Source of the DNA: Candidatus Halobeggiatoa sp. HSG11
GTDB lineage: Bacteria > Pseudomonadota > Gammaproteobacteria > Beggiatoales > Beggiatoaceae
Direction of reading: 5' to 3'
Length of the DNA: 64,000 nt
NCBI GenBank assembly: GCA_030378105.1
Contig: JAUCGL010000006.1
Location: 1 to 64,000 of the forward strand
Part shown: positions 1 through 64,000 of the stretch, piece after piece
How the letters are laid out: every line of letters starts with the position of its first letter
Position numbering within the stretch: position 1 is the first letter of the stretch
Notes under the pieces: model-generated
What the model was told of the DNA's origin: nothing
Databases searched by the model: none
What the model saw: the letters and a program-made list of their open reading frames with translations, nothing else
Position numbers and translations under genes: made by a program

Positions 1-121
1 ACATTATACCCCTGCTATGAAAATGGGTTTAACTCATAAACAACTTAATTGGAGATTTTTGTTGACTGTCCCTATACCTGTAAAATATTGATTTAATTAG
101 AACTGCATTGGTCTGTAGGGA

Positions 122-1462
122 CTATCGTTTAATTTGCAAAAAGTCACCTTGATAATTAGCTTTAGGAATGACACTCAAATCACCGGTCGCTAATCCTTGT
201 GAAATTTGGCTAATATCATCAATTATTTCACGCAAGTTAATTATCATATGTTGGAAAGCTTGAGCCATGACACCAATTTCATCATTATTATTTTTAGTAT
301 CAACAGTTAAGTTTAAATTACCATTTGCTAATTGGTGAGCAATGTCAGTCATCTTTTGAATTGGCTTAACTAACTTCTGACTAAATAGGAAAGCTATAAC
401 TCCAATCAATATAGACCCAACAAAAATAATGCTAAACAGTAAAATTAACATATATTGTATACTGGCAAATGCTTCTGTTTTATCAATTTTAGTGATTAAC
501 GACCAATTAATACCAGAAATTTTAAGAGGTGTATATGTGATTAATTGTGATTTTCCAAGATAATCAATAGTTGCAATTCCGGTCTGACCAGTGTGAATTT
601 CCTTATTATCTATTTTCTGTTTAAAAATAGTATCTTTTTGAACTAAGCGAGAATTTGAACGTAATAGAAAATCATCAGAACTCACTAACAGAGTTTCCCC
701 TGTTTCTCCTAAACCAGTACTTTCCTGCATGTTAGCATCAATATGTTTTATTGAAAGTTGAAAAATTAATACACCAACCAATTCAGTATGATTAAAAATT
801 GGAGATGCCACAAATGCTGCTGCTTCTTCCGATGGTTCATAGTAAGCAAAGTCTTCTAATATTGTTGTATTATTATTATCTACTTGTAACATTTCTTTAA
901 AAACATGGGCAATATTTGTATTAGCGTAAGGTCCGTCAATTAAAGAAGTAGCAAAGTCATTTTCTTTGTCAACGCTATATAAAATAATCCCTAAATGTGG
1001 CTCTACCAGAAAAATATCATAGTAGTGATAAGTATTTTTATATTCTTGGAACATAGAATGATACTGGGCATGAATATTACTATAAATGCTGCCATCATCA
1101 GCATCTATCATATCTGGTTTATCTGAATATAAAGAACGAAACTGTTCCATAGCCTCATCTGCATCCTGAAAAGCTTTGTCAAAATCATTCATAGCAGTGA
1201 TAACAGTTGGATTATTAGATAAAATTTTTATATCAGCTAAACGTTCATTAAAATAGTTATTAATTTGTCTGGCTTTTATATCACGCACCGCAGTTAATTT
1301 ATTAATAATTTCAATTTGCAAAGCATCTTGAGCATGTTTATAAGCTAAGAGTCCCACGGTAATAAGTGGAATAAGTGAAATAATGAGAAACAATAAAGTA
1401 AGTTTGCCTCGTAGGGAACGAAAAAAAACAAGGCGTGTTTCAGAATGTGAAAAATTATTCAT
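122..1462 (-). CDS. Cache/HAMP membrane sensor, apparently C-terminally truncated
   Basis: 446-aa membrane sensor. A first membrane helix (about residues 20-41) and a second (about 337-361) bracket a ~295-residue extracytoplasmic region that looks like a double Cache ligand-binding domain. A HAMP linker follows (about 362-412). The protein then stops inside the first copy of a ~46-residue HAMP-like module, ending ...YQGDFLQIKR. The two sensors nearby continue past this point into further modules and a GAF domain. No kinase, cyclase or methyl-accepting output domain is present, so as read it can bind a ligand but has no effector. The stop codon TAG is the first part of a GATAGTCCCTACA sequence nearly identical to that at the end of the 1485-aa kinase gene. 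It is divergent from the 710-aa sensor across a long palindrome. Sensor identity is confident; truncation is inferred. Confidence 0.8.
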   Translation of the reverse strand: MNNFSHSETRLVFFRSLRGKLTLLFLIISLIPLITVGLLAYKHAQDALQIEIINKLTAVRDIKARQINNYFNERLADIKILSNNPTVITAMNDFDKAFQDADEAMEQFRSLYSDKPDMIDADDGSIYSNIHAQYHSMFQEYKNTYHYYDIFLVEPHLGIILYSVDKENDFATSLIDGPYANTNIAHVFKEMLQVDNNNTTILEDFAYYEPSEEAAAFVASPIFNHTELVGVLIFQLSIKHIDANMQESTGLGETGETLLVSSDDFLLRSNSRLVQKDTIFKQKIDNKEIHTGQTGIATIDYLGKSQLITYTPLKISGINWSLITKIDKTEAFASIQYMLILLFSIIFVGSILIGVIAFLFSQKLVKPIQKMTDIAHQLANGNLNLTVDTKNNNDEIGVMAQAFQHMIINLREIIDDISQISQGLATGDLSVIPKANYQGDFLQIKR

Positions 1463-1909
1463 AGTTTATCTTTAATGGTTGGGAGAATATTTAAAAAATT
1501 GTTAATTTTGTGAATTCGTTGCTATACTATCGTTATAATAATGTATAACATAAATATAATCTATCATATTTTTAAAAAATGTGGGTTGTTAGCTTATTGA
1601 TAGATGTGAAATAACGTAACCAGATAATATACTAGTCATTAACTGATCTAACGCAGAAAGCTATTATATCAAATATCTCGTTCCCAACGTCTCGTTGGGA
1701 ATGCCTACCATACCGCTCTGCGGTATTCATTTTAGTTTAAATCGTGGCACAGAGTCACTTAAATTAAGTGTTAAGATTCTACTTAATACTAAAATACTTA
1801 AAATGAATACCGCAGAGCGGTATAGTAGGCATTCCCAACGAGACGTTGGGAACGAGATAACGAGATATAGTTTTTCAGATAAAGAACCACTTAACTTTTA
1901 AATCATATT
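1463..1909. other. Intergenic region between two divergent sensor genes
   Basis: Besides the long inverted repeat described separately, this stretch is AT-rich and must hold the promoters of both flanking genes. No convincing promoter or operator could be singled out. A 68-codon plus-strand reading frame here lies inside the inverted repeat and is not credible as a gene. Confidence 0.6.
1675..1858. repeat. 184-bp element with 60-bp near-perfect inverted arms
   Basis: The left arm (1675-1734) and right arm (1799-1858) are reverse complements over 60 bp with one mismatch, separated by a 64-bp AT-rich loop. Each arm contains nested short palindromes (TTCCCAACGtctCGTTGGGAA and TACCGCTCTGCGGTA). 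The left half with its loop recurs alone at 43801-43895, and the outer arm motif recurs at 18633-18736. It would form a very stable cruciform or RNA hairpin. No transposase is encoded, so it is probably a non-autonomous repeat. Confidence 0.9.
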
Positions 1910-4042
1910 ATGAATATTTTTAATAACTTTAAAGTAGGAACCAAAATTAGTATTGGTTTTTCCATCATATTAACATTAATGATTGGTATGGGAGCAACTT
2001 TGTTGTTAAGTTTAGACGATTTAAAGGATGATTTCATCTTTTTAGTCGAACATGATCAGCCAGTATTGTCCAATGCTCATGAATTAGCTAAGTTAGTTAT
2101 AGATATGGAAACTGGCGAACGTGGTTTTTTAATCACTGGTAAAGAAGATTTTTTAGAACCATATCATACTGGTATCAAAAGATTCAATATTTTAATAGAA
2201 ACAGAAGCACAATTAGTTAGTGATAATCATTCACAAGTTGTATTGTTGGAAAAAATTGCACAATTACATGAAGAATGGATTAATAAAGTCGGAAAATCGG
2301 CAATAGCCAAACGGCGTGAAGTAAATAAAGCAACTGTTAATTTTGAACAATTGCAAAAACTATTAAAAGGTGGGGTGGGTAAAAATATTTTAGATAATTT
2401 ACGCAATATATTGATAAATTTGGAAAACAGTTTAAGAGCTAAAGATAATTTAGAAGGTGTTATTTTAACTATTAAAATTGCTAAAAATATGGTTGATCAA
2501 GAAACTGGGGAACGAGGTTTTATTATCACCGGTGCGGACAACTTTTTGGAACCTTATCATGCTGGTTATAAACAATTAGCGATTAATCTAACAGCTTTAC
2601 GTTCTCATTTAACTACTGCCGATGACTTGGAATTATTGGAACAAGTTAAATCACTTTCCGAACAATGGATAGAGCAAGCAGCTAAACCAGAAATTGCCGC
2701 TAGGAGAAAAATGAATGCTAATTCTGTTACTATGAATGACATCGTTAAGATGATTCAGGCTGGAACAGGGAAAAATATTTTGGATAAAATTCGAGTGCAA
2801 CTTGATGATTTTATTCAGACTGAAAAACAATTGAATCTCAAACGCTCTAAAGATGTTAAATACAATGTTAGCTTTGTCAATAATTTAACTTTATGGTTAA
2901 CTATAGTCGGTATAATTATTGGTATTTTGCTTGGTATATATATTTCGCATAATATAACTTATCCATTAAAAAAATTGACTACTATGGCTGACAATATGGC
3001 AGATGGAAATGTACAGCAAATAGATGATTTACAAAATATTACTTTTCGAAAAGATGAAATGGGTGATATTGGACGTTCTTACGAAGCAATGACAAATTAT
3101 TTTAGAACGATTATCGAAGATATTGTACAAGTTTCACAGGGGTTGGCAAATGGAAAGTTACAAGCTATGCCGCAAGACAAATATCAAGGTGATTTTGTGC
3201 AAATAAAAGATTCTATGGAAGCGGCTTTATTGAGCCTGAGTCAAGTAGTCAAAGATATTGTGCAAATATCTCAAGGATTAGCTGTTGGTAATTTGCGTAT
3301 AACCCCTAAAACTGAGTATAAAGGGGATTTTATCCAAATAAAAAACGCATTGGAAACAGCATTTTCAGCCCAATCGCAAGTTATTGAAGATATAGTGCAA
3401 GTTTCTCAAGGGTTAGCCGATGGCAGTAAAAATGTGAAGGCAAAAGCCGAATATCAAGGTGACTTTATTCAGATAAAAACTGCGTTAGAAACTGCTGCTA
3501 GTAAATTGTCAGAATCTATGGCTCAAAATGCTACCCAAGATTGGTTAAAAACTGGTCAAACAGAACTAAGTAAACAAGTTAGCGGTGAACAAAAAGCAAC
3601 TGAATTAGCTAAAAATATTTGCACTTTCTTAACTACTTATTTAGAAGCACAGGTCGGAGCATTTTACATTGTAGAAGATGAGAAAACCATTAAACTTATC
3701 GCTAGTTATGCGTACAGCCAACGCAAAGGTTTACCTAACGAGTTTCAACTTGGGGAAGGTTTAGTTGGGCAAGCGGTACTTGAGAAGCAGAAGATTTTGG
3801 TGACAGATGTACCTGAGGATTATATCAGCATCCAATCTGGTACTGGTGAAGCTGTTCCTAAGAGTATTTTGGTTATGCCATTTATGTATGAAAACAGTGT
3901 TAAAGGTGCAATTGAAATTGGTTCTTTCCATGAATTCACTGCAACTCAATTGGAATTATTGGAACAGGTGATGCCTAATATTGGAATTATCATGAACACT
4001 GCGGAATCTCGTACTAAAATGCAGGCTTTGTTGCAAAATTAA
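1910..4042 (+). CDS. Double-CHASE3-like/HAMP/GAF membrane sensor without a kinase
   Basis: 710-aa sensor. The first membrane helix is at about residues 13-34 and the second at 325-346. The outer region holds two homologous CHASE3-like halves, each carrying METGERGF(L/I)ITG-type sequence (E67-G72; again from about 198) and a GKNILD motif. A HAMP linker (347-400) is followed by three consecutive ~46-residue modules (401-446, 447-492, 493-536; consensus IVQVSQGLA...YQGDFIQIK.ALE) and a GAF domain (about 560-705). The protein stops at RTKMQALLQN, exactly where the 1485-aa sensor continues from RTQMQALLKQ into a coiled coil and histidine kinase. A TAGTCC repeat end begins a few bases after the stop. 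It may be a decapitated kinase or a free-standing sensor that signals by protein contact. No methyl-accepting domain is seen. Confidence 0.85.
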   Translation: MNIFNNFKVGTKISIGFSIILTLMIGMGATLLLSLDDLKDDFIFLVEHDQPVLSNAHELAKLVIDMETGERGFLITGKEDFLEPYHTGIKRFNILIETEAQLVSDNHSQVVLLEKIAQLHEEWINKVGKSAIAKRREVNKATVNFEQLQKLLKGGVGKNILDNLRNILINLENSLRAKDNLEGVILTIKIAKNMVDQETGERGFIITGADNFLEPYHAGYKQLAINLTALRSHLTTADDLELLEQVKSLSEQWIEQAAKPEIAARRKMNANSVTMNDIVKMIQAGTGKNILDKIRVQLDDFIQTEKQLNLKRSKDVKYNVSFVNNLTLWLTIVGIIIGILLGIYISHNITYPLKKLTTMADNMADGNVQQIDDLQNITFRKDEMGDIGRSYEAMTNYFRTIIEDIVQVSQGLANGKLQAMPQDKYQGDFVQIKDSMEAALLSLSQVVKDIVQISQGLAVGNLRITPKTEYKGDFIQIKNALETAFSAQSQVIEDIVQVSQGLADGSKNVKAKAEYQGDFIQIKTALETAASKLSESMAQNATQDWLKTGQTELSKQVSGEQKATELAKNICTFLTTYLEAQVGAFYIVEDEKTIKLIASYAYSQRKGLPNEFQLGEGLVGQAVLEKQKILVTDVPEDYISIQSGTGEAVPKSILVMPFMYENSVKGAIEIGSFHEFTATQLELLEQVMPNIGIIMNTAESRTKMQALLQN

Positions 4043-4045
4043 GAG

Positions 4046-4285
4046 GTAGTCCTCCAGAAGTATAGCAATTCTTAATTATGAATGCTTAATTCTTAATTAA
4101 AATCTATAAAAATATATTATGTAGGAAACCCACCGAACCTTTAAAATGGTGGATTTATTCGGGTAACCACAAGGGATTACCCCTACAAATCATCATTTTT
4201 AGGAAAGATGTCTACTTAAAATCGCAGATTTTTGAACTTGACTTTATCTTTTCACATTTTCATAACCGCCAGAAAAATAGACAGC
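4046..4285. repeat. Stacked intergenic repeat fragments between convergent genes
   Basis: Three repeat families abut here: a GGTAGTCC end (about 4046-4054), a TATAGCA-type element (4061-4115, right end missing) and a GTAGG...CCTAC inverted-repeat element (4120-4187). The last is related to those at 11288, 17768, 40707 and 43699. Next comes a TTTAGGAAAGATGT end like the termini of the 11395 element. Nothing coding is visible. The hairpins could end transcription from both sides. Confidence 0.7.
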
Positions 4286-6262
4286 TTAAAAATTCACAAT
4301 CAATGAATAAAATATACTACGTTCTGAACCAACTAACGGTAATTCATTAATTTTCTTTCGTCTAACATATTCAGGTACAGTAACTTGAGTGTCAGTTAAA
4401 TTTTGCAGTGATAAAACATGCTTAAACTGGAGTGAATTATACTTATGTTGATAAGCAAGATTAACATTAAGATTAAAATAATCATCAACTTGACGGCTAT
4501 CAACTGAATCAGTGTAATTACCTAGCAGAGAAACATCAATTCCATTAAAACTTTTATGAATGCCAATTGAAGTTGTGAAATCAGGAACATATTTAAAATT
4601 ATAATGGTCAGTCCCCGGCATCTTATCGCCATCACTACCAACAACATAATCAAAATTCAGGAAAATTTCTGCAAATTTCGGATTGAGATATTTTAGTTCA
4701 AACTCCAAACCTTTGGCAGTAAATTCTTTCCCATTAGTATAAACACTGACATCACTGGCAATCGCACCATCATCAAGAACAACATCATCTTTAATACGAT
4801 GAATCTTATCTTTATAAATAGAATAATAAGCCAATGTTTGAATATAAAAATAACTATGACTGTGCTGATAACCAATTTCAAAAGTATCAGCCGTTTCTGG
4901 TTCTAAATTTTCCTTGCCAAACACACTTTTGGTCGGAGTTATAAAATATAACTCAAATAAGCTTGGAGTCCTAAATGATTGACCAGCAATAAATTTAATT
5001 GTATTTTTATCATCAATTGAATAAACAACTGTTCCCCTTGAAGATATATTTTCCCCAAAAGTTTCACTTTTAGTTAACCGACTACCAATTAAAATACGCC
5101 ATTTTTTCAAAGGTTTCCAATCAATTTGACCATAACCAGAATACTCATAAACATTGCGGTCAGAAAGATTATTTTCAGCTAAAATCGTATTGAAAGATTG
5201 GCGGATATTTTTGTATTCCTTACTTTTTCTTAGCTCATAATCAGCACCCAGTTCAAATTGTAAACTATCGTCCCAAGTAAGAATATTACTGATATTTCCG
5301 CCAATTCGCTGTCCCAACACATTAGCCCTTACGTCATCATCAGCAGAACGAGAAAAATTACGCTCATTCCAATCATAAAATAGTTGCATCTTGGAGTAAA
5401 AAATTTTAGTCCAATTGTGCGAGTTAGTATAACCAAGTAAAATGCCATCAACATCATGGTTATTGCCAGCACCCGCCGAAAATTTTTGAGTTGAGCCTTC
5501 GTAGTTACCTTCATCGTTACGAAAAGCATTTAATAGCAAAGCATGGTCTTTATATTCCAATGCTGTCGTTACATTTAAGCTGTCATGGTAATCCTCAATA
5601 TCACCATTAATTCCAGCTTCATCAGTTAAATTATCGTTAAAACGTTGACCTCGTTCTTTATTAACAGCAGTAAATATAGACAGACCATCAGCCGAATTAT
5701 AACGGTAATTAGCTCCTATAGAACGCCTATCTTTAGTTCCAATAGTTGTATGTAACTCTTTGGTATTTTTACGTAAAATTATATTAATTGCTCCAGAATA
5801 AGCTTGTGAACCGTAAATAACTGAAGCCGGGCCACGTAATACTTCAATCCGTTCAACATCATGGATACTTAATCGGTCTAAATTACCTTCACCAGTTATT
5901 GCGTGCCAACTAGGTATATTGTTAATCATAACCAATACTTTATTAGCATAATGGTCTTGCAACACACCACGCACAGTAGCAACTTGCTGTTTAAAAGCAG
6001 TTCTATAGACTTGTATACCAGATAAAGTTTCCACAGCCGCAGAAATTGAAGCAAAGTTATATTCTTCAATCATTTGCCGGTCGATAACGGTGACTGTCGA
6101 GGGGCTTTGTAAGGATGTTTCGGCTTTTGTGGAAGCGATATCAAGTTCTAAATTCAGAAAATTTTCTAAGCGTAAAAAATGTAGTTCTTGTTGTAACTCA
6201 GTATCTTGAGCGTAACAAAAATTAGTGACTATAATTGTAAGTATTAATAATTTATATTGCAT
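4286..6262 (-). CDS. TonB-dependent outer-membrane receptor
   Basis: 658-aa outer-membrane transporter. It has an N-terminal signal peptide (cleavage probably after CYA, residues 16-18). A plug domain (about 50-165) shows the usual ETSLQSPSTVTVI-type start, RGV and ERIEVLRGPASVIYG motifs, and a long beta-barrel ends in a C-terminal phenylalanine (SLIVNF). Receptors of this size with this plug transport siderophores, cobalamin or other metal chelates using TonB energy; the substrate cannot be read from the sequence. It lies on the same strand as, and downstream of, the 1485-aa hybrid kinase, with a repeat-containing gap of about 300 bp. No tonB/exbBD or periplasmic binding protein gene is nearby, so it depends on a TonB system encoded elsewhere. 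Confidence 0.92.
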   Translation of the reverse strand: MQYKLLILTIIVTNFCYAQDTELQQELHFLRLENFLNLELDIASTKAETSLQSPSTVTVIDRQMIEEYNFASISAAVETLSGIQVYRTAFKQQVATVRGVLQDHYANKVLVMINNIPSWHAITGEGNLDRLSIHDVERIEVLRGPASVIYGSQAYSGAINIILRKNTKELHTTIGTKDRRSIGANYRYNSADGLSIFTAVNKERGQRFNDNLTDEAGINGDIEDYHDSLNVTTALEYKDHALLLNAFRNDEGNYEGSTQKFSAGAGNNHDVDGILLGYTNSHNWTKIFYSKMQLFYDWNERNFSRSADDDVRANVLGQRIGGNISNILTWDDSLQFELGADYELRKSKEYKNIRQSFNTILAENNLSDRNVYEYSGYGQIDWKPLKKWRILIGSRLTKSETFGENISSRGTVVYSIDDKNTIKFIAGQSFRTPSLFELYFITPTKSVFGKENLEPETADTFEIGYQHSHSYFYIQTLAYYSIYKDKIHRIKDDVVLDDGAIASDVSVYTNGKEFTAKGLEFELKYLNPKFAEIFLNFDYVVGSDGDKMPGTDHYNFKYVPDFTTSIGIHKSFNGIDVSLLGNYTDSVDSRQVDDYFNLNVNLAYQHKYNSLQFKHVLSLQNLTDTQVTVPEYVRRKKINELPLVGSERSIFYSLIVNF

Positions 6263-6557
6263 AACGTTATTGCTCCATTAAAATTAAGCATTCATGATTC
6301 AATGGTTTGGACAGTTTTGAAATAATAGTAGGGTGGACAAGCAGAGCGTCATCCACCTCCTAACGATATATGGTGTGTGGCGTTACCACATAATACCTTC
6401 GCCAAATAGATAGTTATTTTGGGAATGGGGCAAAGCGGATTTCCCGAAACTCTTATATTATTTGGATTTCTGGAAATCGTACCTCATTCCCGAAACAACA
6501 AGTTACCATAGTATTTTATATTAATATAAATAATTAATGAAAGTTGGTTTGTAGGGA
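6263..6557. other. Repeat-rich intergenic region
   Basis: It contains a GTAGGGTGGACAAGCAGAGCG element (from about 6330), whose sequence matches one arm of the 17768 element. It also holds an imperfect inverted repeat with arms around GGGAATGGGG...TTTCCCG and CGTACCTCATTCCCG (about 6420-6496). A GTAGTCCC end lies directly at the stop of the kinase gene. No gene is seen. Confidence 0.55.
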
Positions 6558-9500
6558 CTACCGATACAACCAAACTCGCATCAACGACATCAATTTATCA
6601 GAATCAACTGGTTTAGCCAAATAATCATTTGCCCCAGCCTCAATACATTTAGATTTATCATCTTTCATGGCTTTAGCAGTCAGAGCTATAATAGGTAATT
6701 TACGATATTTAGGTTGTTTCCGAATCGCTCGCATAGCTTCATAACCATCCATCTCAGGCATCATTATGTCCATCAATACAATTGCAGTATCATTGTTTTC
6801 TTCCAATAATTCCAAACCCTCTTGGCCATTAACTGCACATATAGTTTCCATATTATTCTCTTCCAATACAGTGGCTAATGCAAACACATTACGCACATCA
6901 TCATCAACAATCAATATTTTTTTGTGTTTGAGGATTGCTTCCTTATCATGTACTATCTGCAACATATCACGCTTATTATCTGGCAATTTAGCCTCTATTT
7001 GATGCAAAAATAAAGTTGCTTCATCCAACAGGCGTTCAGAAGAACTGACTGATTTAATTGGTATTGCATCAGAACAACGCATTAACAAAATTTCTTCTTC
7101 TGTCGTCAAATCACGGTCAGCATAGACAATAATTGGGGTTTGACAATAAGTTCGATTTTGGTGCATCATTTCCAATAACTTACTACCAGAATTACGTTCT
7201 ATATCCATGTCAAGGATAATGCAATCATAAGAAGTAGTTTGCAGATTTTGGAATGCAGAGTCAATTGTTAATTGTTGCTGAATCTGAATCCCTTCTTCAT
7301 TAACTAATTCAATAATTTTTTGTCTATGTAATTCAATATCTGATACTATTAATAAATTTTTAACTGTTCTAGTAAGGAACTGTTCTATTTGTTTAAAAGC
7401 ATTGGTTAATTTTTCCATGCTCACTGGCTTAAGCAAATAACCAATAGCTCCCATCTTTTTAGCATCCATGCTCTGGTCAGCAGCAGACATGAAATGAACT
7501 GGAATATGGCGAGTTTCTGGATTGTCCTTCAATCGTTCCATCACATTCCAACCGTTCAACTCAGGCAGGCCAATATCTAAAATAATAGCACTTGGTTTAT
7601 ATTGTTCAGCCAATTGCACACCAGTTATACCATCCTCAGCCAAAAGATGTTTAAAACCTTTTTCAGTAGATAAATCAGTTAAAATTTTGGAAAATTTCCT
7701 ATCATCTTCAATAAACAAAATGAACTTATCATCTGGTTTTAAATCATCCCTATCATCTGGAATTGGCTTAGGTTTTGGTAAAGATTCTGGTTTAACTGAT
7801 GGATAGTTGGATTTATTTAACAATGGTTCTTTTATTGGAGTTGATACTGGTGTAACAGCTTTTGCTGGTTCTGTTAACTCTATTGATTTTGGTAGATATA
7901 AGGTAAATATACTACCATTATTATCACTAGTTAAAGTTAGTTCTCCACCCAATAATCTTGCCAATTGACGAGAAATAGACAGACCTAAACCAGTTCCACC
8001 ATATTTGCGACTAGTAGAACCATCAACCTGTTGGAAAGCTTCAAAAATAGCTTGCTGTTTATCTTTTGGAATTCCTATACCACTGTCTATCACGCTGATA
8101 GCAATAGTTTTATTAAGTTCTAACTGCTGTCCTCCAATGTTTATCGGAATTTCGGTTGGATGTTGAACTATTATTTTAACTGAACCTTCACTAGTAAACT
8201 TGAAAGCATTGGACAGTAAATTATTAATAATCTGTTTAACACGCTGGCTATCAGTGCGTTGAGTTGGATTGACATCAACATCAATGGTAGTTGTAAACTC
8301 TAGTTCTTTATTATCTGCAATTGGTTGAAATTTCTGCTCAATTGTTGTCAGCAAATTAGGCAATAATACATTTTCCCATTGTACTTCTATCTTGCCAGCT
8401 TCAACTTTGGACAGGTCTAAAATATCATTAATAAGAGTCAGTAAGTCTTTACCAGCACTGTTGATAGTTTTGGCATATTCCATCTGTTTCTCGTTCAAAG
8501 TACCTGGTTTATTATCTGCTAATAATTGAGCTAAAATTAACAGACTATTCAACGGAGTACGCAATTCATGAGACATGTTAGCCAAAAATTCAGATTTATA
8601 CTTACTCGCCAACTCTAACTCTTCTGCTTTCAATACGATAGCTGCTTGAGCTTTTTCCATTTCAATCTGAGCTTTCTCCATCTCAATTCGATTAGCTTCT
8701 AAAGTTTGATTTTTCTGTTGAGTTTCAAGTTTTTGCTGTTCCAAACCATGAGTTCGTTCTTCAAGTATTTCATTAGTTTGCCGCAATTCTTCTTGTTGAG
8801 TTTGCATCTCTTCAGATTGACTTTGTAATTCTTCAGACTGATTCTGCAATTGTTCGTTAGTTTCCAACATTTCTTTTTGTTTTAATTGCAATTCTTCAGA
8901 TTGTTGCTGGCTTTGTTTAAGTAAAGCTTGCATCTGAGTCCGTGAGTTGGCAGTGTTAATTGCTATGGCAATGTTTGATACGACTTGTTCTAAAAAATTG
9001 CGTTGTATATCTGATAGTTCTTTAGATGTCCCTATTTCAATGATTCCTTTAACTGAGTTTTCGTATAAACACGGCAGCAATAACAAATGATAAGGCATGG
9101 AATTGGCTAAACCAGAACGGATAATAGTTGGGCATTCTTCAATAGTTTGACTGAAAGCTAAAATCTTCTTGTTAAGAGCCACTTGTCCCACCAAACCTTC
9201 ACCAAGTAAATATTTATTTGGGCGTTCATTATTTTCAATATAAGCGTAACTGGAAACAATTTGTAAATAAGGTTGTGATTCATCTTCTTTAAGCAAATAA
9301 AATAACCCAACTTGAGAGTTAACATACTCACATAAAAAAGTAATTATATTTTTTGTTAAAATAACAACATCTTGTTCCCCAGTTATCAATTCATTCAGTT
9401 GAGCTTGCCCATTTTTTATCCAATTTCGAGTTATATTTTGATCAGTTGCCTGTGCCAATTTATTAGAGGCTATTTCCAAAGCTTCTTTTATTTGGCTAAA

Positions 9501-11015
9501 ATCTCCTTGATAATCAGCGTTTGGCATAATTTGAGTACCAGTCGCTAATCCTTCCGATACTTTAACTATATCAACTATAACTAAATTTAAACCGGATAAA
9601 GCTGTTTCCAAAGCAGTTTTTATTTTGACAGATTCATCTTGATATTTAGCTTGTGGTTTAATTTGTAAATTACCGGTAGCTAAACCTTGCGATACTCTAA
9701 CTATATCTAAGATAATATTATTAAACATAGTATTTTTATTTTCTAAAGTTTTAAAAGAGTTCTCTAGTTGCCTTGTCATGTCATGAAATGAATTTGCCAA
9801 TTGTCCCAATTCATCAGAACGTTCTATCAAAAGAGAATCAGTACTGAAATTACCAGCCGCAATCTGTTGAGCCGCAAAGATAAATTTATGTAATGGTTTA
9901 GTTACTTGCTTGCGTAATACAATATATAATGCTAAGATAACAAGTATTAATAAAATTGCTCCTAAAACAATAATTAAACTAGCAGTTACAAAAGCTTGTT
10001 CGGTTAATAAAGCTCGTGGATAGACAGTAACAAAATACCAATCGGGACCAGCAATTTTGGTAACAGCTAAAAATTCAGTTTCATTATCAATAACTATTTG
10101 ACCGGGTTTAATATTTTTAATTGAGTTAAAAATACTAATCAAATGTTTATCTTCCGATTTTAAAATATCAAAATAGCCATCTTTCTGTTTAATTGCATCA
10201 ATTTTATTTGGTTCAACAATAAGACGGCCATCGGCTCGTAAAATTAAATTATAAGTTCCATCTAATGTATCATTGATAGTTCGTTCCATTAATTCATTGA
10301 GAATGATGTCATGTCCGATAGTAGCAATATGACGCTCTTGCTTATCATCAACTGGAGTCTCCAAAGATACCATCCACACTTTAGCCACTTTATCAAAAAA
10401 AAGCCCAGTCCAAATACTTTTACGTTCTGGATTATGTTTTTTGTCAGCAATCCAAACATATTCTTCATCCGGCATATATAAATCTGCGTTAGCATCTTGA
10501 GCCCAAGTTGGTACTTCTGGCCAATAAATAACCATAATATTTTCTGGAGTTGTGATATAAGTATCTTGAAAACGATTGTGCCACGCTGGTCCATATTGCA
10601 TAGTTAATTCATAAAAAGCTAAAACTCGTTGCTGTATATCCGCATCAATAGTCAGATTTTTGTCAATATAAATACCTGCTTGCTTGGTTCCATCAAAATC
10701 TATTTTATTACGAAATACACCATCTGCACTTTTTATAACTAGTTGATTAAATTCTGTTTCTGAATAAGAATTTTGTGCTAATTTTTGTAGTAGGGCTTGT
10801 TTAAAAATAACGTGATTATCTTGAGCTAATTGGAAAATATCGCTTTCTCGTTGACCACGTTCAGCAATGTATTTTTCAAGTTGAGTTCGAGTATGCGATT
10901 CTAAAATTGAAACAATATGTGAATATCCAATAAAAGTTATTAAAACAATAATAACCGTTATTATTATGGTAACTTTGAGTAAAATTTTATGATTAAGCGA
11001 AGTTGTTGATGACAT
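6558..11015 (-). CDS. Hybrid sensor histidine kinase (Cache-HAMP-GAF-HisKA-HATPase-3xREC)
   Basis: 1485-aa hybrid kinase. Order: membrane helix (about 12-35), double-Cache-like sensor domain, second membrane helix (about 345-368), HAMP, two HAMP-like modules (about 432-525), GAF (about 545-680) and a Gln/Glu-rich coiled coil (about 700-800). Next come HisKA with its H-box (EFLANMSHELRTP, phosphorylatable His about 814) and a HATPase with N-box NLLSNAFKF, DSGIGIP and GGTGLGLSI. Three receiver domains end the protein. The first (Asp about 1146, ILDIGLPELNG) and third (Asp about 1415, MDIMMPEMDG) have normal phosphoacceptors and lysine (LLKPV, LAKPV). The middle one is diverged (ILDMDIERNSG). 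No Hpt domain is present, so phosphotransfer needs a partner elsewhere. The ligand is unknown. It probably arose from the same ancestor as the two neighbouring truncated sensors. Confidence 0.93.
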   Translation of the reverse strand: MSSTTSLNHKILLKVTIIITVIIVLITFIGYSHIVSILESHTRTQLEKYIAERGQRESDIFQLAQDNHVIFKQALLQKLAQNSYSETEFNQLVIKSADGVFRNKIDFDGTKQAGIYIDKNLTIDADIQQRVLAFYELTMQYGPAWHNRFQDTYITTPENIMVIYWPEVPTWAQDANADLYMPDEEYVWIADKKHNPERKSIWTGLFFDKVAKVWMVSLETPVDDKQERHIATIGHDIILNELMERTINDTLDGTYNLILRADGRLIVEPNKIDAIKQKDGYFDILKSEDKHLISIFNSIKNIKPGQIVIDNETEFLAVTKIAGPDWYFVTVYPRALLTEQAFVTASLIIVLGAILLILVILALYIVLRKQVTKPLHKFIFAAQQIAAGNFSTDSLLIERSDELGQLANSFHDMTRQLENSFKTLENKNTMFNNIILDIVRVSQGLATGNLQIKPQAKYQDESVKIKTALETALSGLNLVIVDIVKVSEGLATGTQIMPNADYQGDFSQIKEALEIASNKLAQATDQNITRNWIKNGQAQLNELITGEQDVVILTKNIITFLCEYVNSQVGLFYLLKEDESQPYLQIVSSYAYIENNERPNKYLLGEGLVGQVALNKKILAFSQTIEECPTIIRSGLANSMPYHLLLLPCLYENSVKGIIEIGTSKELSDIQRNFLEQVVSNIAIAINTANSRTQMQALLKQSQQQSEELQLKQKEMLETNEQLQNQSEELQSQSEEMQTQQEELRQTNEILEERTHGLEQQKLETQQKNQTLEANRIEMEKAQIEMEKAQAAIVLKAEELELASKYKSEFLANMSHELRTPLNSLLILAQLLADNKPGTLNEKQMEYAKTINSAGKDLLTLINDILDLSKVEAGKIEVQWENVLLPNLLTTIEQKFQPIADNKELEFTTTIDVDVNPTQRTDSQRVKQIINNLLSNAFKFTSEGSVKIIVQHPTEIPINIGGQQLELNKTIAISVIDSGIGIPKDKQQAIFEAFQQVDGSTSRKYGGTGLGLSISRQLARLLGGELTLTSDNNGSIFTLYLPKSIELTEPAKAVTPVSTPIKEPLLNKSNYPSVKPESLPKPKPIPDDRDDLKPDDKFILFIEDDRKFSKILTDLSTEKGFKHLLAEDGITGVQLAEQYKPSAIILDIGLPELNGWNVMERLKDNPETRHIPVHFMSAADQSMDAKKMGAIGYLLKPVSMEKLTNAFKQIEQFLTRTVKNLLIVSDIELHRQKIIELVNEEGIQIQQQLTIDSAFQNLQTTSYDCIILDMDIERNSGSKLLEMMHQNRTYCQTPIIVYADRDLTTEEEILLMRCSDAIPIKSVSSSERLLDEATLFLHQIEAKLPDNKRDMLQIVHDKEAILKHKKILIVDDDVRNVFALATVLEENNMETICAVNGQEGLELLEENNDTAIVLMDIMMPEMDGYEAMRAIRKQPKYRKLPIIALTAKAMKDDKSKCIEAGANDYLAKPVDSDKLMSLMRVWLYR

Positions 11016-11716
11016 TTTATAAATACTCCTGTGATGTTGTTATAGTAAAAATACAATAAACCGATTATATAATTATAGTCAAAAAAAGTTTATTAATGTA
11101 ACAATGTTTTTGCTTTCGGATAGCTTTGGCTTGAACCTATTTATGGTTCAATAGGGTTTAATTGTAGAGAATTTAGAATAACGTATAGCATTTTTAATAT
11201 CAAGTATTGTAATGAAAAAATGGGAATCTAGGAATCTTTGAGAACAGTATACATAAGTATTTAAGCACTTGAAATAAAAATATATTATGTAGGGTGGGTA
11301 GGAACGAAGTGGAAACCCACCGAACCTTCAAAATAGTGGATTTTATTTCATTCTATCCATCCTACATTCGATATTTTTGATTTGTGTACAAGAGACATCT
11401 TTCCTAAATAACTGATGGTTGACGCAGAGAGCATTTTAATTAATTTGTTCCATAGGTTTCACCTATGGCTATTCAAGTTCCACCCCGTTGGGGTTGTTTT
11501 AACTATCCTGAAAGGATTGAATGGTGAATAGCCACCGATGAAATCGGTGGAATATAAAGCTTTTCTGCGGCAAGCTCAGTTAAATAAGTATATATACTTA
11601 TTTAGGAAAGATGTACAAGGATTACCGTAGTCCAGCGATATAGTAATAAAATTGTCATATTTTTGACACCTGATGTTTTTTTGAAGCATTTAACTTATGC
11701 CGGACTACGAGCAGAC
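11016..11716. other. 700-bp gene-free region rich in repeats
   Basis: Upstream part: AT-rich leader of the kinase gene. It then holds a GTAGGG...CCTACA inverted-repeat element (11288-11366) and the 220-bp MITE-like element described separately. No reading frame here has coding features. Confidence 0.65.
11395..11614. mobile_element. MITE-like element with 17-bp perfect terminal inverted repeats
   Basis: The ends ACATCTTTCCTAAATAA and TTATTTAGGAAAGATGT are perfect reverse complements. They enclose about 186 bp made almost wholly of nested hairpins (CCATAGGTTTCACCTATGG, CTATTCA...TGAATAG, CCACCGATGAAATCGGTGG). It encodes no protein. Solitary copies of the end sequence occur near 4200 and 36540. 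The structure fits a non-autonomous element moved by a transposase encoded elsewhere. A clear target-site duplication was not resolved. Confidence 0.75.
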
Positions 11717-12745
11717 TTAAATCCACATATTTTTAACATTTGGATTAATAGACTTGTCTGGAAGCTTGGTAAATGTTACATGGAGAGCAATACCAGCTTT
11801 TTTCTTTCCCGGAGCAGTCATTGTTCTGACAAATTGTTTCATTTCTTGTATTAACTGTTCTTTTGGTTTAGCATCAACCAAGTGATTATCTTGTCGCAAG
11901 CTTGATAATTCAACTTGAACAGCAGTATCTGCAAATTGAAATGATACCAACCCTTCTGGATAACTAACATATTTAATCTCGGACATAATTGGTTTGTCAG
12001 ACATTTTGGCGAGTTCTTTAGAATGAACCGGATGTAATTGCAACCAAACAGCTACACTTGATAACTTATTCTCTTCATTAAACATTTTTTTAGCATAAAG
12101 CAATACATAACAGTCCACAAGCTTAGTATATTGCCACTCTGAAAAGTCATACTTTACCTTATTCAAAAAACAAAATGGATAAGCATTTGAAGTGATCACG
12201 TCCATCATTATTCCAAATTGAATAATCTTTCCATCATTTATGTTTTCAAAAAACTCTTGTACTTCTTGATTTACTTTTGCCTCTTGCTCTCGAATATCTT
12301 CAGCAACCATTTTTTGTGCATAAACTAATGACAATGCAGGTAATTCACGTGAACTTGCTTGACCAAATATTAAGAGCTTTTCTATCGTGGACTCCATTTG
12401 TTTTTTTACACCATGTGGTAATAACGTACTTAATTTTTTGATGCTATTTTCAGTAAATTCAGTTTTTTCAACTATATTTGCTATAGTTTCTGCTGATAGT
12501 TCTGTTAAACCAAAAATAATTTTCAACAATTCTAGCTGTTCATCTGCAATGACTGATGTGGTTGTATATGTTTGGATTGCCTTATGAGTAGCGGACAATT
12601 GTACCGAATGAGCAAAGGCTTCTTTATGTAATGAGATAATAACAGATTTTGGTAATACTCTCCTGAGTGTAATTTTTTTTACCCTCTTGTTTGAAAGTGC
12701 AGCCTCTATTTTTTCCGGTGATATTGGAAGTGGGTTTATAACCAT
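11717..12745 (-). CDS. Hypothetical protein, 342 aa, family not recognised
   Basis: I do not recognise this protein. It starts at an ATG preceded by a good ribosome-binding site (AAAGGGTAAAATC). It has no signal peptide or membrane helix. It appears to be a soluble, mixed alpha/beta protein with a helical N-terminal half (residues 1-190, rich in Glu, Lys and Leu) and a C-terminal half with more beta character (about 215-342). The C-terminus ends in a basic and Asn-rich tail. It is alone on its strand, flanked downstream by a MITE-like repeat and upstream by an IS1-like transposase remnant, so it may be an accessory gene. No catalytic motif could be identified. Confidence 0.6.
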   Translation of the reverse strand: MVINPLPISPEKIEAALSNKRVKKITLRRVLPKSVIISLHKEAFAHSVQLSATHKAIQTYTTTSVIADEQLELLKIIFGLTELSAETIANIVEKTEFTENSIKKLSTLLPHGVKKQMESTIEKLLIFGQASSRELPALSLVYAQKMVAEDIREQEAKVNQEVQEFFENINDGKIIQFGIMMDVITSNAYPFCFLNKVKYDFSEWQYTKLVDCYVLLYAKKMFNEENKLSSVAVWLQLHPVHSKELAKMSDKPIMSEIKYVSYPEGLVSFQFADTAVQVELSSLRQDNHLVDAKPKEQLIQEMKQFVRTMTAPGKKKAGIALHVTFTKLPDKSINPNVKNMWI

Positions 12746-13394
12746 GATTTTACCCTTTAATTAGTCGTTAAGTTAAATTGGTTTATAACAGTCAATAAGA
12801 ATTAACTTATGTCTAAGCTAATGCTAATTTTCCTTTAACCAGCTTCTATTTATTTATGGAAGCAAGACTTAAGCCAGTAACACATTTACAAATGTTTCAT
12901 TTCGGATACACCAGCAATAATTTATCAATTAACTCTTTAATGGAGTGAGCAATTATAAAATACATTCTTGTTCAAAAAGTGGTTTATATTACTAGAAAAA
13001 AATGAAAAATTAAGTATTCAATGTGATGAAGTGTGCTCTTTTGTCACAAGCTAAAAAGAACAGGGTGTGGATATGGCTTACTATTGATATAAAGATTGGA
13101 AAAATTGAAAACTTTTGGGTCATCTGTTCTGTATATTTAACGTATTATTTCAATACTTTATTTTGGAATTACTCCTAACATTTTGGCGGCTTTTGGGTCT
13201 ATATTAGATTTTTCTTTCATCGTTGTTCTAAAAACATAATATTGTCTGAATCAGAATTCACAGAATTATAGAATTTTCAGAATAACTGCATAAAGTTCAT
13301 TGGTTTGTGATTTTTAATTCTGCTAATTCTTAAATTCTGTGAATTCTGATTCAGACAATTAATTCTTAAACCTCTCCAATACCTCCTCCTGATT
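12746..13394. other. 650-bp region with transposase remnant and repeats
   Basis: It holds the upstream region of the 342-aa gene, an IS1-like transposase relic (separate entry) and a degenerate repeat of the ATTCTG...TTCAGAC type (about 13233-13362). Right after the 118-aa gene is a short copy of a coding tail (13368-13392, minus strand, reading EEVLERFKN-stop). That tail matches the end of the CHAT/TPR protein. No intact gene. Confidence 0.6.
12980..13166 (+). pseudogene. Remnant of an IS1-family transposase
   Basis: Two reading frames joined by a frameshift give EKLSIQCDEVCSFVTS (stop after TS at 13054) and then KKNRVWIWLTIDIKIGKIEN. They line up with the CDE(V/M)WSFV...KK...WIWxAxDxxT.xI segment of IS1 InsB, including its first catalytic aspartate. 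Neither the helix-turn-helix part nor the C-terminal catalytic residues are present. It is a short, dead relic. Confidence 0.55.
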
Positions 13395-13751
13395 TTAATT
13401 TTCCTTAAGCACAACTACCAGCAAAGGCGTACCATCCGCTTGTTGAATGGTTTTAATTTCAATAACTTCAGTGTTTTTTTGCCAGCCGCGTTTCTCTAAC
13501 AGCTTTTGTACCGGAGCTTGCTTAAGCACAACCTGTTTAACCACGTCATAAAGAGCATTGGTAGTCATACCAACCGCAATACCACTGATAAATACTGCCG
13601 CCACTCCAGCAAGCAATGGATCATAATCGACAGCAGTTGAAGTTTCCAGTCGTGCTTTTGCTACTTCCTGACAGGTATCATTCCATGCCGTAACGAAATC
13701 TGCCGAGTTTATTTCTAAATCCGGCGAAAGGGTAATTTTATAGTCAGTCAT
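13395..13751 (-). CDS. Small membrane protein next to a CHAT-STAND gene
   Basis: 118-aa protein of unknown family. It has a soluble N-terminal part (residues 1-44), one hydrophobic Gly/Ala/Val-rich segment (about 46-67, AGVAAVFISGIAVGM) that could span a membrane, an amphipathic stretch (68-90) and a beta-like C-terminus (VIEIKTIQQADGTPLLVVVL). It has a good ribosome-binding site (AAAAGGCAATCCA) and ATG. It lies downstream of, and on the same strand as, the CHAT/NB-ARC/TPR gene, separated by a 387-bp gap that holds remains of a second TPR gene tail. The gap makes co-transcription uncertain. A substrate, adaptor or membrane effector of the CHAT protein is possible by location only. Confidence 0.65.
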   Translation of the reverse strand: MTDYKITLSPDLEINSADFVTAWNDTCQEVAKARLETSTAVDYDPLLAGVAAVFISGIAVGMTTNALYDVVKQVVLKQAPVQKLLEKRGWQKNTEVIEIKTIQQADGTPLLVVVLKEN

Positions 13752-14138
13752 TGGATTGCCTTTTATGTTATTAATTTGAAGTAAATTTTACCTGATTTTA
13801 AACAAAATTGCACAGGTTAATTGGTTTGTGGTTTTTAATTCTGTTAATTCTTTGTTTGTCTGAATCAGGATTATAGAATTTCCAGAATAACGGCATAAAG
13901 TTCATTTATTTATGGTTTTTAATTCTGTTAATTCTTAAATTCTGAAAATCCTGATTCTGACAATTAATTCTTAAACCTCTCCAACACTTCCTCAACACCA
14001 ATCCCCAATATTTCCGCAATGGCAGTGGGCAGGGTGTTGTCGTTGGTGGCTTGTAGTTAGTACAACGAATTGGCGAAATGAACGAATAAAGCAGATGGGA
14101 TGTTACTTTTAATTCGATTATTTCGTTAATTAGCTGTA
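13752..14138. other. Repeat and gene-debris spacer
   Basis: It contains ATTCTG/TTCAGAC-type repeats (about 13805-13970) and a partial duplicate of the CHAT/TPR gene tail (separate entry). No intact gene. Confidence 0.6.
13966..14056 (-). pseudogene. Orphan duplicate of the CHAT/TPR gene C-terminus
   Basis: About 90 bp match the last codons of the neighbouring CHAT/TPR gene (14142-14232) with only a few differences. On the minus strand they read ATNDNTLPTAIAEILGIG followed by VEEVLERFKN and a stop. There is no upstream coding sequence, so this is the leftover 3' end of a second copy that was lost or recombined away. A third, shorter tail copy lies at 13368-13392. Confidence 0.8.
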
Positions 14139-17100
14139 CTAAACACCCCCAAACCTCCCCAACACTTCCTCAACACCAATCCCCAATATCTCCGCAACGG
14201 CAGTGGGCAGTGTGTTGTCGTTGGTGGCTTGGTATAAACGAGCAAAGGCAGGTAAAGAAAAAGTCTCAATACTATGAGAATCATTAAATTCAGAATACAA
14301 ACTTAACGCTTTCAGTAAATATTCCTTTGCCTGTTGCCATTGTTCTTGTTCTTCTGCCACCATGCCAAGAGTGTGACAAGTACTAGCTTGTGAATACTTA
14401 TCGTTGAACTCAATTTTAATCTCCAAAGCCTTTTGATAATACTGTTCGGCGGCTAGCCATTGACGCTGTTTTTGGGCTACTATGCCCAGATTGTGATAAG
14501 TACTAGCTTGTAAATACCTATCTTTGAATTCAATATAAATCTTCAAAGCCTTTTGATAATACTGTTCAGCGGCTGGCCATTGACGCTGTTCTTGGGCCAC
14601 TATACCCAGTTGGTGATAAGTACCAGCTTGTGAATACTTATCATCGAATTCAATATAAATCTCCAAAGTCTTTTGACAATACTGTTCAGCGGCCGGCCAT
14701 TGACGCTGTTCTTGGGCCACTCTGCCCAGTTGGTGATAAGTACCAGCTTGTTCATACCTATCTTTGAACTCAATACAAATCTCCAAAGCCTTTTGATAAT
14801 ACTGTTCAGCGGCTGGCCATTGACGCTGTTCTTGGGCCACCATGCCTAGTTCGTGATAAGTACTAGCTTGTGAATACTTATCGTTTAACTCAATTTTAAT
14901 CTCTAAAGCCTTTTGATAATACTGTTCAGCGGCTGGCCATTGATGCTGTTCTTGGGCCACTATACCCAGTTGGTGATAAGTACCAGCTTGTGAATACTTA
15001 TCGTTTAACTCAATTTTAATCTCCAAAGCCTTTTGATAATACTGTTCAGCGGTCGGCCATTGACGCTGTTCTTGGGCCACCATGCCTAGTTGATGATAAA
15101 GTCCAGCACTTAGGATAGCTTTTTCTTTTTTCTCAAAATTTTTTAGATTTAAATGTATTGACAGAGCCTTCTGATAAGATTGTTCTGCTTGGCTATATTG
15201 CTGGCTTAAAAGTTGTCGTTTAGCAACACTATCCACTACTGTAACAAACTCCGTCCCTAATTGCCCTTGCAACGCTTCAGCCGAGTATTTTTCCAAACGA
15301 GCTAAAACACTTTCACCTTGAATTAATCCCCGTTTATGGTCTTGCGTGGCATCCAAATGAAAAGATAATGCTTTGTAGGGATTTATAATTGACATTTGTG
15401 TTTGCAACGCCAAATCCAATGCCCTATTCAAGTTCTCATACTCAAAAGGCGTAATTATTTGCCCCATTTGTTTCTCTTGAGCTTCTTTAGATTCAAGCAA
15501 ACCTGCCAATCCCTCTCCAATCCAATCATAATATTGCCGAAACGCTATCTCAATCGCTGCTTGATAATCTGGCTGTGACTGCAAACGATTCCGCATAAAA
15601 TAAGGAAAAATCGGCTGTATAGTTAAAAACACTGCTATCTCTGGATGCAGAGCCAACAACCCCCAATTTATCGCCTCTTGCAACACCGCTTCCCATTGAG
15701 CAAACGGCCAATCCGCTAACAACGGTTGCTGTTGTAATTTTTCGGTATACTGTGGCAAATGCTGAATATCAACCACCCCCGTAAACGGAGCCAAACACAA
15801 CAACAACCTCTGAGCATCTTCCGACAAATTCCCATAAGAATAATCAATACACCGCAAAATATTAGTAGTCTTATCCTGATAAATATCCCCACTCTCCTCC
15901 CCAGCATCCAACCCCTCAGAAACACCAGCTTCCAATGCCTCCAAAACCTTTTTCGGAGTCTGCCGCACCAAATTCCCCAACACCACCTGCAAAGCCAACG
16001 GATAACCAGCCAACAACTTCAACAACCTCTGCAAATACTCCCGATGCTCCTCCGCCTCCCGATAATCACTCACCCCATGAGCAGCCAAAATCAAATCCAC
16101 CAACTGCGAAGCCGCCTCATCATCCAAACCAGCCAACCCATAAACATTATTCGCAAACGTACCCGTAGCTAACCACTTCTCATCCCCACGAGAACCCAAC
16201 AACACCAAACTCTCACCACCCACCAAACCATTCAAAAAAGACTGTAACTCCTGCTGCTCATCCTCCGGCAAAGTATGCAAAATCGCCAAATGCGACCCAG
16301 TGATAGACTCCAAATTATCCAAAATCAACAAATGCCGCTCCGAACGCAACCGCTTAACCAGCATCTTTTGCTGTGCCGACTCATTCATAGCTTGAAACGC
16401 CTTATTCTCTGGCAATAATTCCGCAGCCAAAGCCGACAAAATCTGCTGCCGATTCCACGCCTTCACATCATAACCAAAATAAAACACCCGTTCCACAAAA
16501 TGCGTCGTCTGCCACCATGCCCCCAAATGATGCAACAAAGTCGTTTTACCAGTACCACCCATACCACAAATCAACAAAATATTCCGTTGTGATAACAAAC
16601 GGTTCTCCACTTCCAACACATCCAAATCTCGCCCCACAAAACCAAATTGAGTTGACGGAGTTTCATAACGCAATGCCTCATTCTGCCAATATGCCACTTC
16701 CTCCTCAACAGTCAACTCCCGTAACGGTAAATCAACCACCTGCCTCTGATAAACCACCGGCAACAACCAATCTTCCAAGTTAATCTGTTGATTATGATGA
16801 GCAATACGAGTTTTATCATTAAACAAAGCCAAACGTGCCAACCGAAGTGCTGTATTCAACTTAACTTGCTGAAACAAATTTTCATACAAAGTCTGCATAA
16901 AGATTTTGGCTGCCGACACCTTCACAGAATAAGCCATCGCCACCACAGTTTGCACTCCACTTTGCATCAAACGACTACCCAAACTCGTCTCACCAACACT
17001 ACCAACCTGTTTCGCCGACTGACAAGCATTCAACATCACCAACGGAATCCCATGATGAGCTAATAAATTAGATAACTCAGTTGCTTCCAATGGTTCAGCC

Positions 17101-17534
17101 TGTCCTTGCTTATCACCCTGCAAAAACAAAAATGCTTTCAAACCCTCAAACGGCTGCAAATCCTCCCGCCCAAACCTTGCTTGATAAGAAAACTTAAACT
17201 GCTCTACTTTACGACCTGCTTCCAACTTTTCATAATCCAATACCGCACCATGCACATCAAAATGCAACAAATGATAATAACCTTTGCCATATTCATTAGT
17301 CACCTGTTCCAACTGCTTGACCAAAGCCTGATAAGTACCGGGCCGTAAAATATCAATCTTAACCGGCAATTTAGCATTTTGCAGCATTTCCACCAAAGGC
17401 CGTGAAATAGTGCGATAACCCACATCATGCTTACCATCCGGACGTGCAGTCACCAATAACACATTTAACGTTGCCGACTCCTTCCCTTTCGCCATTGGCT
17501 GCGGATGCTGCTCAACAACTGGTTTACGAATCAT
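14139..17534 (-). CDS. CHAT protease-like / NB-ARC STAND ATPase / TPR protein
   Basis: 1131-aa three-part protein. The N-terminal CHAT (caspase-like) domain, about residues 22-265, keeps the dyad: H95 in HFDVHG and C171 in MLNACQS. The NB-ARC-type STAND ATPase, about 295-620, starts with FVGRD and has Walker A GMGGTGKTT (324-332) and Walker B LLILDN (D406). The C-terminus has seven consecutive 40-residue TPRs (about 808-1087; consensus YHQLG.VAQEQRQWPAAEQYYQKALEI split by 1-2 changes per copy). In known CHAT and STAND proteins the repeats sense a trigger, ATP drives oligomerisation and the protease is released. The same role in stress, cell death or phage response here is inference. The gene is visibly more C-rich on the plus strand than its neighbours. 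Start is ATG; a small one-TM protein gene lies downstream. Confidence 0.92.
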   Translation of the reverse strand: MIRKPVVEQHPQPMAKGKESATLNVLLVTARPDGKHDVGYRTISRPLVEMLQNAKLPVKIDILRPGTYQALVKQLEQVTNEYGKGYYHLLHFDVHGAVLDYEKLEAGRKVEQFKFSYQARFGREDLQPFEGLKAFLFLQGDKQGQAEPLEATELSNLLAHHGIPLVMLNACQSAKQVGSVGETSLGSRLMQSGVQTVVAMAYSVKVSAAKIFMQTLYENLFQQVKLNTALRLARLALFNDKTRIAHHNQQINLEDWLLPVVYQRQVVDLPLRELTVEEEVAYWQNEALRYETPSTQFGFVGRDLDVLEVENRLLSQRNILLICGMGGTGKTTLLHHLGAWWQTTHFVERVFYFGYDVKAWNRQQILSALAAELLPENKAFQAMNESAQQKMLVKRLRSERHLLILDNLESITGSHLAILHTLPEDEQQELQSFLNGLVGGESLVLLGSRGDEKWLATGTFANNVYGLAGLDDEAASQLVDLILAAHGVSDYREAEEHREYLQRLLKLLAGYPLALQVVLGNLVRQTPKKVLEALEAGVSEGLDAGEESGDIYQDKTTNILRCIDYSYGNLSEDAQRLLLCLAPFTGVVDIQHLPQYTEKLQQQPLLADWPFAQWEAVLQEAINWGLLALHPEIAVFLTIQPIFPYFMRNRLQSQPDYQAAIEIAFRQYYDWIGEGLAGLLESKEAQEKQMGQIITPFEYENLNRALDLALQTQMSIINPYKALSFHLDATQDHKRGLIQGESVLARLEKYSAEALQGQLGTEFVTVVDSVAKRQLLSQQYSQAEQSYQKALSIHLNLKNFEKKEKAILSAGLYHQLGMVAQEQRQWPTAEQYYQKALEIKIELNDKYSQAGTYHQLGIVAQEQHQWPAAEQYYQKALEIKIELNDKYSQASTYHELGMVAQEQRQWPAAEQYYQKALEICIEFKDRYEQAGTYHQLGRVAQEQRQWPAAEQYCQKTLEIYIEFDDKYSQAGTYHQLGIVAQEQRQWPAAEQYYQKALKIYIEFKDRYLQASTYHNLGIVAQKQRQWLAAEQYYQKALEIKIEFNDKYSQASTCHTLGMVAEEQEQWQQAKEYLLKALSLYSEFNDSHSIETFSLPAFARLYQATNDNTLPTAVAEILGIGVEEVLGRFGGV
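14270..15130 (-). repeat. Seven 120-bp tandem repeats inside the CHAT gene (TPR units)
   Basis: The block repeats every 120 bp with very high nucleotide identity, for example the recurring TTTTGATAATACTGTTCAGC and GGCCATTGACGCTG segments. Each unit encodes one 40-residue TPR. Such identity implies recent expansion or ongoing gene conversion, so copy number is likely to vary between strains and assembly of this stretch may be collapsed. Confidence 0.9.
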
Positions 17535-18036
17535 CGAATCAGGATTATAGGATTTCCATGATTAAAATTATAAACCAATTATATTATTAATGTTTTTGCC
17601 TTTATCCTGTAAATCCATTAATCCTGAAAATCCTGATTCAGACAATTAAGAATTAACAGAATTAAAAACTACACCTATTATATATGTTTCTGCCTTTATT
17701 CTGAAAATTCTTAAATTCTGTGAATTCTGATTCAGACAAACAATCAGATTTTTGGAAATAAATTTAATGTAGGTGTATAAGTGATAACGTCATACGCCAA
17801 CCTTATGAAGGTGGATGACGCTCCGCTTATTCACCCTACATTTGCCACATCTTAATTTGCATATAACCAAAAATGACGTGGAAATTTGAAAATTGAGTAT
17901 AGATATTTTTAAATAAAATTGATGCAACTGCTAGATATGAATTTCGGGAAATACACTTCGTTCCATTCACAAAATAACTGTCAGAACTATGAGAAACGAA
18001 ATCAAGACACTGTTTGTGTTAACTGGTGTTTTTCCA
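17535..18036. other. Repeat-filled region upstream of the CHAT gene
   Basis: It holds several degenerate ATTCTG/CCTGATTCAGAC-type repeats (about 17538-17750), then a GTAGG...CCTACA inverted-repeat element with arms related to GTGGATGACGCTCCGCTTATT (17768-17840), then AT-rich sequence without coding features. Confidence 0.6.
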
Positions 18037-18074
18037 CTGAAGATGCTCGGATAAAACTTAAATCACTTTATCCA

Positions 18075-18179
18075 TCAATACAAGATTGATGGAGTACTAG
18101 GAAAAATATCTAAATGCTTCTTAAAAAACTTAATTGCTTTCTTTTTATAACTATCAGGTTGTACAATTTTATAAACCAT
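18075..18179 (-). pseudogene. Truncated RelE/ParE-type toxin
   Basis: It opens with MVYKIVQPDSYKKKAIKFFKKH, a typical start of RelE/ParE-superfamily mRNA-interferase or gyrase-toxin proteins. It then hits a stop after 34 codons, where an intact toxin would be 80-95 aa. Its ATG overlaps the end of the antitoxin frame, the normal arrangement for such pairs. Further decayed homology may continue downstream on the minus strand to about 17980. It cannot be functional as read. Confidence 0.6.
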
Positions 18180-18422
18180 TTTCTATTTCAGCAAGATGTT
18201 CAACCGCACTAACAATTTTGACATCACCATTCTTTATATCATTCAAAGCTTCAAGATATGCCATACCTAGTTCTATTTTTGTAACTCGTCATACCTCTTT
18301 TTTTCTAACACTACATATTTAGGTTTTCCTCTAACTGATATTATTGCATCTTTATATTGTGTCAAGACTTCTTTTATAGCATGAACACCTTTTGTTCTCA
18401 AGTCATTAGCTACAATTATCAT
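18169..18422 (-). pseudogene. Frameshifted Phd/YefM-type antitoxin
   Basis: The first frame reads MIIVANDLRTKGVHAIKEVL and continues to YDELQK-stop (stop at 18273-18275). The next frame continues at once as ELGMAYLEALNDIKNGDVKI to a stop at 18169. Restoring one A in the AAAAA run at the junction would give an 83-84 aa protein of the Phd type, with its N-terminal DNA-binding beta-alpha unit and a helical toxin-binding tail. Together with the truncated toxin overlap it marks a dead toxin-antitoxin locus. A sequencing error in the A-run would rescue the antitoxin only. Confidence 0.65.
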
Positions 18423-18851
18423 ATTTACTAACCTTTAGTGATAAAATTAAAACAGGTCAATCAAAAAATCCCTCATTTGGGATAATAAAAAAAATTTTAC
18501 ATTGAAAGATATACTAATTTAAACCTTAAACAAAAATTAAGCCAGATAGGGTTAGTGCAACAACGTGAAACCGGCCATTATGATATAAACAAACACATAA
18601 ATTATTGATTGGATTTTTAATTGGCTGAGTTCATCTCGTTCCCAACGTCTTCGTTGGGAATGCCTTTTGCAACGCTCTGCGTTGCGGGACGCAGAGCGTC
18701 CCTGCATGAATTCCCAACGAAGACGTTGGGAACTAGAAGCTTTTTATTCAAGTTGTGGTTGATTTTATGGGGATAAGGATGGTAGAATTGTTGGTAAATT
18801 AAAAAAACATTATGTCGGAAATATTTTCTACAACATTTTAAGTAAAGGCTT
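18423..18851. other. Gene-free region with an inverted repeat
   Basis: AT-rich. It includes the 18633-18736 palindromic element and the upstream region of the 478-aa gene. No coding sequence is recognised. Confidence 0.55.
18633..18736. repeat. Inverted repeat related to the 1675 palindrome
   Basis: The outer arms GTTCCCAACGTCTTCGTTGGGAA and GAATTCCCAACGAAGACGTTGGGAAC pair across an inner hairpin built from GCAACGCTCTGCGTTGC and GGGACGCAGAGCGTCCC. The arm motif is shared with the 1675-1858 and 43801-43895 elements; the interior differs. A minimal version, TTCCCAACGAAAATGTTGGGAA, occurs at about 32258-32279. Confidence 0.85.
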
Positions 18852-20288
18852 ATGAAAAAAATATTAATAATAGTTGTTTGTATCGTTAGTTTGTCGCTAA
18901 CATTTTATCTTGGCAAGATTAGTAAAAATATTGCAACAGTTGATAATTTTGCTACATCATTGGCAGATTTTAAGCTTGATATTCAACATCTTGAAAAAGA
19001 ATTAGCCAAAAATGGTATAAAGGTTAGAGATGGTAGAACATTTAATTCTGAAGAGGCTTTTGTTAAGGCAGAAGCTTTACTTAAAAAAGGTGAACTTGTT
19101 ACGGCTGGTTTATATTTTAATAATGGAATTAGCCAAACTCCCGGTGATTGGGAAAAAATACATCGGTATCAACAAAATATAGTTAAATATTGTCAACAAC
19201 TAATTATTAATGATGAATATGAAATTGCATTTAATTTGTTGAATGATATGGATGCGTTTATGCGTTCCCAAGCATTACATATTTCAGTTTCCGATATTGA
19301 TAAATTGCAATTGGTATTGAATAATATTGCTCAATTAAGACAATTAGTTGTTGATAAAATTAATTCTGCTAGTCTGCATGAAGATAATGCAACTGTTACT
19401 GCTCTTGTTAAACAGGCTGAACTATTTATTAATAAAGCTAAACTTGAGCCGGTACAATCAGATTTTACTCTGTATTATTTGACTTCGGCAGATTCTATAA
19501 TTAGCCAATTGGTGTTATCGGCTCCTCAAAAAATAGTAAAATCTCAAGTAACAAAGCTTTCAAAACAATTAAAACAGGCTAAACAGGAAATTGCTAATCG
19601 ACAATCTGAAGTTGTTTGGAATGAGATTGAAGAGGCATATGCCAAATTGAAGGAAAATAAAAACACAAGAGCAAAAAAAATTAATGAAGCTAAACTCAAA
19701 GTAAAACAATTGATAAAATTACAAAAATCGCTTATTGAAAAAAAGGAAGAAATTCAATCTATAGAAACTACAGATAAACCATCAAGGGAATTATTGAAAA
19801 TAATTGATAAATTAAAACAGGTTAAAATTGAACTTAAACAAGAATCTATAAAAACAAAAATCAATGAAGCCACAAAAAATATAAAAGGATTGACAACATT
19901 TCGACAATTTCTTGCTGGAAAGATGAATAGAATTTTGTCTATGGCATTTTTGGAAAAAGTACAGATTCGTGTGCAGGAAGTAAATAATTCTATTGTTAAA
20001 TGGCAAAAAATACAGTCTCATAGGTATGAACAATGGGCAATTAATCGAATAACTAAATTTTACGATGATTATAGTTATGAATTAGGAATAAATAGTGATG
20101 AGGACAAAATGTATCATGGAGTTGTTACTTTACTTGGTAATATAGATATTCGCTATCTTTCTAGTCCAGCACAAACTGCGTACAATGAGGTTTTTCAGAA
20201 ATTTTATGTTGAACTTCATGATAATCAAAAAATTCCGTTATCAGCAAAAATAACTTTAATGAAGAAAAAAACTCTATCTGATTTTTAG
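18852..20288 (+). CDS. Membrane-anchored coiled-coil protein of unknown function
   Basis: 478 aa. An N-terminal hydrophobic segment (about residues 4-21) acts as signal anchor or signal peptide. A short coiled coil (about 40-60) follows, then a long, Lys/Glu/Gln-rich, mostly helical region with strong coiled-coil character (about 235-370) and a helical C-terminal domain. Residues 65-160 resemble tandem helical hairpins but match no family I can name. RBS AAAGG precedes the ATG. The next gene starts eight bases after the stop with a strong AGGAG site, so the two are almost surely one operon and may act together in the envelope: a periplasmic scaffold plus a Gly-rich membrane-active protein. 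Function unknown. Confidence 0.75.
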   Translation: MKKILIIVVCIVSLSLTFYLGKISKNIATVDNFATSLADFKLDIQHLEKELAKNGIKVRDGRTFNSEEAFVKAEALLKKGELVTAGLYFNNGISQTPGDWEKIHRYQQNIVKYCQQLIINDEYEIAFNLLNDMDAFMRSQALHISVSDIDKLQLVLNNIAQLRQLVVDKINSASLHEDNATVTALVKQAELFINKAKLEPVQSDFTLYYLTSADSIISQLVLSAPQKIVKSQVTKLSKQLKQAKQEIANRQSEVVWNEIEEAYAKLKENKNTRAKKINEAKLKVKQLIKLQKSLIEKKEEIQSIETTDKPSRELLKIIDKLKQVKIELKQESIKTKINEATKNIKGLTTFRQFLAGKMNRILSMAFLEKVQIRVQEVNNSIVKWQKIQSHRYEQWAINRITKFYDDYSYELGINSDEDKMYHGVVTLLGNIDIRYLSSPAQTAYNEVFQKFYVELHDNQKIPLSAKITLMKKKTLSDF

Positions 20289-20296
20289 GAGCAACT

Positions 20297-21205
20297 ATGA
20301 AATTTTACTTACTTTTTATAATTTTGTTTTCCAATACTGTTTTGGCTAGTATGCAGCCTTATATTAATCCTTTTATTTCTAGTTCACAGGCAAATCATTT
20401 TGCAATATCATCAACTACTGGAATTGTTATACCTGTAGAAAATGCTATGACTTATCCAACTTTACAAGCAACAACTTGGGAAATTAAAACTGAACAGGTT
20501 GATAGTTCTACAGATTTATTGCTGAAATTACAAACAGGTGAAATGATTGATTCACAGCAGTTGGCAAGTATGATAGCACTTGAAGGAATTAGTGACTTTA
20601 CTGATACTTTAAGTACAACTGTAGTTAGAAGTTTATTAAAAACTGTCAGCAACAATTCATTAAAACAAATTAACAATAAATTGAGTTCAAAAGTTATAAC
20701 AAAAGGTGTCAAATCTACCTTCTTAAGACGTATAAGTAGTCGTGCTGGCATGGCTGGTGGTGCTGTTTCAGCTTATGGAGCTTATCTTTTTGGTTATGGA
20801 AATTTAAAATCCGCAAATAGAAGTATGGTTGCTAGTACAGTTTCTTACGGTGCATATGCAGTTGGTGGTGCATATTTGGGAGCAACTGCATTGTTACCAG
20901 CAGCAACAAGTGTTGCTGGTATGATTGGAGCAACTGCTAGTACTGGTACAGCTATATCTGGACTTTCAGGTGCTGCTTTAACAAATGCTACTTTAGCATG
21001 GCTTGGAGGTGGTACATTAGCTTCTGGAGGTGGTGGTATGGCGGCTGGAACAGCTTTGTTAACTACTATAAGTGCAACTGGAATGGGACTCGTGGCGGTT
21101 GGAATCGGAGTTGGTGTCACATATTTATATACTCTAAGTGATGCTAAAACTGAACGGAGACGGGTAGCTTATTTGTTGTCTGCTGTTCGGAAAGATTTAA
21201 ATTAA
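20297..21205 (+). CDS. Exported Gly/Ala-rich protein with possible membrane-inserting domain
   Basis: 302 aa. A clear signal peptide (MKFYLLFIILFSNTVLA) is followed by a polar region (18-145). Then comes a 140-residue Gly/Ala/Ser-rich hydrophobic region (about 148-282) with GxxxG-type glycine zippers and a TGTAISGLSGAALTNATLAW / GGGTLASGGGGMAAGTALL hairpin. A basic C-terminus (TERRRVAYLLSAVRKDLN) ends the protein. From memory, very similar ATLAWLGGG...GGGGMAAG hairpins recur in many bacterial proteins of unknown function. Their composition suits membrane insertion or pore formation, but that activity is inference. It is the second gene of a two-gene operon and is convergent with the PIN toxin pair. 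Confidence 0.75.
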   Translation: MKFYLLFIILFSNTVLASMQPYINPFISSSQANHFAISSTTGIVIPVENAMTYPTLQATTWEIKTEQVDSSTDLLLKLQTGEMIDSQQLASMIALEGISDFTDTLSTTVVRSLLKTVSNNSLKQINNKLSSKVITKGVKSTFLRRISSRAGMAGGAVSAYGAYLFGYGNLKSANRSMVASTVSYGAYAVGGAYLGATALLPAATSVAGMIGATASTGTAISGLSGAALTNATLAWLGGGTLASGGGGMAAGTALLTTISATGMGLVAVGIGVGVTYLYTLSDAKTERRRVAYLLSAVRKDLN

Positions 21206-21509
21206 GATATTTCAGTTTTTACTCGTTTCCAATAACCTTGCTGGGGAATATGTTCTATAGTTTTTCAGATAAATAATTTCACTTAAATCCTACGAGGTTT
21301 CCAAAACCTCGCAGGTTTCACATGAATGTATTTTTATGAAAGTCTATAGAATCATTATTCCAAAAACAACCGCCCACTACTTTTAACAGAAATATAGAGG
21401 ATGCCAAAGGTAATACTCAATATTACAAGGAAAAATAATCATGAACACCAGAAATATTTTATTAGATATTCATGCCCTACCAGAAGTTAAGTTAAAAGCT
21501 GAAACTACT
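21206..21509. other. Intergenic region with an 88-bp repeat
   Basis: Besides the 21261-21348 repeat, it contains a 29-codon plus-strand frame (from 21441, MNTRNILLDIHALPEVKLKA...) too short to call a gene; it may be a relic of a small antitoxin. Confidence 0.5.
21261..21348. repeat. 88-bp repeat, copy 1
   Basis: Nearly identical to 36402-36490. It contains a hairpin (CCTACGAGGTTTCCAAAACCTCGCAGG) and the flank TTTTTCAGATAAATAATTTC. Part of the flank (ATAGTTTTTCAGATAAA) also occurs at 1866. It lies between convergent genes, where the hairpin could act as a terminator. Confidence 0.85.
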
Positions 21510-21989
21510 TTAACAATCTTCACCTGCTAACTCCAACACAAGATTTATTAACGATTGATTTATATACATTCTACTTTTGGCTATATCATTAATTTTTGGT
21601 TTTATTTTTGATATAAGTCCAGCTTGTTTGGCACTTAATAGAATTCCAAGCGAATCAATAACATTAATTCCATTAATTTTAGCAACTTTTCTGCCTTTTT
21701 TATCATCAATTAACAACCTATCGGCTGATTTTTGTTTATAAAGTAACATTGCTTCAGTTTCACCAATATCAATATTACTATCTAAATAGATAAAATGACT
21801 CATATCTACTTTGCATACCTTTCCAATGAGATAACTTTTAAGTTCTTGTGCTTCTGGTTTATCAGACTTTGTTACCTCTTCGAAAACAGCATTTGGAACT
21901 ATAACATCATTAAAAAGTTGTTCAAGTAAAATAAGACTATCACAAACTGAAAGTGCTACCAATGCTGAACTATCTGCAATTAAAATCAT
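21510..21989 (-). CDS. PIN-domain toxin, DUF3368 type
   Basis: 159-aa PIN-domain ribonuclease-like protein of the DUF3368 group, the usual toxin partner of UPF0175 proteins. Acidic metal-site residues are visible at the expected places: D6 (LIADSSAL), E38 region (FEEVT), a D-x-GETEAM segment at about 74-80 and LLIDDKKGR at about 92-100. Length matches the family. Its start overlaps the antitoxin gene by 20 bp, so the two are translated together. The expected activity is cleavage of an RNA target, neutralised by the UPF0175 partner. It appears intact. Confidence 0.85.
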   Translation of the reverse strand: MILIADSSALVALSVCDSLILLEQLFNDVIVPNAVFEEVTKSDKPEAQELKSYLIGKVCKVDMSHFIYLDSNIDIGETEAMLLYKQKSADRLLIDDKKGRKVAKINGINVIDSLGILLSAKQAGLISKIKPKINDIAKSRMYINQSLINLVLELAGEDC

Positions 21990-22236
21990 TATGATTTGAT
22001 ACTTCTATTTCTCCAAGTAACTCTTCTTTTGTTATATCTATTACTGGTATTCGTTCTTTTTTGCAACATGTTATAAAATCATAAATATCTAAATCAGCAA
22101 GTTCTGCTGCTTTGGAAAGTGTTACTCTGGATGTTTTAAATAACCTAAGAGCATAAGATAAACACATTTCTTGTTTAACCTTTTTTTCTACTTGCATGGC
22201 CATAAAATCATTAGGTAAATCTATTGCTATTTGCAT
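21970..22236 (-). CDS. UPF0175-family antitoxin
   Basis: 88-aa UPF0175 protein. MQIAIDLP at the start, then SYALRLFKTSRVTLSKAAEL and YDFITCCKKERIPVIDITKE are the family's hallmark segments, including the helical VTLSKAAELA DNA-binding-like stretch. These small proteins act as antitoxins to DUF3368 PIN proteins and probably repress their own promoter. It is the first gene of the pair; the toxin overlaps its end by 20 bp. The upstream gap holds a MITE-like repeat. Confidence 0.88.
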   Translation of the reverse strand: MQIAIDLPNDFMAMQVEKKVKQEMCLSYALRLFKTSRVTLSKAAELADLDIYDFITCCKKERIPVIDITKEELLGEIEVSNHNDFNCR

Positions 22237-22642
22237 ATTTTTTCCTATATATTACCATTAATTTTTTACAGGATAACACGAGTATAATGATATTCAATCT
22301 GGTTTAAATATCTTTGTTGGAAACAATTTATATTTGGGTAGTCCTGTAATATGTAGTGTTAAACCTACTAGGTTTTTGAAACCTAATAGGTTTTTTGAAG
22401 CTATCACTACTTTCTATAGGACTACCTATATTTTATCATAAAAAGATTAATCAAAACTCCAACTTTAACTAGATTAATTCAATTGGTTTGAGATTGAACA
22501 ATTTATAGTCAAAATTGAAAATAGTTAAAGTTTAGTGATAAAATAATAGCTGCTTAAAAAAATTAATAAAATAAAACAACTTGGTTTAACTCAATGAAGT
22601 AAAAAACCATATATTACTTTTAATTATTCACAACAAAAAAAA
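22237..22642. other. Intergenic region with a MITE-like repeat
   Basis: Promoter region for the antitoxin (minus) and the FecR-domain protein (plus). Apart from the 22337-22426 repeat, nothing recognisable. Confidence 0.55.
22337..22426. mobile_element. MITE-like repeat with GGTAGTCCT ends, complete copy
   Basis: The left end GGTAGTCCTGTAATATGTAGTG and the reverse complement of the right end GGTAGTCCTATAGAAAGTAGTG agree at about 17 of 22 positions. The middle is a hairpin (AACCTACTAGGTTTTTGAAACCTAATAGGTT, split here by a few changes). A second copy runs off the window end from 63936. Single TAGTCC ends occur at the 3' ends of all three sensor genes. Confidence 0.75.
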
Positions 22643-25600
22643 ATGACTACTCCTCAAAATATAAAACCTGCTGAAGACGCTCAATTAGAACAAATTGGAA
22701 TTGTCTCCACAATCGTAGAAGGCCAACAACCTATAACGGTTCGTTCCATTGATGGAACAACAAGAGAACTGGTTGCTGATGAACCTATTTATTTATATGA
22801 CGTTATATTAACTACAGATAATAGTTATATAAAAATCATCTTAGATGACGACACCGTATTTAAACTTGGCCCCAATTCCGAAGCTAGTTTAGACAAATAT
22901 CTTTATGACCCAGATGCTTCCAGTGGAGAATTTGAAGCATTTGTATCAACCGGTTCATTTCATTACATAAGTGGCAAAATAAGTGGCGATAATCAAGGAC
23001 AGCACACTTTAATCAAAACTCCTTCTGCTCAAATAGGTATTCGAGGCAGCGAAATAACCGCAGAAATAGCCGAAGATGGTTCAACCACAATTTTACACAT
23101 GGCAGGATTAGTAACCATTATTTCCAATTACACACAAAGCGAAGTTCTGGTTTATGAACGTGGTACATCAATATACATTCCCAATGAAAATACCAGCCAT
23201 ACCGTAGACCAAATTTCAGAAGAGCAACTTCAAATCCATACTCAAGAATGGCAAATGGATACCTATAACACTCTTGAGATTGAATCAAATACTCCAGAAT
23301 ACATAAATACTTCTACTTCAGAATATAAAACAGATCAACATGATGAGCAACCTGAAATAGAAGAATCAGCAGATAATGATAACAACCAATACTTTCCGGT
23401 TAGAACCGATATTCATGATTTTAATGAACCATTAGACAAACCACCAACAGAAGATGTAGCTATTAACAAAAGTGAATTATTTAAAATTCATAGCGAAATA
23501 AGAGAAGCTGGATTTGAAGAACATGTTAAACATAAAGTTCCATCTGAGCAACACACCAAAATAGCTCTTGGGGATGAAGATGAGATACATGTTCCTGACA
23601 AACCTGAATTTCCTCCAAAAACTCCTGATGAGCCAACAGAACCAACAGAACCAACAGAACCACCTCCTGTTGAAACTATTGCTAGAGATGATGCTTTTGA
23701 TATGGGAAATAACGATACCATAACAATTGCCAAGCAAGATTTATTGAGCAATGATAAATATGCAGAAACTGATTCATTTAGTATTCTTAACACTATCAAT
23801 GGTATAGTTACAATAGATGCAGATAATATTACCTTTACCAGAGATACTCAATTTAGTGGTATTACAGAAAATGGTTTTGATTATAGCATTGGAAAAGAGA
23901 TTGCTCATGTTAGTATAACTGGTAATTTATCCCCAATAGCTGTTACGGATAAAGTAATAACATTAGAGAATCAACCTATAATTTTTAACTTCAATGACTT
24001 ATTAGGTAATGATTTTGATCCTAATCCAACCGACAGTATAAACATAACCGGGATAGATAATCCTTCCAATGGAACAATTCAACTAACAAACAATGCTTTA
24101 ATATTCACTCCAATAAATGCTGGCAATGCAAGTTTTGAATATACCATTACCGATGATCATGGAGCTAATACAATTGGGCTGGTTAAAATTGAAGTGCTTG
24201 AAACATCGAAACCAAAGAATGATACATTTAACACGATAGTCACCGAGCCATTACCAATCACACTTGAATCCTTACTCAGCAATGATAACAATGATAATTT
24301 TACAATTATTGATGCAAAAATTATCGAAAATGGTAGTCTGGAATATGATGGTAATATTATATTTGTCCCAGATAAAGTTGGAACAGCTAAATTTGAATAT
24401 ACTGTCCAAGATAGTGATGGAGTGACTAACACAGCTATAGTTACTATCACCGTAGAAGGTTTTGCAGTTGACGACATATTGGGAACAATTCCTAAAAACC
24501 TAACCACTGGTTTTAATAATTTGTTGAATAATGATACCGGCCCAGAACCAATGACTATAACAGCAGTTGATAATGCTGAAAATGGTACTGTTATTTTATT
24601 AGAAGATAATATCGTGAAATTCACTCCAACTGATAATTTTGTTGGTGAAGCTAGTTTTGAATATACTGTATCTACGTCTGACGGATATATTGATACAGCA
24701 ACAGCAACATTAACGGTAGAAAACTCACCACCAGTTGATAATACACCACCAGAAATTAATTGGAGTACTGAACCACTTACATTTAATGTATCAGAGCAAG
24801 CCAAGCATATAGGAGAAGTCAGCGTTATTGATGATGATTCAATAGACTTTGCCGGCGGTATATTAAAAGCAGCAATTACTCAAAATCGCACAGCTAATGA
24901 TATTTTGAAAATTGAAGATTTTGGGGCAATAAAAGTATCTGGTAATACAAGTGGCAATATCTATCACAATGAAGTTAAAATTGGTGATTTTATTACTGAT
25001 TTTATAAGCGGAACTTTGTTGATTAGTCTTAATGAAGCAGCAAATGCCAATAATACTGGCCCTCTTATCCAAGCCATTACATATCAAAATATATCTCAGG
25101 AACCTGAAGGAGAAAATCGCACATTAACAATATCATTGAGCGATGGCGATAGTTATTCCGAAACAACTGTTAGTAGAGAAATCCAAATAACTACTGAAAA
25201 CATTGCCCCAGTTGCAAATCACGATCCTGATATTGAAGCCCAATTCAACGCTTATACCACGATTCCAGTTATTAATTTATCAGAAAACCCAGTTCCTGAT
25301 TTATTAGGAAATGATATTGACGCTAATCCAACTGATATTATAAGAATTTTAGAAGACTCCATCACTCCAGAAACAGAAAACATAATAAACATAGAGTTGG
25401 TTGGTAATGAAATACAGCTATTTATTGACGCATTAAAAAGTGACGAACCTACCGAATCAGCAAAATTTAGTTATAAAATTACTGATGGACAAGATAGTAG
25501 TGAAAAAGCCACTGTAACGGTCAACCCCAACAATGTTATAAATGTTGATGAACCCACTACTGACGGAGTTGACATAATATTGGGAGGGCAAGGTGGTGAT

Positions 25601-26050
25601 GTCTTTAATCCAAGTGATGGAGCAGATATTTTATTCGGTAAAGGTGGTGACGATACGTTTAACTTAAATTCCAATATTGCTGGACTTCATATAAAGGGCG
25701 GCGAAGGTGATGATAAAATAAGTTTGAATGGAATCGAAAATCATACTTTAAATTTAGTCCAAAACCGTAGTTTGCCTGAGTCTTCACAATTAAAATTAGA
25801 TGGTGTGGATATAATTGATATAACTGGTAAAAATAACCAACTGCATTTACAAATTAAGGATGTGTTGAAAATAACCGATGGAGAAGATAGTGGTAAATTA
25901 ACGATTGATGGTGGGGCTAGTAATATAGTCAATTCTCTTGGACAAGGTTGGAAGCTAAGTCCAAGTAGTATTGATGGTTATAATGTTTATACAAGTGATG
26001 CTGCCCAATTATTGGTTCACGTTGACATTAATAACCAATTTATTTCTTAA
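22643..26050 (+). CDS. Giant FecR / cadherin-like / RTX secreted protein
   Basis: 1135-aa protein without a signal peptide. An N-terminal FecR domain (about 60-170; KLGPNSEASLDKY, LIKTPSAQIGIRGSE) is followed by a linker with an EPT repeat (about 331-341). Four or so tandem cadherin-like/VCBS-type Ig modules follow (about 345-700; recurring LLGND or LLNNDT starts and ASFEYTV ends), then a further beta domain (700-960). An RTX calcium-binding stretch (about 980-1033; GGQGGDVF, GKGGDDTF, GGEGDDKI) precedes a C-terminal beta region. RTX plus no signal peptide points to type I secretion and a surface or extracellular adhesin. The FecR domain at the front is a known companion of such proteins, with unclear role. 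No secretion genes are nearby. Confidence 0.85.
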   Translation: MTTPQNIKPAEDAQLEQIGIVSTIVEGQQPITVRSIDGTTRELVADEPIYLYDVILTTDNSYIKIILDDDTVFKLGPNSEASLDKYLYDPDASSGEFEAFVSTGSFHYISGKISGDNQGQHTLIKTPSAQIGIRGSEITAEIAEDGSTTILHMAGLVTIISNYTQSEVLVYERGTSIYIPNENTSHTVDQISEEQLQIHTQEWQMDTYNTLEIESNTPEYINTSTSEYKTDQHDEQPEIEESADNDNNQYFPVRTDIHDFNEPLDKPPTEDVAINKSELFKIHSEIREAGFEEHVKHKVPSEQHTKIALGDEDEIHVPDKPEFPPKTPDEPTEPTEPTEPPPVETIARDDAFDMGNNDTITIAKQDLLSNDKYAETDSFSILNTINGIVTIDADNITFTRDTQFSGITENGFDYSIGKEIAHVSITGNLSPIAVTDKVITLENQPIIFNFNDLLGNDFDPNPTDSINITGIDNPSNGTIQLTNNALIFTPINAGNASFEYTITDDHGANTIGLVKIEVLETSKPKNDTFNTIVTEPLPITLESLLSNDNNDNFTIIDAKIIENGSLEYDGNIIFVPDKVGTAKFEYTVQDSDGVTNTAIVTITVEGFAVDDILGTIPKNLTTGFNNLLNNDTGPEPMTITAVDNAENGTVILLEDNIVKFTPTDNFVGEASFEYTVSTSDGYIDTATATLTVENSPPVDNTPPEINWSTEPLTFNVSEQAKHIGEVSVIDDDSIDFAGGILKAAITQNRTANDILKIEDFGAIKVSGNTSGNIYHNEVKIGDFITDFISGTLLISLNEAANANNTGPLIQAITYQNISQEPEGENRTLTISLSDGDSYSETTVSREIQITTENIAPVANHDPDIEAQFNAYTTIPVINLSENPVPDLLGNDIDANPTDIIRILEDSITPETENIINIELVGNEIQLFIDALKSDEPTESAKFSYKITDGQDSSEKATVTVNPNNVINVDEPTTDGVDIILGGQGGDVFNPSDGADILFGKGGDDTFNLNSNIAGLHIKGGEGDDKISLNGIENHTLNLVQNRSLPESSQLKLDGVDIIDITGKNNQLHLQIKDVLKITDGEDSGKLTIDGGASNIVNSLGQGWKLSPSSIDGYNVYTSDAAQLLVHVDINNQFIS

Positions 26051-26051
26051 A

Positions 26052-26090
26052 CTGAGAGCTGATAGGTTTTGGAAACCTGTCAGGTCTGTT
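26052..26090. repeat. Short hairpin of the CCT...AGG repeat family
   Basis: GATAGGTTTTGGAAACCTGTCAGGT is related to the hairpins at 21288, 22362, 36429 and 63961. It sits just after the stop of the RTX protein and could serve as its terminator. Confidence 0.5.
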
Positions 26091-26121
26091 ATATTAAACA
26101 AATTTTAAAACTTAGTAATTT

Positions 26122-27264
26122 ATGAATCAATTTCCATATCCATTCAAACGAATAGGTATAATAGGTGGTGGCCAATTGGCCCAAATGTCTGCTCAAGTTG
26201 CTAAAACAATGGGTTTTTATGTGACTATATTAGACCAGGTTACTCAATGTCCGGCTAGTAGTATTGCTGATGCTCAAATTGTTGGTGACTTATATGATCC
26301 AGAGAAAATAAGGGCTTTAGCAAATGTAAGTGATGTATTGACTTATGATATTGAACATATTGATATTAAAACTCTGCAAGAGCTAGATAGTGAAGGTCAT
26401 GCGATTTATCCTTCTCCTAAAGTGTTAGAAATAATTCAAGATAAACTTAAGCAAAAACAATTATTTGAGCAACATAATATTCCTACCGCTAAATTTGAAG
26501 CAGTTAATAAATTAACTTCTGAATATCTTTCCAAATTACCGATTGTGCAGAAAGCTCGAATGGGAGGTTATGATGGTAAGGGTGTTGTAGTGTTAAAAGA
26601 TAACATAAACAATGCTTTATCAACTCCATCCATAATTGAAGAATTGATTGATTTTGATAAAGAATTAGCAATTATCATAGCTCGTAGTATTGATGGAACA
26701 ACCGCTTGTTATCCAGTTGTAGAAATGGTTTTTGATGATAAAACAAATATTTGTGATATTGTTGCGGCTCCAGCTAAAGTTGATTCCAGTATAGAACAGC
26801 AAGCTCGTCAAGTTGCATTACAAGCAATAGAAGCTCTTGACGGAGTTGGTATTTTTGGCGTTGAAATGTTTCTTACCAAAGATGGACAGGTATTGGTTAA
26901 TGAAATTGCCCCTAGACCACATAATTCTGGTCATTACACAATAGAAGCTTGTATTACCAGTCAATTTGAGCAGTTAATAAGAATTATAAGTGATTTACCA
27001 CTTGGAAGTACTGATTTGCTTAAACCGGTTGTCATGCTTAATTTGTTAGGGGAAGCTGGTTATTGTGGACAACCAATATTAATAGGTTTACCTGAAGCAT
27101 TAGCCATATCTGGTTTAAGCTTACATTGGTACGACAAAGAAACTACTCGGCCATCAAGGAAAATGGGACATATAACGATACTAGATGATAATTTAGATGC
27201 TGCAATTACCAAAGTTGAATTAGTAAAAAATATCTTAACAATCAAAGGTAAAGAAACTGTATGA
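26122..27264 (+). CDS. purK: N5-carboxyaminoimidazole ribonucleotide synthase
   Basis: 380-aa ATP-grasp enzyme of purine synthesis. It converts AIR, ATP and bicarbonate to N5-CAIR. The N-terminal [12 protein letters not shown] is the PurK hallmark. The ATP-grasp core shows [27 protein letters not shown] and a metal-binding segment ([20 protein letters not shown]) with the product-site PHNSGHYT. Length is normal. The stop overlaps the start of purE in an ATGA, so the two enzymes of this step pair are co-translated. The gene follows the RTX protein with a hairpin between and belongs to the core genome. Confidence 0.97.
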
Positions 27265-27749
27265 AAGTTGGAATAATAATGGGAAGTGATTCTGATTTAC
27301 CGGTTATGACTGAAGCTGGTAATATTTTAACCCAATTAGCAGTTAATCATGAATTAACTATTGTCTCCGCTCATAGAACTCCAGAACGATTATTTAACTA
27401 CGCTAAGGAAGCTGAAAATAGAGGTTTAGAAGTAATAATTGCCGGAGCTGGCGGTGCTGCTCATTTACCGGGTATGGTAGCTGCTATCACAGTTTTGCCA
27501 GTTATTGGTGTGCCAGTCAAAACGTCAACTTTACAAGGGCTTGATTCTCTGTTATCAATTGTACAAATGCCGGGTGGAGTTCCAGTCGCCACTGTTGCAA
27601 TCAATAATGCTAAAAATGCTGGTATTCTTGCAGCTCAAATAATTGGAATAAAAGATTCTAAGATAAGAGATAATGTTAGAAAATATAAAACTGATTTAGA
27701 AGCTATGGTTATTAAAAAAGCTGAACATTTAGAAGAAAATACCAAATAA
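27261..27749 (+). CDS. purE: N5-carboxyaminoimidazole ribonucleotide mutase
   Basis: 162-aa class I PurE that rearranges N5-CAIR to CAIR. Family signatures are all present: [10 protein letters not shown] near the start, SAHRTPERL with the catalytic His, [12 protein letters not shown] and [17 protein letters not shown], followed by [13 protein letters not shown]. Length is normal. It is translationally coupled to purK by a 4-bp overlap. Confidence 0.98.
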
Positions 27750-28015
27750 ATTCTCATTTTTCCCAACTTAAATTAAGTATTTAAAAAACTACTTTCTGAT
27801 TTTCTTATTTTAATAGTATGGAATAAGTCTGGGCAAATTCTGCGATGATGTAGATTTATGGATTTATAGCAGTTATTAATTATTAATTAAATTCTACAAA
27901 AATATCAATTATTTATTTTGTATTACTATAATCTATTTAATCGGGAAATGCTATAAGTTCCTTTTTCGCTGTGAGACATGGAGAGGCGAAACCGAATGAA
28001 TCTCTGTGAAACTCC
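27750..28015. repeat. Intergenic region with a TATAGCA-type element (27865-27955)
   Basis: The 91-bp element is bounded by TATAGCA and TGCTATA and is a diverged, shorter relative of 40429-40533. Shared interior: TTAATTATTAATTAA, CTATTTAATCGGGAAATGCTATA. It lies between two convergent genes. Confidence 0.7.
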
Positions 28016-28600
28016 TTAAAATGTTTTCAGTTGTTTCTGAATCAATAAATATATCGAAAATATACTCAATATTCCTATTTTCAAAAATATTCTAAGCATC
28101 ATGATAAACCAACCTAAAAAGGTATAAGTATTTTCATGGATAAAATTCTTGCTGGTTCCTTCTATTATAATTTGTATTATTGATTTTTTAATTCTATCAA
28201 TAATGCTACATAGTGATTGCAGCTCTGACTCATCATTATTTTTTTCACAATCATTATTTGTAGAAGAGTTAGTAGGAATTCCCTTGACAATTTTATTAAT
28301 AATATTAGAACATTGTTGTTCCGAATTGTCGTTATTTTTACAATTGTTATTTGAAGAAGGATTAGGATTTGGTTCCTCATTATTATCTTGATTTGAGGGA
28401 GAATTAGAATCCAATTCCTTATTGTTATCCTTGTTTGGAGAAGGGTTAGGCTTTATTTTATTATCATCACTATCTTTGCTCAAATTAGATTCATTAGGTA
28501 TATTTTCTACTATAAGAATATTATCATTATACAGAAAATCCATAGCAAATAATGATGAACAAAAGATTATCATATTTATAATGAAAAATGATTTATACAT
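28016..28600 (-). CDS. Cassette protein C2: exported Asn/Ser-rich one-TM protein
   Basis: 194-aa protein, last gene of the duplicated ATPase operon. It has a signal peptide (about 1-19), then a low-complexity Asn/Ser/Pro/Asp/Glu linker (about 35-105). The linker includes an internally repeated unit with paired cysteines (NNNCKNNDNSEQQCSNII, then NNDCEKNNDESELQSLCSII). A C-terminal membrane helix (about 163-188) and a short Lys-containing tail end the protein. The layout (exported, tethered by a C-terminal helix, flexible linker) matches cassette protein C1 although sequence is barely conserved. RBS TTAGGAAATAAG lies 15 bp after the preceding stop. No catalytic motif; it could be a sensor stalk, ligand or substrate for the membrane ATPase. 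Confidence 0.7.
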   Translation of the reverse strand: MYKSFFIINMIIFCSSLFAMDFLYNDNILIVENIPNESNLSKDSDDNKIKPNPSPNKDNNKELDSNSPSNQDNNEEPNPNPSSNNNCKNNDNSEQQCSNIINKIVKGIPTNSSTNNDCEKNNDESELQSLCSIIDRIKKSIIQIIIEGTSKNFIHENTYTFLGWFIMMLRIFLKIGILSIFSIYLLIQKQLKTF

Positions 28601-28615
28601 TATCTTATTTCCTAA

Positions 28616-30841
28616 TCATTGTACAAACCAACGTCGAATAATTTCAATTTGAAAACGATAGCCAGTTGGTGTTAATTCAATTAATTCACTCTGAATCAAA
28701 TTTTCTAAAGAATTCTCTAGTTCTTGAAATTTCTTAGATAATTTTTCTTTATTAATTATTATTCCTTTTCCTTGAGATGCTATAAATTGCAATATATCCC
28801 TTTCAATACGTGAACGTTCAGCAATATGACTAAAATAATTTCTTCCACTTTTTAAGGCATTAAGTATGGCAATATCAACATCTTCTTTAGTTATCAAATG
28901 TTGCTTATTAACTTCTTGACTATTTTTTAGTAAAATTATTTCTTTGCATAATAATTGTAATAGGGCAGGATGACAATGAGTTAGATATAAAATATATTTG
29001 ATAGCATCTGGCTTATATTCGATTGATGTTGGTTTTTTTATTAACTGTATTGCCTCACTTTCTTTTAAATAACTTAAATAAACAGATTCAGCATTAATAA
29101 AATAGCTATTCCAATCTGGAAATACATCTAGTTGATGTAAACCAGCAAATATAATTTTAAAACGCAAACGATGTTGAATAATATGTCTAAACATACTTAA
29201 TATTGAACGTCTATCTAAATTGCCTCTCTCAAAACTTTCTTCTAGTGTTTCAAATTCATCAAAAGTTATTAATAAAGTATGCTCTTCAATACTGTCTTCA
29301 ACTTTATTCAACCATTCATCAAATACTATAAAAGGATCATCTTGTAATTCTTTACGTTCAAGAACCGGTAATGTTAATTTACCATGTGCAGCTTTAATCA
29401 ATGCATAGCTTAAACTATAAAAAAAACTACTATGATTAGCCGCTAATGAAACTGGACCTTGGAAATCAACAAATAGTGATATATAGTTATTCGGCAATAA
29501 TTCATTAAAAAAGTTAAGTAATGAAGTCTTGCCCATTCTTCGTTGTCCGTACAACAAAATAGGTGGATTACGTTGTTCGCTTAATAAAACTTCTATACGG
29601 GCAATAATATCTTTACGACCAACAAATAATTCCTTATTCAAAGTTGTTAAAGGAACACCAGTTATATAAGGATTAGGAATCTTTTCATCTACAGTACTAA
29701 CTGCAACTTGAAGACTAGCATGATGAATTGCTTGTTTTAGAGTATCAGTGTTTTCTAATTTTTTAAAAAGGTTAGTGAGATTTATTAGTATTTTTTTAAA
29801 CATTTGTTGAAAATTTTTAGTGGATATTATTGGATAGTTTTCTATTATGTTAGGCCACCAACATTGCGATAAACCTAATAGTATTGTAACAATACTTAAT
29901 AAAAATACAGAATTATAAGGATATAGGTACATAAAACAAACAACATATATACCACAACTTCCTAGAAAACCAGATATGATTCCAGTATGTAAATTAAAAA
30001 TTTTTTTTGTTAGTAAATAAGGTAAAGCGAACATTAATGAAAAAATAATTCCATTGAGAAATCCGCCTATAAAAGATTTAAACAAGAGATGTGACGTATG
30101 TATAAAATCAAATAATATTGTAGTTCCAAATATTGCAGTTATTATGCTTGCCAAATACCAATTACGAGTTGACCAGCCAACTAGCAACCATATACCTAAA
30201 AATAAACCAATATACAATATTTTCAAATCATCTAAGGTAATTGGTAATAAGTCAAACACAAAAAAAGATAATATAACAATTAAAGACAATAATGAACAAA
30301 TAATTAATACTACTATTCCAGCTAATAAAAAATTAATTTTTAGATTTGAATGTCTTTTGCCGATAGTTAGTAACACACTGCTGGCAACACTCACAGCAAA
30401 TACTCCTGCTAAAATAGCCATTTTATACCAATTATCACTATCTATATCCATCCAAAACAAACAACCAATTAATAATCCACTTATAACGATAGCAACGTAA
30501 CTAAAAGCAACAGATATAATAATTCCACTAACAAATCCACCTATAAAACTTAATGTTGTTACATAAACCATGCTGCGTAACATATAGTCTTGATAACCAA
30601 ATAGCCATAATGACAACCCAGATATAATCCCAATAAAAATAGGTCCTACAAAATACATAACTCCCAGTAAATGCAATAAAATAGGATGTTGCCATTGTTC
30701 AAAACTTAGTTTGGATAAAGCAAAATCGGGAGATAAATTTGGTTCAATCTGTCCAATTACATTTTTCCAATGTAATGGTTTAAAAATTAACCAAAGAAAG
30801 ATTTGTACAGACGCTAGAAAAGAACTTCTACTTAAATTCAT
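28616..30841 (-). CDS. Cassette protein B2: polytopic membrane protein fused to a P-loop ATPase
   Basis: 741 aa from the ATG that overlaps the preceding gene's TGA (ATGA); a longer TTG frame is not needed. The N-terminal ~340 residues contain about nine or ten hydrophobic helices. The C-terminal ATPase has FVGRKDII, Walker A LLYGQRRMGKTSLL (about 432-445) and Walker B LLITFDEFE (about 528). It also has a sensor-like FKIIFAGLHQLD, a helical lid with HPALLQLLCKEI and a winged-helix-like end (YRFQIEIIRRWFV). This places it among AAA-type STAND-like ATPases. The arrangement, with a membrane domain in front of a STAND ATPase, is unusual. It is closely related over its whole length to B1 upstream in the same operon. 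Function unknown; membrane signalling or conflict-response roles are inference. Confidence 0.82.
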   Translation of the reverse strand: MNLSRSSFLASVQIFLWLIFKPLHWKNVIGQIEPNLSPDFALSKLSFEQWQHPILLHLLGVMYFVGPIFIGIISGLSLWLFGYQDYMLRSMVYVTTLSFIGGFVSGIIISVAFSYVAIVISGLLIGCLFWMDIDSDNWYKMAILAGVFAVSVASSVLLTIGKRHSNLKINFLLAGIVVLIICSLLSLIVILSFFVFDLLPITLDDLKILYIGLFLGIWLLVGWSTRNWYLASIITAIFGTTILFDFIHTSHLLFKSFIGGFLNGIIFSLMFALPYLLTKKIFNLHTGIISGFLGSCGIYVVCFMYLYPYNSVFLLSIVTILLGLSQCWWPNIIENYPIISTKNFQQMFKKILINLTNLFKKLENTDTLKQAIHHASLQVAVSTVDEKIPNPYITGVPLTTLNKELFVGRKDIIARIEVLLSEQRNPPILLYGQRRMGKTSLLNFFNELLPNNYISLFVDFQGPVSLAANHSSFFYSLSYALIKAAHGKLTLPVLERKELQDDPFIVFDEWLNKVEDSIEEHTLLITFDEFETLEESFERGNLDRRSILSMFRHIIQHRLRFKIIFAGLHQLDVFPDWNSYFINAESVYLSYLKESEAIQLIKKPTSIEYKPDAIKYILYLTHCHPALLQLLCKEIILLKNSQEVNKQHLITKEDVDIAILNALKSGRNYFSHIAERSRIERDILQFIASQGKGIIINKEKLSKKFQELENSLENLIQSELIELTPTGYRFQIEIIRRWFVQ

Positions 30842-31770
30842 AGAGATAAACGTTTTATCTGTTTTAAGCCAATTTCTTTCCAATCATCTTTGTAATCAAA
30901 TCTTACCTTACAAAAAATTTGTAATAATGCAGGCCAACGTTGGCCTTTTTCTAATATCCATTCTTTATCAGATTGAGAAAAAGGAACGTAATTTAAGAAT
31001 TCTTGTGCTTCATTTTCTGTCAAAGGTTCTAACTTAATATCCTCATATATGTTGAATGCTGGTGAAGTTTTACCAATTTCTTCTGCCCATTTATTCAAAT
31101 CTTCTATCGGAATATTAGACGTTATACAAAAGCCCAAATTACTATTTTTATTACCAAGATAGCGAATATACTGCCAAAATCTTTTATCTAATTCAGATAT
31201 TTCTAAACCAAATTCAATGTTATCCATTAAGATTATTGTTGGTCTATTTAAACTGTTATTAAGCGTTTCTGTTAAATCATCCAAATCTTTGGTATTACTA
31301 TGCAAATTTAATTCTTTCAATACATAACGTAAAAAACCTTCCAAACTATGTACGGCTATATTTTCAAAATCAACAGACATGAAATTATATTTCTGTTCAA
31401 GCCAATTATTACGTTGTTCCTTCCGTAAATCATTACAATTATGAATTAACCTTAAGTAATTTAATAGTGATGTCTTTCCACTACCTTCAGGTCCAGTTAT
31501 AGCAACATGTTCTAAAGGAAGTTCTTGCCAATTACTAAAAATTCTTTCCAAAATATCTTCACGTCCAAAGAATTGTTTTGGATGAGTGATTGGACCAGTT
31601 ATAGGAATTATTTTGTGTTGGGGTAATTCTTCAATCGTTTTTGAGCTTTTACGTTCTGAACTTTTCAAATGCAGTTTTTTTTCTTGCCGCGTAACTACTA
31701 TTGCAGTTACTATAACAGCAATAATCGTGATTAAACTAACAATAATAGTTGCTATTGTTTCATAACTCAT
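30838..31770 (-). CDS. Cassette protein A2: membrane-anchored small P-loop ATPase
   Basis: 310 aa. An N-terminal membrane helix (about 8-27) and basic linker precede an ATPase domain with HPKQFFGREDIL, Walker A GPEGSGKTS (93-101) and Walker B IILMDN (about 181-186). The C-terminal lid ends in WPALLQIFCK. From PITGPITHPKQFFGRED onward it is very similar to A1, but A1 has a DNA-binding HTH where A2 has the membrane helix. It starts three bases after the stop of the 4-TM protein, and its TGA overlaps the B2 start, so A2 and B2 are translated together. It probably works as a pair with B2 at the membrane. Confidence 0.82.
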   Translation of the reverse strand: MSYETIATIIVSLITIIAVIVTAIVVTRQEKKLHLKSSERKSSKTIEELPQHKIIPITGPITHPKQFFGREDILERIFSNWQELPLEHVAITGPEGSGKTSLLNYLRLIHNCNDLRKEQRNNWLEQKYNFMSVDFENIAVHSLEGFLRYVLKELNLHSNTKDLDDLTETLNNSLNRPTIILMDNIEFGLEISELDKRFWQYIRYLGNKNSNLGFCITSNIPIEDLNKWAEEIGKTSPAFNIYEDIKLEPLTENEAQEFLNYVPFSQSDKEWILEKGQRWPALLQIFCKVRFDYKDDWKEIGLKQIKRLSL

Positions 31771-31773
31771 AAC

Positions 31774-32214
31774 TTAATACTCCGATAATAACGTACAACA
31801 TCCGCCAAAAATAACAGAACATTCAAAAATAAGAATTGATCTATTAACTATTATTGTTTTAGTTTCTAATTGCATATCTGAAAGTGGAATTGCTGAAATA
31901 TCAACAAAATAAGCAGTGGCTAATGTTAAAATCATCACTGTAAACCCACCAATAATGGCTTTTAATATTCTAAGTTTTGAACCCGAAACAAATAGTTCTC
32001 CAATAGCAGCAGTACAGATGGCTGTTGCAATAAGAAGTAACTCTCCACGAGATATTAATTGACTAAAAGAATTTAGTTGTCCTCTTACTTCAAAACTAAG
32101 TGCATTAAATACAATAGGAAGTAATGCCATTAAAACACTAAATAATAGCCAACGTATTGTTTTGTCTGTTCCTTTCTTTAGAGGAGAACTAGGAACATTT
32201 TGATATATTTCCAT
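31774..32214 (-). CDS. 4-TM membrane protein (D) between the two cassettes
   Basis: 146 aa from an ATG preceded by AGGATTAAAAAGT; a longer TTG frame would add 17 unlikely residues. Four hydrophobic helices (about residues 22-42, 55-77, 86-106 and 124-142) with short loops and few charges. No family recognised. It has no copy in the second cassette. It ends three bases before A2. It could be a partner of the membrane ATPases or the leftover of a larger gene caught between the duplicated units. Confidence 0.65.
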   Translation of the reverse strand: MEIYQNVPSSPLKKGTDKTIRWLLFSVLMALLPIVFNALSFEVRGQLNSFSQLISRGELLLIATAICTAAIGELFVSGSKLRILKAIIGGFTVMILTLATAYFVDISAIPLSDMQLETKTIIVNRSILIFECSVIFGGCCTLLSEY

Positions 32215-32312
32215 ACTTTTTAATCCTACTATACAAGTCAAAAACAACTGAAAGAATATTCCCAACGAAAATGTTGGGAATCAGGAAATTCGGACATTAA
32301 CAAATGTTTGCT

Positions 32313-32741
32313 TTAATCATCCATTTTATTGAAAAAATTGGTCAATTTTATAAACCATCTTTTCTTCCAAATTAAAATAATTAGACCAAGAAAAAATACT
32401 AAAAGAACTAAATAAGCTACTGTTTTATAAACGCAAGGAATCTCAATAACCCATAAAATACTACAAGATTTATCTGGAATAACATGCTGAACAATTGTTT
32501 TTCCACTTTGAGGAAATATACCATCACCTGTTTTTTCAGGTTTAGTTTCTTTTTTAGACTTATTATCGTCTTTTTGATTTATAACTTCACTCCCATCATT
32601 AGGAGACATGTTTGTACCATCTTTTACATGTGTACCACCTGCTTTAGTCCCTTTTGTATCTACACTATCATGATTATCAGCAAATACAAGAGGGTTACAA
32701 CATAAAACTACTACAATCACAAGCAATTTCCTACAGAGCAT
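32313..32741 (-). CDS. Cassette protein C1: exported Lys/Asp/Gly-rich one-TM protein
   Basis: 142 aa. Signal peptide (about 1-21, ending VFA), hydrophilic Lys/Asp/Gly/Thr-rich linker (22-85), a short beta-like segment with two cysteines (CSILWVIEIPC, about 93-103) and a C-terminal membrane helix (about 107-126) with a basic cytoplasmic tail (KKRWFIKLTNFF). The strong ribosome-binding site AAGGA overlaps the B1 stop codon. Same position and layout as C2 after B2; the sequence has diverged almost completely, as expected for a fast-evolving surface or sensor component. A short TTCCCAACG palindrome lies downstream (about 32258-32279). Confidence 0.68.
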   Translation of the reverse strand: MLCRKLLVIVVVLCCNPLVFADNHDSVDTKGTKAGGTHVKDGTNMSPNDGSEVINQKDDNKSKKETKPEKTGDGIFPQSGKTIVQHVIPDKSCSILWVIEIPCVYKTVAYLVLLVFFLGLIILIWKKRWFIKLTNFFNKMDD

Positions 32742-32750
32742 ATTTTTTCC

Positions 32751-35072
32751 TTATTTTTTAACAATCCAACGTCTAATCATCTCAATTTGAAAGCGATAAT
32801 CACCAGTTGAAGTTTGTTCGATTAATCCAGATTTTTCTAAATTTATCAAATTCTCTTCTTGCTTACATTGTTCTAATAATGTTTCTTTATTAAGAGTGAT
32901 ATTTTCTGCTAAAACACGCAATGTATTCTGTTCTATTGAAGAACGGTTAACAACATAACTAAAAAAGTTTGTTCCAGTTTTTAAGGCATTAGGTATCGCT
33001 ACATCAACATCACTCTTTTGTACATTATATCGATAATGCAAAGTCTGAGAATTTTTAAGGATTATAATTTCTTTACAAAGTAATTGCAACAAAGCAGGAT
33101 GATGTCTTGTTAAATATAATACATACTCTATGGCTTCTTCTGTATAACTTATTTGTATTGACTTTTCAATTAATTGCCTTGCTTCTTCCTGTTCTAAATA
33201 ACTAAGATATACAGATTCAGCATTGATAAAATAATTATCCCATTCAGAAAATACAGTTAATTGATGTAAACCAGCAAATACAATCTTGAAATATATGCGA
33301 TTTTGAATTATATCTCTAAATATACTTAACACAAAATCCCTATTTATATTTCCTTTCTGAAAACTATCTTCCAAAGCTTCAAACTCATCAAAAACTAAAA
33401 CGATACTATTTTTTATAACAGTTTCAACTTCATCTAACCATTCATCAAATGTTGTAGAAGGATCATCTTGAAAATCTTCACGTTTAACTTTAGGTAAATC
33501 TATTTTTTGGTCACGAGCAGAATTTCCTAAGGCACGTGCTACATTATAAAAAAAATTACCATGATTGGCAGACAAAGCAATTGGCCCTTGAAAACTAATT
33601 CGTAATGATTTGTAATTTTTTGGCAATAATGCCGGTAAAAAATTCAACAATGAAGATTTACCAATTCTTCTTTGTCCATAAAGTAAAATTGGAGGACTTG
33701 GTTGATTTTTTAATAAAAGTTCCAATCTTTTTACAATTTCAATGCGACCTACGAACAAATTTTTATTATATTTTATACTTAGAGGAACACCAGTTATATA
33801 CGGATTATCAATCTTTTGGGCTGGCTCTTCTATTTTAACAATCTGTTCCGCAGAACTATCTATTTTAACAATATCTTTATCAGAAGTATTAGTAGTAATT
33901 GCAAGTTCTAAACTAATTCCATGAAACCATTGTTTTAGTTCTTTAACATTTTGCTTAAGATTATTTTTTTCTAACATAATAAATAAATAAGTAATTTTAT
34001 TAAATTGTTTTTTTATAGAATTTATGGATATGGTATAAAACCACCATTGGTGAGAAAGTCCTAAAAACATCGCTGTAATGCTTAGTGGAATAATTGATAG
34101 ATCGGAACTTGAAGCTATAAAAAAATATACGTACATACCACAACTTCCTAATAAACCAGCTATTATTCCTACTTGTACGTTAAAAATATATTTTGCTAAT
34201 AAATAAGGTAATGCAAAAGCCAAAGAAAATACAAAGCTATTAAATACACTGCCTATCACCGGATTCCATAATGGATTCCTTTCATCTGGAACACTGAACA
34301 ATATTGCTATTACAATTCCAGATACAACAGAAATTGTCCCAGAAAAAGACCAGCTACGAGTCGCCCAGAAAAAAATTAGCCAAATGCCAAAAGTAATACC
34401 AATTAATTGAGATTGCCATTTTTTATCAAAATAATCTTCAAATAAAAAATAAGAACTAGCTGCGGATAAGTATATTATAAGGCCAACTATAGAAGCAGCT
34501 AAAATTGCTATAAGAGATAGAAAGATACTAGTTTTTGAACTTAATTTATTTTTATCTGTATTTAATTTAAGTAATATGCTACTAGCAATACTAACGGAGA
34601 AAATAGCAACTAAAATAGCAGATTTATACCATAACAAATCTTCAGCTATTAAAAAAGTTGTTCCGATTAAAAGTCCGCCTATAGTGATAATGATATAGCT
34701 AAATGCAACAGAAATAGTGATACCACTAACAATGCCACCTAAAATTCCTAAAACTATTACATAAATCATTCCTCGCACAAGAGTATTATTATAATTGATT
34801 TCATAATGTAAAGCTAGATTGAACCCGGATAAAAATAACACTACTATTGTTCCAATAAATAGTGGAGCAAATACATATATTAATCTCAATAAATATAATA
34901 GAGTAGGGTTTTTCCAATGTTTGGAGTTTAAATTAGACAAAGCAAAATCTTGAACTAATATAGAGTCAATTTTACTTACCATTTCTTTCCAAATATCCGG
35001 ATAAAATAGTAACCACATAAATAACTGTATATTAGCTAATAAAGGATTTTTACTTAAGCTTGTATTCAACAT
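32751..35072 (-). CDS. Cassette protein B1: polytopic membrane protein fused to a P-loop ATPase
   Basis: 773 aa from the ATG one base after the A1 stop; a TTG three codons earlier is less likely. The N-terminal ~350 residues carry about nine or ten membrane helices with family-specific segments such as SGITISVAFSYI and SLAFALPYLLAKYIF. The C-terminal ATPase has FVGRIEIV, Walker A LLYGQRRIGKSSLL (about 463-476), Walker B VLVFDEFE (D about 562), FAGLHQLT, HPALLQLLCKEI and the ending YRFQIEMIRRWIV. It is a full-length paralogue of B2, with a longer linker (about 385-425) rich in Asp, Glu and Lys before the ATPase. Second gene of the operon. Function unknown. Confidence 0.82.
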   Translation of the reverse strand: MLNTSLSKNPLLANIQLFMWLLFYPDIWKEMVSKIDSILVQDFALSNLNSKHWKNPTLLYLLRLIYVFAPLFIGTIVVLFLSGFNLALHYEINYNNTLVRGMIYVIVLGILGGIVSGITISVAFSYIIITIGGLLIGTTFLIAEDLLWYKSAILVAIFSVSIASSILLKLNTDKNKLSSKTSIFLSLIAILAASIVGLIIYLSAASSYFLFEDYFDKKWQSQLIGITFGIWLIFFWATRSWSFSGTISVVSGIVIAILFSVPDERNPLWNPVIGSVFNSFVFSLAFALPYLLAKYIFNVQVGIIAGLLGSCGMYVYFFIASSSDLSIIPLSITAMFLGLSHQWWFYTISINSIKKQFNKITYLFIMLEKNNLKQNVKELKQWFHGISLELAITTNTSDKDIVKIDSSAEQIVKIEEPAQKIDNPYITGVPLSIKYNKNLFVGRIEIVKRLELLLKNQPSPPILLYGQRRIGKSSLLNFLPALLPKNYKSLRISFQGPIALSANHGNFFYNVARALGNSARDQKIDLPKVKREDFQDDPSTTFDEWLDEVETVIKNSIVLVFDEFEALEDSFQKGNINRDFVLSIFRDIIQNRIYFKIVFAGLHQLTVFSEWDNYFINAESVYLSYLEQEEARQLIEKSIQISYTEEAIEYVLYLTRHHPALLQLLCKEIIILKNSQTLHYRYNVQKSDVDVAIPNALKTGTNFFSYVVNRSSIEQNTLRVLAENITLNKETLLEQCKQEENLINLEKSGLIEQTSTGDYRFQIEMIRRWIVKK

Positions 35073-35073
35073 A

Positions 35074-36108
35074 TTATTCAATATTCAGATAAGATTTTAT
35101 TCTTTCTAATCCGAATTCTTTCCAATTTTCATTATATTCTAATTTTGCCTTACAGAGAATTTGTAATGCTACTGGCCAACATCGACTTTCCTTCAATATC
35201 CATTCCAATTCTTCTTTAGAAAGAGGAACATTATTTAAAAGTTCTTTAGCTTCATTGTCCGTAAAAGTATCTAATTTTATTTCATTAAATATATTATCTG
35301 CTGGAGAAACTTTACCAATATCTTTAGTCCATCGATTCAAATCGATAAGTGGTAGACTAGAAGTTATACAAAATCCTAAGTTGGAATTGTTGTCACCAAG
35401 ATAACGTATGTACTGCCAAAATCTTCTATCTAATTCAGATATTTCTAAGCCTGATTTAATATTATCCATTAAAATTATTGTTGGCTCATTCAAATTATAG
35501 CTCAATATTCCAGTTAAATCATTCAAATCTTTGGTATCATTTGGCAAATTTAATTCCATAAGTACATGGCGTAAAAAACCTTCTAAACTTTGTACAGCTA
35601 TATTCTCAAAATCTACCAACACCCAATTATATTCCTGTTTTAACCAATTACAACGCTGTCCATCACGTAAATCACTGCAACTATGAATTGATTTCAAATA
35701 ATTCAATAACGATGTCTTGCCACTGCCTTCTGGTCCAATTATCGCAACATGTTCTAAAGGAAGCTGTTGCCAATTATTAAAAATCCTTTCCAAAACATCT
35801 TCTCGCCCAAAAAATTGTTTTGGATGCGTTATCGATCCAGTTATAGGAACAATTTTCTGTTGGAATTCAGGTAGCTGTTCAATTCCTGCTGCTTTAAAAA
35901 ACTCTTTACTCTCCTGCTCTGTCAAACGTAGTATCTTTACACATTTTCGTACTTTATCATGACTTTGAAAACCAGGTATAGTACCATTTTTCCAATTACC
36001 AATTGTTGCCCTTGTAACATCTATTTCACAAGCTAAAGCAGCATTAGGAATACGAATACGTCCCATATATTTAAATAATAAATCTTTAAAGTCATTATTA
36101 TTGTGCAT
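35074..36108 (-). CDS. Cassette protein A1: HTH DNA-binding small P-loop ATPase
   Basis: 344 aa. An N-terminal XRE-like helix-turn-helix (about 8-75; ACEIDVTRATIGNWKNG, then a LRLTEQESKEFFKAAGI tail) is fused to an ATPase with HPKQFFGRED, Walker A GPEGSGKTS (125-133) and Walker B IILMDN (D215). A C-terminal lid (WPVALQILCK) follows. HTH heads of this type are common on STAND ATPases in filamentous bacteria. It is first in the operon, so it may sense, regulate the operon's own promoter, or both. The domain after residue 88 is a close paralogue of A2. RBS is weak (TAGGTAAAAAAT). Confidence 0.83.
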   Translation of the reverse strand: MHNNNDFKDLLFKYMGRIRIPNAALACEIDVTRATIGNWKNGTIPGFQSHDKVRKCVKILRLTEQESKEFFKAAGIEQLPEFQQKIVPITGSITHPKQFFGREDVLERIFNNWQQLPLEHVAIIGPEGSGKTSLLNYLKSIHSCSDLRDGQRCNWLKQEYNWVLVDFENIAVQSLEGFLRHVLMELNLPNDTKDLNDLTGILSYNLNEPTIILMDNIKSGLEISELDRRFWQYIRYLGDNNSNLGFCITSSLPLIDLNRWTKDIGKVSPADNIFNEIKLDTFTDNEAKELLNNVPLSKEELEWILKESRCWPVALQILCKAKLEYNENWKEFGLERIKSYLNIE

Positions 36109-36585
36109 ATTTTTTACCTATTCAAATTGATTTGACAGATTGTCAAGCGATAATAAGGGTGTTATACATATTGTATATTTACAGTTAAGAATATAGGAAT
36201 TATTAATGGATTTTAATATAAATATCAAGCATTCAATTGGAATAAACTATAAACATATTTTTATACTTCAGTTTCCAATGAATAAATAGACGTCTTTCTT
36301 AAAGAGGTGTGTTTTGATTGAAAATATTAATCAATTATGTTACAAATTTTCGTTGTGTTAAAGCAATTTATTGAGGTAAATATACAGATTCTGGTTTATA
36401 CTTTTTCAGATAAATAATTTCACTTAAAACCTACGAGGTTTCCAAAATCTCGCAGGTTTCACACGAATGTATTTTTATGAATGTCTATAACATGGATAAT
36501 AAGTTGCTACTCTTGTTAACTTGAGATGTTGCTCTATGTTAAGGAAAGATGTTTAATATCTTCTAACTCTAAAAAAGTAGTATTA
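36109..36585. other. Gene-free region upstream of the ATPase operon
   Basis: Holds the promoter region of the operon. It also has the second 88-bp repeat (36402-36490) and a solitary AAGGAAAGATGT end like that of the 11395 element (about 36541-36552). No gene seen. No operator for the HTH-ATPase could be recognised. Confidence 0.6.
36402..36490. repeat. 88-bp repeat, copy 2
   Basis: Nearly identical to 21261-21348, including the TTTTTCAGATAAATAATTTC flank and the CCTACGAGGTTTCCAAAATCTCGCAGG hairpin (one pair altered). It lies between the ATPase operon and sbcB. Confidence 0.85.
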
Positions 36586-38010
36586 TTAAGCTAAGGAATA
36601 TTTATCTTTTAAATATTTTTCTAATTCATCCAACAATTCGATTTGTTGCTCATCTAAATTTGCTCCTGCAATCAATTTATCAATTTGAGCCAGTGCATTT
36701 TTTGGAGTAGTACGTTTATCATTTTTATAATCCCGTAATCCATTGTTGATATTTTTTGGATTAACTCGTTGCATATATTCAGCAAAATCTCTAGTCAACA
36801 TAACTGGCAAGTTATCTGAATAATTACGACATAACAAACGACTAGCTTGTTTACGCATATCAATACCTTCAAATTGTCCAACAATATTGATTTTTCCTTC
36901 TATATCGGCTTTATGAAATTGACGACATAATTCTTGATCTTGAGTTGGTAAAAAACCATTTTGATATAACGCTGCATCACAGTCTAAATCTGGAACTTCT
37001 GAGTATTTAAATTCACGATGGTATTGAATTATTTTATTGAATAACGTGCTATGTGATTGTAACCAAGCTTGATTTTTCTCAACAACAGCTTGTCTTTTAG
37101 CAGTTAAAAAATTATAATGATCGATAAATGGTAGAACAATTCCCGGTTCACCACATTTTTTCCGAATAATATAACTTTTAGTAGCAATATTTTTTGGATT
37201 AATATTTTGTAATTCAGTTTGGTCCAAACGTAACCATAAAGTTTGATTTTTATAAGGTATTGAGTTACCAATTAATAAAACTGGTACTTGATATTTATTT
37301 TCAACTCCAAAATCTTTATTAATCATTAAACCAATTTTATTACTACAAGCAATACTATGAAAAGATATAGGAATTTTTTCTATTCGCCTAGTATCTTCGG
37401 GTTTATCAAAATAACCCTCTAAATAATCCCACATTTTGGTTTCTTTACGCAATTTGCGAGCTAATTCGAGAGTTGCTTCCACATCAACCATAGCATTATG
37501 AGCTTGACCAGAAGCTAGTTCATTAAGTTCATTAATTTTCTCTAACTTCATAGTTAGCTTACCATCAATTTTTGGCCATTTAAGCATTTCTGGTTTATAC
37601 AAATAATACATTATGGTCATAGGTAATAAATCACTACGACGGCAACCGTTTTTATATTGATGAGTATAGGGTGGCAATAAATTACGATGGAAACAAAATC
37701 GCAAAAATTCATCATCAAATGTCAGATTGTTATAACCTATACTTGTCGTACCGGGCTGATTCATTAGGCTATGAATTTTTATCATTGCTTCAAACTCGCA
37801 TAAACCTTGCATGGAATCAGTGATGGAAATTCGGTGAGTGATTGTTGCTTGCGGAGTTGGAATAACGTCTGGACGTAATTTTATAATTATGTTGTGGCGT
37901 TCAATTTCATTAAATACAGTGTCAGTACGAATGGCAGCAAATTGTAAAACCTGATCAAATGCCTTATTTAAACCGGTGGTCTCTAAATCGTAAAAAAGAT
38001 AACTGCTCAT
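36586..38010 (-). CDS. sbcB: Exodeoxyribonuclease I
   Basis: 474-aa 3'-5' single-strand DNA exonuclease of the DEDD family, used in mismatch repair and recombination. ExoI motif (YDLETTGL, residues 7-14) with the first Asp/Glu, ExoII around GYNNLTFDDEF (about 108-118) and ExoIII HNAMVDVEATLELA (about 181-194). The C-terminal SH3-like and helical domains typical of ExoI follow, with length as usual. It stands alone on its strand, with the ATPase operon downstream and an AT-rich spacer upstream. Core gene. Confidence 0.95.
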   Translation of the reverse strand: MSSYLFYDLETTGLNKAFDQVLQFAAIRTDTVFNEIERHNIIIKLRPDVIPTPQATITHRISITDSMQGLCEFEAMIKIHSLMNQPGTTSIGYNNLTFDDEFLRFCFHRNLLPPYTHQYKNGCRRSDLLPMTIMYYLYKPEMLKWPKIDGKLTMKLEKINELNELASGQAHNAMVDVEATLELARKLRKETKMWDYLEGYFDKPEDTRRIEKIPISFHSIACSNKIGLMINKDFGVENKYQVPVLLIGNSIPYKNQTLWLRLDQTELQNINPKNIATKSYIIRKKCGEPGIVLPFIDHYNFLTAKRQAVVEKNQAWLQSHSTLFNKIIQYHREFKYSEVPDLDCDAALYQNGFLPTQDQELCRQFHKADIEGKINIVGQFEGIDMRKQASRLLCRNYSDNLPVMLTRDFAEYMQRVNPKNINNGLRDYKNDKRTTPKNALAQIDKLIAGANLDEQQIELLDELEKYLKDKYSLA

Positions 38011-38337
38011 AGTTTAACTTGATTTTTTATGTTAACTTATTATAATCTGTATTACATATTTTCAGTTCTGAATATTATGTAGTACCTGAATTGTTAAAAT
38101 AGCCTAATTATAAATTTATATAAATTACAGTATATATTTGATAGATTTCTATGTGTAATAGCAGTTCATATATTTTCATGTTATTTTAGGTTTTAAAACT
38201 TAACTATATTAACAAATAAATCTTTGGATTTTAATATATTTAATATGTTTTGTACAATTATATAACTTAATCCATAGAATTTACACTTAATGTTAATAAA
38301 TTTTTCAATCATATTTTCCCAAATAGGATAAAATTAA
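38011..38337. other. AT-rich divergent promoter region
   Basis: Between sbcB (minus) and a secreted-protein gene (plus). Very AT-rich; no repeat or coding feature recognised. GGATAAAATTAA just before the plus-strand ATG is its likely ribosome-binding site. Confidence 0.5.
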
Positions 38338-39618
38338 ATGCGTTATACTCCTCTTATATGTGGATTATTACTTATCTCATCGCCTGCAATAATGGCCGAA
38401 GATGTCGGTGATACCCCAGCAGATGCTAAAAATGTAGGTACTAGAGCTAAGGTAAAGGAAACTTTGGTTTCACCACAAGATATTGATTTTTACTCTTTTA
38501 AAATTCGAGAGTCAAGAGAACCACAAGTTGATAATAGCGGTAATATGACTGTAGCTTTTAGTCAAAAATCTCCTCCGGGAATGAATCCTAATTCCGGTTG
38601 GAAGTTGGAACTATTTTCTGAAACAGATTTTACTAATGTTTTGTACACAGCTATTTTACCTGAAACCAGTTTAGAGATTGAATTTCAACAAGGATTGTCA
38701 ACAGGCAACTATTATTACAAAGTATCCTCATTGGATGGTGCTGTTTATCCAACATCAGAATATAGTCTAATCAGTTCTTGGAAAACAGATGAACATTATG
38801 AAAAATCACCTAATGACACTCCAGATGATGCCACATTTCTTAGGGCTAATGAAACTTATATGGGTAATTTGTCATCTGCAATTGATGTTGACTATTTCCA
38901 TTTTAATTTAGAAACTGCCGATACAGTGACTATAACATTAAATCAAGATGTGCCGGGAATTCATTCTAATGCTGGTTGGCAATTTGGTTTATTAAGTCAA
39001 GGTTTAGTTGTCGATATGCCTTCGACTAGTCAAGCAAGTAATCCATTACAAGTTGAATTAGGAGCTGGAATCCATTATCTATTTGTTAAATCTATGCCAA
39101 CAGATAATTTACAAGCCATACCAGTTGGAAGAACCTATAAAATAAAAGTGGCTGCTCAAAATGCTACACCGCCACAGTCGAGTGATGCATGTCCTTTTAT
39201 CTTTATCTATGCCCAAAATCCAGCAACTCAACATTGGGCAACTTTTCCAACCCCTTGCGATGTGCCAGTTGGTTGGACAACTCAAACAGAAATACCCAAT
39301 TCAGCTAAAGTTTGTCCATCTAGTAACTCTAGTTATAAATGGCCTTCTGAAAGAGATGGTGTTAAAAGTCCGGGTAAATTAGTAGTTCCTTATTTAGAAT
39401 TTGAAGATTTAGATGGTGGGGAATATATGTTTCGAGTTGAGTTAAATCAAGAAGGAGAAATAACTCCAACAACAACTGCGGCAGATTTTCGGTTTAATGT
39501 TGGAGCTATTAAGTTAGTTCGTACAATTAAAAAACCTGATGTAATAATACCAGATAATGCTGCTGAATTAGTAGAAAATTTATCAGGTAATGTAGATATA
39601 TCGGTTGCTGCACAGTAA
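38338..39618 (+). CDS. Secreted protein with two PPC-like beta domains
   Basis: 426 aa. Signal peptide (about 1-20, ending MA). Two consecutive domains resembling bacterial pre-peptidase C-terminal (PPC) beta-sandwiches: residues about 24-155 (GDTPADAKNVG, DIDFYSFKI) and about 158-280 (NDTPDDATFL, DVDYFHFNL). A further beta domain with three or four cysteines (DACPFIFIY, TPCDVP, KVCPSSN) and a C-terminal region (to residue 426) follow. PPC domains usually accompany secreted peptidases or surface proteins and bind other proteins or glycans. No catalytic domain is present here. Function unknown. Confidence 0.72.
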   Translation: MRYTPLICGLLLISSPAIMAEDVGDTPADAKNVGTRAKVKETLVSPQDIDFYSFKIRESREPQVDNSGNMTVAFSQKSPPGMNPNSGWKLELFSETDFTNVLYTAILPETSLEIEFQQGLSTGNYYYKVSSLDGAVYPTSEYSLISSWKTDEHYEKSPNDTPDDATFLRANETYMGNLSSAIDVDYFHFNLETADTVTITLNQDVPGIHSNAGWQFGLLSQGLVVDMPSTSQASNPLQVELGAGIHYLFVKSMPTDNLQAIPVGRTYKIKVAAQNATPPQSSDACPFIFIYAQNPATQHWATFPTPCDVPVGWTTQTEIPNSAKVCPSSNSSYKWPSERDGVKSPGKLVVPYLEFEDLDGGEYMFRVELNQEGEITPTTTAADFRFNVGAIKLVRTIKKPDVIIPDNAAELVENLSGNVDISVAAQ

Positions 39619-39629
39619 ATTTACTGATT

Positions 39630-39680
39630 TTATAATGGGTTTTATTGATGTAAATTCAGTACCAATAAAATCCGTTATAA
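39630..39680. terminator. Hairpin between convergent genes, possible bidirectional terminator
   Basis: The 18-bp arms TTATAATGGGTTTTATTG and CAATAAAATCCGTTATAA pair with two or three mismatches around a ~15-bp loop. It lies exactly between the stop of the PPC-like gene and the end of the acyltransferase gene. Confidence 0.55.
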
Positions 39681-39690
39681 TTAAACATAT

Positions 39691-40332
39691 TCATTCCCAA
39701 GATGAAAAATTTCCTTCATTTGCCAGTTTATTCATTGCCAAATCTAACTTCTGCATGTAATGTTTTTTATCCGCTTCCCATCGAAGAGGTTCACCAACAA
39801 ATACATCACAAAAAAATGGTACTAAAATTGTTTCGCCTTTAGGAAGGGATTTACCTAAACCATGTAAAAAAATAGGTGTTATTGGTACATCAGCACTGTT
39901 TTTAGCTAAACGAGCAATACCATTCTTAAAATGATTCATCTGTTCTGGCTGTCCTCTAGTTCCTTCCGGAAATAAAATCAATATTTTTCCTTGTGACAAT
40001 GCAGTATAAGCATCTGCAAATGGGTCAGAATGAGCTTGCACTTTTCTGGCTAAAGGAACAATGCCAATTATACTTAAAGCAAACCAAGCTAATAAACGAT
40101 TACTTAAAAAATAATCTGCCGCTGCAACAGGATGAATTTGTGGCAATTGTTTAAGTTGAAAAAGACTCATTAAAACTAAAGTATCAAGATGGCTATTATG
40201 ATTAGCAACCAATATTGCCGGTCCATTCTTAGGTAAAAGTTCAATATGACGAATATTAAGACCGATTATAATTAAGGTCAAAGGGCGTACGATTAATCCA
40301 AAAAATAGCCAACGTAAAATGCGATTAAACAT
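39691..40332 (-). CDS. 1-acyl-sn-glycerol-3-phosphate acyltransferase-type protein
   Basis: 213-aa PlsC-family acyltransferase with one N-terminal membrane segment (about 8-25). The catalytic HX4D is in ANHNSHLD (about residues 43-49), followed by the FPEGTRG phosphate-binding motif (about 121-127). PlsC enzymes transfer a second acyl chain onto lysophosphatidate at the inner membrane. Divergent members act on other acceptors, so the exact substrate is not certain. Single gene, convergent with the PPC-like gene. Confidence 0.85.
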   Translation of the reverse strand: MFNRILRWLFFGLIVRPLTLIIIGLNIRHIELLPKNGPAILVANHNSHLDTLVLMSLFQLKQLPQIHPVAAADYFLSNRLLAWFALSIIGIVPLARKVQAHSDPFADAYTALSQGKILILFPEGTRGQPEQMNHFKNGIARLAKNSADVPITPIFLHGLGKSLPKGETILVPFFCDVFVGEPLRWEADKKHYMQKLDLAMNKLANEGNFSSWE

Positions 40333-40772
40333 ATGAATAACTAATTGGTTTCAGTTTTTAATTATGGGTATAACAATCCTAATAATTTATGAAATAAAAT
40401 TCTGTTAATCCTGTTCAAAAATAGCCTATATAGCAATTCTTAATTATGAATGCTTAATTCTTAATTAAAATCTATAAAAATATCAGATTCTTACTTAATA
40501 TAACTGTGGTCTATTTAATTGGGAAATGCTATAATACATCTTGTTCCCCCCAGCTTTTAAAGTAGTGGGAATTGAATTAATTTGTTAAAATCAGGATTTG
40601 CAGGATTAAAAAACTAGGACTTAACGCTTTGACAAAAGTTAAAAAGTATGAATTCAATATGGTAAGTAGATCGGATAAACGACAGCGTTATCCAACAACT
40701 ATTGAATGTCGGGTTACGTTATTTCACTATGTTAAATAATCTAACCCGACCTACATTTAGTTATTAAATTAA
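40333..40772. repeat. Repeat-filled intergenic region
   Basis: It holds a complete 105-bp TATAGCA...TGCTATA element (40429-40533), fragments of the CCTGTTAATCC / CAGGATTTGCAGGATT family on both sides, and a TGTCGGGTTA...TAACCCGACCTACA inverted repeat (40707-40755). No gene. Confidence 0.65.
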
Positions 40773-41267
40773 CTATACCACTGTTACATTTTCAATTATT
40801 ACATCAGTAACTGGTACATCCTGATGAGGAGCAACATTAGTTGTTGATACCTTTTTAATTTTATCAACTACATCCATACCTTCTACAACCTCACCAAATA
40901 CACAATATCCCCAACCCTGTGGTGTTTTCGTAGTGTGATTTAAAAAAATGTTGTCACTAGTATTAATAAAAAATTGAGAGGAAGCAGAATGTGGGTCTGG
41001 AGTACGAGCCATTGCAATAGAACCATTAGTATTGCTCAAACCATTATCGGCTTCATTTTCAACCGGAGGGCTAGTTTCCTTTTCCTGCATTCCTGGCTCC
41101 ATACCACCGCCTTGAATCATAAAATTTTCAATGACTCTATGAAATATAGTGCCATTGTAAAATCCAGCATTAACATAGTCCAAGAAATTATCGACAGTTT
41201 TTGGAGCTTTATCAGAATTTAATTGTATTAAAATATCACCATGATTGGTTTGCATTTTAACTTGCAT
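40773..41267 (-). CDS. Cytoplasmic cyclophilin-type peptidyl-prolyl isomerase
   Basis: 164-aa cyclophilin, PpiB type, with no signal peptide. The catalytic signature [13 protein letters not shown] (Phe-His-Arg, about 40-52), SQFFIN (about 96-101) and [14 protein letters not shown] are present. It speeds cis-trans isomerisation of prolyl bonds. Start chosen by a clear AAGGAATCTCT ribosome-binding site. It precedes a second, exported cyclophilin on the same strand, 53 bp away; the pair probably arose by duplication and serves two compartments. Confidence 0.95.
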
Positions 41268-41320
41268 AGAGATTCCTTATTGAGATTGAATAAGATTGTT
41301 ACACTGAAAAGAAGTTTTAT

Positions 41321-42406
41321 TTAATATGGAAATGGGTCTGGTATATCCGGTTGAGATGGAGTATCAGGAGCTAATATAGATGCCGTTTTAGGACTTTCTG
41401 GAACTTTTTCTTGGGCAATGGGTAATATTTTATCAATAGGTATTTTTTCGGCTGTTAATTCTAGCATGGGAAAATGTGCATCAAAAATTGCTAATTTTAT
41501 CTTAGGAGGTGGAGAAACATCAGGTTCAATTACGTCTATTGTTGAAAGTTCAGCAATATCTTCCATTCCTACCTTAGGAGGAGGTAGAGAAATATCAGGC
41601 TCAATTACGTCTATTGTTGAAAGTTCAACAATATTTTCATCAACACTATCTTCACTGTCAGCAATATCCTCTGTATCAATTTCTTTGGTATCTAAAATAT
41701 CTATTATATCAACATTTTCAACTATTTCTTCTTCATCACCCTCATCAATAGTCTCCTCAATTTTTTCATCTAAACCTTCTTCAGATGGAATTTCAGAGAC
41801 TGAAGAAATCTCGGTATCTACCGGTGATTCTATTGCACTATTAACGTCTTTAACAACAACCACCTCAATAATAACCGGAGTCTGTGGAACATTTTTCCTT
41901 AATTGTCCTTTAGCACCAGTTTTAAGAGATTGAATTTTTTCGACTACATCAATACCTTCAATAACTTTTCCAAATACTGTATATCCCATTTCCTCCATTA
42001 TATCATTATAGTTAAGGGAAGCATTATCTTTAACATTGATAAAAAATTGAGAAGTAGCTGAATCTGGATCACGGTAACTACGTGCCATTGCAATAGTTCC
42101 ATATGAATTCTCTAAACCATTATCACTTTCATTAATAATTGGCTCATAGGTTGGTTTCTTTTTCTTATAATTTTTAGTATATCCACCACCTTGGATAATA
42201 TATTTTTTAATCACTCGATGAAAAATAGTGTCATCATAAAAATTATTATTGGCATATTTAAGAAAATTTTCCACTGTCTTAGGAGCCTTACTTGGATTTA
42301 ATTCTAAAACTATTAAACCAAAGTTAGTGTGCAAATTAACCCTAGGAGATTCATCAGCATAAGCTGAAATGGTCAATAGAAAAAAGATAGCAAAATACTT
42401 CTTCAT
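41321..42406 (-). CDS. Exported cyclophilin with a long acidic C-terminal extension
   Basis: 361 aa. Signal peptide (about 1-17, ending AYA) and a cyclophilin domain (about 20-190; FHRVIKKYIIQGG, SQFFINVKD, YTVFGKVIEGIDVV) are followed by a ~165-residue acidic extension. The extension is rich in Glu, Asp, Ile and Pro and contains two imperfect copies of an ELSTIDVIEPD(I/V)S(L)PPPK unit. The isomerase domain suggests a periplasmic folding helper; the acidic tail is not typical of PpiA and may bind partners or metal ions. Tandem with the cytoplasmic-type cyclophilin. Confidence 0.88.
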   Translation of the reverse strand: MKKYFAIFFLLTISAYADESPRVNLHTNFGLIVLELNPSKAPKTVENFLKYANNNFYDDTIFHRVIKKYIIQGGGYTKNYKKKKPTYEPIINESDNGLENSYGTIAMARSYRDPDSATSQFFINVKDNASLNYNDIMEEMGYTVFGKVIEGIDVVEKIQSLKTGAKGQLRKNVPQTPVIIEVVVVKDVNSAIESPVDTEISSVSEIPSEEGLDEKIEETIDEGDEEEIVENVDIIDILDTKEIDTEDIADSEDSVDENIVELSTIDVIEPDISLPPPKVGMEDIAELSTIDVIEPDVSPPPKIKLAIFDAHFPMLELTAEKIPIDKILPIAQEKVPESPKTASILAPDTPSQPDIPDPFPY

Positions 42407-42457
42407 AATTATTTTAAGAATACTAGAGATATTATATTAAATTGTTTCAGAATAAAT

Positions 42458-43228
42458 TTATGGAATTTTATAATTATCCTGCTTCACTAGATCGGTACCA
42501 CATTGCAACTCTTCTATCCATCTTAAAAAACGTTCTACCATTGGTTTTCCTTTAAAACAACGACCATGATGTGGTACTATCCATTCTATGTCTAGCTCTC
42601 GTACCATATTAACCCAGTAACGACAAACTTTATTACATGACATATAACGCCGATGAAAACTTTCTATATTGGAAAGATGAGCATCAAAATCTTCAACTGG
42701 TTTATTTATGTTTTCGGAATAACGTAAAAACAGAGATGCTCCCATATCTCCAGAAAATAAAATCTTACTTACTGGATCGTAAAACTGAAAATTGCCATCA
42801 GAATGCAGAAAATGTGCAGGTATTGCTATAAGTTCAGAATTACCTAATTGAATTTTTGTTCCTCCATCAGGAATACCAATAATTCGCCCATGAAAATTAT
42901 GATCTATATAATCTGTAACAAATCGTTCCCAAAGAATTGAAACAACAATAGTACAATTACTATCATTCAACCATTCTCTTAATGAGGATAAGATATCTGG
43001 GTATTGGTGCGAGCTAATAACATAGTCTAGAGTTTTACCGTGCATATATTCACTAGATGACATCAGTAAATCTTTATAAATAAGTTCGCCACCGGGATCA
43101 ATTAAGGCACAATGATCACCATCAATTACTAAAAATTGACTAGACTGAACTCCTCCACCTCCATTTAAGGTTAAATCGCAAAAACCAATACATAGATGTT
43201 TACCATCATTATACAGTTCAGATGCCAT
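42458..43228 (-). CDS. Metallo-beta-lactamase-fold di-iron protein, ODP-like
   Basis: 256 aa from the ATG with a close GGAG site; the longer ATG frame adds nine residues without one. Metallo-beta-lactamase fold of the flavodiiron/ODP branch. SSHQYPD (H-x3-D instead of H-x-E-x-D), AHFLHSDGNF, LFSGDMGASLF and a late VPHHGRCFKG segment supply the expected metal ligands. The flavodoxin domain of flavodiiron reductases is absent. ODP proteins bind O2 at a di-iron site and act as sensors, often with chemotaxis or signalling proteins. That role here is inference. It is alone between the cyclophilins and rpmE. Confidence 0.75.
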   Translation of the reverse strand: MASELYNDGKHLCIGFCDLTLNGGGGVQSSQFLVIDGDHCALIDPGGELIYKDLLMSSSEYMHGKTLDYVISSHQYPDILSSLREWLNDSNCTIVVSILWERFVTDYIDHNFHGRIIGIPDGGTKIQLGNSELIAIPAHFLHSDGNFQFYDPVSKILFSGDMGASLFLRYSENINKPVEDFDAHLSNIESFHRRYMSCNKVCRYWVNMVRELDIEWIVPHHGRCFKGKPMVERFLRWIEELQCGTDLVKQDNYKIP

Positions 43229-43276
43229 ATTATCTCCATTTTGATGTCTCGGCATTTATCCCGAAACATCAAAAAA

Positions 43277-43498
43277 TTATGCATTAACGCTTGACTTTCT
43301 CTCTCCATATTTGCGACGAAATTTATCCACTCTTCCTGCTGTATCAACAATTTTTTGTTGACCAGTATAAAAAGGATGACAAGCTGAACAAACTTCGATT
43401 TGTAAGTCTTTTTTCACAGTTGAACGAGTAGTAAAAATACTACCACAGCTACAAGTAACTGAAATTTCCTCGTATGCTGGGTGAATATTAGGTTTCAT
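43277..43498 (-). CDS. rpmE: 50S ribosomal protein L31
   Basis: 73-aa L31 of the zinc-binding (C+) type. Cysteines at 16, 18, 37 and 40 ([16 protein letters not shown]) form the zinc site; [11 protein letters not shown] at the start and [14 protein letters not shown] near the end are family signatures. The short Ser/Val tail is normal. Core gene. Confidence 0.97.
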
Positions 43499-43929
43499 AA
43501 GTTTAATCTCTATAAATATTGAAAAACTGTTTAAATAATTCCGGCAACAAATATTTTAGCTAAATAAAATTTAATCGTCAAGCCATTTTTCTTAACATTC
43601 AAAGGAAACTAATTAAAAATGTTTTTAAACATAGATTTAAATTGCTGATTATAATGGATTCTGTTGATAAATAAAATTAATTCGTATAAAATTATAAATG
43701 TAGGGTCGGTGAAGTATAGCGTTTGCGATCATTAACATTGACTAATTCTTTATCTTGATGGTCGGTTTCATTTCATTACACCGACCCTACAAGCTACAAG
43801 CTCGTTCCCAACGTCTCGTTGGGAATGCTTACCATACCGCTCTGCGGTATTCATTTTGGTTTAAATCGTGGCAGAGCCACTTAAATTAAGTGTTAAGGTA
43901 GAACCTTTACACCAGACTATTGCGTAATA
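43499..43929. repeat. Intergenic region with two repeat elements
   Basis: It contains a GTAGGGTCGGTG...CACCGACCCTAC inverted repeat (43699-43791). Immediately after it is a half copy (43801-43895) of the 1675 palindrome: left arm and loop present, right arm missing. The first ~180 bp are AT-rich upstream sequence of rpmE. Confidence 0.75.
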
Positions 43930-46635
43930 TCAATTGATAACAAAATATTCAACATTAGAATATTCACTTTCTCCCATTTCATTATAAGCAGTTACTCCAA
44001 CATAAAAAGTAGCCCCTGAAGGTAATTCTACTGAAAAATCAGTTTGTTGTTCCATATCAATATAATTGATACTAGCAGGACCAGTGTAAGGATAAGGAGC
44101 ATAATATAAAATATAACCAGTAGCTCCAGCAACAGCGTCCCAAGCAGCAGTTACTGTTTTACCAATTTTGTTGAGAGAAAGTTTTGGAGCAGTTGGTATT
44201 GATAACGGTATTTCGCCAGTGGCAACTAAAATTTGTGAAGAAAATGGTGCTAAAGTAACACTATCAGTTATATTTTTGCCAAATAAATCTTGATAAACAA
44301 CTCCTTGTAAAGAAGTGTTTTGAGGGATTTCAGTTGGATTTATTAATAATAAAGATTGCTTTTTAGCATCATTTAATGTCATATTAACTGGCTCCAAACT
44401 AACATCATCTAACCAATAGTTTGCATCATATTCTTGGGTGCTAAATAAAATTTTTCCATATTCCGTTGTAACTGATGACTTGAAAAACATTTCATATTGT
44501 TTAGATTCTTGACTATAAGCAAAAAATCTTTCCTGTAAAATTTGCCAAGTAGTATCTGGTTTAGTATCGTTGAAACGTAATTTTATAGTGCCAAACCCAT
44601 TACCAAGAACAGTAAATTTTAATCTATACCATTGATTTTCAGTTAACTTAAAAGTATTAGGTATCACATTTGCGTTATTAGCACCTTTTTTAAATTCCAT
44701 TTTCAAACTGCCATTATCATGAGAAATAGGCCCTTTCCAATTCGATATGTCAACAGCAAAATCAGGATTGGCAAGCAAATTAGCCCCAACATAAGTAACG
44801 TTATATTCTGGCAGATTAATATTACATTGAACAGAATTCTGATCTTGAGATGAAAATTCTTGTTGCCAATGAGCTAAAGAATAATATTTTTTATTTTTTA
44901 CCAATACAACTTTATTATAAGGATTGCAATACATGTTATTATTAAAACTACCATTATTGCCTTCATTATTTACTTTTAATCCAATTTGGTCTGGTTCAAT
45001 AGCATAGAATAAGTTACCTTCCACAGTATTGTTTTTAGAGGCATTTTTTTTACCTTCAATAAGAAGCTGATTTTTATTATTATATACAATATTATTGCGA
45101 ACTGTTGTATTAATAAATGAATTCAAACGGATACCTTGATGTTGGTTATTGGCAATCGTATTACCTTCTATTACGTTGTTTTTGAAATTGCTATCTGCTC
45201 CAATACCCATACCATAAGAATGATGGTGCATACAGGGAGTTTTATTAGTGCTACCACAACCATTAGATTCATCAACATTGCCTATAGTTTCCAATAAAAA
45301 ATTGCCCCGAATAATATTGCCATCAGAACCAATGTTGATAGCTCCACCATCATTTATAAGAGCTAATGCCTTACGAACTACATTATTTTCAATAACATGA
45401 TTGCCGGCAGATTTTAAATTGATTCCATTCCAACCAACGTTTTCCAAGATATTTTGCCTAACCGTAAAAGCCTTACCAAATACCGCAATTCCTATACCAT
45501 AGCAAACACCTTCATATCTTTCACAATATAAAGGAAACATACCAGTGTTAGTTATATGATTTTTTTCAATAAGACTATTTTTAACATCAAATTTTTTGTC
45601 AGCATTAAGCCCAATAGCAGTATTTAACTGATTATCAAAAACATTATTAGTAACCAATAAATCAGCATTATTCCAAGTAGTTATACCTTTAAAATTATAT
45701 TCAAATTTACAATTTTGGACCACAACATTATTGGAAGAATTGACTTCTACTCCGGCCAAAATAAAATGTTTAAAGGTAAAATTTTGTACTGAACTGTTGT
45801 CTTCATGCCAATAAACACTTAATCCAACCTTGTAAGTTGAACCTTCTACTAATAAATTGTTTGGATTACCCTGTTTTGGATATAGATATACTTTTTTAGT
45901 TTTAGCATCATAATACCATTCGCCCGGATGATCTAACTCTTCCAATTTATCATCTAAAAAATAACCCCATTTTGGTAGTTGTTTACCTAAACCTTTAGCA
46001 GTTATTTTACCGTTGCTATAGCCGGTTATTGGAAAAACTTTATAATACCAACTGTAAGTTCTTATTCGTAAAGTTGCATCTTTCCAGTAATTTTTAGGTT
46101 TATTATATGTAACCAATTGTGGGTCAGTAAAACTGTTATTACCAGCAGTAGCACCAACTTTTAACCAATTTTTTTGAGCTGGCGAATCAACATTAGGATA
46201 ACGGGCAATAGTCATTAACTCACCATTAACAAATAAATGTTCAATGGTATTTTCATTACCTTTTTTATCTTTGGTAATAAATTCAGATACATCAGCAACA
46301 TATACATTGGGACCTATATTTGTTGCCGGTTGCCAATTTGTTATTTGTACACTACCAGCAATTACTGGATTAGCCCCAGTTCCATACGCATCATAACGAG
46401 TTCCAGTGGGAGATTTAAGGATACTAACTGTTCCACGAAAAGTTTCACCACGTTTAAACAAGATAGTAGTGTCATTTTCTAGCTTAGTTGCTTTTAACTT
46501 ATCAATAGTTTGCCAAGCTGTGGCTTCACTTGTGCCATCGTTAGCATCATTGCCAGTTAAACCAGAAATATAATAAGTAGTACTATGAGCAATTAAAGGT
46601 AATAAAAATAATAATGTTAGGATTGTTCTCAACAT
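43930..46635 (-). CDS. Secreted parallel beta-helix protein with CBM-like and FN3 domains
   Basis: 901 aa from the internal ATG that starts a perfect signal peptide (MLRTILTLLFLLPLIAHS); an upstream ATG would put 24 polar residues before it. The mature start (TYYISGLTGNDANDGTSEA) is typical of right-handed beta-helix glycan-active proteins. Parallel beta-helix repeats rich in Asn, with N/V/I-rich rungs such as IENNVV and VRNNIVYN, span about residues 250-570. A beta-sandwich resembling a carbohydrate-binding module (ANPDFAVDISNWKG, about 625-765) and a C-terminal fibronectin type III domain (AAWDAVAGATGYILYY) follow. It probably acts on or binds an extracellular polysaccharide; the substrate is unknown. 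Confidence 0.8.
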   Translation of the reverse strand: MLRTILTLLFLLPLIAHSTTYYISGLTGNDANDGTSEATAWQTIDKLKATKLENDTTILFKRGETFRGTVSILKSPTGTRYDAYGTGANPVIAGSVQITNWQPATNIGPNVYVADVSEFITKDKKGNENTIEHLFVNGELMTIARYPNVDSPAQKNWLKVGATAGNNSFTDPQLVTYNKPKNYWKDATLRIRTYSWYYKVFPITGYSNGKITAKGLGKQLPKWGYFLDDKLEELDHPGEWYYDAKTKKVYLYPKQGNPNNLLVEGSTYKVGLSVYWHEDNSSVQNFTFKHFILAGVEVNSSNNVVVQNCKFEYNFKGITTWNNADLLVTNNVFDNQLNTAIGLNADKKFDVKNSLIEKNHITNTGMFPLYCERYEGVCYGIGIAVFGKAFTVRQNILENVGWNGINLKSAGNHVIENNVVRKALALINDGGAINIGSDGNIIRGNFLLETIGNVDESNGCGSTNKTPCMHHHSYGMGIGADSNFKNNVIEGNTIANNQHQGIRLNSFINTTVRNNIVYNNKNQLLIEGKKNASKNNTVEGNLFYAIEPDQIGLKVNNEGNNGSFNNNMYCNPYNKVVLVKNKKYYSLAHWQQEFSSQDQNSVQCNINLPEYNVTYVGANLLANPDFAVDISNWKGPISHDNGSLKMEFKKGANNANVIPNTFKLTENQWYRLKFTVLGNGFGTIKLRFNDTKPDTTWQILQERFFAYSQESKQYEMFFKSSVTTEYGKILFSTQEYDANYWLDDVSLEPVNMTLNDAKKQSLLLINPTEIPQNTSLQGVVYQDLFGKNITDSVTLAPFSSQILVATGEIPLSIPTAPKLSLNKIGKTVTAAWDAVAGATGYILYYAPYPYTGPASINYIDMEQQTDFSVELPSGATFYVGVTAYNEMGESEYSNVEYFVIN

Positions 46636-46907
46636 AAAATTCTCGAAATTGTTAAAATTTAAATTGTTTGGCAGTGGTCTATGCCTTTTAAGACAAAAAT
46701 CCATCATTTATCTTAAAAATTCAACCAAATTCTTTTACTACCAATATGTTTTTTTAAGGTACATAGAAATTATACATTAAAAATAATATAATAAAAAATA
46801 TTTCGTAATTACTCATTTTCCTTTAAATTAAGAAAAAAAATTTCAAGCATATTTTAAAAGCTAAAAACGTAGTAGCCATCAACTTAAAAATTTAACTCAA
46901 CTAAAAA

Positions 46908-48629
46908 ATGAAAACTATTGTAAGGCGTGATTGTATAACCAACAAATTACCCGACAATTTACATCCGGTCCTTGGGCGAATATTGGCCAATCGTGGTATT
47001 AAAGATATTTCCGAATTAGATTACAGTTTAAAAAATCTACTACCATATTCTGCATTATTAGACATAGATAAAGCTGTTAATTTATTATATAAAGCAATAG
47101 TTAAACAAGACCGAATTTTAATTGTAGCCGACTTTGATGCTGACGGAGCCACCAGTTGCACATTAGCCATCAAAGCCTTAAAACAAATGGGAGCCAACAA
47201 AGTTGGTTTTGTTGTACCTAATCGCAAAGAACATGGTTATGGTTTAAAGCCAGAAATCGTTGAACTAATTGACGAATTACCATTAATGACAACAACAACT
47301 GCTGGAACTGGTTCTGATTTATTGATAACAGTTGACAACGGCATTTCCAGTCATGCTGGGGTTGAAGCTGCTAAGCAGAAAGGTATGCAAGTTATCATCA
47401 CCGATCACCATGAACCGGGTCATAAATTGCCCAACGCTGATGCCATTGTTAATCCTAAACAATCTGGTGACAACTTTCCTAGCAAAAACCTCTGTGGAGT
47501 TGGAGTTATTTTTTATGTTATGTTGGCGTTAAGAGCCTATTTGCGAGATAATAATTGGTTTAATGATATTCCAGAGCCTAATTTGGCTGAATATCTTGAT
47601 TTAGTTGCATTAGGAACTGTGGCTGATGTTGTTAGTTTGGATTATAATAACCGTATTTTAGTTGAACAAGGGCTAAGAAGGATTCGGGCTAATAGCTGTT
47701 GTCCCGGTATTCGAGCTTTGATTCAGGAAGCAAAACGAGATCAACGCAATTTAGTCGCTAGTGATTTAGCTTTTTATCTTGGACCACGTTTGAACGCTGC
47801 CGGACGTATGGATGATATGTCTTATGGCATCGCTTGTTTGCTTTGTGAAGATGATTTTGCCGCCAAGCAACATACAAAACTATTGCAAATTTTCAATCAG
47901 GAACGGCGGCTTGAAGAGGCTAAGATGAATCAAGAAGCAATTGACATGCTGGAAATAGAGGAGGTGGATAATTTTGGCCTCTGTCTGTTAGATGAAAATT
48001 GGCATCAAGGCGTAACTGGAATCCTTGCTTCTCGAATAAAAGACCGCTTGCATCGACCAGTAATAATATTTACTCATGATACGGATACAACAATAAGAGG
48101 TTCAGGGCGTTCAGTTTCTGGAGTCAATATTCGAGACGTTATTGATGCAATAGCAACTAAAAATCCGAGCATGGTAATCCATTTTGGTGGTCACGCTATG
48201 GCAGCCGGTTTAACTATCCAGCGTGATCAATTTGAAATTTTTCAACAGGCTTTTGACAATGAAATAAGTAAATACTTGTCTGCTGAAGAGTTACATGGAG
48301 TTGTTTTAAGTGATGGTGAATTAGCAGCTAACGACTTTAACCAAAAATTAGCCGAAAAGTTACAAAGTGTAACTCCTTGGGGACATGATTTCCCTGAGCC
48401 TATTTTTGATGGTAATTTTGAACTGGTTGACCACAAAATATTAAAAGAGCGTCATTTAAAAATGCGAGTCCGTCCAATTGATGGAGAACAAATGATTGAT
48501 GCAATTGCTTTTAACACTGGAAATATAAAACTTGATACCACTCAAATACAACTTGCTTATAGACTGGAAATAAATGTTTTTCGAGGAAATAAAAGATTGC
48601 AACTTATGGTTGAACATGTTGGAGAATAA
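46908..48629 (+). CDS. recJ: Single-stranded-DNA-specific exonuclease RecJ
   Basis: 573-aa 5'-3' exonuclease of the DHH family, used in recombination and mismatch repair. Motif I IVADFDADGAT (about 72-82), the DHH motif ITDHHEPG (about 164-171), a C-terminal DHHA1 domain with GSGRSVSGVNIRD and FGGHAMAAGLTI, and the RecJ OB domain to the end. Length is normal. ATG start; only AT-rich sequence upstream. Core gene. Confidence 0.96.
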   Translation: MKTIVRRDCITNKLPDNLHPVLGRILANRGIKDISELDYSLKNLLPYSALLDIDKAVNLLYKAIVKQDRILIVADFDADGATSCTLAIKALKQMGANKVGFVVPNRKEHGYGLKPEIVELIDELPLMTTTTAGTGSDLLITVDNGISSHAGVEAAKQKGMQVIITDHHEPGHKLPNADAIVNPKQSGDNFPSKNLCGVGVIFYVMLALRAYLRDNNWFNDIPEPNLAEYLDLVALGTVADVVSLDYNNRILVEQGLRRIRANSCCPGIRALIQEAKRDQRNLVASDLAFYLGPRLNAAGRMDDMSYGIACLLCEDDFAAKQHTKLLQIFNQERRLEEAKMNQEAIDMLEIEEVDNFGLCLLDENWHQGVTGILASRIKDRLHRPVIIFTHDTDTTIRGSGRSVSGVNIRDVIDAIATKNPSMVIHFGGHAMAAGLTIQRDQFEIFQQAFDNEISKYLSAEELHGVVLSDGELAANDFNQKLAEKLQSVTPWGHDFPEPIFDGNFELVDHKILKERHLKMRVRPIDGEQMIDAIAFNTGNIKLDTTQIQLAYRLEINVFRGNKRLQLMVEHVGE

Positions 48630-48694
48630 GCAATCCTTGATTTTTTGAAGAGAGGAAGCAATAACATATAAATTCATATTGTAGAATTATTAAA

Positions 48695-49777
48695 ATGATA
48701 AAAACTTGCCCCGTCAACTCCCATAACGAATGGGACCCACTTGAAGAAGTTATTATTGGGAATTTAGATGGAGCAATATTTCCTGATTGGAATATTATTA
48801 ATAACGCAACTGTTCCACCTACTGAATGGGCAGAAATAGAAAGAAAACTAGGCGGTGGAGGTTATCCCTATCCGTCTGAATTAATGGCAGCAGCTCGTAA
48901 GGATTTAGCTGAATTTATTCATATTTTAGATTCTGAAGGAGTAACTATTCGTCAGATTCAATCAGTTAGTTACGATACTCCTTTTAATACTCCCAATTGG
49001 AAAATTAATAGTGGTTTCTGTGCAGCCAATCCTCGTGACCCATTTATGATAATTGGGAACGAAATCCTTGAAACTCCTATGGCAGACAGAGGCCGTTACT
49101 TTGAAGCATGGGCATATAGAGAGCTGTTTAAAGAATATTTTAAAGCTGGTGCTAAATGGACAGCAGCCCCTAAACCACAGTTATTAGATGCCCTTTATGA
49201 TTGGGATTATACTGTCCCAACCGATAAAGAACCGATGCGGTATGTTATAACAGAATTTGAGCCAGTTTTTGATGCGGCGGATTTTGTACGTTGTGGACGA
49301 GATATATTTTGCCAGCAAAGCAATGTTACTAACAAAATGGGTATTATGTGGTTGCAGCGTCATTTAGGAGATGATTATAAAGTACATGAAATTCATAACC
49401 GTTCACCAGAAGCCATTCATATTGATACAACATTTATGCCGTTAGCTCCGGGCAAAGTACTGGTCAGCCCAGAATATGTTGATGTCAATACATTGCCTAA
49501 CGTTTTGAAAAATTGGGATATTTTAGTAGCTCCTGAACCTGTTCCTCACAATTGCCCTTTGGGAGCAGTCAGTAATTGGATAAGCATTAATGTATTGATG
49601 TTAGATGAACAGCGTATTATAGTTGAAAAAAATCAGGAACCATTGATAAAAGCTTTAAAAAATTGGGGATTTAAACCTATTCCATGTTCATTTGCCGCTT
49701 ATTATCCATTTTTAGGTTCATTCCACTGTGCTACATTAGATGTTCGTAGGCAAGGAGAGTTACAGTCATATTTTTAA
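48695..49777 (+). CDS. Glycine-amidinotransferase-type enzyme
   Basis: 360-aa guanidino-group-modifying enzyme. The N-terminal NSHNEWDPLEEVIIG is the signature of arginine:glycine or related amidinotransferases (also found in lanthionine, cyanotoxin and inosamine-phosphate pathways). The catalytic triad appears as Asp/Glu around FDAADF, His about 242 (AIHIDTTFMPL) and Cys345 (GSFHCATLDV). It transfers an amidino group from arginine to an amine acceptor; the product (guanidinoacetate or another guanidino compound) cannot be fixed from sequence. It is followed 48 bp on by a cupredoxin-like periplasmic protein, with no obvious functional link. Confidence 0.88.
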   Translation: MIKTCPVNSHNEWDPLEEVIIGNLDGAIFPDWNIINNATVPPTEWAEIERKLGGGGYPYPSELMAAARKDLAEFIHILDSEGVTIRQIQSVSYDTPFNTPNWKINSGFCAANPRDPFMIIGNEILETPMADRGRYFEAWAYRELFKEYFKAGAKWTAAPKPQLLDALYDWDYTVPTDKEPMRYVITEFEPVFDAADFVRCGRDIFCQQSNVTNKMGIMWLQRHLGDDYKVHEIHNRSPEAIHIDTTFMPLAPGKVLVSPEYVDVNTLPNVLKNWDILVAPEPVPHNCPLGAVSNWISINVLMLDEQRIIVEKNQEPLIKALKNWGFKPIPCSFAAYYPFLGSFHCATLDVRRQGELQSYF

Positions 49778-49824
49778 ATAACTGATATTATGTCCAAGCC
49801 ATTGTTAAAACGAGTTAAATTAAT

Positions 49825-50550
49825 ATGCGTTATGTAATAATAGTTTTCTTAATAATTCCATTGTCGGTAATTGCACATGATAAATATTCTGTCGTGGAAG
49901 TTGTTAATGGTGCTTCTATAATTGGAAAGGTTACTTTTACTGGTAAAGACCCTGCTCCAAAAACTTATCTGGTTACTAAAGATATGGAGATATGTGGTAT
50001 GGAACGTAAGATTGACTTTGTTAAAGTTAATAAAGATGGCGGACTAACTGATGTTGTTGTTTATTTAGATGGCATAAAAACCGGCAAAAAATTTATTGAA
50101 CATAAAAAACAAATTAAACAAGAAAAATGTGACTATGGGCCAATGCTAAGTGTAGTGAATCAGGGCGAGAATGTTGAAATTATTAATACTGATAAAACTG
50201 CCCATAAAATGCACACTTACGAAATGACTGAGCATGGTAATAAAACTATGTTTAATATAAGCCAACCATTGGGTCAAGATAATACAGTTACTAAAAAATT
50301 CGATGTGCAAGATGGAGTTAGTATAAAAATGCAATGTGACCAACATGAATTTATGCAAGGTTATGTATATATAGCAAAAACTCCATATTATGCACTCGTT
50401 AAAGAAGATGGTAGTTTTTCTATTGATGACATTCCGGCTGGTGAGTATTTTTTAAAAGCTTGGCATAGCAGATTAAAACAACATCCTCAAATGAAAATTG
50501 TTATAAAAAATGGACAAAAGTTAAAGGTTAATCTTGAATATAATAAGTAG
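49825..50550 (+). CDS. Periplasmic cupredoxin-like protein with a carboxypeptidase-regulatory-like domain
   Basis: 241 aa. Signal peptide (about 1-17, ending IA). A cupredoxin-like domain carries a plausible type I copper site: His127 or 130 (TAHKMHTYE) and CDQHEFM (C171, H174, M177). After it comes a short CarboxypepD_reg/PEGA-like beta domain (DGSFSIDDIPAGEYFLKAWH, about 195-241). Such proteins are seen in methylamine-like and multihaem electron-transfer contexts. Here no partner oxidoreductase is next to it. Electron carrier or copper handling is inferred. Confidence 0.78.
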   Translation: MRYVIIVFLIIPLSVIAHDKYSVVEVVNGASIIGKVTFTGKDPAPKTYLVTKDMEICGMERKIDFVKVNKDGGLTDVVVYLDGIKTGKKFIEHKKQIKQEKCDYGPMLSVVNQGENVEIINTDKTAHKMHTYEMTEHGNKTMFNISQPLGQDNTVTKKFDVQDGVSIKMQCDQHEFMQGYVYIAKTPYYALVKEDGSFSIDDIPAGEYFLKAWHSRLKQHPQMKIVIKNGQKLKVNLEYNK

Positions 50551-50623
50551 GTTATAACTATGAGGATAAAGTTATGATTAATAAAGATGCTACTGGTAAA
50601 TATTTTATTTTGTTTTCCTCTTT

Positions 50624-50720
50624 TGTCAGAATCAGGATTTTCAGAATTATAGAATTTTCAGGATAACTTCACAAGTTGATTGGGTTCTATCAATTCTTAT
50701 GCAAATCCTTATTCAAACAA
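50624..50720. repeat. AATCAGGATT/TTCAGGAT-type repeat between convergent genes
   Basis: GTCAGAATCAGGATTTTCAG, then AATTATAGAATTTTCAGGAT and TTCAAACAATTA; the same family occurs around 13240, 13805, 17540 and 40395. Possible transcription stop between the cupredoxin gene and the haemagglutinin gene. Confidence 0.6.
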
Positions 50721-53700
50721 TTATTTTTTACAAGTTGAGAAAGCTAATTTCTCACCTGAATTTTTGGAAACAGTTTTAATTTTGCTATCAGTTTCAGGCA
50801 AATAAGTTGATGGATGATAGTCATAAGGAGTTTGAGGACTACCATTGATTTTCTTAACAAAAAAGCTGCTACCTCGCATACTACATGGTCGCTTCATTAA
50901 GCTACTTGCTTCTACCACTTCATCCGACAACACAACTAAAAAACCTTCCATATTTATGTCAATAGCTTCAATTGCTATCTCACCATCAATTCCTAACTTG
51001 GAAGAAGCACTGATTAAACTATCTGGTGAAGTGATGAATTGCCCTGATTTAATATGAATATTCCCTCCATGTCCTTCATTGGCTTGAGCGATTATTTTGC
51101 CTTGATTCATAACCATGAATTGTGGTTCAGCAATATTTGAATCACCGCCATTACCAATTCCTTCTTGTACACTGGTAGATAGCTGACTTTTATGTAAAAA
51201 AACTAATCCATCAGCATTTATTTTAATACTGCCACCACCGCCACTGACAGAAGCAGTCGCAATTTCACTACCATTATTTAGTTGAATTTCATCAGCATTA
51301 ATAATGATTTGGCCAGCATTACCACCCCGAATCTGTTTTATCCATTTACCATCACTATAAAAAAAATGCTCATAGTTACCCTCACCAGCATCTCTAACCC
51401 CAACAATATCTCCATTTTTTGCTGGTAATATATTGAGTTCCTGCATATTTTGAACTTGAACATGTTCAGTTTCATTATTAACAGGTATCCATTGAGAACC
51501 AGTATAAATAGTTGTTTGAGCATTGTTAATTTGAGCAATATGACCCGGTTGAGCTAATACTAATTTTTCCCTAGCTGGAACATCTGCAACTTCTAATACT
51601 GTTCCAAATTTAACCCAATCGTTACCATCAAACACAAACCTTGTACCATCACTGCCAACATCAACTTGAGTGCCAACAACTAAATCAGTACTATTAGCTA
51701 AATTTTGCAAAGCCACAGTATCAGCAACTTGATAATATCGAACTTGATAGGCTTGTCCCCAAACTATATTGCTACCTGAACCCACTGGTGTAATAATTGT
51801 ATAGACAAAATCTGCTGCTTTACCATTGCCAACATCTTTAACATGAATTTGAGTTCCATTTTTAAATGGTGGTTGAGCATTATCAATAAAATCAACTATA
51901 TTAGTTGAAAAATCAAGCTGTTCCAATACCACTTTATTACTTTCATCAACCTTAATCCAAGTTTCATTAATTGCATCAGAATAAACATACACAAAACGAG
52001 CTGGTTGGCCATTGCCAGCATCTTTCACAATAACTATATCACCATATAAATAACTTAGCTGAACTTGTTGAGCAATTTGTTCTCGTTCAGCAATATTTGC
52101 AGCATGGATAATAGGCATAAAGTTGACTAAAGTATTACCCAGATTGATTTGATAAACCGCTTTACCTTCGCCAATATCCAGCGTTTTAACAACTGTTCCA
52201 GTGTCAATCAAACGATTATCACGTTCAGCTATGGAAGCAAAACTGAATTGATTGACTAAATCACTGTTGGAACGAATCACGGCATTATCGCTTAGTATTA
52301 ATTTTTGAACATTTAAAGTAATAGTTCCAGCTTCACCACCACCTTGATTAGCGGTTGAAATTTGGCCTTTATTACTCAATGTTAGTTGGGGAGTTGATAA
52401 TTCAATTTGACCACTATTGCCACTGTTCATATAACTGCTATTTGAGTGAGAATAAATACCGCTAGTGGATTGATTATAAACTGGCGGATTAAACAAGGTT
52501 AAAAAAGTATATTGTGACCAAGCCGGATCGCTTAAGGAGATTTGTGAACTATCACCATTAATAATAATATTTTCATTAGCTTGAACCTGAATATTACCGC
52601 CGTAACTTTCACTATTGCTACCAGTTTCTATTAAAGCCCCATCCAGAACTGCTACCGAACCAGCATGAATTTGGATATTGCCAGCATCACCAGCATTACC
52701 CATACTGCGAGAGGAAATAACACTACCAAAATTTTGATAATTTTCTCCATAATGATTCACACCAGTTAAAATTAATTTTCCATCAACCTCAAGCATAATA
52801 TTACCAGCCTGACCACTTATTGCAGTTGGGAAATAAGCTCTACTACTTGTATCAATCCGTCCACCATTTTCTAATTTAATATCTTGGGCTTGAATATGAA
52901 TATTAGCAGCATTACCGGTTTGAGTATTTTCAAAAATGGCAGTACTGTTAGCAGTTATACCAGCCGCCAAGCCATATAGTCCACTTGCTCCCCTAACTAT
53001 CAATTGATTATCTACTTGAATATCAATATCACCAGCATTTCCTTTACCAACAGTACCGGTACTTATAACCGCTCCATCTTCTAATTTAATATTATCTGCT
53101 TGAATCGTTATTTTGTTACTATTACCTTGATCTTGAGCGCTAGTCTGTAACCAACTACTGCTTCCATCAGCAGTGACTTTTCCCATATATAATTGACCAG
53201 TTGTAATTTTAATTTGGCCAGTATCACTATTACCATGACTTTCGGTGTGAATGCTACTTGCTTTTTGATTTATATTGCTTGCTTTCAAATGAATATTTCC
53301 ACCATCACCAGCAAATGTATCAGTCCCCCAAGTTCCGGCTACAATAGCACTGTCATTTAATACATTTAGATTATTTTCTGCACTCAAATTTATATTTCCT
53401 CCTCGTCCAGTGCCATAATTATTAGTGGAAAACATTCCGTTGGCTATATATACATTATTAATTTCAATATTTTTGGCTTGTAATTTAATATGGCCAGCAG
53501 TTCCTAGTTGTTGATCCAGTTTGGACATATCACCGCTATCAGTATTTAACGGACTATTATTAATTAAGCGAATGGATTCAGTAGCAACCAGTTTAATATC
53601 CGTACCGTCACCAATATTTTCCGTGCCACCAGTTATTTTGGATAAGTTAGTTAATTCAATATTATTCGCTTGAATATCAATTATTCCACCATTTTGAGTA

Positions 53701-54443
53701 CCTTGAGTACGAGCATAAATATTGCTATTATCCATAACAAATTGGCCAGCCCGAATAAATACGTTCCCTCCACCATCACCACTAGTATCTAATAATGAAT
53801 TATTTGAAATGGTGATATTACCTTCAAGATTGATCTGACCACTGGAAGTAGAAAGTATAGTTTTATCAAAGGTTAAATCTCCACCAATAAGGGAAATAGT
53901 TTGTTGGGTTGGAACAGAGAGATAGCTGTTATTTATTGTTATTGAAGCTGGTGAGTCACTAAGAAAACCAAAGCTTTCAATTGGTGCAACTGTCAACAAA
54001 CTGTCATTCGGATAACGAGCATCAAATCGCCCATTTTCCCCCAATTTTAAATAATCAGCCGTACTTGCATGAAAGCTTCCTTGGATGTCTAATTTAGCAT
54101 TTGGCCCAAACATTATCCCATATGGATTTAAGAAATACATATCGGCATTTGGAATTGTGGAATGAATTAAACCGTCAATATTAGAGGAATTACCTCCAGT
54201 TACACGACTGAGGATATTCTGCACACTGTTTGGCCCAGAAAAAGTTGCTGATTCTGAACTGTTTAAATTGAAGTCTTGGAAACTGTGAAAGAGATTGCCG
54301 CCATGTTGTTGGCCTAAATTGGCTTCGATTTGAAAATCAGAGCCGGGTAAATTAATATGTTGGCCGAGTGTGCCATCGGTGATGACTTCGGCGTTGGATA
54401 AATTACAAATTAGTAATAAAAATACAAATGATTTCTTAAACAT
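50721..54443 (-). CDS. Filamentous-haemagglutinin-type exoprotein (two-partner secretion) with inserted DAG repeats
   Basis: 1240 aa from the ATG after GGGG; a TTG frame starts four codons earlier. Signal peptide (about 1-18) and TPS domain (about 20-145; TLGQHINLPGSDFQIEAN, LFHSFQDFNL, VQNILSRVTGG, NPYGIMFGPNAKLD), then a long beta-helix of haemagglutinin repeats (GGNIHIQA-like rungs). About residues 734-1036 are replaced by roughly six other modules (GDIVIVKDAGNGQ, FVFDGNDWVKF, GDIVGVRDAGEG, YSDGKWIKQ), after which beta-helix rungs resume (GGNAGQIIINAD). The C-terminus (1040-1240) is cysteine-poor and basic. An outer-membrane TpsB transporter is required but none is in the window. Probable surface adhesin or secreted matrix protein. 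Confidence 0.88.
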   Translation of the reverse strand: MFKKSFVFLLLICNLSNAEVITDGTLGQHINLPGSDFQIEANLGQQHGGNLFHSFQDFNLNSSESATFSGPNSVQNILSRVTGGNSSNIDGLIHSTIPNADMYFLNPYGIMFGPNAKLDIQGSFHASTADYLKLGENGRFDARYPNDSLLTVAPIESFGFLSDSPASITINNSYLSVPTQQTISLIGGDLTFDKTILSTSSGQINLEGNITISNNSLLDTSGDGGGNVFIRAGQFVMDNSNIYARTQGTQNGGIIDIQANNIELTNLSKITGGTENIGDGTDIKLVATESIRLINNSPLNTDSGDMSKLDQQLGTAGHIKLQAKNIEINNVYIANGMFSTNNYGTGRGGNINLSAENNLNVLNDSAIVAGTWGTDTFAGDGGNIHLKASNINQKASSIHTESHGNSDTGQIKITTGQLYMGKVTADGSSSWLQTSAQDQGNSNKITIQADNIKLEDGAVISTGTVGKGNAGDIDIQVDNQLIVRGASGLYGLAAGITANSTAIFENTQTGNAANIHIQAQDIKLENGGRIDTSSRAYFPTAISGQAGNIMLEVDGKLILTGVNHYGENYQNFGSVISSRSMGNAGDAGNIQIHAGSVAVLDGALIETGSNSESYGGNIQVQANENIIINGDSSQISLSDPAWSQYTFLTLFNPPVYNQSTSGIYSHSNSSYMNSGNSGQIELSTPQLTLSNKGQISTANQGGGEAGTITLNVQKLILSDNAVIRSNSDLVNQFSFASIAERDNRLIDTGTVVKTLDIGEGKAVYQINLGNTLVNFMPIIHAANIAEREQIAQQVQLSYLYGDIVIVKDAGNGQPARFVYVYSDAINETWIKVDESNKVVLEQLDFSTNIVDFIDNAQPPFKNGTQIHVKDVGNGKAADFVYTIITPVGSGSNIVWGQAYQVRYYQVADTVALQNLANSTDLVVGTQVDVGSDGTRFVFDGNDWVKFGTVLEVADVPAREKLVLAQPGHIAQINNAQTTIYTGSQWIPVNNETEHVQVQNMQELNILPAKNGDIVGVRDAGEGNYEHFFYSDGKWIKQIRGGNAGQIIINADEIQLNNGSEIATASVSGGGGSIKINADGLVFLHKSQLSTSVQEGIGNGGDSNIAEPQFMVMNQGKIIAQANEGHGGNIHIKSGQFITSPDSLISASSKLGIDGEIAIEAIDINMEGFLVVLSDEVVEASSLMKRPCSMRGSSFFVKKINGSPQTPYDYHPSTYLPETDSKIKTVSKNSGEKLAFSTCKK

Positions 54444-55029
54444 AATAAACCCCAAATAGTTGCATATATTATAGTTTTCTGATTAAATAGATACAAGTAG
54501 CTTATGGTAGTTCTTCTACAGCCCCAAGCCTAGACAATTAACTAATGTAGCATAGTTCTTGCCGTACAGTAATTATAGCATGGTGACTTGCTTCCTTAAT
54601 TGGAGCAAATTTATGTCATTATCACATCTCTATATTGTTCAATCTGAAAACGATCTAATTAAAATAGGCCGTAGTTAGATGTCCTAAAAGATGGATTGCT
54701 GAAATTTCCAAAGCGACCGACACAGCAGTTGTTAAGCAATATTTATCCCCACTTTGTTTGAATGCCCATAAAATTGAGCGTTATTTACACAAATATTTTG
54801 CTAAACTATGCTAATCATTATTAACAATTTGATTAACAAAACAAAAATCCTTCACCCACTTCTTTTAAACCTAATAATCCCCAAATACAATTATTAATCA
54901 ATTTTAAGGAGAGGATGGAGGAGGTATACAAACGAGAAATGTTATAGTTAAAGTGTAAATAGTTTTCTGCGTAACATCAGTTAAAATAAACAAGAACATT
55001 TAAATAAAACAAAAATTAGGAACATACTT
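54444..55029. other. Intergenic region with a GIY-YIG remnant
   Basis: AT-rich; contains the pseudogene described below and the upstream region of dxr with AGGAACATACT before its TTG start. Confidence 0.55.
54613..54814 (+). pseudogene. Frameshifted GIY-YIG/T5orf172-like gene fragment
   Basis: First frame: MSLSHLYIVQSENDLIKIGRS then a stop. In another frame the protein continues RCPKRWIAEISKATDTAVVK and on to NAHKIERYLHKYFAKLC. The YIVQ...IKIGRS start and the RCP.RW..EISKAT and HKIERYLHKYF segments match GIY-YIG nuclease-like domains found in phage and mobile-element proteins. A one-base change would join them, but the protein would still be short. Dead or a very small fragment. Confidence 0.6.
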
Positions 55030-56193
55030 TTGAAAAAAATAACTATATTAGGAGCTACTGGCACTATCGGTATTAATACTTTAGATGTCATTAAGTTATA
55101 TAAAAATGACTTTGAAGTAACTGCATTAACAGCAAATAAAAATATAGAACGATTAGAAAAACTCTGTCAAGAATGGCAACCTAAATATGCAGTTATGGCA
55201 GATACGGATGCTGCTGAACAGCTTGAGCAACGATTAAAAAATTTACCAATCGAAGTTTTAAGCGGAGTTGAAGGATTAACTAAAGTAGCCAGTTTAACAG
55301 AAGTAGATATGGTTATGGCTGGTATAGTTGGAGGTGCCGGTTTAATACCTACTTTGGCAGCCGCACAGGCAGGTAAACGAGTTCTATTAGCTAATAAAGA
55401 AGCTTTAGTTATGTCAGGTCAATTGTTCATTGATGCTATCCGTCAAAATAATGCCGAACTATTACCAATCGACAGTGAGCATAACGCAATCTTTCAATGT
55501 CTGCCCAATTCTGAGCAAGCAGGAATCCAAAAGCAAGGAGTGAATAAAATTTTATTGACTGCTTCTGGTGGTCCATTTCGTACTTTTTCCATCGACCAAT
55601 TACAAAATGTTACTCCAGCTCAGGCTTGTAAACATCCAAATTGGAGTATGGGACAGAAAATTTCAGTAGATTCGGCTACGATGATGAATAAAGGATTAGA
55701 AGTTATTGAAGCTTGTTGGCTGTTTAACTCACAACCGAAAGATATTGAAGTGGTTTTACATCCTCAGAGCATAATCCATTCTTTGGTTGAATATGTTGAT
55801 GGTTCACTTTTAGCACAGTTAGGCAATCCTGATATGCGTACTCCGATTGCTTATGCTTTGGGCTGGCCAAATAGAATTAAATCTGGAGTTAAACGGTTGA
55901 GTTTGATTGATGTAGCTAGGTTGGATTTTGAAGCGATGGATTTTAAACGTTTTCCTTGTTTGCAATTGGCTTATGATGCTATGCAAGTTGGTGGAACTAG
56001 TACGGTTATTTTGAATGCTGCTAATGAAATTGCAGTACAAGCTTTTTTACAGGAAAAATTGAAGTTTATTGAAATACCTAAAGTAATTGAAACAACATTG
56101 TCTCGTTTAACCAGTAAAGATGCTGATTCTTTGGATATTATTCTTAAGGCGGATACGGAGGCTCGTCAATTAGCTACTGAGTTGGTTGCTTGA
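55030..56193 (+). CDS. dxr: 1-deoxy-D-xylulose 5-phosphate reductoisomerase
   Basis: 387-aa enzyme of the MEP isoprenoid pathway that makes 2-C-methyl-D-erythritol 4-phosphate. The Rossmann motif is GATGTIG (residues 8-14; usual GSTGSIG). LLANKEALVMSG, IDSEHNAIFQCL, LTASGGPFR and SVDSATMMNKGLEVIEA are conserved motifs with metal and substrate residues. Length is normal. The start must be TTG because the NADPH motif begins at residue 8 and no ATG lies upstream in frame; AGGA is well placed. Core gene, next to a NirN-like gene without obvious link. Confidence 0.96.
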   Translation: MKKITILGATGTIGINTLDVIKLYKNDFEVTALTANKNIERLEKLCQEWQPKYAVMADTDAAEQLEQRLKNLPIEVLSGVEGLTKVASLTEVDMVMAGIVGGAGLIPTLAAAQAGKRVLLANKEALVMSGQLFIDAIRQNNAELLPIDSEHNAIFQCLPNSEQAGIQKQGVNKILLTASGGPFRTFSIDQLQNVTPAQACKHPNWSMGQKISVDSATMMNKGLEVIEACWLFNSQPKDIEVVLHPQSIIHSLVEYVDGSLLAQLGNPDMRTPIAYALGWPNRIKSGVKRLSLIDVARLDFEAMDFKRFPCLQLAYDAMQVGGTSTVILNAANEIAVQAFLQEKLKFIEIPKVIETTLSRLTSKDADSLDIILKADTEARQLATELVA

Positions 56194-56533
56194 GAAATGG
56201 AATGATGTTTAGAATCGTTCTGGGATGGTGAAAATTCTCGAAAAAAACTACCCAAAACTAAAAAAATCAAGTAAGTTTTTTGTTCCATTCAACCCAACTT
56301 GATAAGTAGCAAAACGATGAAATACAAAAGCCCTTAACATAAACTGGTTAAATTTTTTGAAATGGTTTCTCACTTTTTTTCATATTATTGATTTCTTTTT
56401 AATGGGAACACCTGCTGTATAAAAATCATGACTTGTGCTTTTATCCAGTATCACTTATAATCCTGTGACTAAGGAATTTGTATACAAATCTTATGTTTTT
56501 GTGTAGCTCCAGTAACTTAAAATATTTTAAATT
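56194..56533. other. Intergenic region, nothing recognised
   Basis: Low-complexity AT-rich sequence with several A- and T-runs. No repeat shared with other regions and no coding feature was recognised. There is no clear ribosome-binding site before the following ATG. Confidence 0.5.
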
Positions 56534-58072
56534 ATGAAATTATTACCATTCTTATTATTAATCTCCTTCATTGTTAATGCTAACCCAGTTTATAAACAAC
56601 ATTGTGCCGAATGTCATGGCATTGATCGTTTAGGACACACCGGCCCAGCTTTATTACCAGAAAATCTTAGTAGATTACGAAAAAATAAAGCCAGTATTAT
56701 TATTAAGCAAGGCTCAGTTGCAACTCAGATGCCAGCTTTTGGGGATAAAATTTCCGATGCCCAAATTCAAACTTTAGTGGATTACATCTACACTCCCTTG
56801 CCAGAAATTCCAAAAATGGGGATGGCAGAAATTAAAGCTACTCATATCGTTCATCACCTAGCTGGAAGTCTTCCGGATAAACCAACTTTTGATGCCGATC
56901 TTCTCAACTTATTTTTAGTAGTTGAGTTAGGTGATCACCATGCAACGGTATTGGATGGCGACAAATTAGAGCCAATTTACCGTTTTAAAACTCGATTTGC
57001 ATTACATGGTGGACCTAAATATTCTTCAGATGGACGCTTTGTTTATTTGGCTTCTCGTGATGGTTGGGTTAGTAAATTTGATATTTATAATCTCAGAATA
57101 GTAGCAGAGATTCGAGCTGGAATTAATACTCGAAATTTAGCAGTGTCATCTGATAATAAATACGTTATGGTAGGTAACTATTTACCTCATACTTTGGTTA
57201 TACTGGATGCCAAAAATTTAACTCCCATTCAAGTCATTGATGTGCAAGATGACAAGGGTAAAAGCTCTCGTATAAGTGCAGTTTATGTTGCTCCACCAAG
57301 ACATAGTTTTATTGCAGCTTTGAAGGACATAAAAGAAGTTTGGGAAATTCCATATAGTGATAAGGCCAAGTCATTACCAGTTTATTTAGGCCCAATGCAT
57401 GATTATCGGCAAGATTCTGGAGAAGACCCTTTAATTGATAAAAGAGAGTTTCCAATTAGACGGATTAAATTAGATGGATTTTTAGATGATTTTTTCTTTG
57501 ACAAAAACTATTTACATTTAATTGGGGCAGCACGAGATGGAGTTAAAGGGCAAGTTATAAGTATGATTTTGGGACGTAAAATTGCTGAAATTGATTTGCC
57601 GGGTATGCCACATTTAGGCTCAGGAATAACTTGGGATTATAAAGGCATTCCAGTATTAGCAACCCCTAATCTTAAAGCTGGAATAGTAAGTATAATTGAC
57701 ATGCGGACTTGGAAAACTATAAAAAAACTCGAAACTTTAGGGCCGGGTTTCTTTATGCGTAGCCATGAGAATAGTAAGTACGCATGGGTAGATGTATTTT
57801 TTGGGCCTAATAAAGATGCGGTACATATAATTGATAAGCAAACTTTGGAAATTGTCAAAACTCTTCGCCCAACCGCCGGTAAAACTGCCGCTCATGTTGA
57901 ATTTGATCGTTATGGTAAATATGCACTGTTAAGCATATGGGATATGGACGGTGCTTTAGTTATCTACGATGCTGCGACTTTGGAAGAAATTAAACGTTTA
58001 CCTATGCATAAACCATCTGGTAAATATAATGTTTACAATAAAACTCGGCTTTCCAGTGGCACTAGTCATTAA
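56534..58072 (+). CDS. nirN: Cytochrome cd1-like protein, NirN type
   Basis: 512 aa. Signal peptide (about 1-16), one c-type haem site CAECH (C24-H28, with axial Met in ATQMPAFGD), then an eight-bladed d1 propeller (about 110-512). Segments such as YLGPMHDYR, LPGMPHLGSGI, LGPGFFMRSHE, GKTAAHVEF and the end KPSGKYNVYNKTRLSSGTSH match my memory of NirN (dihydro-haem d1 dehydrogenase) better than NirS, and the length also fits NirN better. NirN acts in the periplasm in the last step of haem d1 synthesis. No nirS, nirF or other nir gene is near. Gene symbol is tentative; a solitary cd1 reductase paralogue is the main alternative. Confidence 0.75.
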   Translation: MKLLPFLLLISFIVNANPVYKQHCAECHGIDRLGHTGPALLPENLSRLRKNKASIIIKQGSVATQMPAFGDKISDAQIQTLVDYIYTPLPEIPKMGMAEIKATHIVHHLAGSLPDKPTFDADLLNLFLVVELGDHHATVLDGDKLEPIYRFKTRFALHGGPKYSSDGRFVYLASRDGWVSKFDIYNLRIVAEIRAGINTRNLAVSSDNKYVMVGNYLPHTLVILDAKNLTPIQVIDVQDDKGKSSRISAVYVAPPRHSFIAALKDIKEVWEIPYSDKAKSLPVYLGPMHDYRQDSGEDPLIDKREFPIRRIKLDGFLDDFFFDKNYLHLIGAARDGVKGQVISMILGRKIAEIDLPGMPHLGSGITWDYKGIPVLATPNLKAGIVSIIDMRTWKTIKKLETLGPGFFMRSHENSKYAWVDVFFGPNKDAVHIIDKQTLEIVKTLRPTAGKTAAHVEFDRYGKYALLSIWDMDGALVIYDAATLEEIKRLPMHKPSGKYNVYNKTRLSSGTSH

Positions 58073-58079
58073 TTTTTTT

Positions 58080-58285
58080 AAGAAGCCTTATTTTGGAGTT
58101 CAAAGCTTCGGCTTTGTTAATAATTAATTTATAAACCAATAATATCAAAGTTTTGCTTTGTAAATATATAATTTATAAGTCAATAATACCAAAGCTTTGC
58201 TTTGAACTCCGGTAAATTTTCCTTAACTTAATGGCAGTGATCCAAAGCTTAGAGCTTTGAACTTCAGCTTAAAACAGAGAATATA
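58080..58285. repeat. Four related CAAAGC...GCTTTG hairpins in tandem
   Basis: CAAAGCTTCGGCTTTG, CAAAGTTTTGCTTTG, CAAAGCTTTGCTTTG and CAAAGCTTAGAGCTTTG follow each other, with AATTTATAA.CAATAAT spacers repeated twice and GGAGTTC/GAACTCC flanks. They may end transcription of the NirN-like gene and precede the sulfotransferase gene. Confidence 0.75.
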
Positions 58286-61200
58286 ATGCAAATCATAGTC
58301 TTAGGAATGCACCGTTCTGGTACTTCGATGGTAGCCAGATTATTAAATATGATGGGAGCTTATTTTTCCCCAGATGATGTTGCTATGCAAGCTTCCAAAG
58401 CCAATCCAAAAGGTCATTGGGAACGTGAAGACATACGAATTTTAAATGACGATATTTTACAATCACTGGGTATATCGTGGGACAATATCAATGATTTTGA
58501 ACCGTCATTATTGACTGAAACAATTTGTGAAGAATTTGCTCCTCGAATCCAAAAAATTATTTTTAATTTAGATTCACATCGGCCTTGGATGATCAAGGAC
58601 CCACGTTTATGTTTATTGCTACCAGTTTGGGAACAAGTATTGGAAGTGCCGATTTGTATTCATGTTTATCGCAATCCAATTCAAGTAGCACAATCTTTAA
58701 AAACTCGGGAAAAGATTTTATCTGTCAATGAAGGAGCTACGCTTAATAATACATTTTTAGCAGATTATTCCAATAATGCAATTGATTTCCCAGTTGTTTT
58801 AGGTATGGCGTTATGGGAAAAATATACACTTAATACACTAGCTTATTCTAAATCAATACCAAGAATATTAATGTCAATTCATGATTTAATAGCTAATCCG
58901 GTTAAAACAGTCAAAGCTTTATATAAAGACCTACTTATTCACGAAATACAAGGCTTACGTTTACCATCTGACAAAGAAATACTTGCTTTTATAGAACCAA
59001 AATTATTCCATGAACGTGGCAATAACCAATTACAAAGAAATTACATAAATACTCAGCAAACGAAATTAGTTAAAGCTTTCCAAAAAGGTAATATATTTGA
59101 ACTAGAGCCATTACCTGATTTGTCTATTGGTGCAAGTGAAATTTTAAAGGAATATCAAAATAAGCTGTTGGCTGCCAATAAAATTGTTAAAGATAAGAAA
59201 GAATTAACAGAATATTCTGCAACCACAAATAAGCAAAAATTACATATTAAGCATTTAGAAAAGCTAGTTGAAAAACTAACTCTTGATTTACACAATGCAG
59301 AAACAGCTCAACAAAATGAACAACAAGCAAAGTTAAATTTTCAACGTCAAAACAAAGTTTATCAAGGTCAGTGGAATATTGCTGAACAAAAAAATTCTGA
59401 ATTAGAGCAACAATTACAAGCTTTAAACAACTCTATACTTGAGAAAGAAACAACACTTACTCAACAAGAGCAACAGATTTCAGAATTAAATCAGCAAATT
59501 TCAGAACAAACTCAACAGATTTCTACCTTAACTCAACAACTACGACAACAAAATCAAAATGTTAATGAACTAACCCATTGGGTTTTTGCTCTTAATGAAG
59601 ATATAAATTCAGCTTTTAATTCATTGACTTGGCGTTCTGGGCGATTATTTACTAAAGCTGCATTGATTTTAATGTTTAAGAAGGAAGGTTTAACTAGCGA
59701 AGACCATATCAAAGAGATCATGGCTCAGGTACAAATTTGGAAAACCACTAATGATTCTTTTCAGGTATCCAATCCAACTCAATTACCAATAGCTCAGACA
59801 ACACCAGCCCTATTGACAACCATTAAACAAGCTATACAGCATGATTCAAGAGATTACTCTCTATGGATAAAAAGTTATGATATATTAACCAGTAAAGATA
59901 TTAAAATAATGCAGCAACATATTGAACAATGGGATAATTTACCATTAATTTCAATTGTGATGCCAACTTATAATACTTCTGAAAAATGTTTGCGAGAAGC
60001 AATCGAATCTGTTCAGCAACAAATCTATCCACATTGGGAATTATGTATTGCTGACGATGCTTCCACTGATTCTCAAATAAAAACTATTTTAGAAGAATAT
60101 GCAACTAAGGATCAACGTATTAAGTTGAAATTAAGAGAAGAAAATGGTCATATTTCTGCGGCTTCTAATACAGCTTTAGAACAAGTTACTGGTGATTTTA
60201 TTACCTTTTTAGATCATGATGATGTATTAACTAAACATGCACTTTTTTGGGTAGTACAGGCAATTATTGATAATCCACAAGCTAAATTACTTTATTCTGA
60301 TGAGGATAAATTAAATGAGCTTGGAGAACGTTGTGATCCATATTTTAAACCAGATTGGAATCCCGATTTATTTTTATCACATAATTATATAACTCATCTA
60401 TTAGTTTATTCTGCCGATTTGGTTAAACAAGTTAATGGTTTCAGAGAGGGTTTTGAAGGGGCTCAAGATTACGATTTAGCATTACGAATAATTGAGCAAA
60501 TAAGCTCAGAGCAAATTTATCATATTCCCCGAATTCTGTATCATTGGCGAGCCGCAAGTGGTAGTACAGCTTTACATGGTTCTGAGAAACCTTATACGAT
60601 AATTGCGGCTGAAACTGCTGTCAGTGAATATTTAACTAGACAAAATATTGCGGCTGATGTGACTGAATCAACTTTACTGTTAGGAGCGATACGGGTTAAA
60701 TATCAATTACCAGAGAAATTACCGCTGGTTAGCATAATCATTCCGACTTATAATGGCATAGATTTATTGCAGAGATGTATTGATGGTTTGTTGCATAATA
60801 CTGATTATCAAAATATTGAAATATTAATTATCAATAATAATAGTGATGATCCAGCAACTTTGGCTTATATGCAACAATTGCAAACAGATGGACAAGCTCG
60901 TATTTTAGACTATACCCAGCCTTTCAATTATCCAGCACTTAATAATTTTGCAGTCGAACATGCTAAGGGCGAGTTAATTTGTCTGTTAAATAATGATATA
61001 GAAATTATTTCTGCTGATTGGTTGACTGAAATGGTTAGCCATGCAATACGACCAGAAATTGGTGCAGTTGGAGCTAAATTATGGTATCCTGATAATAGAT
61101 TGCAACATGGTGGTATCATAACTGGTTTGGGTGGAATTGCCGGGCATTCGCATAAATATTTGGCTAAAGAGCATGTAGGATATTTTGGCCGAATTGCTTT

Positions 61201-61573
61201 AACTCAGAACTTATCTGCTGTTACGGCTGCTTGTTTAGTTATGCGAAAGGAAACTTATCTACATGTTAATGGTTTAGATGCTGAAAATTTGGCAGTTGCT
61301 TTTAATGATGTGGATTTTTGTTTACGCATAAAAGAATCTGGCTTACGCATCTTATGGACACCATATGCAGAATTATATCACCATGAATCAGCTAGTCGAG
61401 GCCAAGAAAATACCCCAGAAAAAGTGGTCCGTTTCCAAACGGAATGTGTCTATATGAAAAGTCGTTGGGGAGAAGGATTGTTAAAAGATTTTGCTTATAG
61501 CCCTAATTTGACTTTGGATACAGAGGATTTTGCTTATGCTTGGCCACCTAGAGTTTCTTCAATAAGTTCTTAA
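58286..61573 (+). CDS. Sulfotransferase / coiled-coil / double GT2 glycosyltransferase fusion
   Basis: 1095 aa. Residues 1-275 form a sulfotransferase-like P-loop domain with the PAPS 5'-phosphosulfate loop GMHRSGTSMV at the start, DPRLCLL and RNPIQVAQSL. A Gln-rich coiled coil (about 295-440) is followed by a linker with a Trp-rich turn. Two GT2 domains come next: the first (about 552-770) has PTYN, ADDAS and LDHDD; the second (about 812-1060) has PTYNG, NNNSDD, LLNNDIEI and a late HHE.ASRG. The layout suggests one protein that both elongates and sulfates a surface glycan, with the coiled coil for assembly. It is the first of three glycan genes on the strand. Confidence 0.85.
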   Translation: MQIIVLGMHRSGTSMVARLLNMMGAYFSPDDVAMQASKANPKGHWEREDIRILNDDILQSLGISWDNINDFEPSLLTETICEEFAPRIQKIIFNLDSHRPWMIKDPRLCLLLPVWEQVLEVPICIHVYRNPIQVAQSLKTREKILSVNEGATLNNTFLADYSNNAIDFPVVLGMALWEKYTLNTLAYSKSIPRILMSIHDLIANPVKTVKALYKDLLIHEIQGLRLPSDKEILAFIEPKLFHERGNNQLQRNYINTQQTKLVKAFQKGNIFELEPLPDLSIGASEILKEYQNKLLAANKIVKDKKELTEYSATTNKQKLHIKHLEKLVEKLTLDLHNAETAQQNEQQAKLNFQRQNKVYQGQWNIAEQKNSELEQQLQALNNSILEKETTLTQQEQQISELNQQISEQTQQISTLTQQLRQQNQNVNELTHWVFALNEDINSAFNSLTWRSGRLFTKAALILMFKKEGLTSEDHIKEIMAQVQIWKTTNDSFQVSNPTQLPIAQTTPALLTTIKQAIQHDSRDYSLWIKSYDILTSKDIKIMQQHIEQWDNLPLISIVMPTYNTSEKCLREAIESVQQQIYPHWELCIADDASTDSQIKTILEEYATKDQRIKLKLREENGHISAASNTALEQVTGDFITFLDHDDVLTKHALFWVVQAIIDNPQAKLLYSDEDKLNELGERCDPYFKPDWNPDLFLSHNYITHLLVYSADLVKQVNGFREGFEGAQDYDLALRIIEQISSEQIYHIPRILYHWRAASGSTALHGSEKPYTIIAAETAVSEYLTRQNIAADVTESTLLLGAIRVKYQLPEKLPLVSIIIPTYNGIDLLQRCIDGLLHNTDYQNIEILIINNNSDDPATLAYMQQLQTDGQARILDYTQPFNYPALNNFAVEHAKGELICLLNNDIEIISADWLTEMVSHAIRPEIGAVGAKLWYPDNRLQHGGIITGLGGIAGHSHKYLAKEHVGYFGRIALTQNLSAVTAACLVMRKETYLHVNGLDAENLAVAFNDVDFCLRIKESGLRILWTPYAELYHHESASRGQENTPEKVVRFQTECVYMKSRWGEGLLKDFAYSPNLTLDTEDFAYAWPPRVSSISS

Positions 61574-61622
61574 TTGTGAATGATTAATATAAAAAATATG
61601 GTATTTAAATAGGAATTAATTA

Positions 61623-62336
61623 ATGTCTACGCAATTAAACCATCGACAAAATGGTTATAGTTTTCTCAATGGAAACGGTTTAGAAATCGGTGCTTGCCAT
61701 CAACCAGCAACTATTCCAGACAACTGTACTATTGAGTATTGTGATGCTAACAGCAAGGAAGAAACAGTTAAATTGTTTCCAGAACTTGATATAAATACCT
61801 TGGTAGAGGTTGAACATATTTGTGATTTAGATAAAGATGGTCTATCTATTTTCCCTACAGAATATTTTGATTTTGTTATTTTAAATCATGTTATTGAGCA
61901 TGTAGCAAATCCAATAAAAGTGGTAGAGGAGTTGTTTAGAGTAGTTAAAAATGATGGTTATGTTGTTATTTCAGCTCCGGATAAAGATTTCACTTTTGAT
62001 AAAGAACGTGCTTTAACTCCATTTGCTCACTTACGTGAAGAGTATGAAAACAATGTAAATTTTGTTACAGATGAGCATTATATAGACTTTTTAAAAGCTG
62101 TACATCCTAACGCATATAAGCAAGGACCTGATAAGTTATCAAAACATATTAACACTGTTAAAAAGCGACGCGAACATGCTCATGTTTGGGATTCCAAAAC
62201 ATTTGATGAATTTATGTTAAATACACTTGAATTATTGAACTTACAAGCAACTTGTGTACTTGTTAATTTTGGTAATGACAACAAATTTGAGTATTTTTCT
62301 GTTTGGAAAAATTTAAAAAAATCTTTTATAAAATAA
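61623..62336 (+). CDS. Class I SAM-dependent methyltransferase
   Basis: 237-aa methyltransferase. The glycine-rich motif I is LEIGACHQPA (about residues 20-29) and the acidic end of strand 2 is EYCDAN. FDFVILNHVIEHVANPIK and the VVKNDGYVVISAPDKD strand-loop are typical of the Methyltransf_11/23 type used on sugars or lipids. It sits 49 bp after the fusion glycosyltransferase and before a sulfotransferase, so sugar O-methylation of the same glycan is likely. AGGAATTAATTA precedes the ATG. Confidence 0.85.
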   Translation: MSTQLNHRQNGYSFLNGNGLEIGACHQPATIPDNCTIEYCDANSKEETVKLFPELDINTLVEVEHICDLDKDGLSIFPTEYFDFVILNHVIEHVANPIKVVEELFRVVKNDGYVVISAPDKDFTFDKERALTPFAHLREEYENNVNFVTDEHYIDFLKAVHPNAYKQGPDKLSKHINTVKKRREHAHVWDSKTFDEFMLNTLELLNLQATCVLVNFGNDNKFEYFSVWKNLKKSFIK

Positions 62337-62396
62337 AACTGATTGAAACCTTTACGAAGAAGTCAAACATCTTTATAGTTGGTTATAAATGAAATT

Positions 62397-63092
62397 ATGG
62401 AAAAAAAAATAATATTTCTACATATCCCAAAAACGGCAGGGACATCTTTACGTGATATAGTTGAAAAAGAATATCCTGAAAAATGTTTATCAGTTTATCC
62501 ACCATGGCCTTATCAACCAGAAGTTCTTGCAGAGGAAATAAAAGCTAGGTTACCTTCTGTAAAAGTATTGTATGGTCATGTCTTATTTGGTCTTCATCAT
62601 CACCTAAATATTGATGCTCAATATATTACTTTCTTACGTAATCCTATCGAAAGGGTGAACTCTTTTTTTAACCATAGTGCCTATCACTCTCATGCTGGAT
62701 ATTATAAGGCAATACAAAATGGTTTATCCTTATTGCAATTGTTAGAAAGCGAACAAGTTTTACAACAAACTAATAATATGATAACCCGTATGTTGGCCGC
62801 TTACCATACTAATAACTTGCTTGATGATGAACGTGTCCTTGAACAAGCTTTAGAAAATATTGACAAGCATTTTTGTGTGGTTGGTTTAATGGAAAAATTT
62901 GCTGAGTCGGTAAATTTATTGGGCAAAAAATTAGATTGGCAGTCTGCTTATGAAATTCCTTATCTCAATGTTGTTGCAAAGAAACATATTCAAGAAGTGG
63001 ATGCACAAACACAAGCTGCTTTAGAAAAATACAATCGTTTAGATATATTGCTTTATGAACATGTTAGTAAGAATTTTTCATCAGTCACATAA
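62397..63092 (+). CDS. Sulfotransferase-family protein
   Basis: 231 aa from an ATG; a TTG six codons earlier is less likely. PAPS-dependent sulfotransferase fold of the 2-O-sulfotransferase-like type. The 5'-PSB loop is IFLHIPKTAGTSLR (about 5-18), followed by LYGHVLFGLHHHL and the 3'-PB segment TFLRNPIERVNSFF. Later segments (DKHFCVVGLMEKFAES) are normal for the family. It probably sulfates a surface glycan together with the two upstream genes. A broken relative lies about 190 bp downstream. Confidence 0.87.
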   Translation: MEKKIIFLHIPKTAGTSLRDIVEKEYPEKCLSVYPPWPYQPEVLAEEIKARLPSVKVLYGHVLFGLHHHLNIDAQYITFLRNPIERVNSFFNHSAYHSHAGYYKAIQNGLSLLQLLESEQVLQQTNNMITRMLAAYHTNNLLDDERVLEQALENIDKHFCVVGLMEKFAESVNLLGKKLDWQSAYEIPYLNVVAKKHIQEVDAQTQAALEKYNRLDILLYEHVSKNFSSVT

Positions 63093-63277
63093 ATTAGAAA
63101 AAGGAAATTTTTTTAAAGTATTACATTTTTAACATTATCCACAGATCGAAACTATTTCATTGGTTATAATATATTAATTTATCATGCTAAATTATTAAAA
63201 GAACCAAAAAAATTTCGTGATAATTCAGTGCTTATGATATTCCACCATGCTATTTAACTTAAATACACATTAAAAAC
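63093..63277. other. Spacer before the sulfotransferase relic
   Basis: AT-rich, no coding feature recognised. Confidence 0.4.
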
Positions 63278-63447
63278 ATGTTGATATCAATACATATACC
63301 AAAAACTGGTGGAACTTCATTTCGTACTCTTTTGGAAGACATTTTAAGGACAAACTATTACTTGATTACACTAATCGTCCCATGAAAAATGGCAATTTAG
63401 TACGTAATATAAGTGCATTAGGCGGAATATTTGTAACATCTCATTAA
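63278..63447 (+). pseudogene. Frameshifted sulfotransferase fragment
   Basis: MLISIHIPKTGGTSFRTLLE starts a sulfotransferase with its PAPS loop. A frameshift near 63340 moves the rest to another frame, which reads HFKDKLLLDYTNRPMKNGNL and then NISALGGIFVTSH-stop. Only about 55 residues remain of a family of 200-300. It is a relic of a third gene of the glycan cluster. Confidence 0.7.
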
Positions 63448-63569
63448 CCACAGGTAAATCAAAAAAAAGTGTATAACTCGACTATCAAGTTTTTGACATG
63501 CATGAAATCGGAAAAATGATAAACTAAGTCATACAATCATTAGCTTGATATATCAATGAAGGCGTAGAC

Positions 63570-63948
63570 TCAAGCCTCCCCAAATTTCTGCCGTTCATAT
63601 GTTTTGCTGAATTCCTTAAGCACAAAAAGTCTTTTTGTCACTTTAACGATTTCATCAAGTTTTTTATGAGGGGTATCAGCATCGACAATACTACGAACAG
63701 CATCCACTTACTGCATCTATTTGAGATTTCTGTTGCAAGCTGCCAACTGTATAAGCAGGCAGTTTGTTTTCAATTGATATTTCTCTGTTGCGAAACAATA
63801 CCTTTTGCACCTTGTTTAATTGGCTTATGATTTGAACATTATCGAAAATCACAGTTGCTTTCTTCATGAATACGCTATTGCCATACAGTGCATCAGCTAA
63901 AATTGCTTTAACTAGAATTTGCGGATGATAAAACGGGTGGTCCTGCAA
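63570..63948 (-). pseudogene. Transposase fragment, broken by frameshift and truncated at both ends
   Basis: PQILVKAILADALYGNSVFM, VIFDNVQIISQLNKVQKVLF and AYTVGSLQQKSQ, then after a frameshift VRSIVDADTPHKKLDEIVKV to KTYERQKFGEA-stop, look like the middle of a DDE transposase (ADALYGN, ISQL.K.Q). The exact IS family could not be fixed. Its N-terminal side ends at a MITE-like repeat (from 63936), which probably inserted into it. Confidence 0.65.
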
Positions 63949-64000
63949 TATGTAGTGTTAAACCTGCTAGATTTTTGAAACCTAGCAGATTTTTTGGAAT
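63936..64000. mobile_element. MITE-like repeat with GGTGGTCCT end, cut by window edge
   Basis: Matches the left two thirds of 22337-22426: GGT(A/G)GTCCTG(T/C)AATATG, TAGTGTTAAACCT and an AGATTTTTGAAACCTAGCAGA hairpin. The right end lies beyond the window. Confidence 0.75.

What the first reader, a model, noticed from the sequence alone, without database searches (positions are those of the whole stretch)
28016..36108. Duplicated A-B-C membrane ATPase cassette: candidate undescribed system
Seven minus-strand genes form one packed operon: A1 (HTH-ATPase), B1 (polytopic TM plus ATPase), C1 (exported one-TM), D (4-TM), A2 (TM-anchored ATPase), B2 (polytopic TM plus ATPase), C2 (exported one-TM). 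Seen: A1/A2 and B1/B2 are full-length paralogues from the ATPase core outward; all ATPases keep Walker A and B; junctions are +1, +3 and ATGA or SD-over-stop; C1 and C2 share layout but hardly sequence. P-loop ATPases of the STAND/AAA type paired with membrane proteins are usual in signalling and immunity. A two-ATPase unit repeated in tandem, with a membrane channel-like half fused to one ATPase and a variable exported protein, is not a system I can name. Role (envelope stress, phage defence, surface polymer or conflict) is inference.
Basis: partly seen in the sequence, partly recalled or inferred. Interest (0 to 1): 0.85.

Follow-up and report, generated by a model that had tools for sequence, protein, structure and literature searches.

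The report
Paired membrane ATPases of filamentous bacteria
These genes are extra, fast-changing copies of an unnamed two-gene machine (a soluble ATPase plus a membrane-embedded ATPase) that nearly every giant sulfur bacterium carries and that also occurs in some large-genome cyanobacteria and Chloroflexi; it is probably a membrane-bound molecular switch for surveillance or signalling, but this is untested.

Summary
The seven genes and the A1/A2 and B1/B2 duplication are real. The A-B-C cassette is not the unit of conservation: the pair A-B is. A (ATPase, usually with an N-terminal HTH) and B (about 10 TM helices plus an AAA+/STAND-like ATPase) form a two-gene module present in 34 to 35 of 37 sampled Beggiatoaceae genomes, absent from 21 other families of the class. 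It recurs in Cyanobacteria (10/194 genomes) and Anaerolineae (5/150), with A just upstream of B. In those two phyla 11/15 B-positive and 0/14 B-negative genomes carry A, and linked A and B trees agree. No Pfam, NCBIfam or PADLOC model names it beyond generic P-loop families. C1 exists only in one congener, C2 nowhere else seen; D is an unrelated four-TM family. Conserved partners elsewhere are a divergent exported protein (F) in Beggiatoaceae and small membrane proteins in cyanobacteria. A's N-terminus is exchangeable (HTH, TM, none, once TIR). Both window A proteins lost the Walker B glutamate, as did 27/34 accessory A; all 110 B keep it. Best reading: a heteromeric membrane-anchored ATPase switch, canonical once per genome, whose accessory copies diversify in envelope or conflict settings. 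Function is inferred; no defence link is shown.

The parts
35074..36108 (-). A1: five-helix XRE-like HTH (residues 7-73) + AAA+/STAND-like ATPase core (about 88-340); Walker A GPEGSGKTS, Walker B LMDN (catalytic Glu replaced), candidate Arg finger R235, WP..LQ..C sensor motif
   Evidence: (AF2 pLDDT 91.9)
32751..35081 (-). B1: about 10 TM helices (residues 59-350; N and C termini predicted cytoplasmic) + ATPase with winged helix (428-775); Walker A GQRRIGKS, Walker B DE, candidate Arg finger R589. Likely ATG start at 35072
   Evidence: (AF2 pLDDT 86.3, pTM 0.51)
32313..32741 (-). C1: exported, C-terminal one-TM protein; homologue only in congener G002 (weak constraint, dN/dS about 0.7)
32258..32281 (-). 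9-bp hairpin in the C1-D gap, terminator-like
   Evidence: 5 terminator-like sites found in the region against 2.3 expected, so weak
31774..32265 (-). D: four-TM protein, likely ATG start at 32214; family found in 6 of 43 Beggiatoaceae genomes, elsewhere unlinked to A-B
30838..31770 (-). A2: TM anchor (residues about 5-27) in place of the HTH + ATPase core; Walker B LMDN
28616..30883 (-). B2: paralogue of B1, TM domain + ATPase; likely ATG start at 30841 overlapping the A2 stop (ATGA)
28016..28600 (-). C2: exported, Asn/Pro/Lys-rich, C-terminal TM; no homologue found

Best explanation
A1-B1 and A2-B2 are accessory paralogues of a conserved two-gene module, A-B. B is anchored in the inner membrane by about ten TM helices with its ATPase in the cytoplasm; A is a homologous ATPase encoded just upstream. 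The two are proposed to co-assemble through shared AAA+/STAND cores, each with a conserved candidate arginine finger, into a mixed ring or cluster on the membrane, in which B hydrolyses ATP and A acts as a nucleotide-bound switch subunit (in most accessory copies, including both in the window, A has lost the catalytic Glu). Nucleotide-driven assembly would position A's exchangeable N-terminal domain (XRE-like HTH, TIR, or a TM segment) and change the membrane half or the transcription of neighbouring envelope genes. The canonical copy is kept nearly once per genome in Beggiatoaceae beside a divergent exported protein F; accessory copies diversify, some next to F, exported CHAT-TPR proteins and two-partner-secretion exoproteins. 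Shown: module, linkage, conservation, predicted folds, motif states. Inferred: co-assembly, ATP cycle, output.
For: Near-universal in the family: B in 35 and A in 34 of 37 Beggiatoaceae genomes, 0 of 21 other-family genomes. Cross-phylum linkage: A directly upstream of B on the same strand in 37/40 cyanobacterial and 5/5 Chloroflexi loci with enough flank; A in 11/15 B-positive and 0/14 B-negative genomes (Fisher p 5e-5). A and B patristic distances correlate across 45 linked pairs (rho 0.93; accessory only 0.70; permutation p at most 0.002). A and B cores recognise each other by profile. Arg R235 in 98/98 A, R589 in 109/110 B; Walker B DE in 110/110 B; A: DE in all canonical, cyanobacterial and Chloroflexi rows, lost in 27/34 accessory rows, and in tandem A-A-B loci of two genera one A keeps it and one has lost it. 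N-terminal exchange HTH/TM/none; TIR, overlapping B by 4 nt, in L182. F beside A across the family and L073 gene order TPS-A-B-F-CHAT on one strand. CyanoTRADDas_TM-like gene divergently next to A in 11 cyanobacterial loci (Pfam match made on one member, others by phmmer). Fold matches: Cdc6/Orc, archaeal ATPase_2, MuB, NRC4 resistosome for A; Orc2, MalT complex, RuvB, Avs3, NLRP for B.
Against: No complex was modelled and no biochemistry exists. Several canonical A lack any HTH yet keep F beside them, so DNA binding cannot be essential there. A and B are unlinked in some genera. No recognisable sensor domain (TPR, WD40) on either protein. The window copies have neither F, CHAT nor TPS in the operon, so their context link is by paralogy only. 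The TIR fusion is one locus of a fragmented MAG.
Confidence: 0.45

Rival explanations
1. Anti-phage or suicide module: STAND-like sensing by A-B leads to membrane permeabilisation by the TM half of B (or TIR activity where present).
For: STAND-like folds including Avs3 and NLRP hits; one TIR-A fusion matching ThsB; fast diversification of accessory copies (median ATPase identity 39% against 75% for canonical copies); occurrence in lineages of multicellular habit where such systems concentrate (PMC7159879); strong Septu PtuA/PtuB matches beside one accessory copy.
Against: Nearly fixed, slowly evolving canonical copy in the whole family, unlike patchy defence genes; neighbours of accessory loci are mostly housekeeping; no PADLOC model matches A or B beyond weak generic ATPases, the TIR fusion apart; nothing found in viral contigs (a narrow pattern scan).
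Confidence: 0.2
2. Membrane-tethered transcription regulator: HTH-A is held or released by B, controlling the divergent promoter shared with F (or with the small membrane protein in cyanobacteria).
For: XRE-like HTH in most A; divergent gene arrangement conserved in Beggiatoaceae and, with different partner genes, in cyanobacteria; precedent MalT, a STAND regulator inhibited by partners (hit 8bob).
Against: Canonical A lacking the HTH in several genera still sits beside F; HTH replaced by TM in A2; TIR fusion points to a non-DNA output.
Confidence: 0.2
3. Energised export or assembly machine for a surface protein or polymer (F, TPS exoproteins, CHAT proteins).
For: Polytopic membrane half plus ATPase; exported genes nearby; A-A-B loci of G000 and G014 lie beside a large multi-TM permease-like gene and an ABC ATPase.
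Against: Core folds are initiator/STAND-like, not ABC, SecA or type II/IV secretion ATPases; exported neighbours carry ordinary signal peptides.
Confidence: 0.1
4. The window copies are decaying duplicates of the canonical pair with little function.
For: Loss of catalytic Glu in A1 and A2; shortened B (about 760 aa against 950).
Against: Purifying selection against G002 (A1 dN/dS 0.26, B1 0.21), intact frames, intact B motifs; the Glu loss is shared by 27 accessory A proteins across many genera, so it is old and maintained.
Confidence: 0.05

Closest known systems
nSTAND2 two-gene operon (predicted counter-invader system, PMC8195603)
   Same: Two adjacent genes each with a STAND-type NTPase, one catalytically eroded, conserved Arg in both, hetero-ring proposed
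   Different: No GT4 or HEPN effector; here a polytopic membrane half on one subunit; canonical copies have both subunits intact; no match to DAP3 or RNA12 type families seen
MalT and other STAND regulators with HTH
   Same: STAND/AAA+ ATPase coupled to HTH; a MalT complex is a fold hit of B
   Different: HTH is N-terminal XRE-like, no TPR sensor, and a dedicated membrane ATPase partner is encoded beside it
Avs / bacterial NACHT anti-phage ATPases
   Same: STAND-like core; Avs3 among fold hits; TIR as one N-terminal variant
   Different: No C-terminal sensor repeats, two-gene membrane architecture, near-universal in one family
Archaeal ATPase_2 / Cdc6-Orc1 clade of AAA+
   Same: Among the best sequence and fold matches, winged helix after the ATPase in B
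   Different: Membrane domain, paired subunits, no replication context
EACC1/TRADD-N membrane-associated conflict systems (PMC7159879, PMC8195603)
   Same: Same kind of hosts; CyanoTRADDas_TM-like genes beside A in cyanobacteria
   Different: No caspase constant component in the A-B operon; association by neighbourhood only

Membership tests
nSTAND2 two-gene system | Two adjacent genes, both with STAND NTPase cores and conserved Arg finger | tested here: met
   (Arg 98/98 in A, 109/110 in B; its role as a finger is inferred)
nSTAND2 two-gene system | One subunit with eroded NTP-binding motifs, fused to GT4 or HEPN effector | tested here: not met
   Walker A kept in A; only the Walker B Glu is lost and only in accessory copies; Pfam finds no GT4 or HEPN on the copies scanned
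nSTAND1 (PF20703) | Pfam gathering score | tested here: inconclusive
   above cut-off for A2, L134 B and L182 B, below for A1 and L147 B, no listed match for B1, B2 or L102; partial profile coverage
KAP NTPases | TM helices inserted inside the P-loop domain | tested here: not met
   B's TM helices all precede an intact ATPase
Avs/bNACHT defence ATPases | C-terminal sensor repeats or a PADLOC model match | tested here: not met
Avs/bNACHT defence ATPases | Protection against phage | not testable with these tools
   needs plaque assays
MoxR-vWA ternary systems | MoxR ATPase with vWA protein | tested here: not met
   no vWA domain found in A or B or listed among neighbours (one search lists only the 25 commonest families)
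HTH-STAND transcription regulators | HTH present and bound to DNA | tested here: inconclusive
   HTH fold predicted in A1, absent in A2 and several canonical A; binding not testable

The most novel reading that the evidence does not exclude
A-B is an unrecognised membrane-anchored, two-subunit NLR-like switch shared by filamentous bacteria of three phyla: one subunit is a membrane ATPase, the other carries an interchangeable output domain (HTH, TIR, TM) and repeatedly turns into a non-hydrolysing regulatory subunit after duplication. It would be a core, nearly fixed part of giant sulfur bacterial biology as well as a diversifying conflict module.
Probability: 0.35. Interest if true: 0.8.

Novelty: new variant of a known kind. 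Interest (0 to 1): 0.58.

Why it matters
Giant sulfur bacteria are largely uncultured and genetically dark. A gene pair that nearly every member keeps, that other families of its class lack, and that recurs in filamentous cyanobacteria and Chloroflexi is a tractable entry into what these lineages share. The HTH/TIR/TM swap on one subunit and the widespread loss of its catalytic residue in accessory copies give directly testable predictions about a heteromeric STAND-type switch, and some cyanobacterial copies lie in genera with genetic tools.

Tried and rejected
A-B-C as the conserved unit: rejected, C1 only in G002, C2 nowhere, no C-like protein after other B genes. D as a component: rejected, its relatives lie away from A-B. 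Recent A1/A2 gene conversion: rejected, dS about 0.85 to 1.0 for all three comparisons (the A1-A2 and A2-G002 values printed are out of frame and void). Second unit in G002 lost to a contig end: C1 ends 389 nt from the contig end, but D is absent from the whole G002 assembly and no second A or B of this clade was found there. Viral origin: one viral-contig scan found no relative, but its patterns were few. Defence islands: accessory neighbours show one Septu pair, a few CHAT, caspase and TPS genes, otherwise mostly housekeeping. A published description of the pair: not found in searches (open-licence papers only).
Full report
What is there. The seven minus-strand genes exist as described. A1 is a five-helix XRE-like HTH joined to a P-loop ATPase; the model is confident (pLDDT 91.9). 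B1 is a polytopic membrane domain of about ten helices followed by an ATPase with a winged helix (pLDDT 86.3 but pTM 0.51, so the domain arrangement is unsure); charge counts put both ends on the same side. A2 and B2 are paralogues, with A2's HTH replaced by a TM anchor. Against the congener G002, which has a single A-B-C unit 73% identical in B, A1 and B1 are under purifying selection (dN/dS 0.26 and 0.21). In both trees window copy 1 is sister to G002 and copy 2 branches outside (100 support in B, only 83 in A), so the duplication probably predates the split of the two species.

Corrections to the observation. Both window A proteins read D-N in Walker B where canonical A reads D-E. The D gene probably starts at 32214, leaving 98 nt and a hairpin after C1; the cassette may be two transcription units. 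C1 has one known homologue, C2 none, and D belongs to a four-TM family that in other Beggiatoaceae lies away from A-B.

The real unit is A-B. In 37 Beggiatoaceae genomes sampled, B was found in 35 and A in 34; in 21 genomes of other families of the class, neither. The family name is inferred from the named records that coincide with these genomes (Thiomargarita, Thioploca, Beggiatoa). A wider class sample of 369 gave members of the same family and one weak ATPase-only hit; a phylum sample of 398 gave three further partial relatives. A GTDB contig scan returned 80 best relatives, all from Beggiatoaceae, Cyanobacteria (mostly filamentous genera) and Chloroflexota. Evenly drawn samples put B in 10 of 194 Cyanobacteriia genomes (all 5.1 Mb or larger) and 5 of 150 Anaerolineae. 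The filamentous association rests on the names of the top 80 hits and was not tested statistically. A lies directly upstream of B in 37/40 cyanobacterial and 5/5 Chloroflexi loci with enough flank (loci chosen by B, some near-identical). The control against that choice is: A in 11/15 B-positive and 0/14 B-negative genomes. Those genomes are not phylogenetically independent, and the B-negative set was picked by hand from the printed list. A and B trees agree. In Beggiatoaceae only 38 of 69 B loci have A adjacent; in genus g1 the canonical A and B are on different contigs.

Canonical and accessory copies. One slowly evolving B per genome forms a clade (18 rows, median ATPase identity 75%); accessory B are diverse (median 39%). 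All 110 B keep Walker B D-E. A keeps it in all 15 canonical, 36 cyanobacterial and 6 Chloroflexi rows, and has lost it in 27 of 34 accessory rows. In two genera with tandem A-A-B (L077, L079), one A keeps the Glu and the other has D-N. This is what one expects if A and B work together and A can become a non-hydrolysing subunit. An invariant Arg in A (R235) and a near-invariant one in B (R589) sit where an arginine finger could lie; the assignment comes from alignment, not from a complex.

Context. In Beggiatoaceae an exported protein of about 240 aa, F, is encoded divergently beside canonical A in many genera, and stays with A when B is unlinked. F has no Pfam match. F homologues also lie by accessory pairs: in L073 the order TPS exoprotein, A, B, F, exported CHAT-TPR runs on one strand with overlaps or gaps of a few bases from A onward. 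In many cyanobacterial loci, A is flanked divergently by one of two small membrane proteins; one was matched to CyanoTRADDas_TM at E 6e-20, and ten similar ones follow by phmmer. In L182 the N-terminus of A is a TIR domain close to Thoeris ThsB, and the gene overlaps B by 4 nt. In Nostoc a PIN-domain gene and a small upstream partner, resembling a toxin-antitoxin pair, lie between A and B.

What it resembles. Sequence libraries give only generic P-loop families; NCBIfam and PADLOC name neither A nor B. Folds point to archaeal ATPase_2, Cdc6/Orc, MuB and plant NRC4 for A, and Orc2, a MalT complex, RuvB, Avs3 and NLRP proteins for B (TM-scores are modest). The closest published idea found is the nSTAND2 two-gene operon (PMC8195603), which shares the paired STAND cores but differs in membrane architecture, effectors and motif erosion. 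The surrounding literature on conflict systems of multicellular bacteria (PMC7159879) makes a conflict role plausible but does not describe this pair in the passages read.

Mechanism and confidence. Shown: the module, its distribution, linkage, co-divergence, motif states, N-terminal exchange. Inferred from family knowledge: nucleotide-dependent assembly and membrane anchoring. Speculative: output through HTH, TIR or the membrane half, and the trigger. Regulation of envelope genes and anti-phage function remain open rivals; nothing here shows defence. Novelty is rated as a new variant of a known kind: STAND/AAA+ switches are known; a two-subunit membrane form nearly fixed in Beggiatoaceae and sparse in two other phyla is not named in the libraries or papers searched.

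Noticed in passing
window 14139-17534 (-): 1131-aa protein with CHAT, NB-ARC/NACHT-like ATPase and TPR repeats: an NLR-like architecture 10 kb from the cassette.
   Followed up: no
window 22643-26050 (+): 1135-aa FecR domain plus bacterial Ig/cadherin repeats, adhesin-like.
   Followed up: no
L028 3346-7516 and L079 3299-7430: Accessory A-A-B loci of two genera lie tail to tail with an 1115-aa multi-TM protein and an ABC ATPase gene; the L028 protein matches DctM (TRAP transporter) and weakly FtsX.
   Followed up: partly
L182 270-3754: TIR-ATPase fusion replacing the HTH of A, overlapping B by 4 nt, in a Synechococcales MAG.
   Followed up: partly
L070 9605-11570: Septu-like PtuA/PtuB pair next to an accessory B, with CHAT, F and A beyond it (one search reports one strong PtuA and one strong PtuB match among the neighbours scanned; the location is inferred from gene order and size).
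   Followed up: no
L134 8252-8895 and other Nostoc loci: PIN-domain gene with a small upstream partner, toxin-antitoxin-like, inserted between A and B.
   Followed up: no
L222 9234-9994, L224 7907-8578, L223 9422-10049: Relatives of D are followed by small one-TM proteins with no confident Pfam family; A2's TM anchor after D might derive from such a partner (inference).
   Followed up: no
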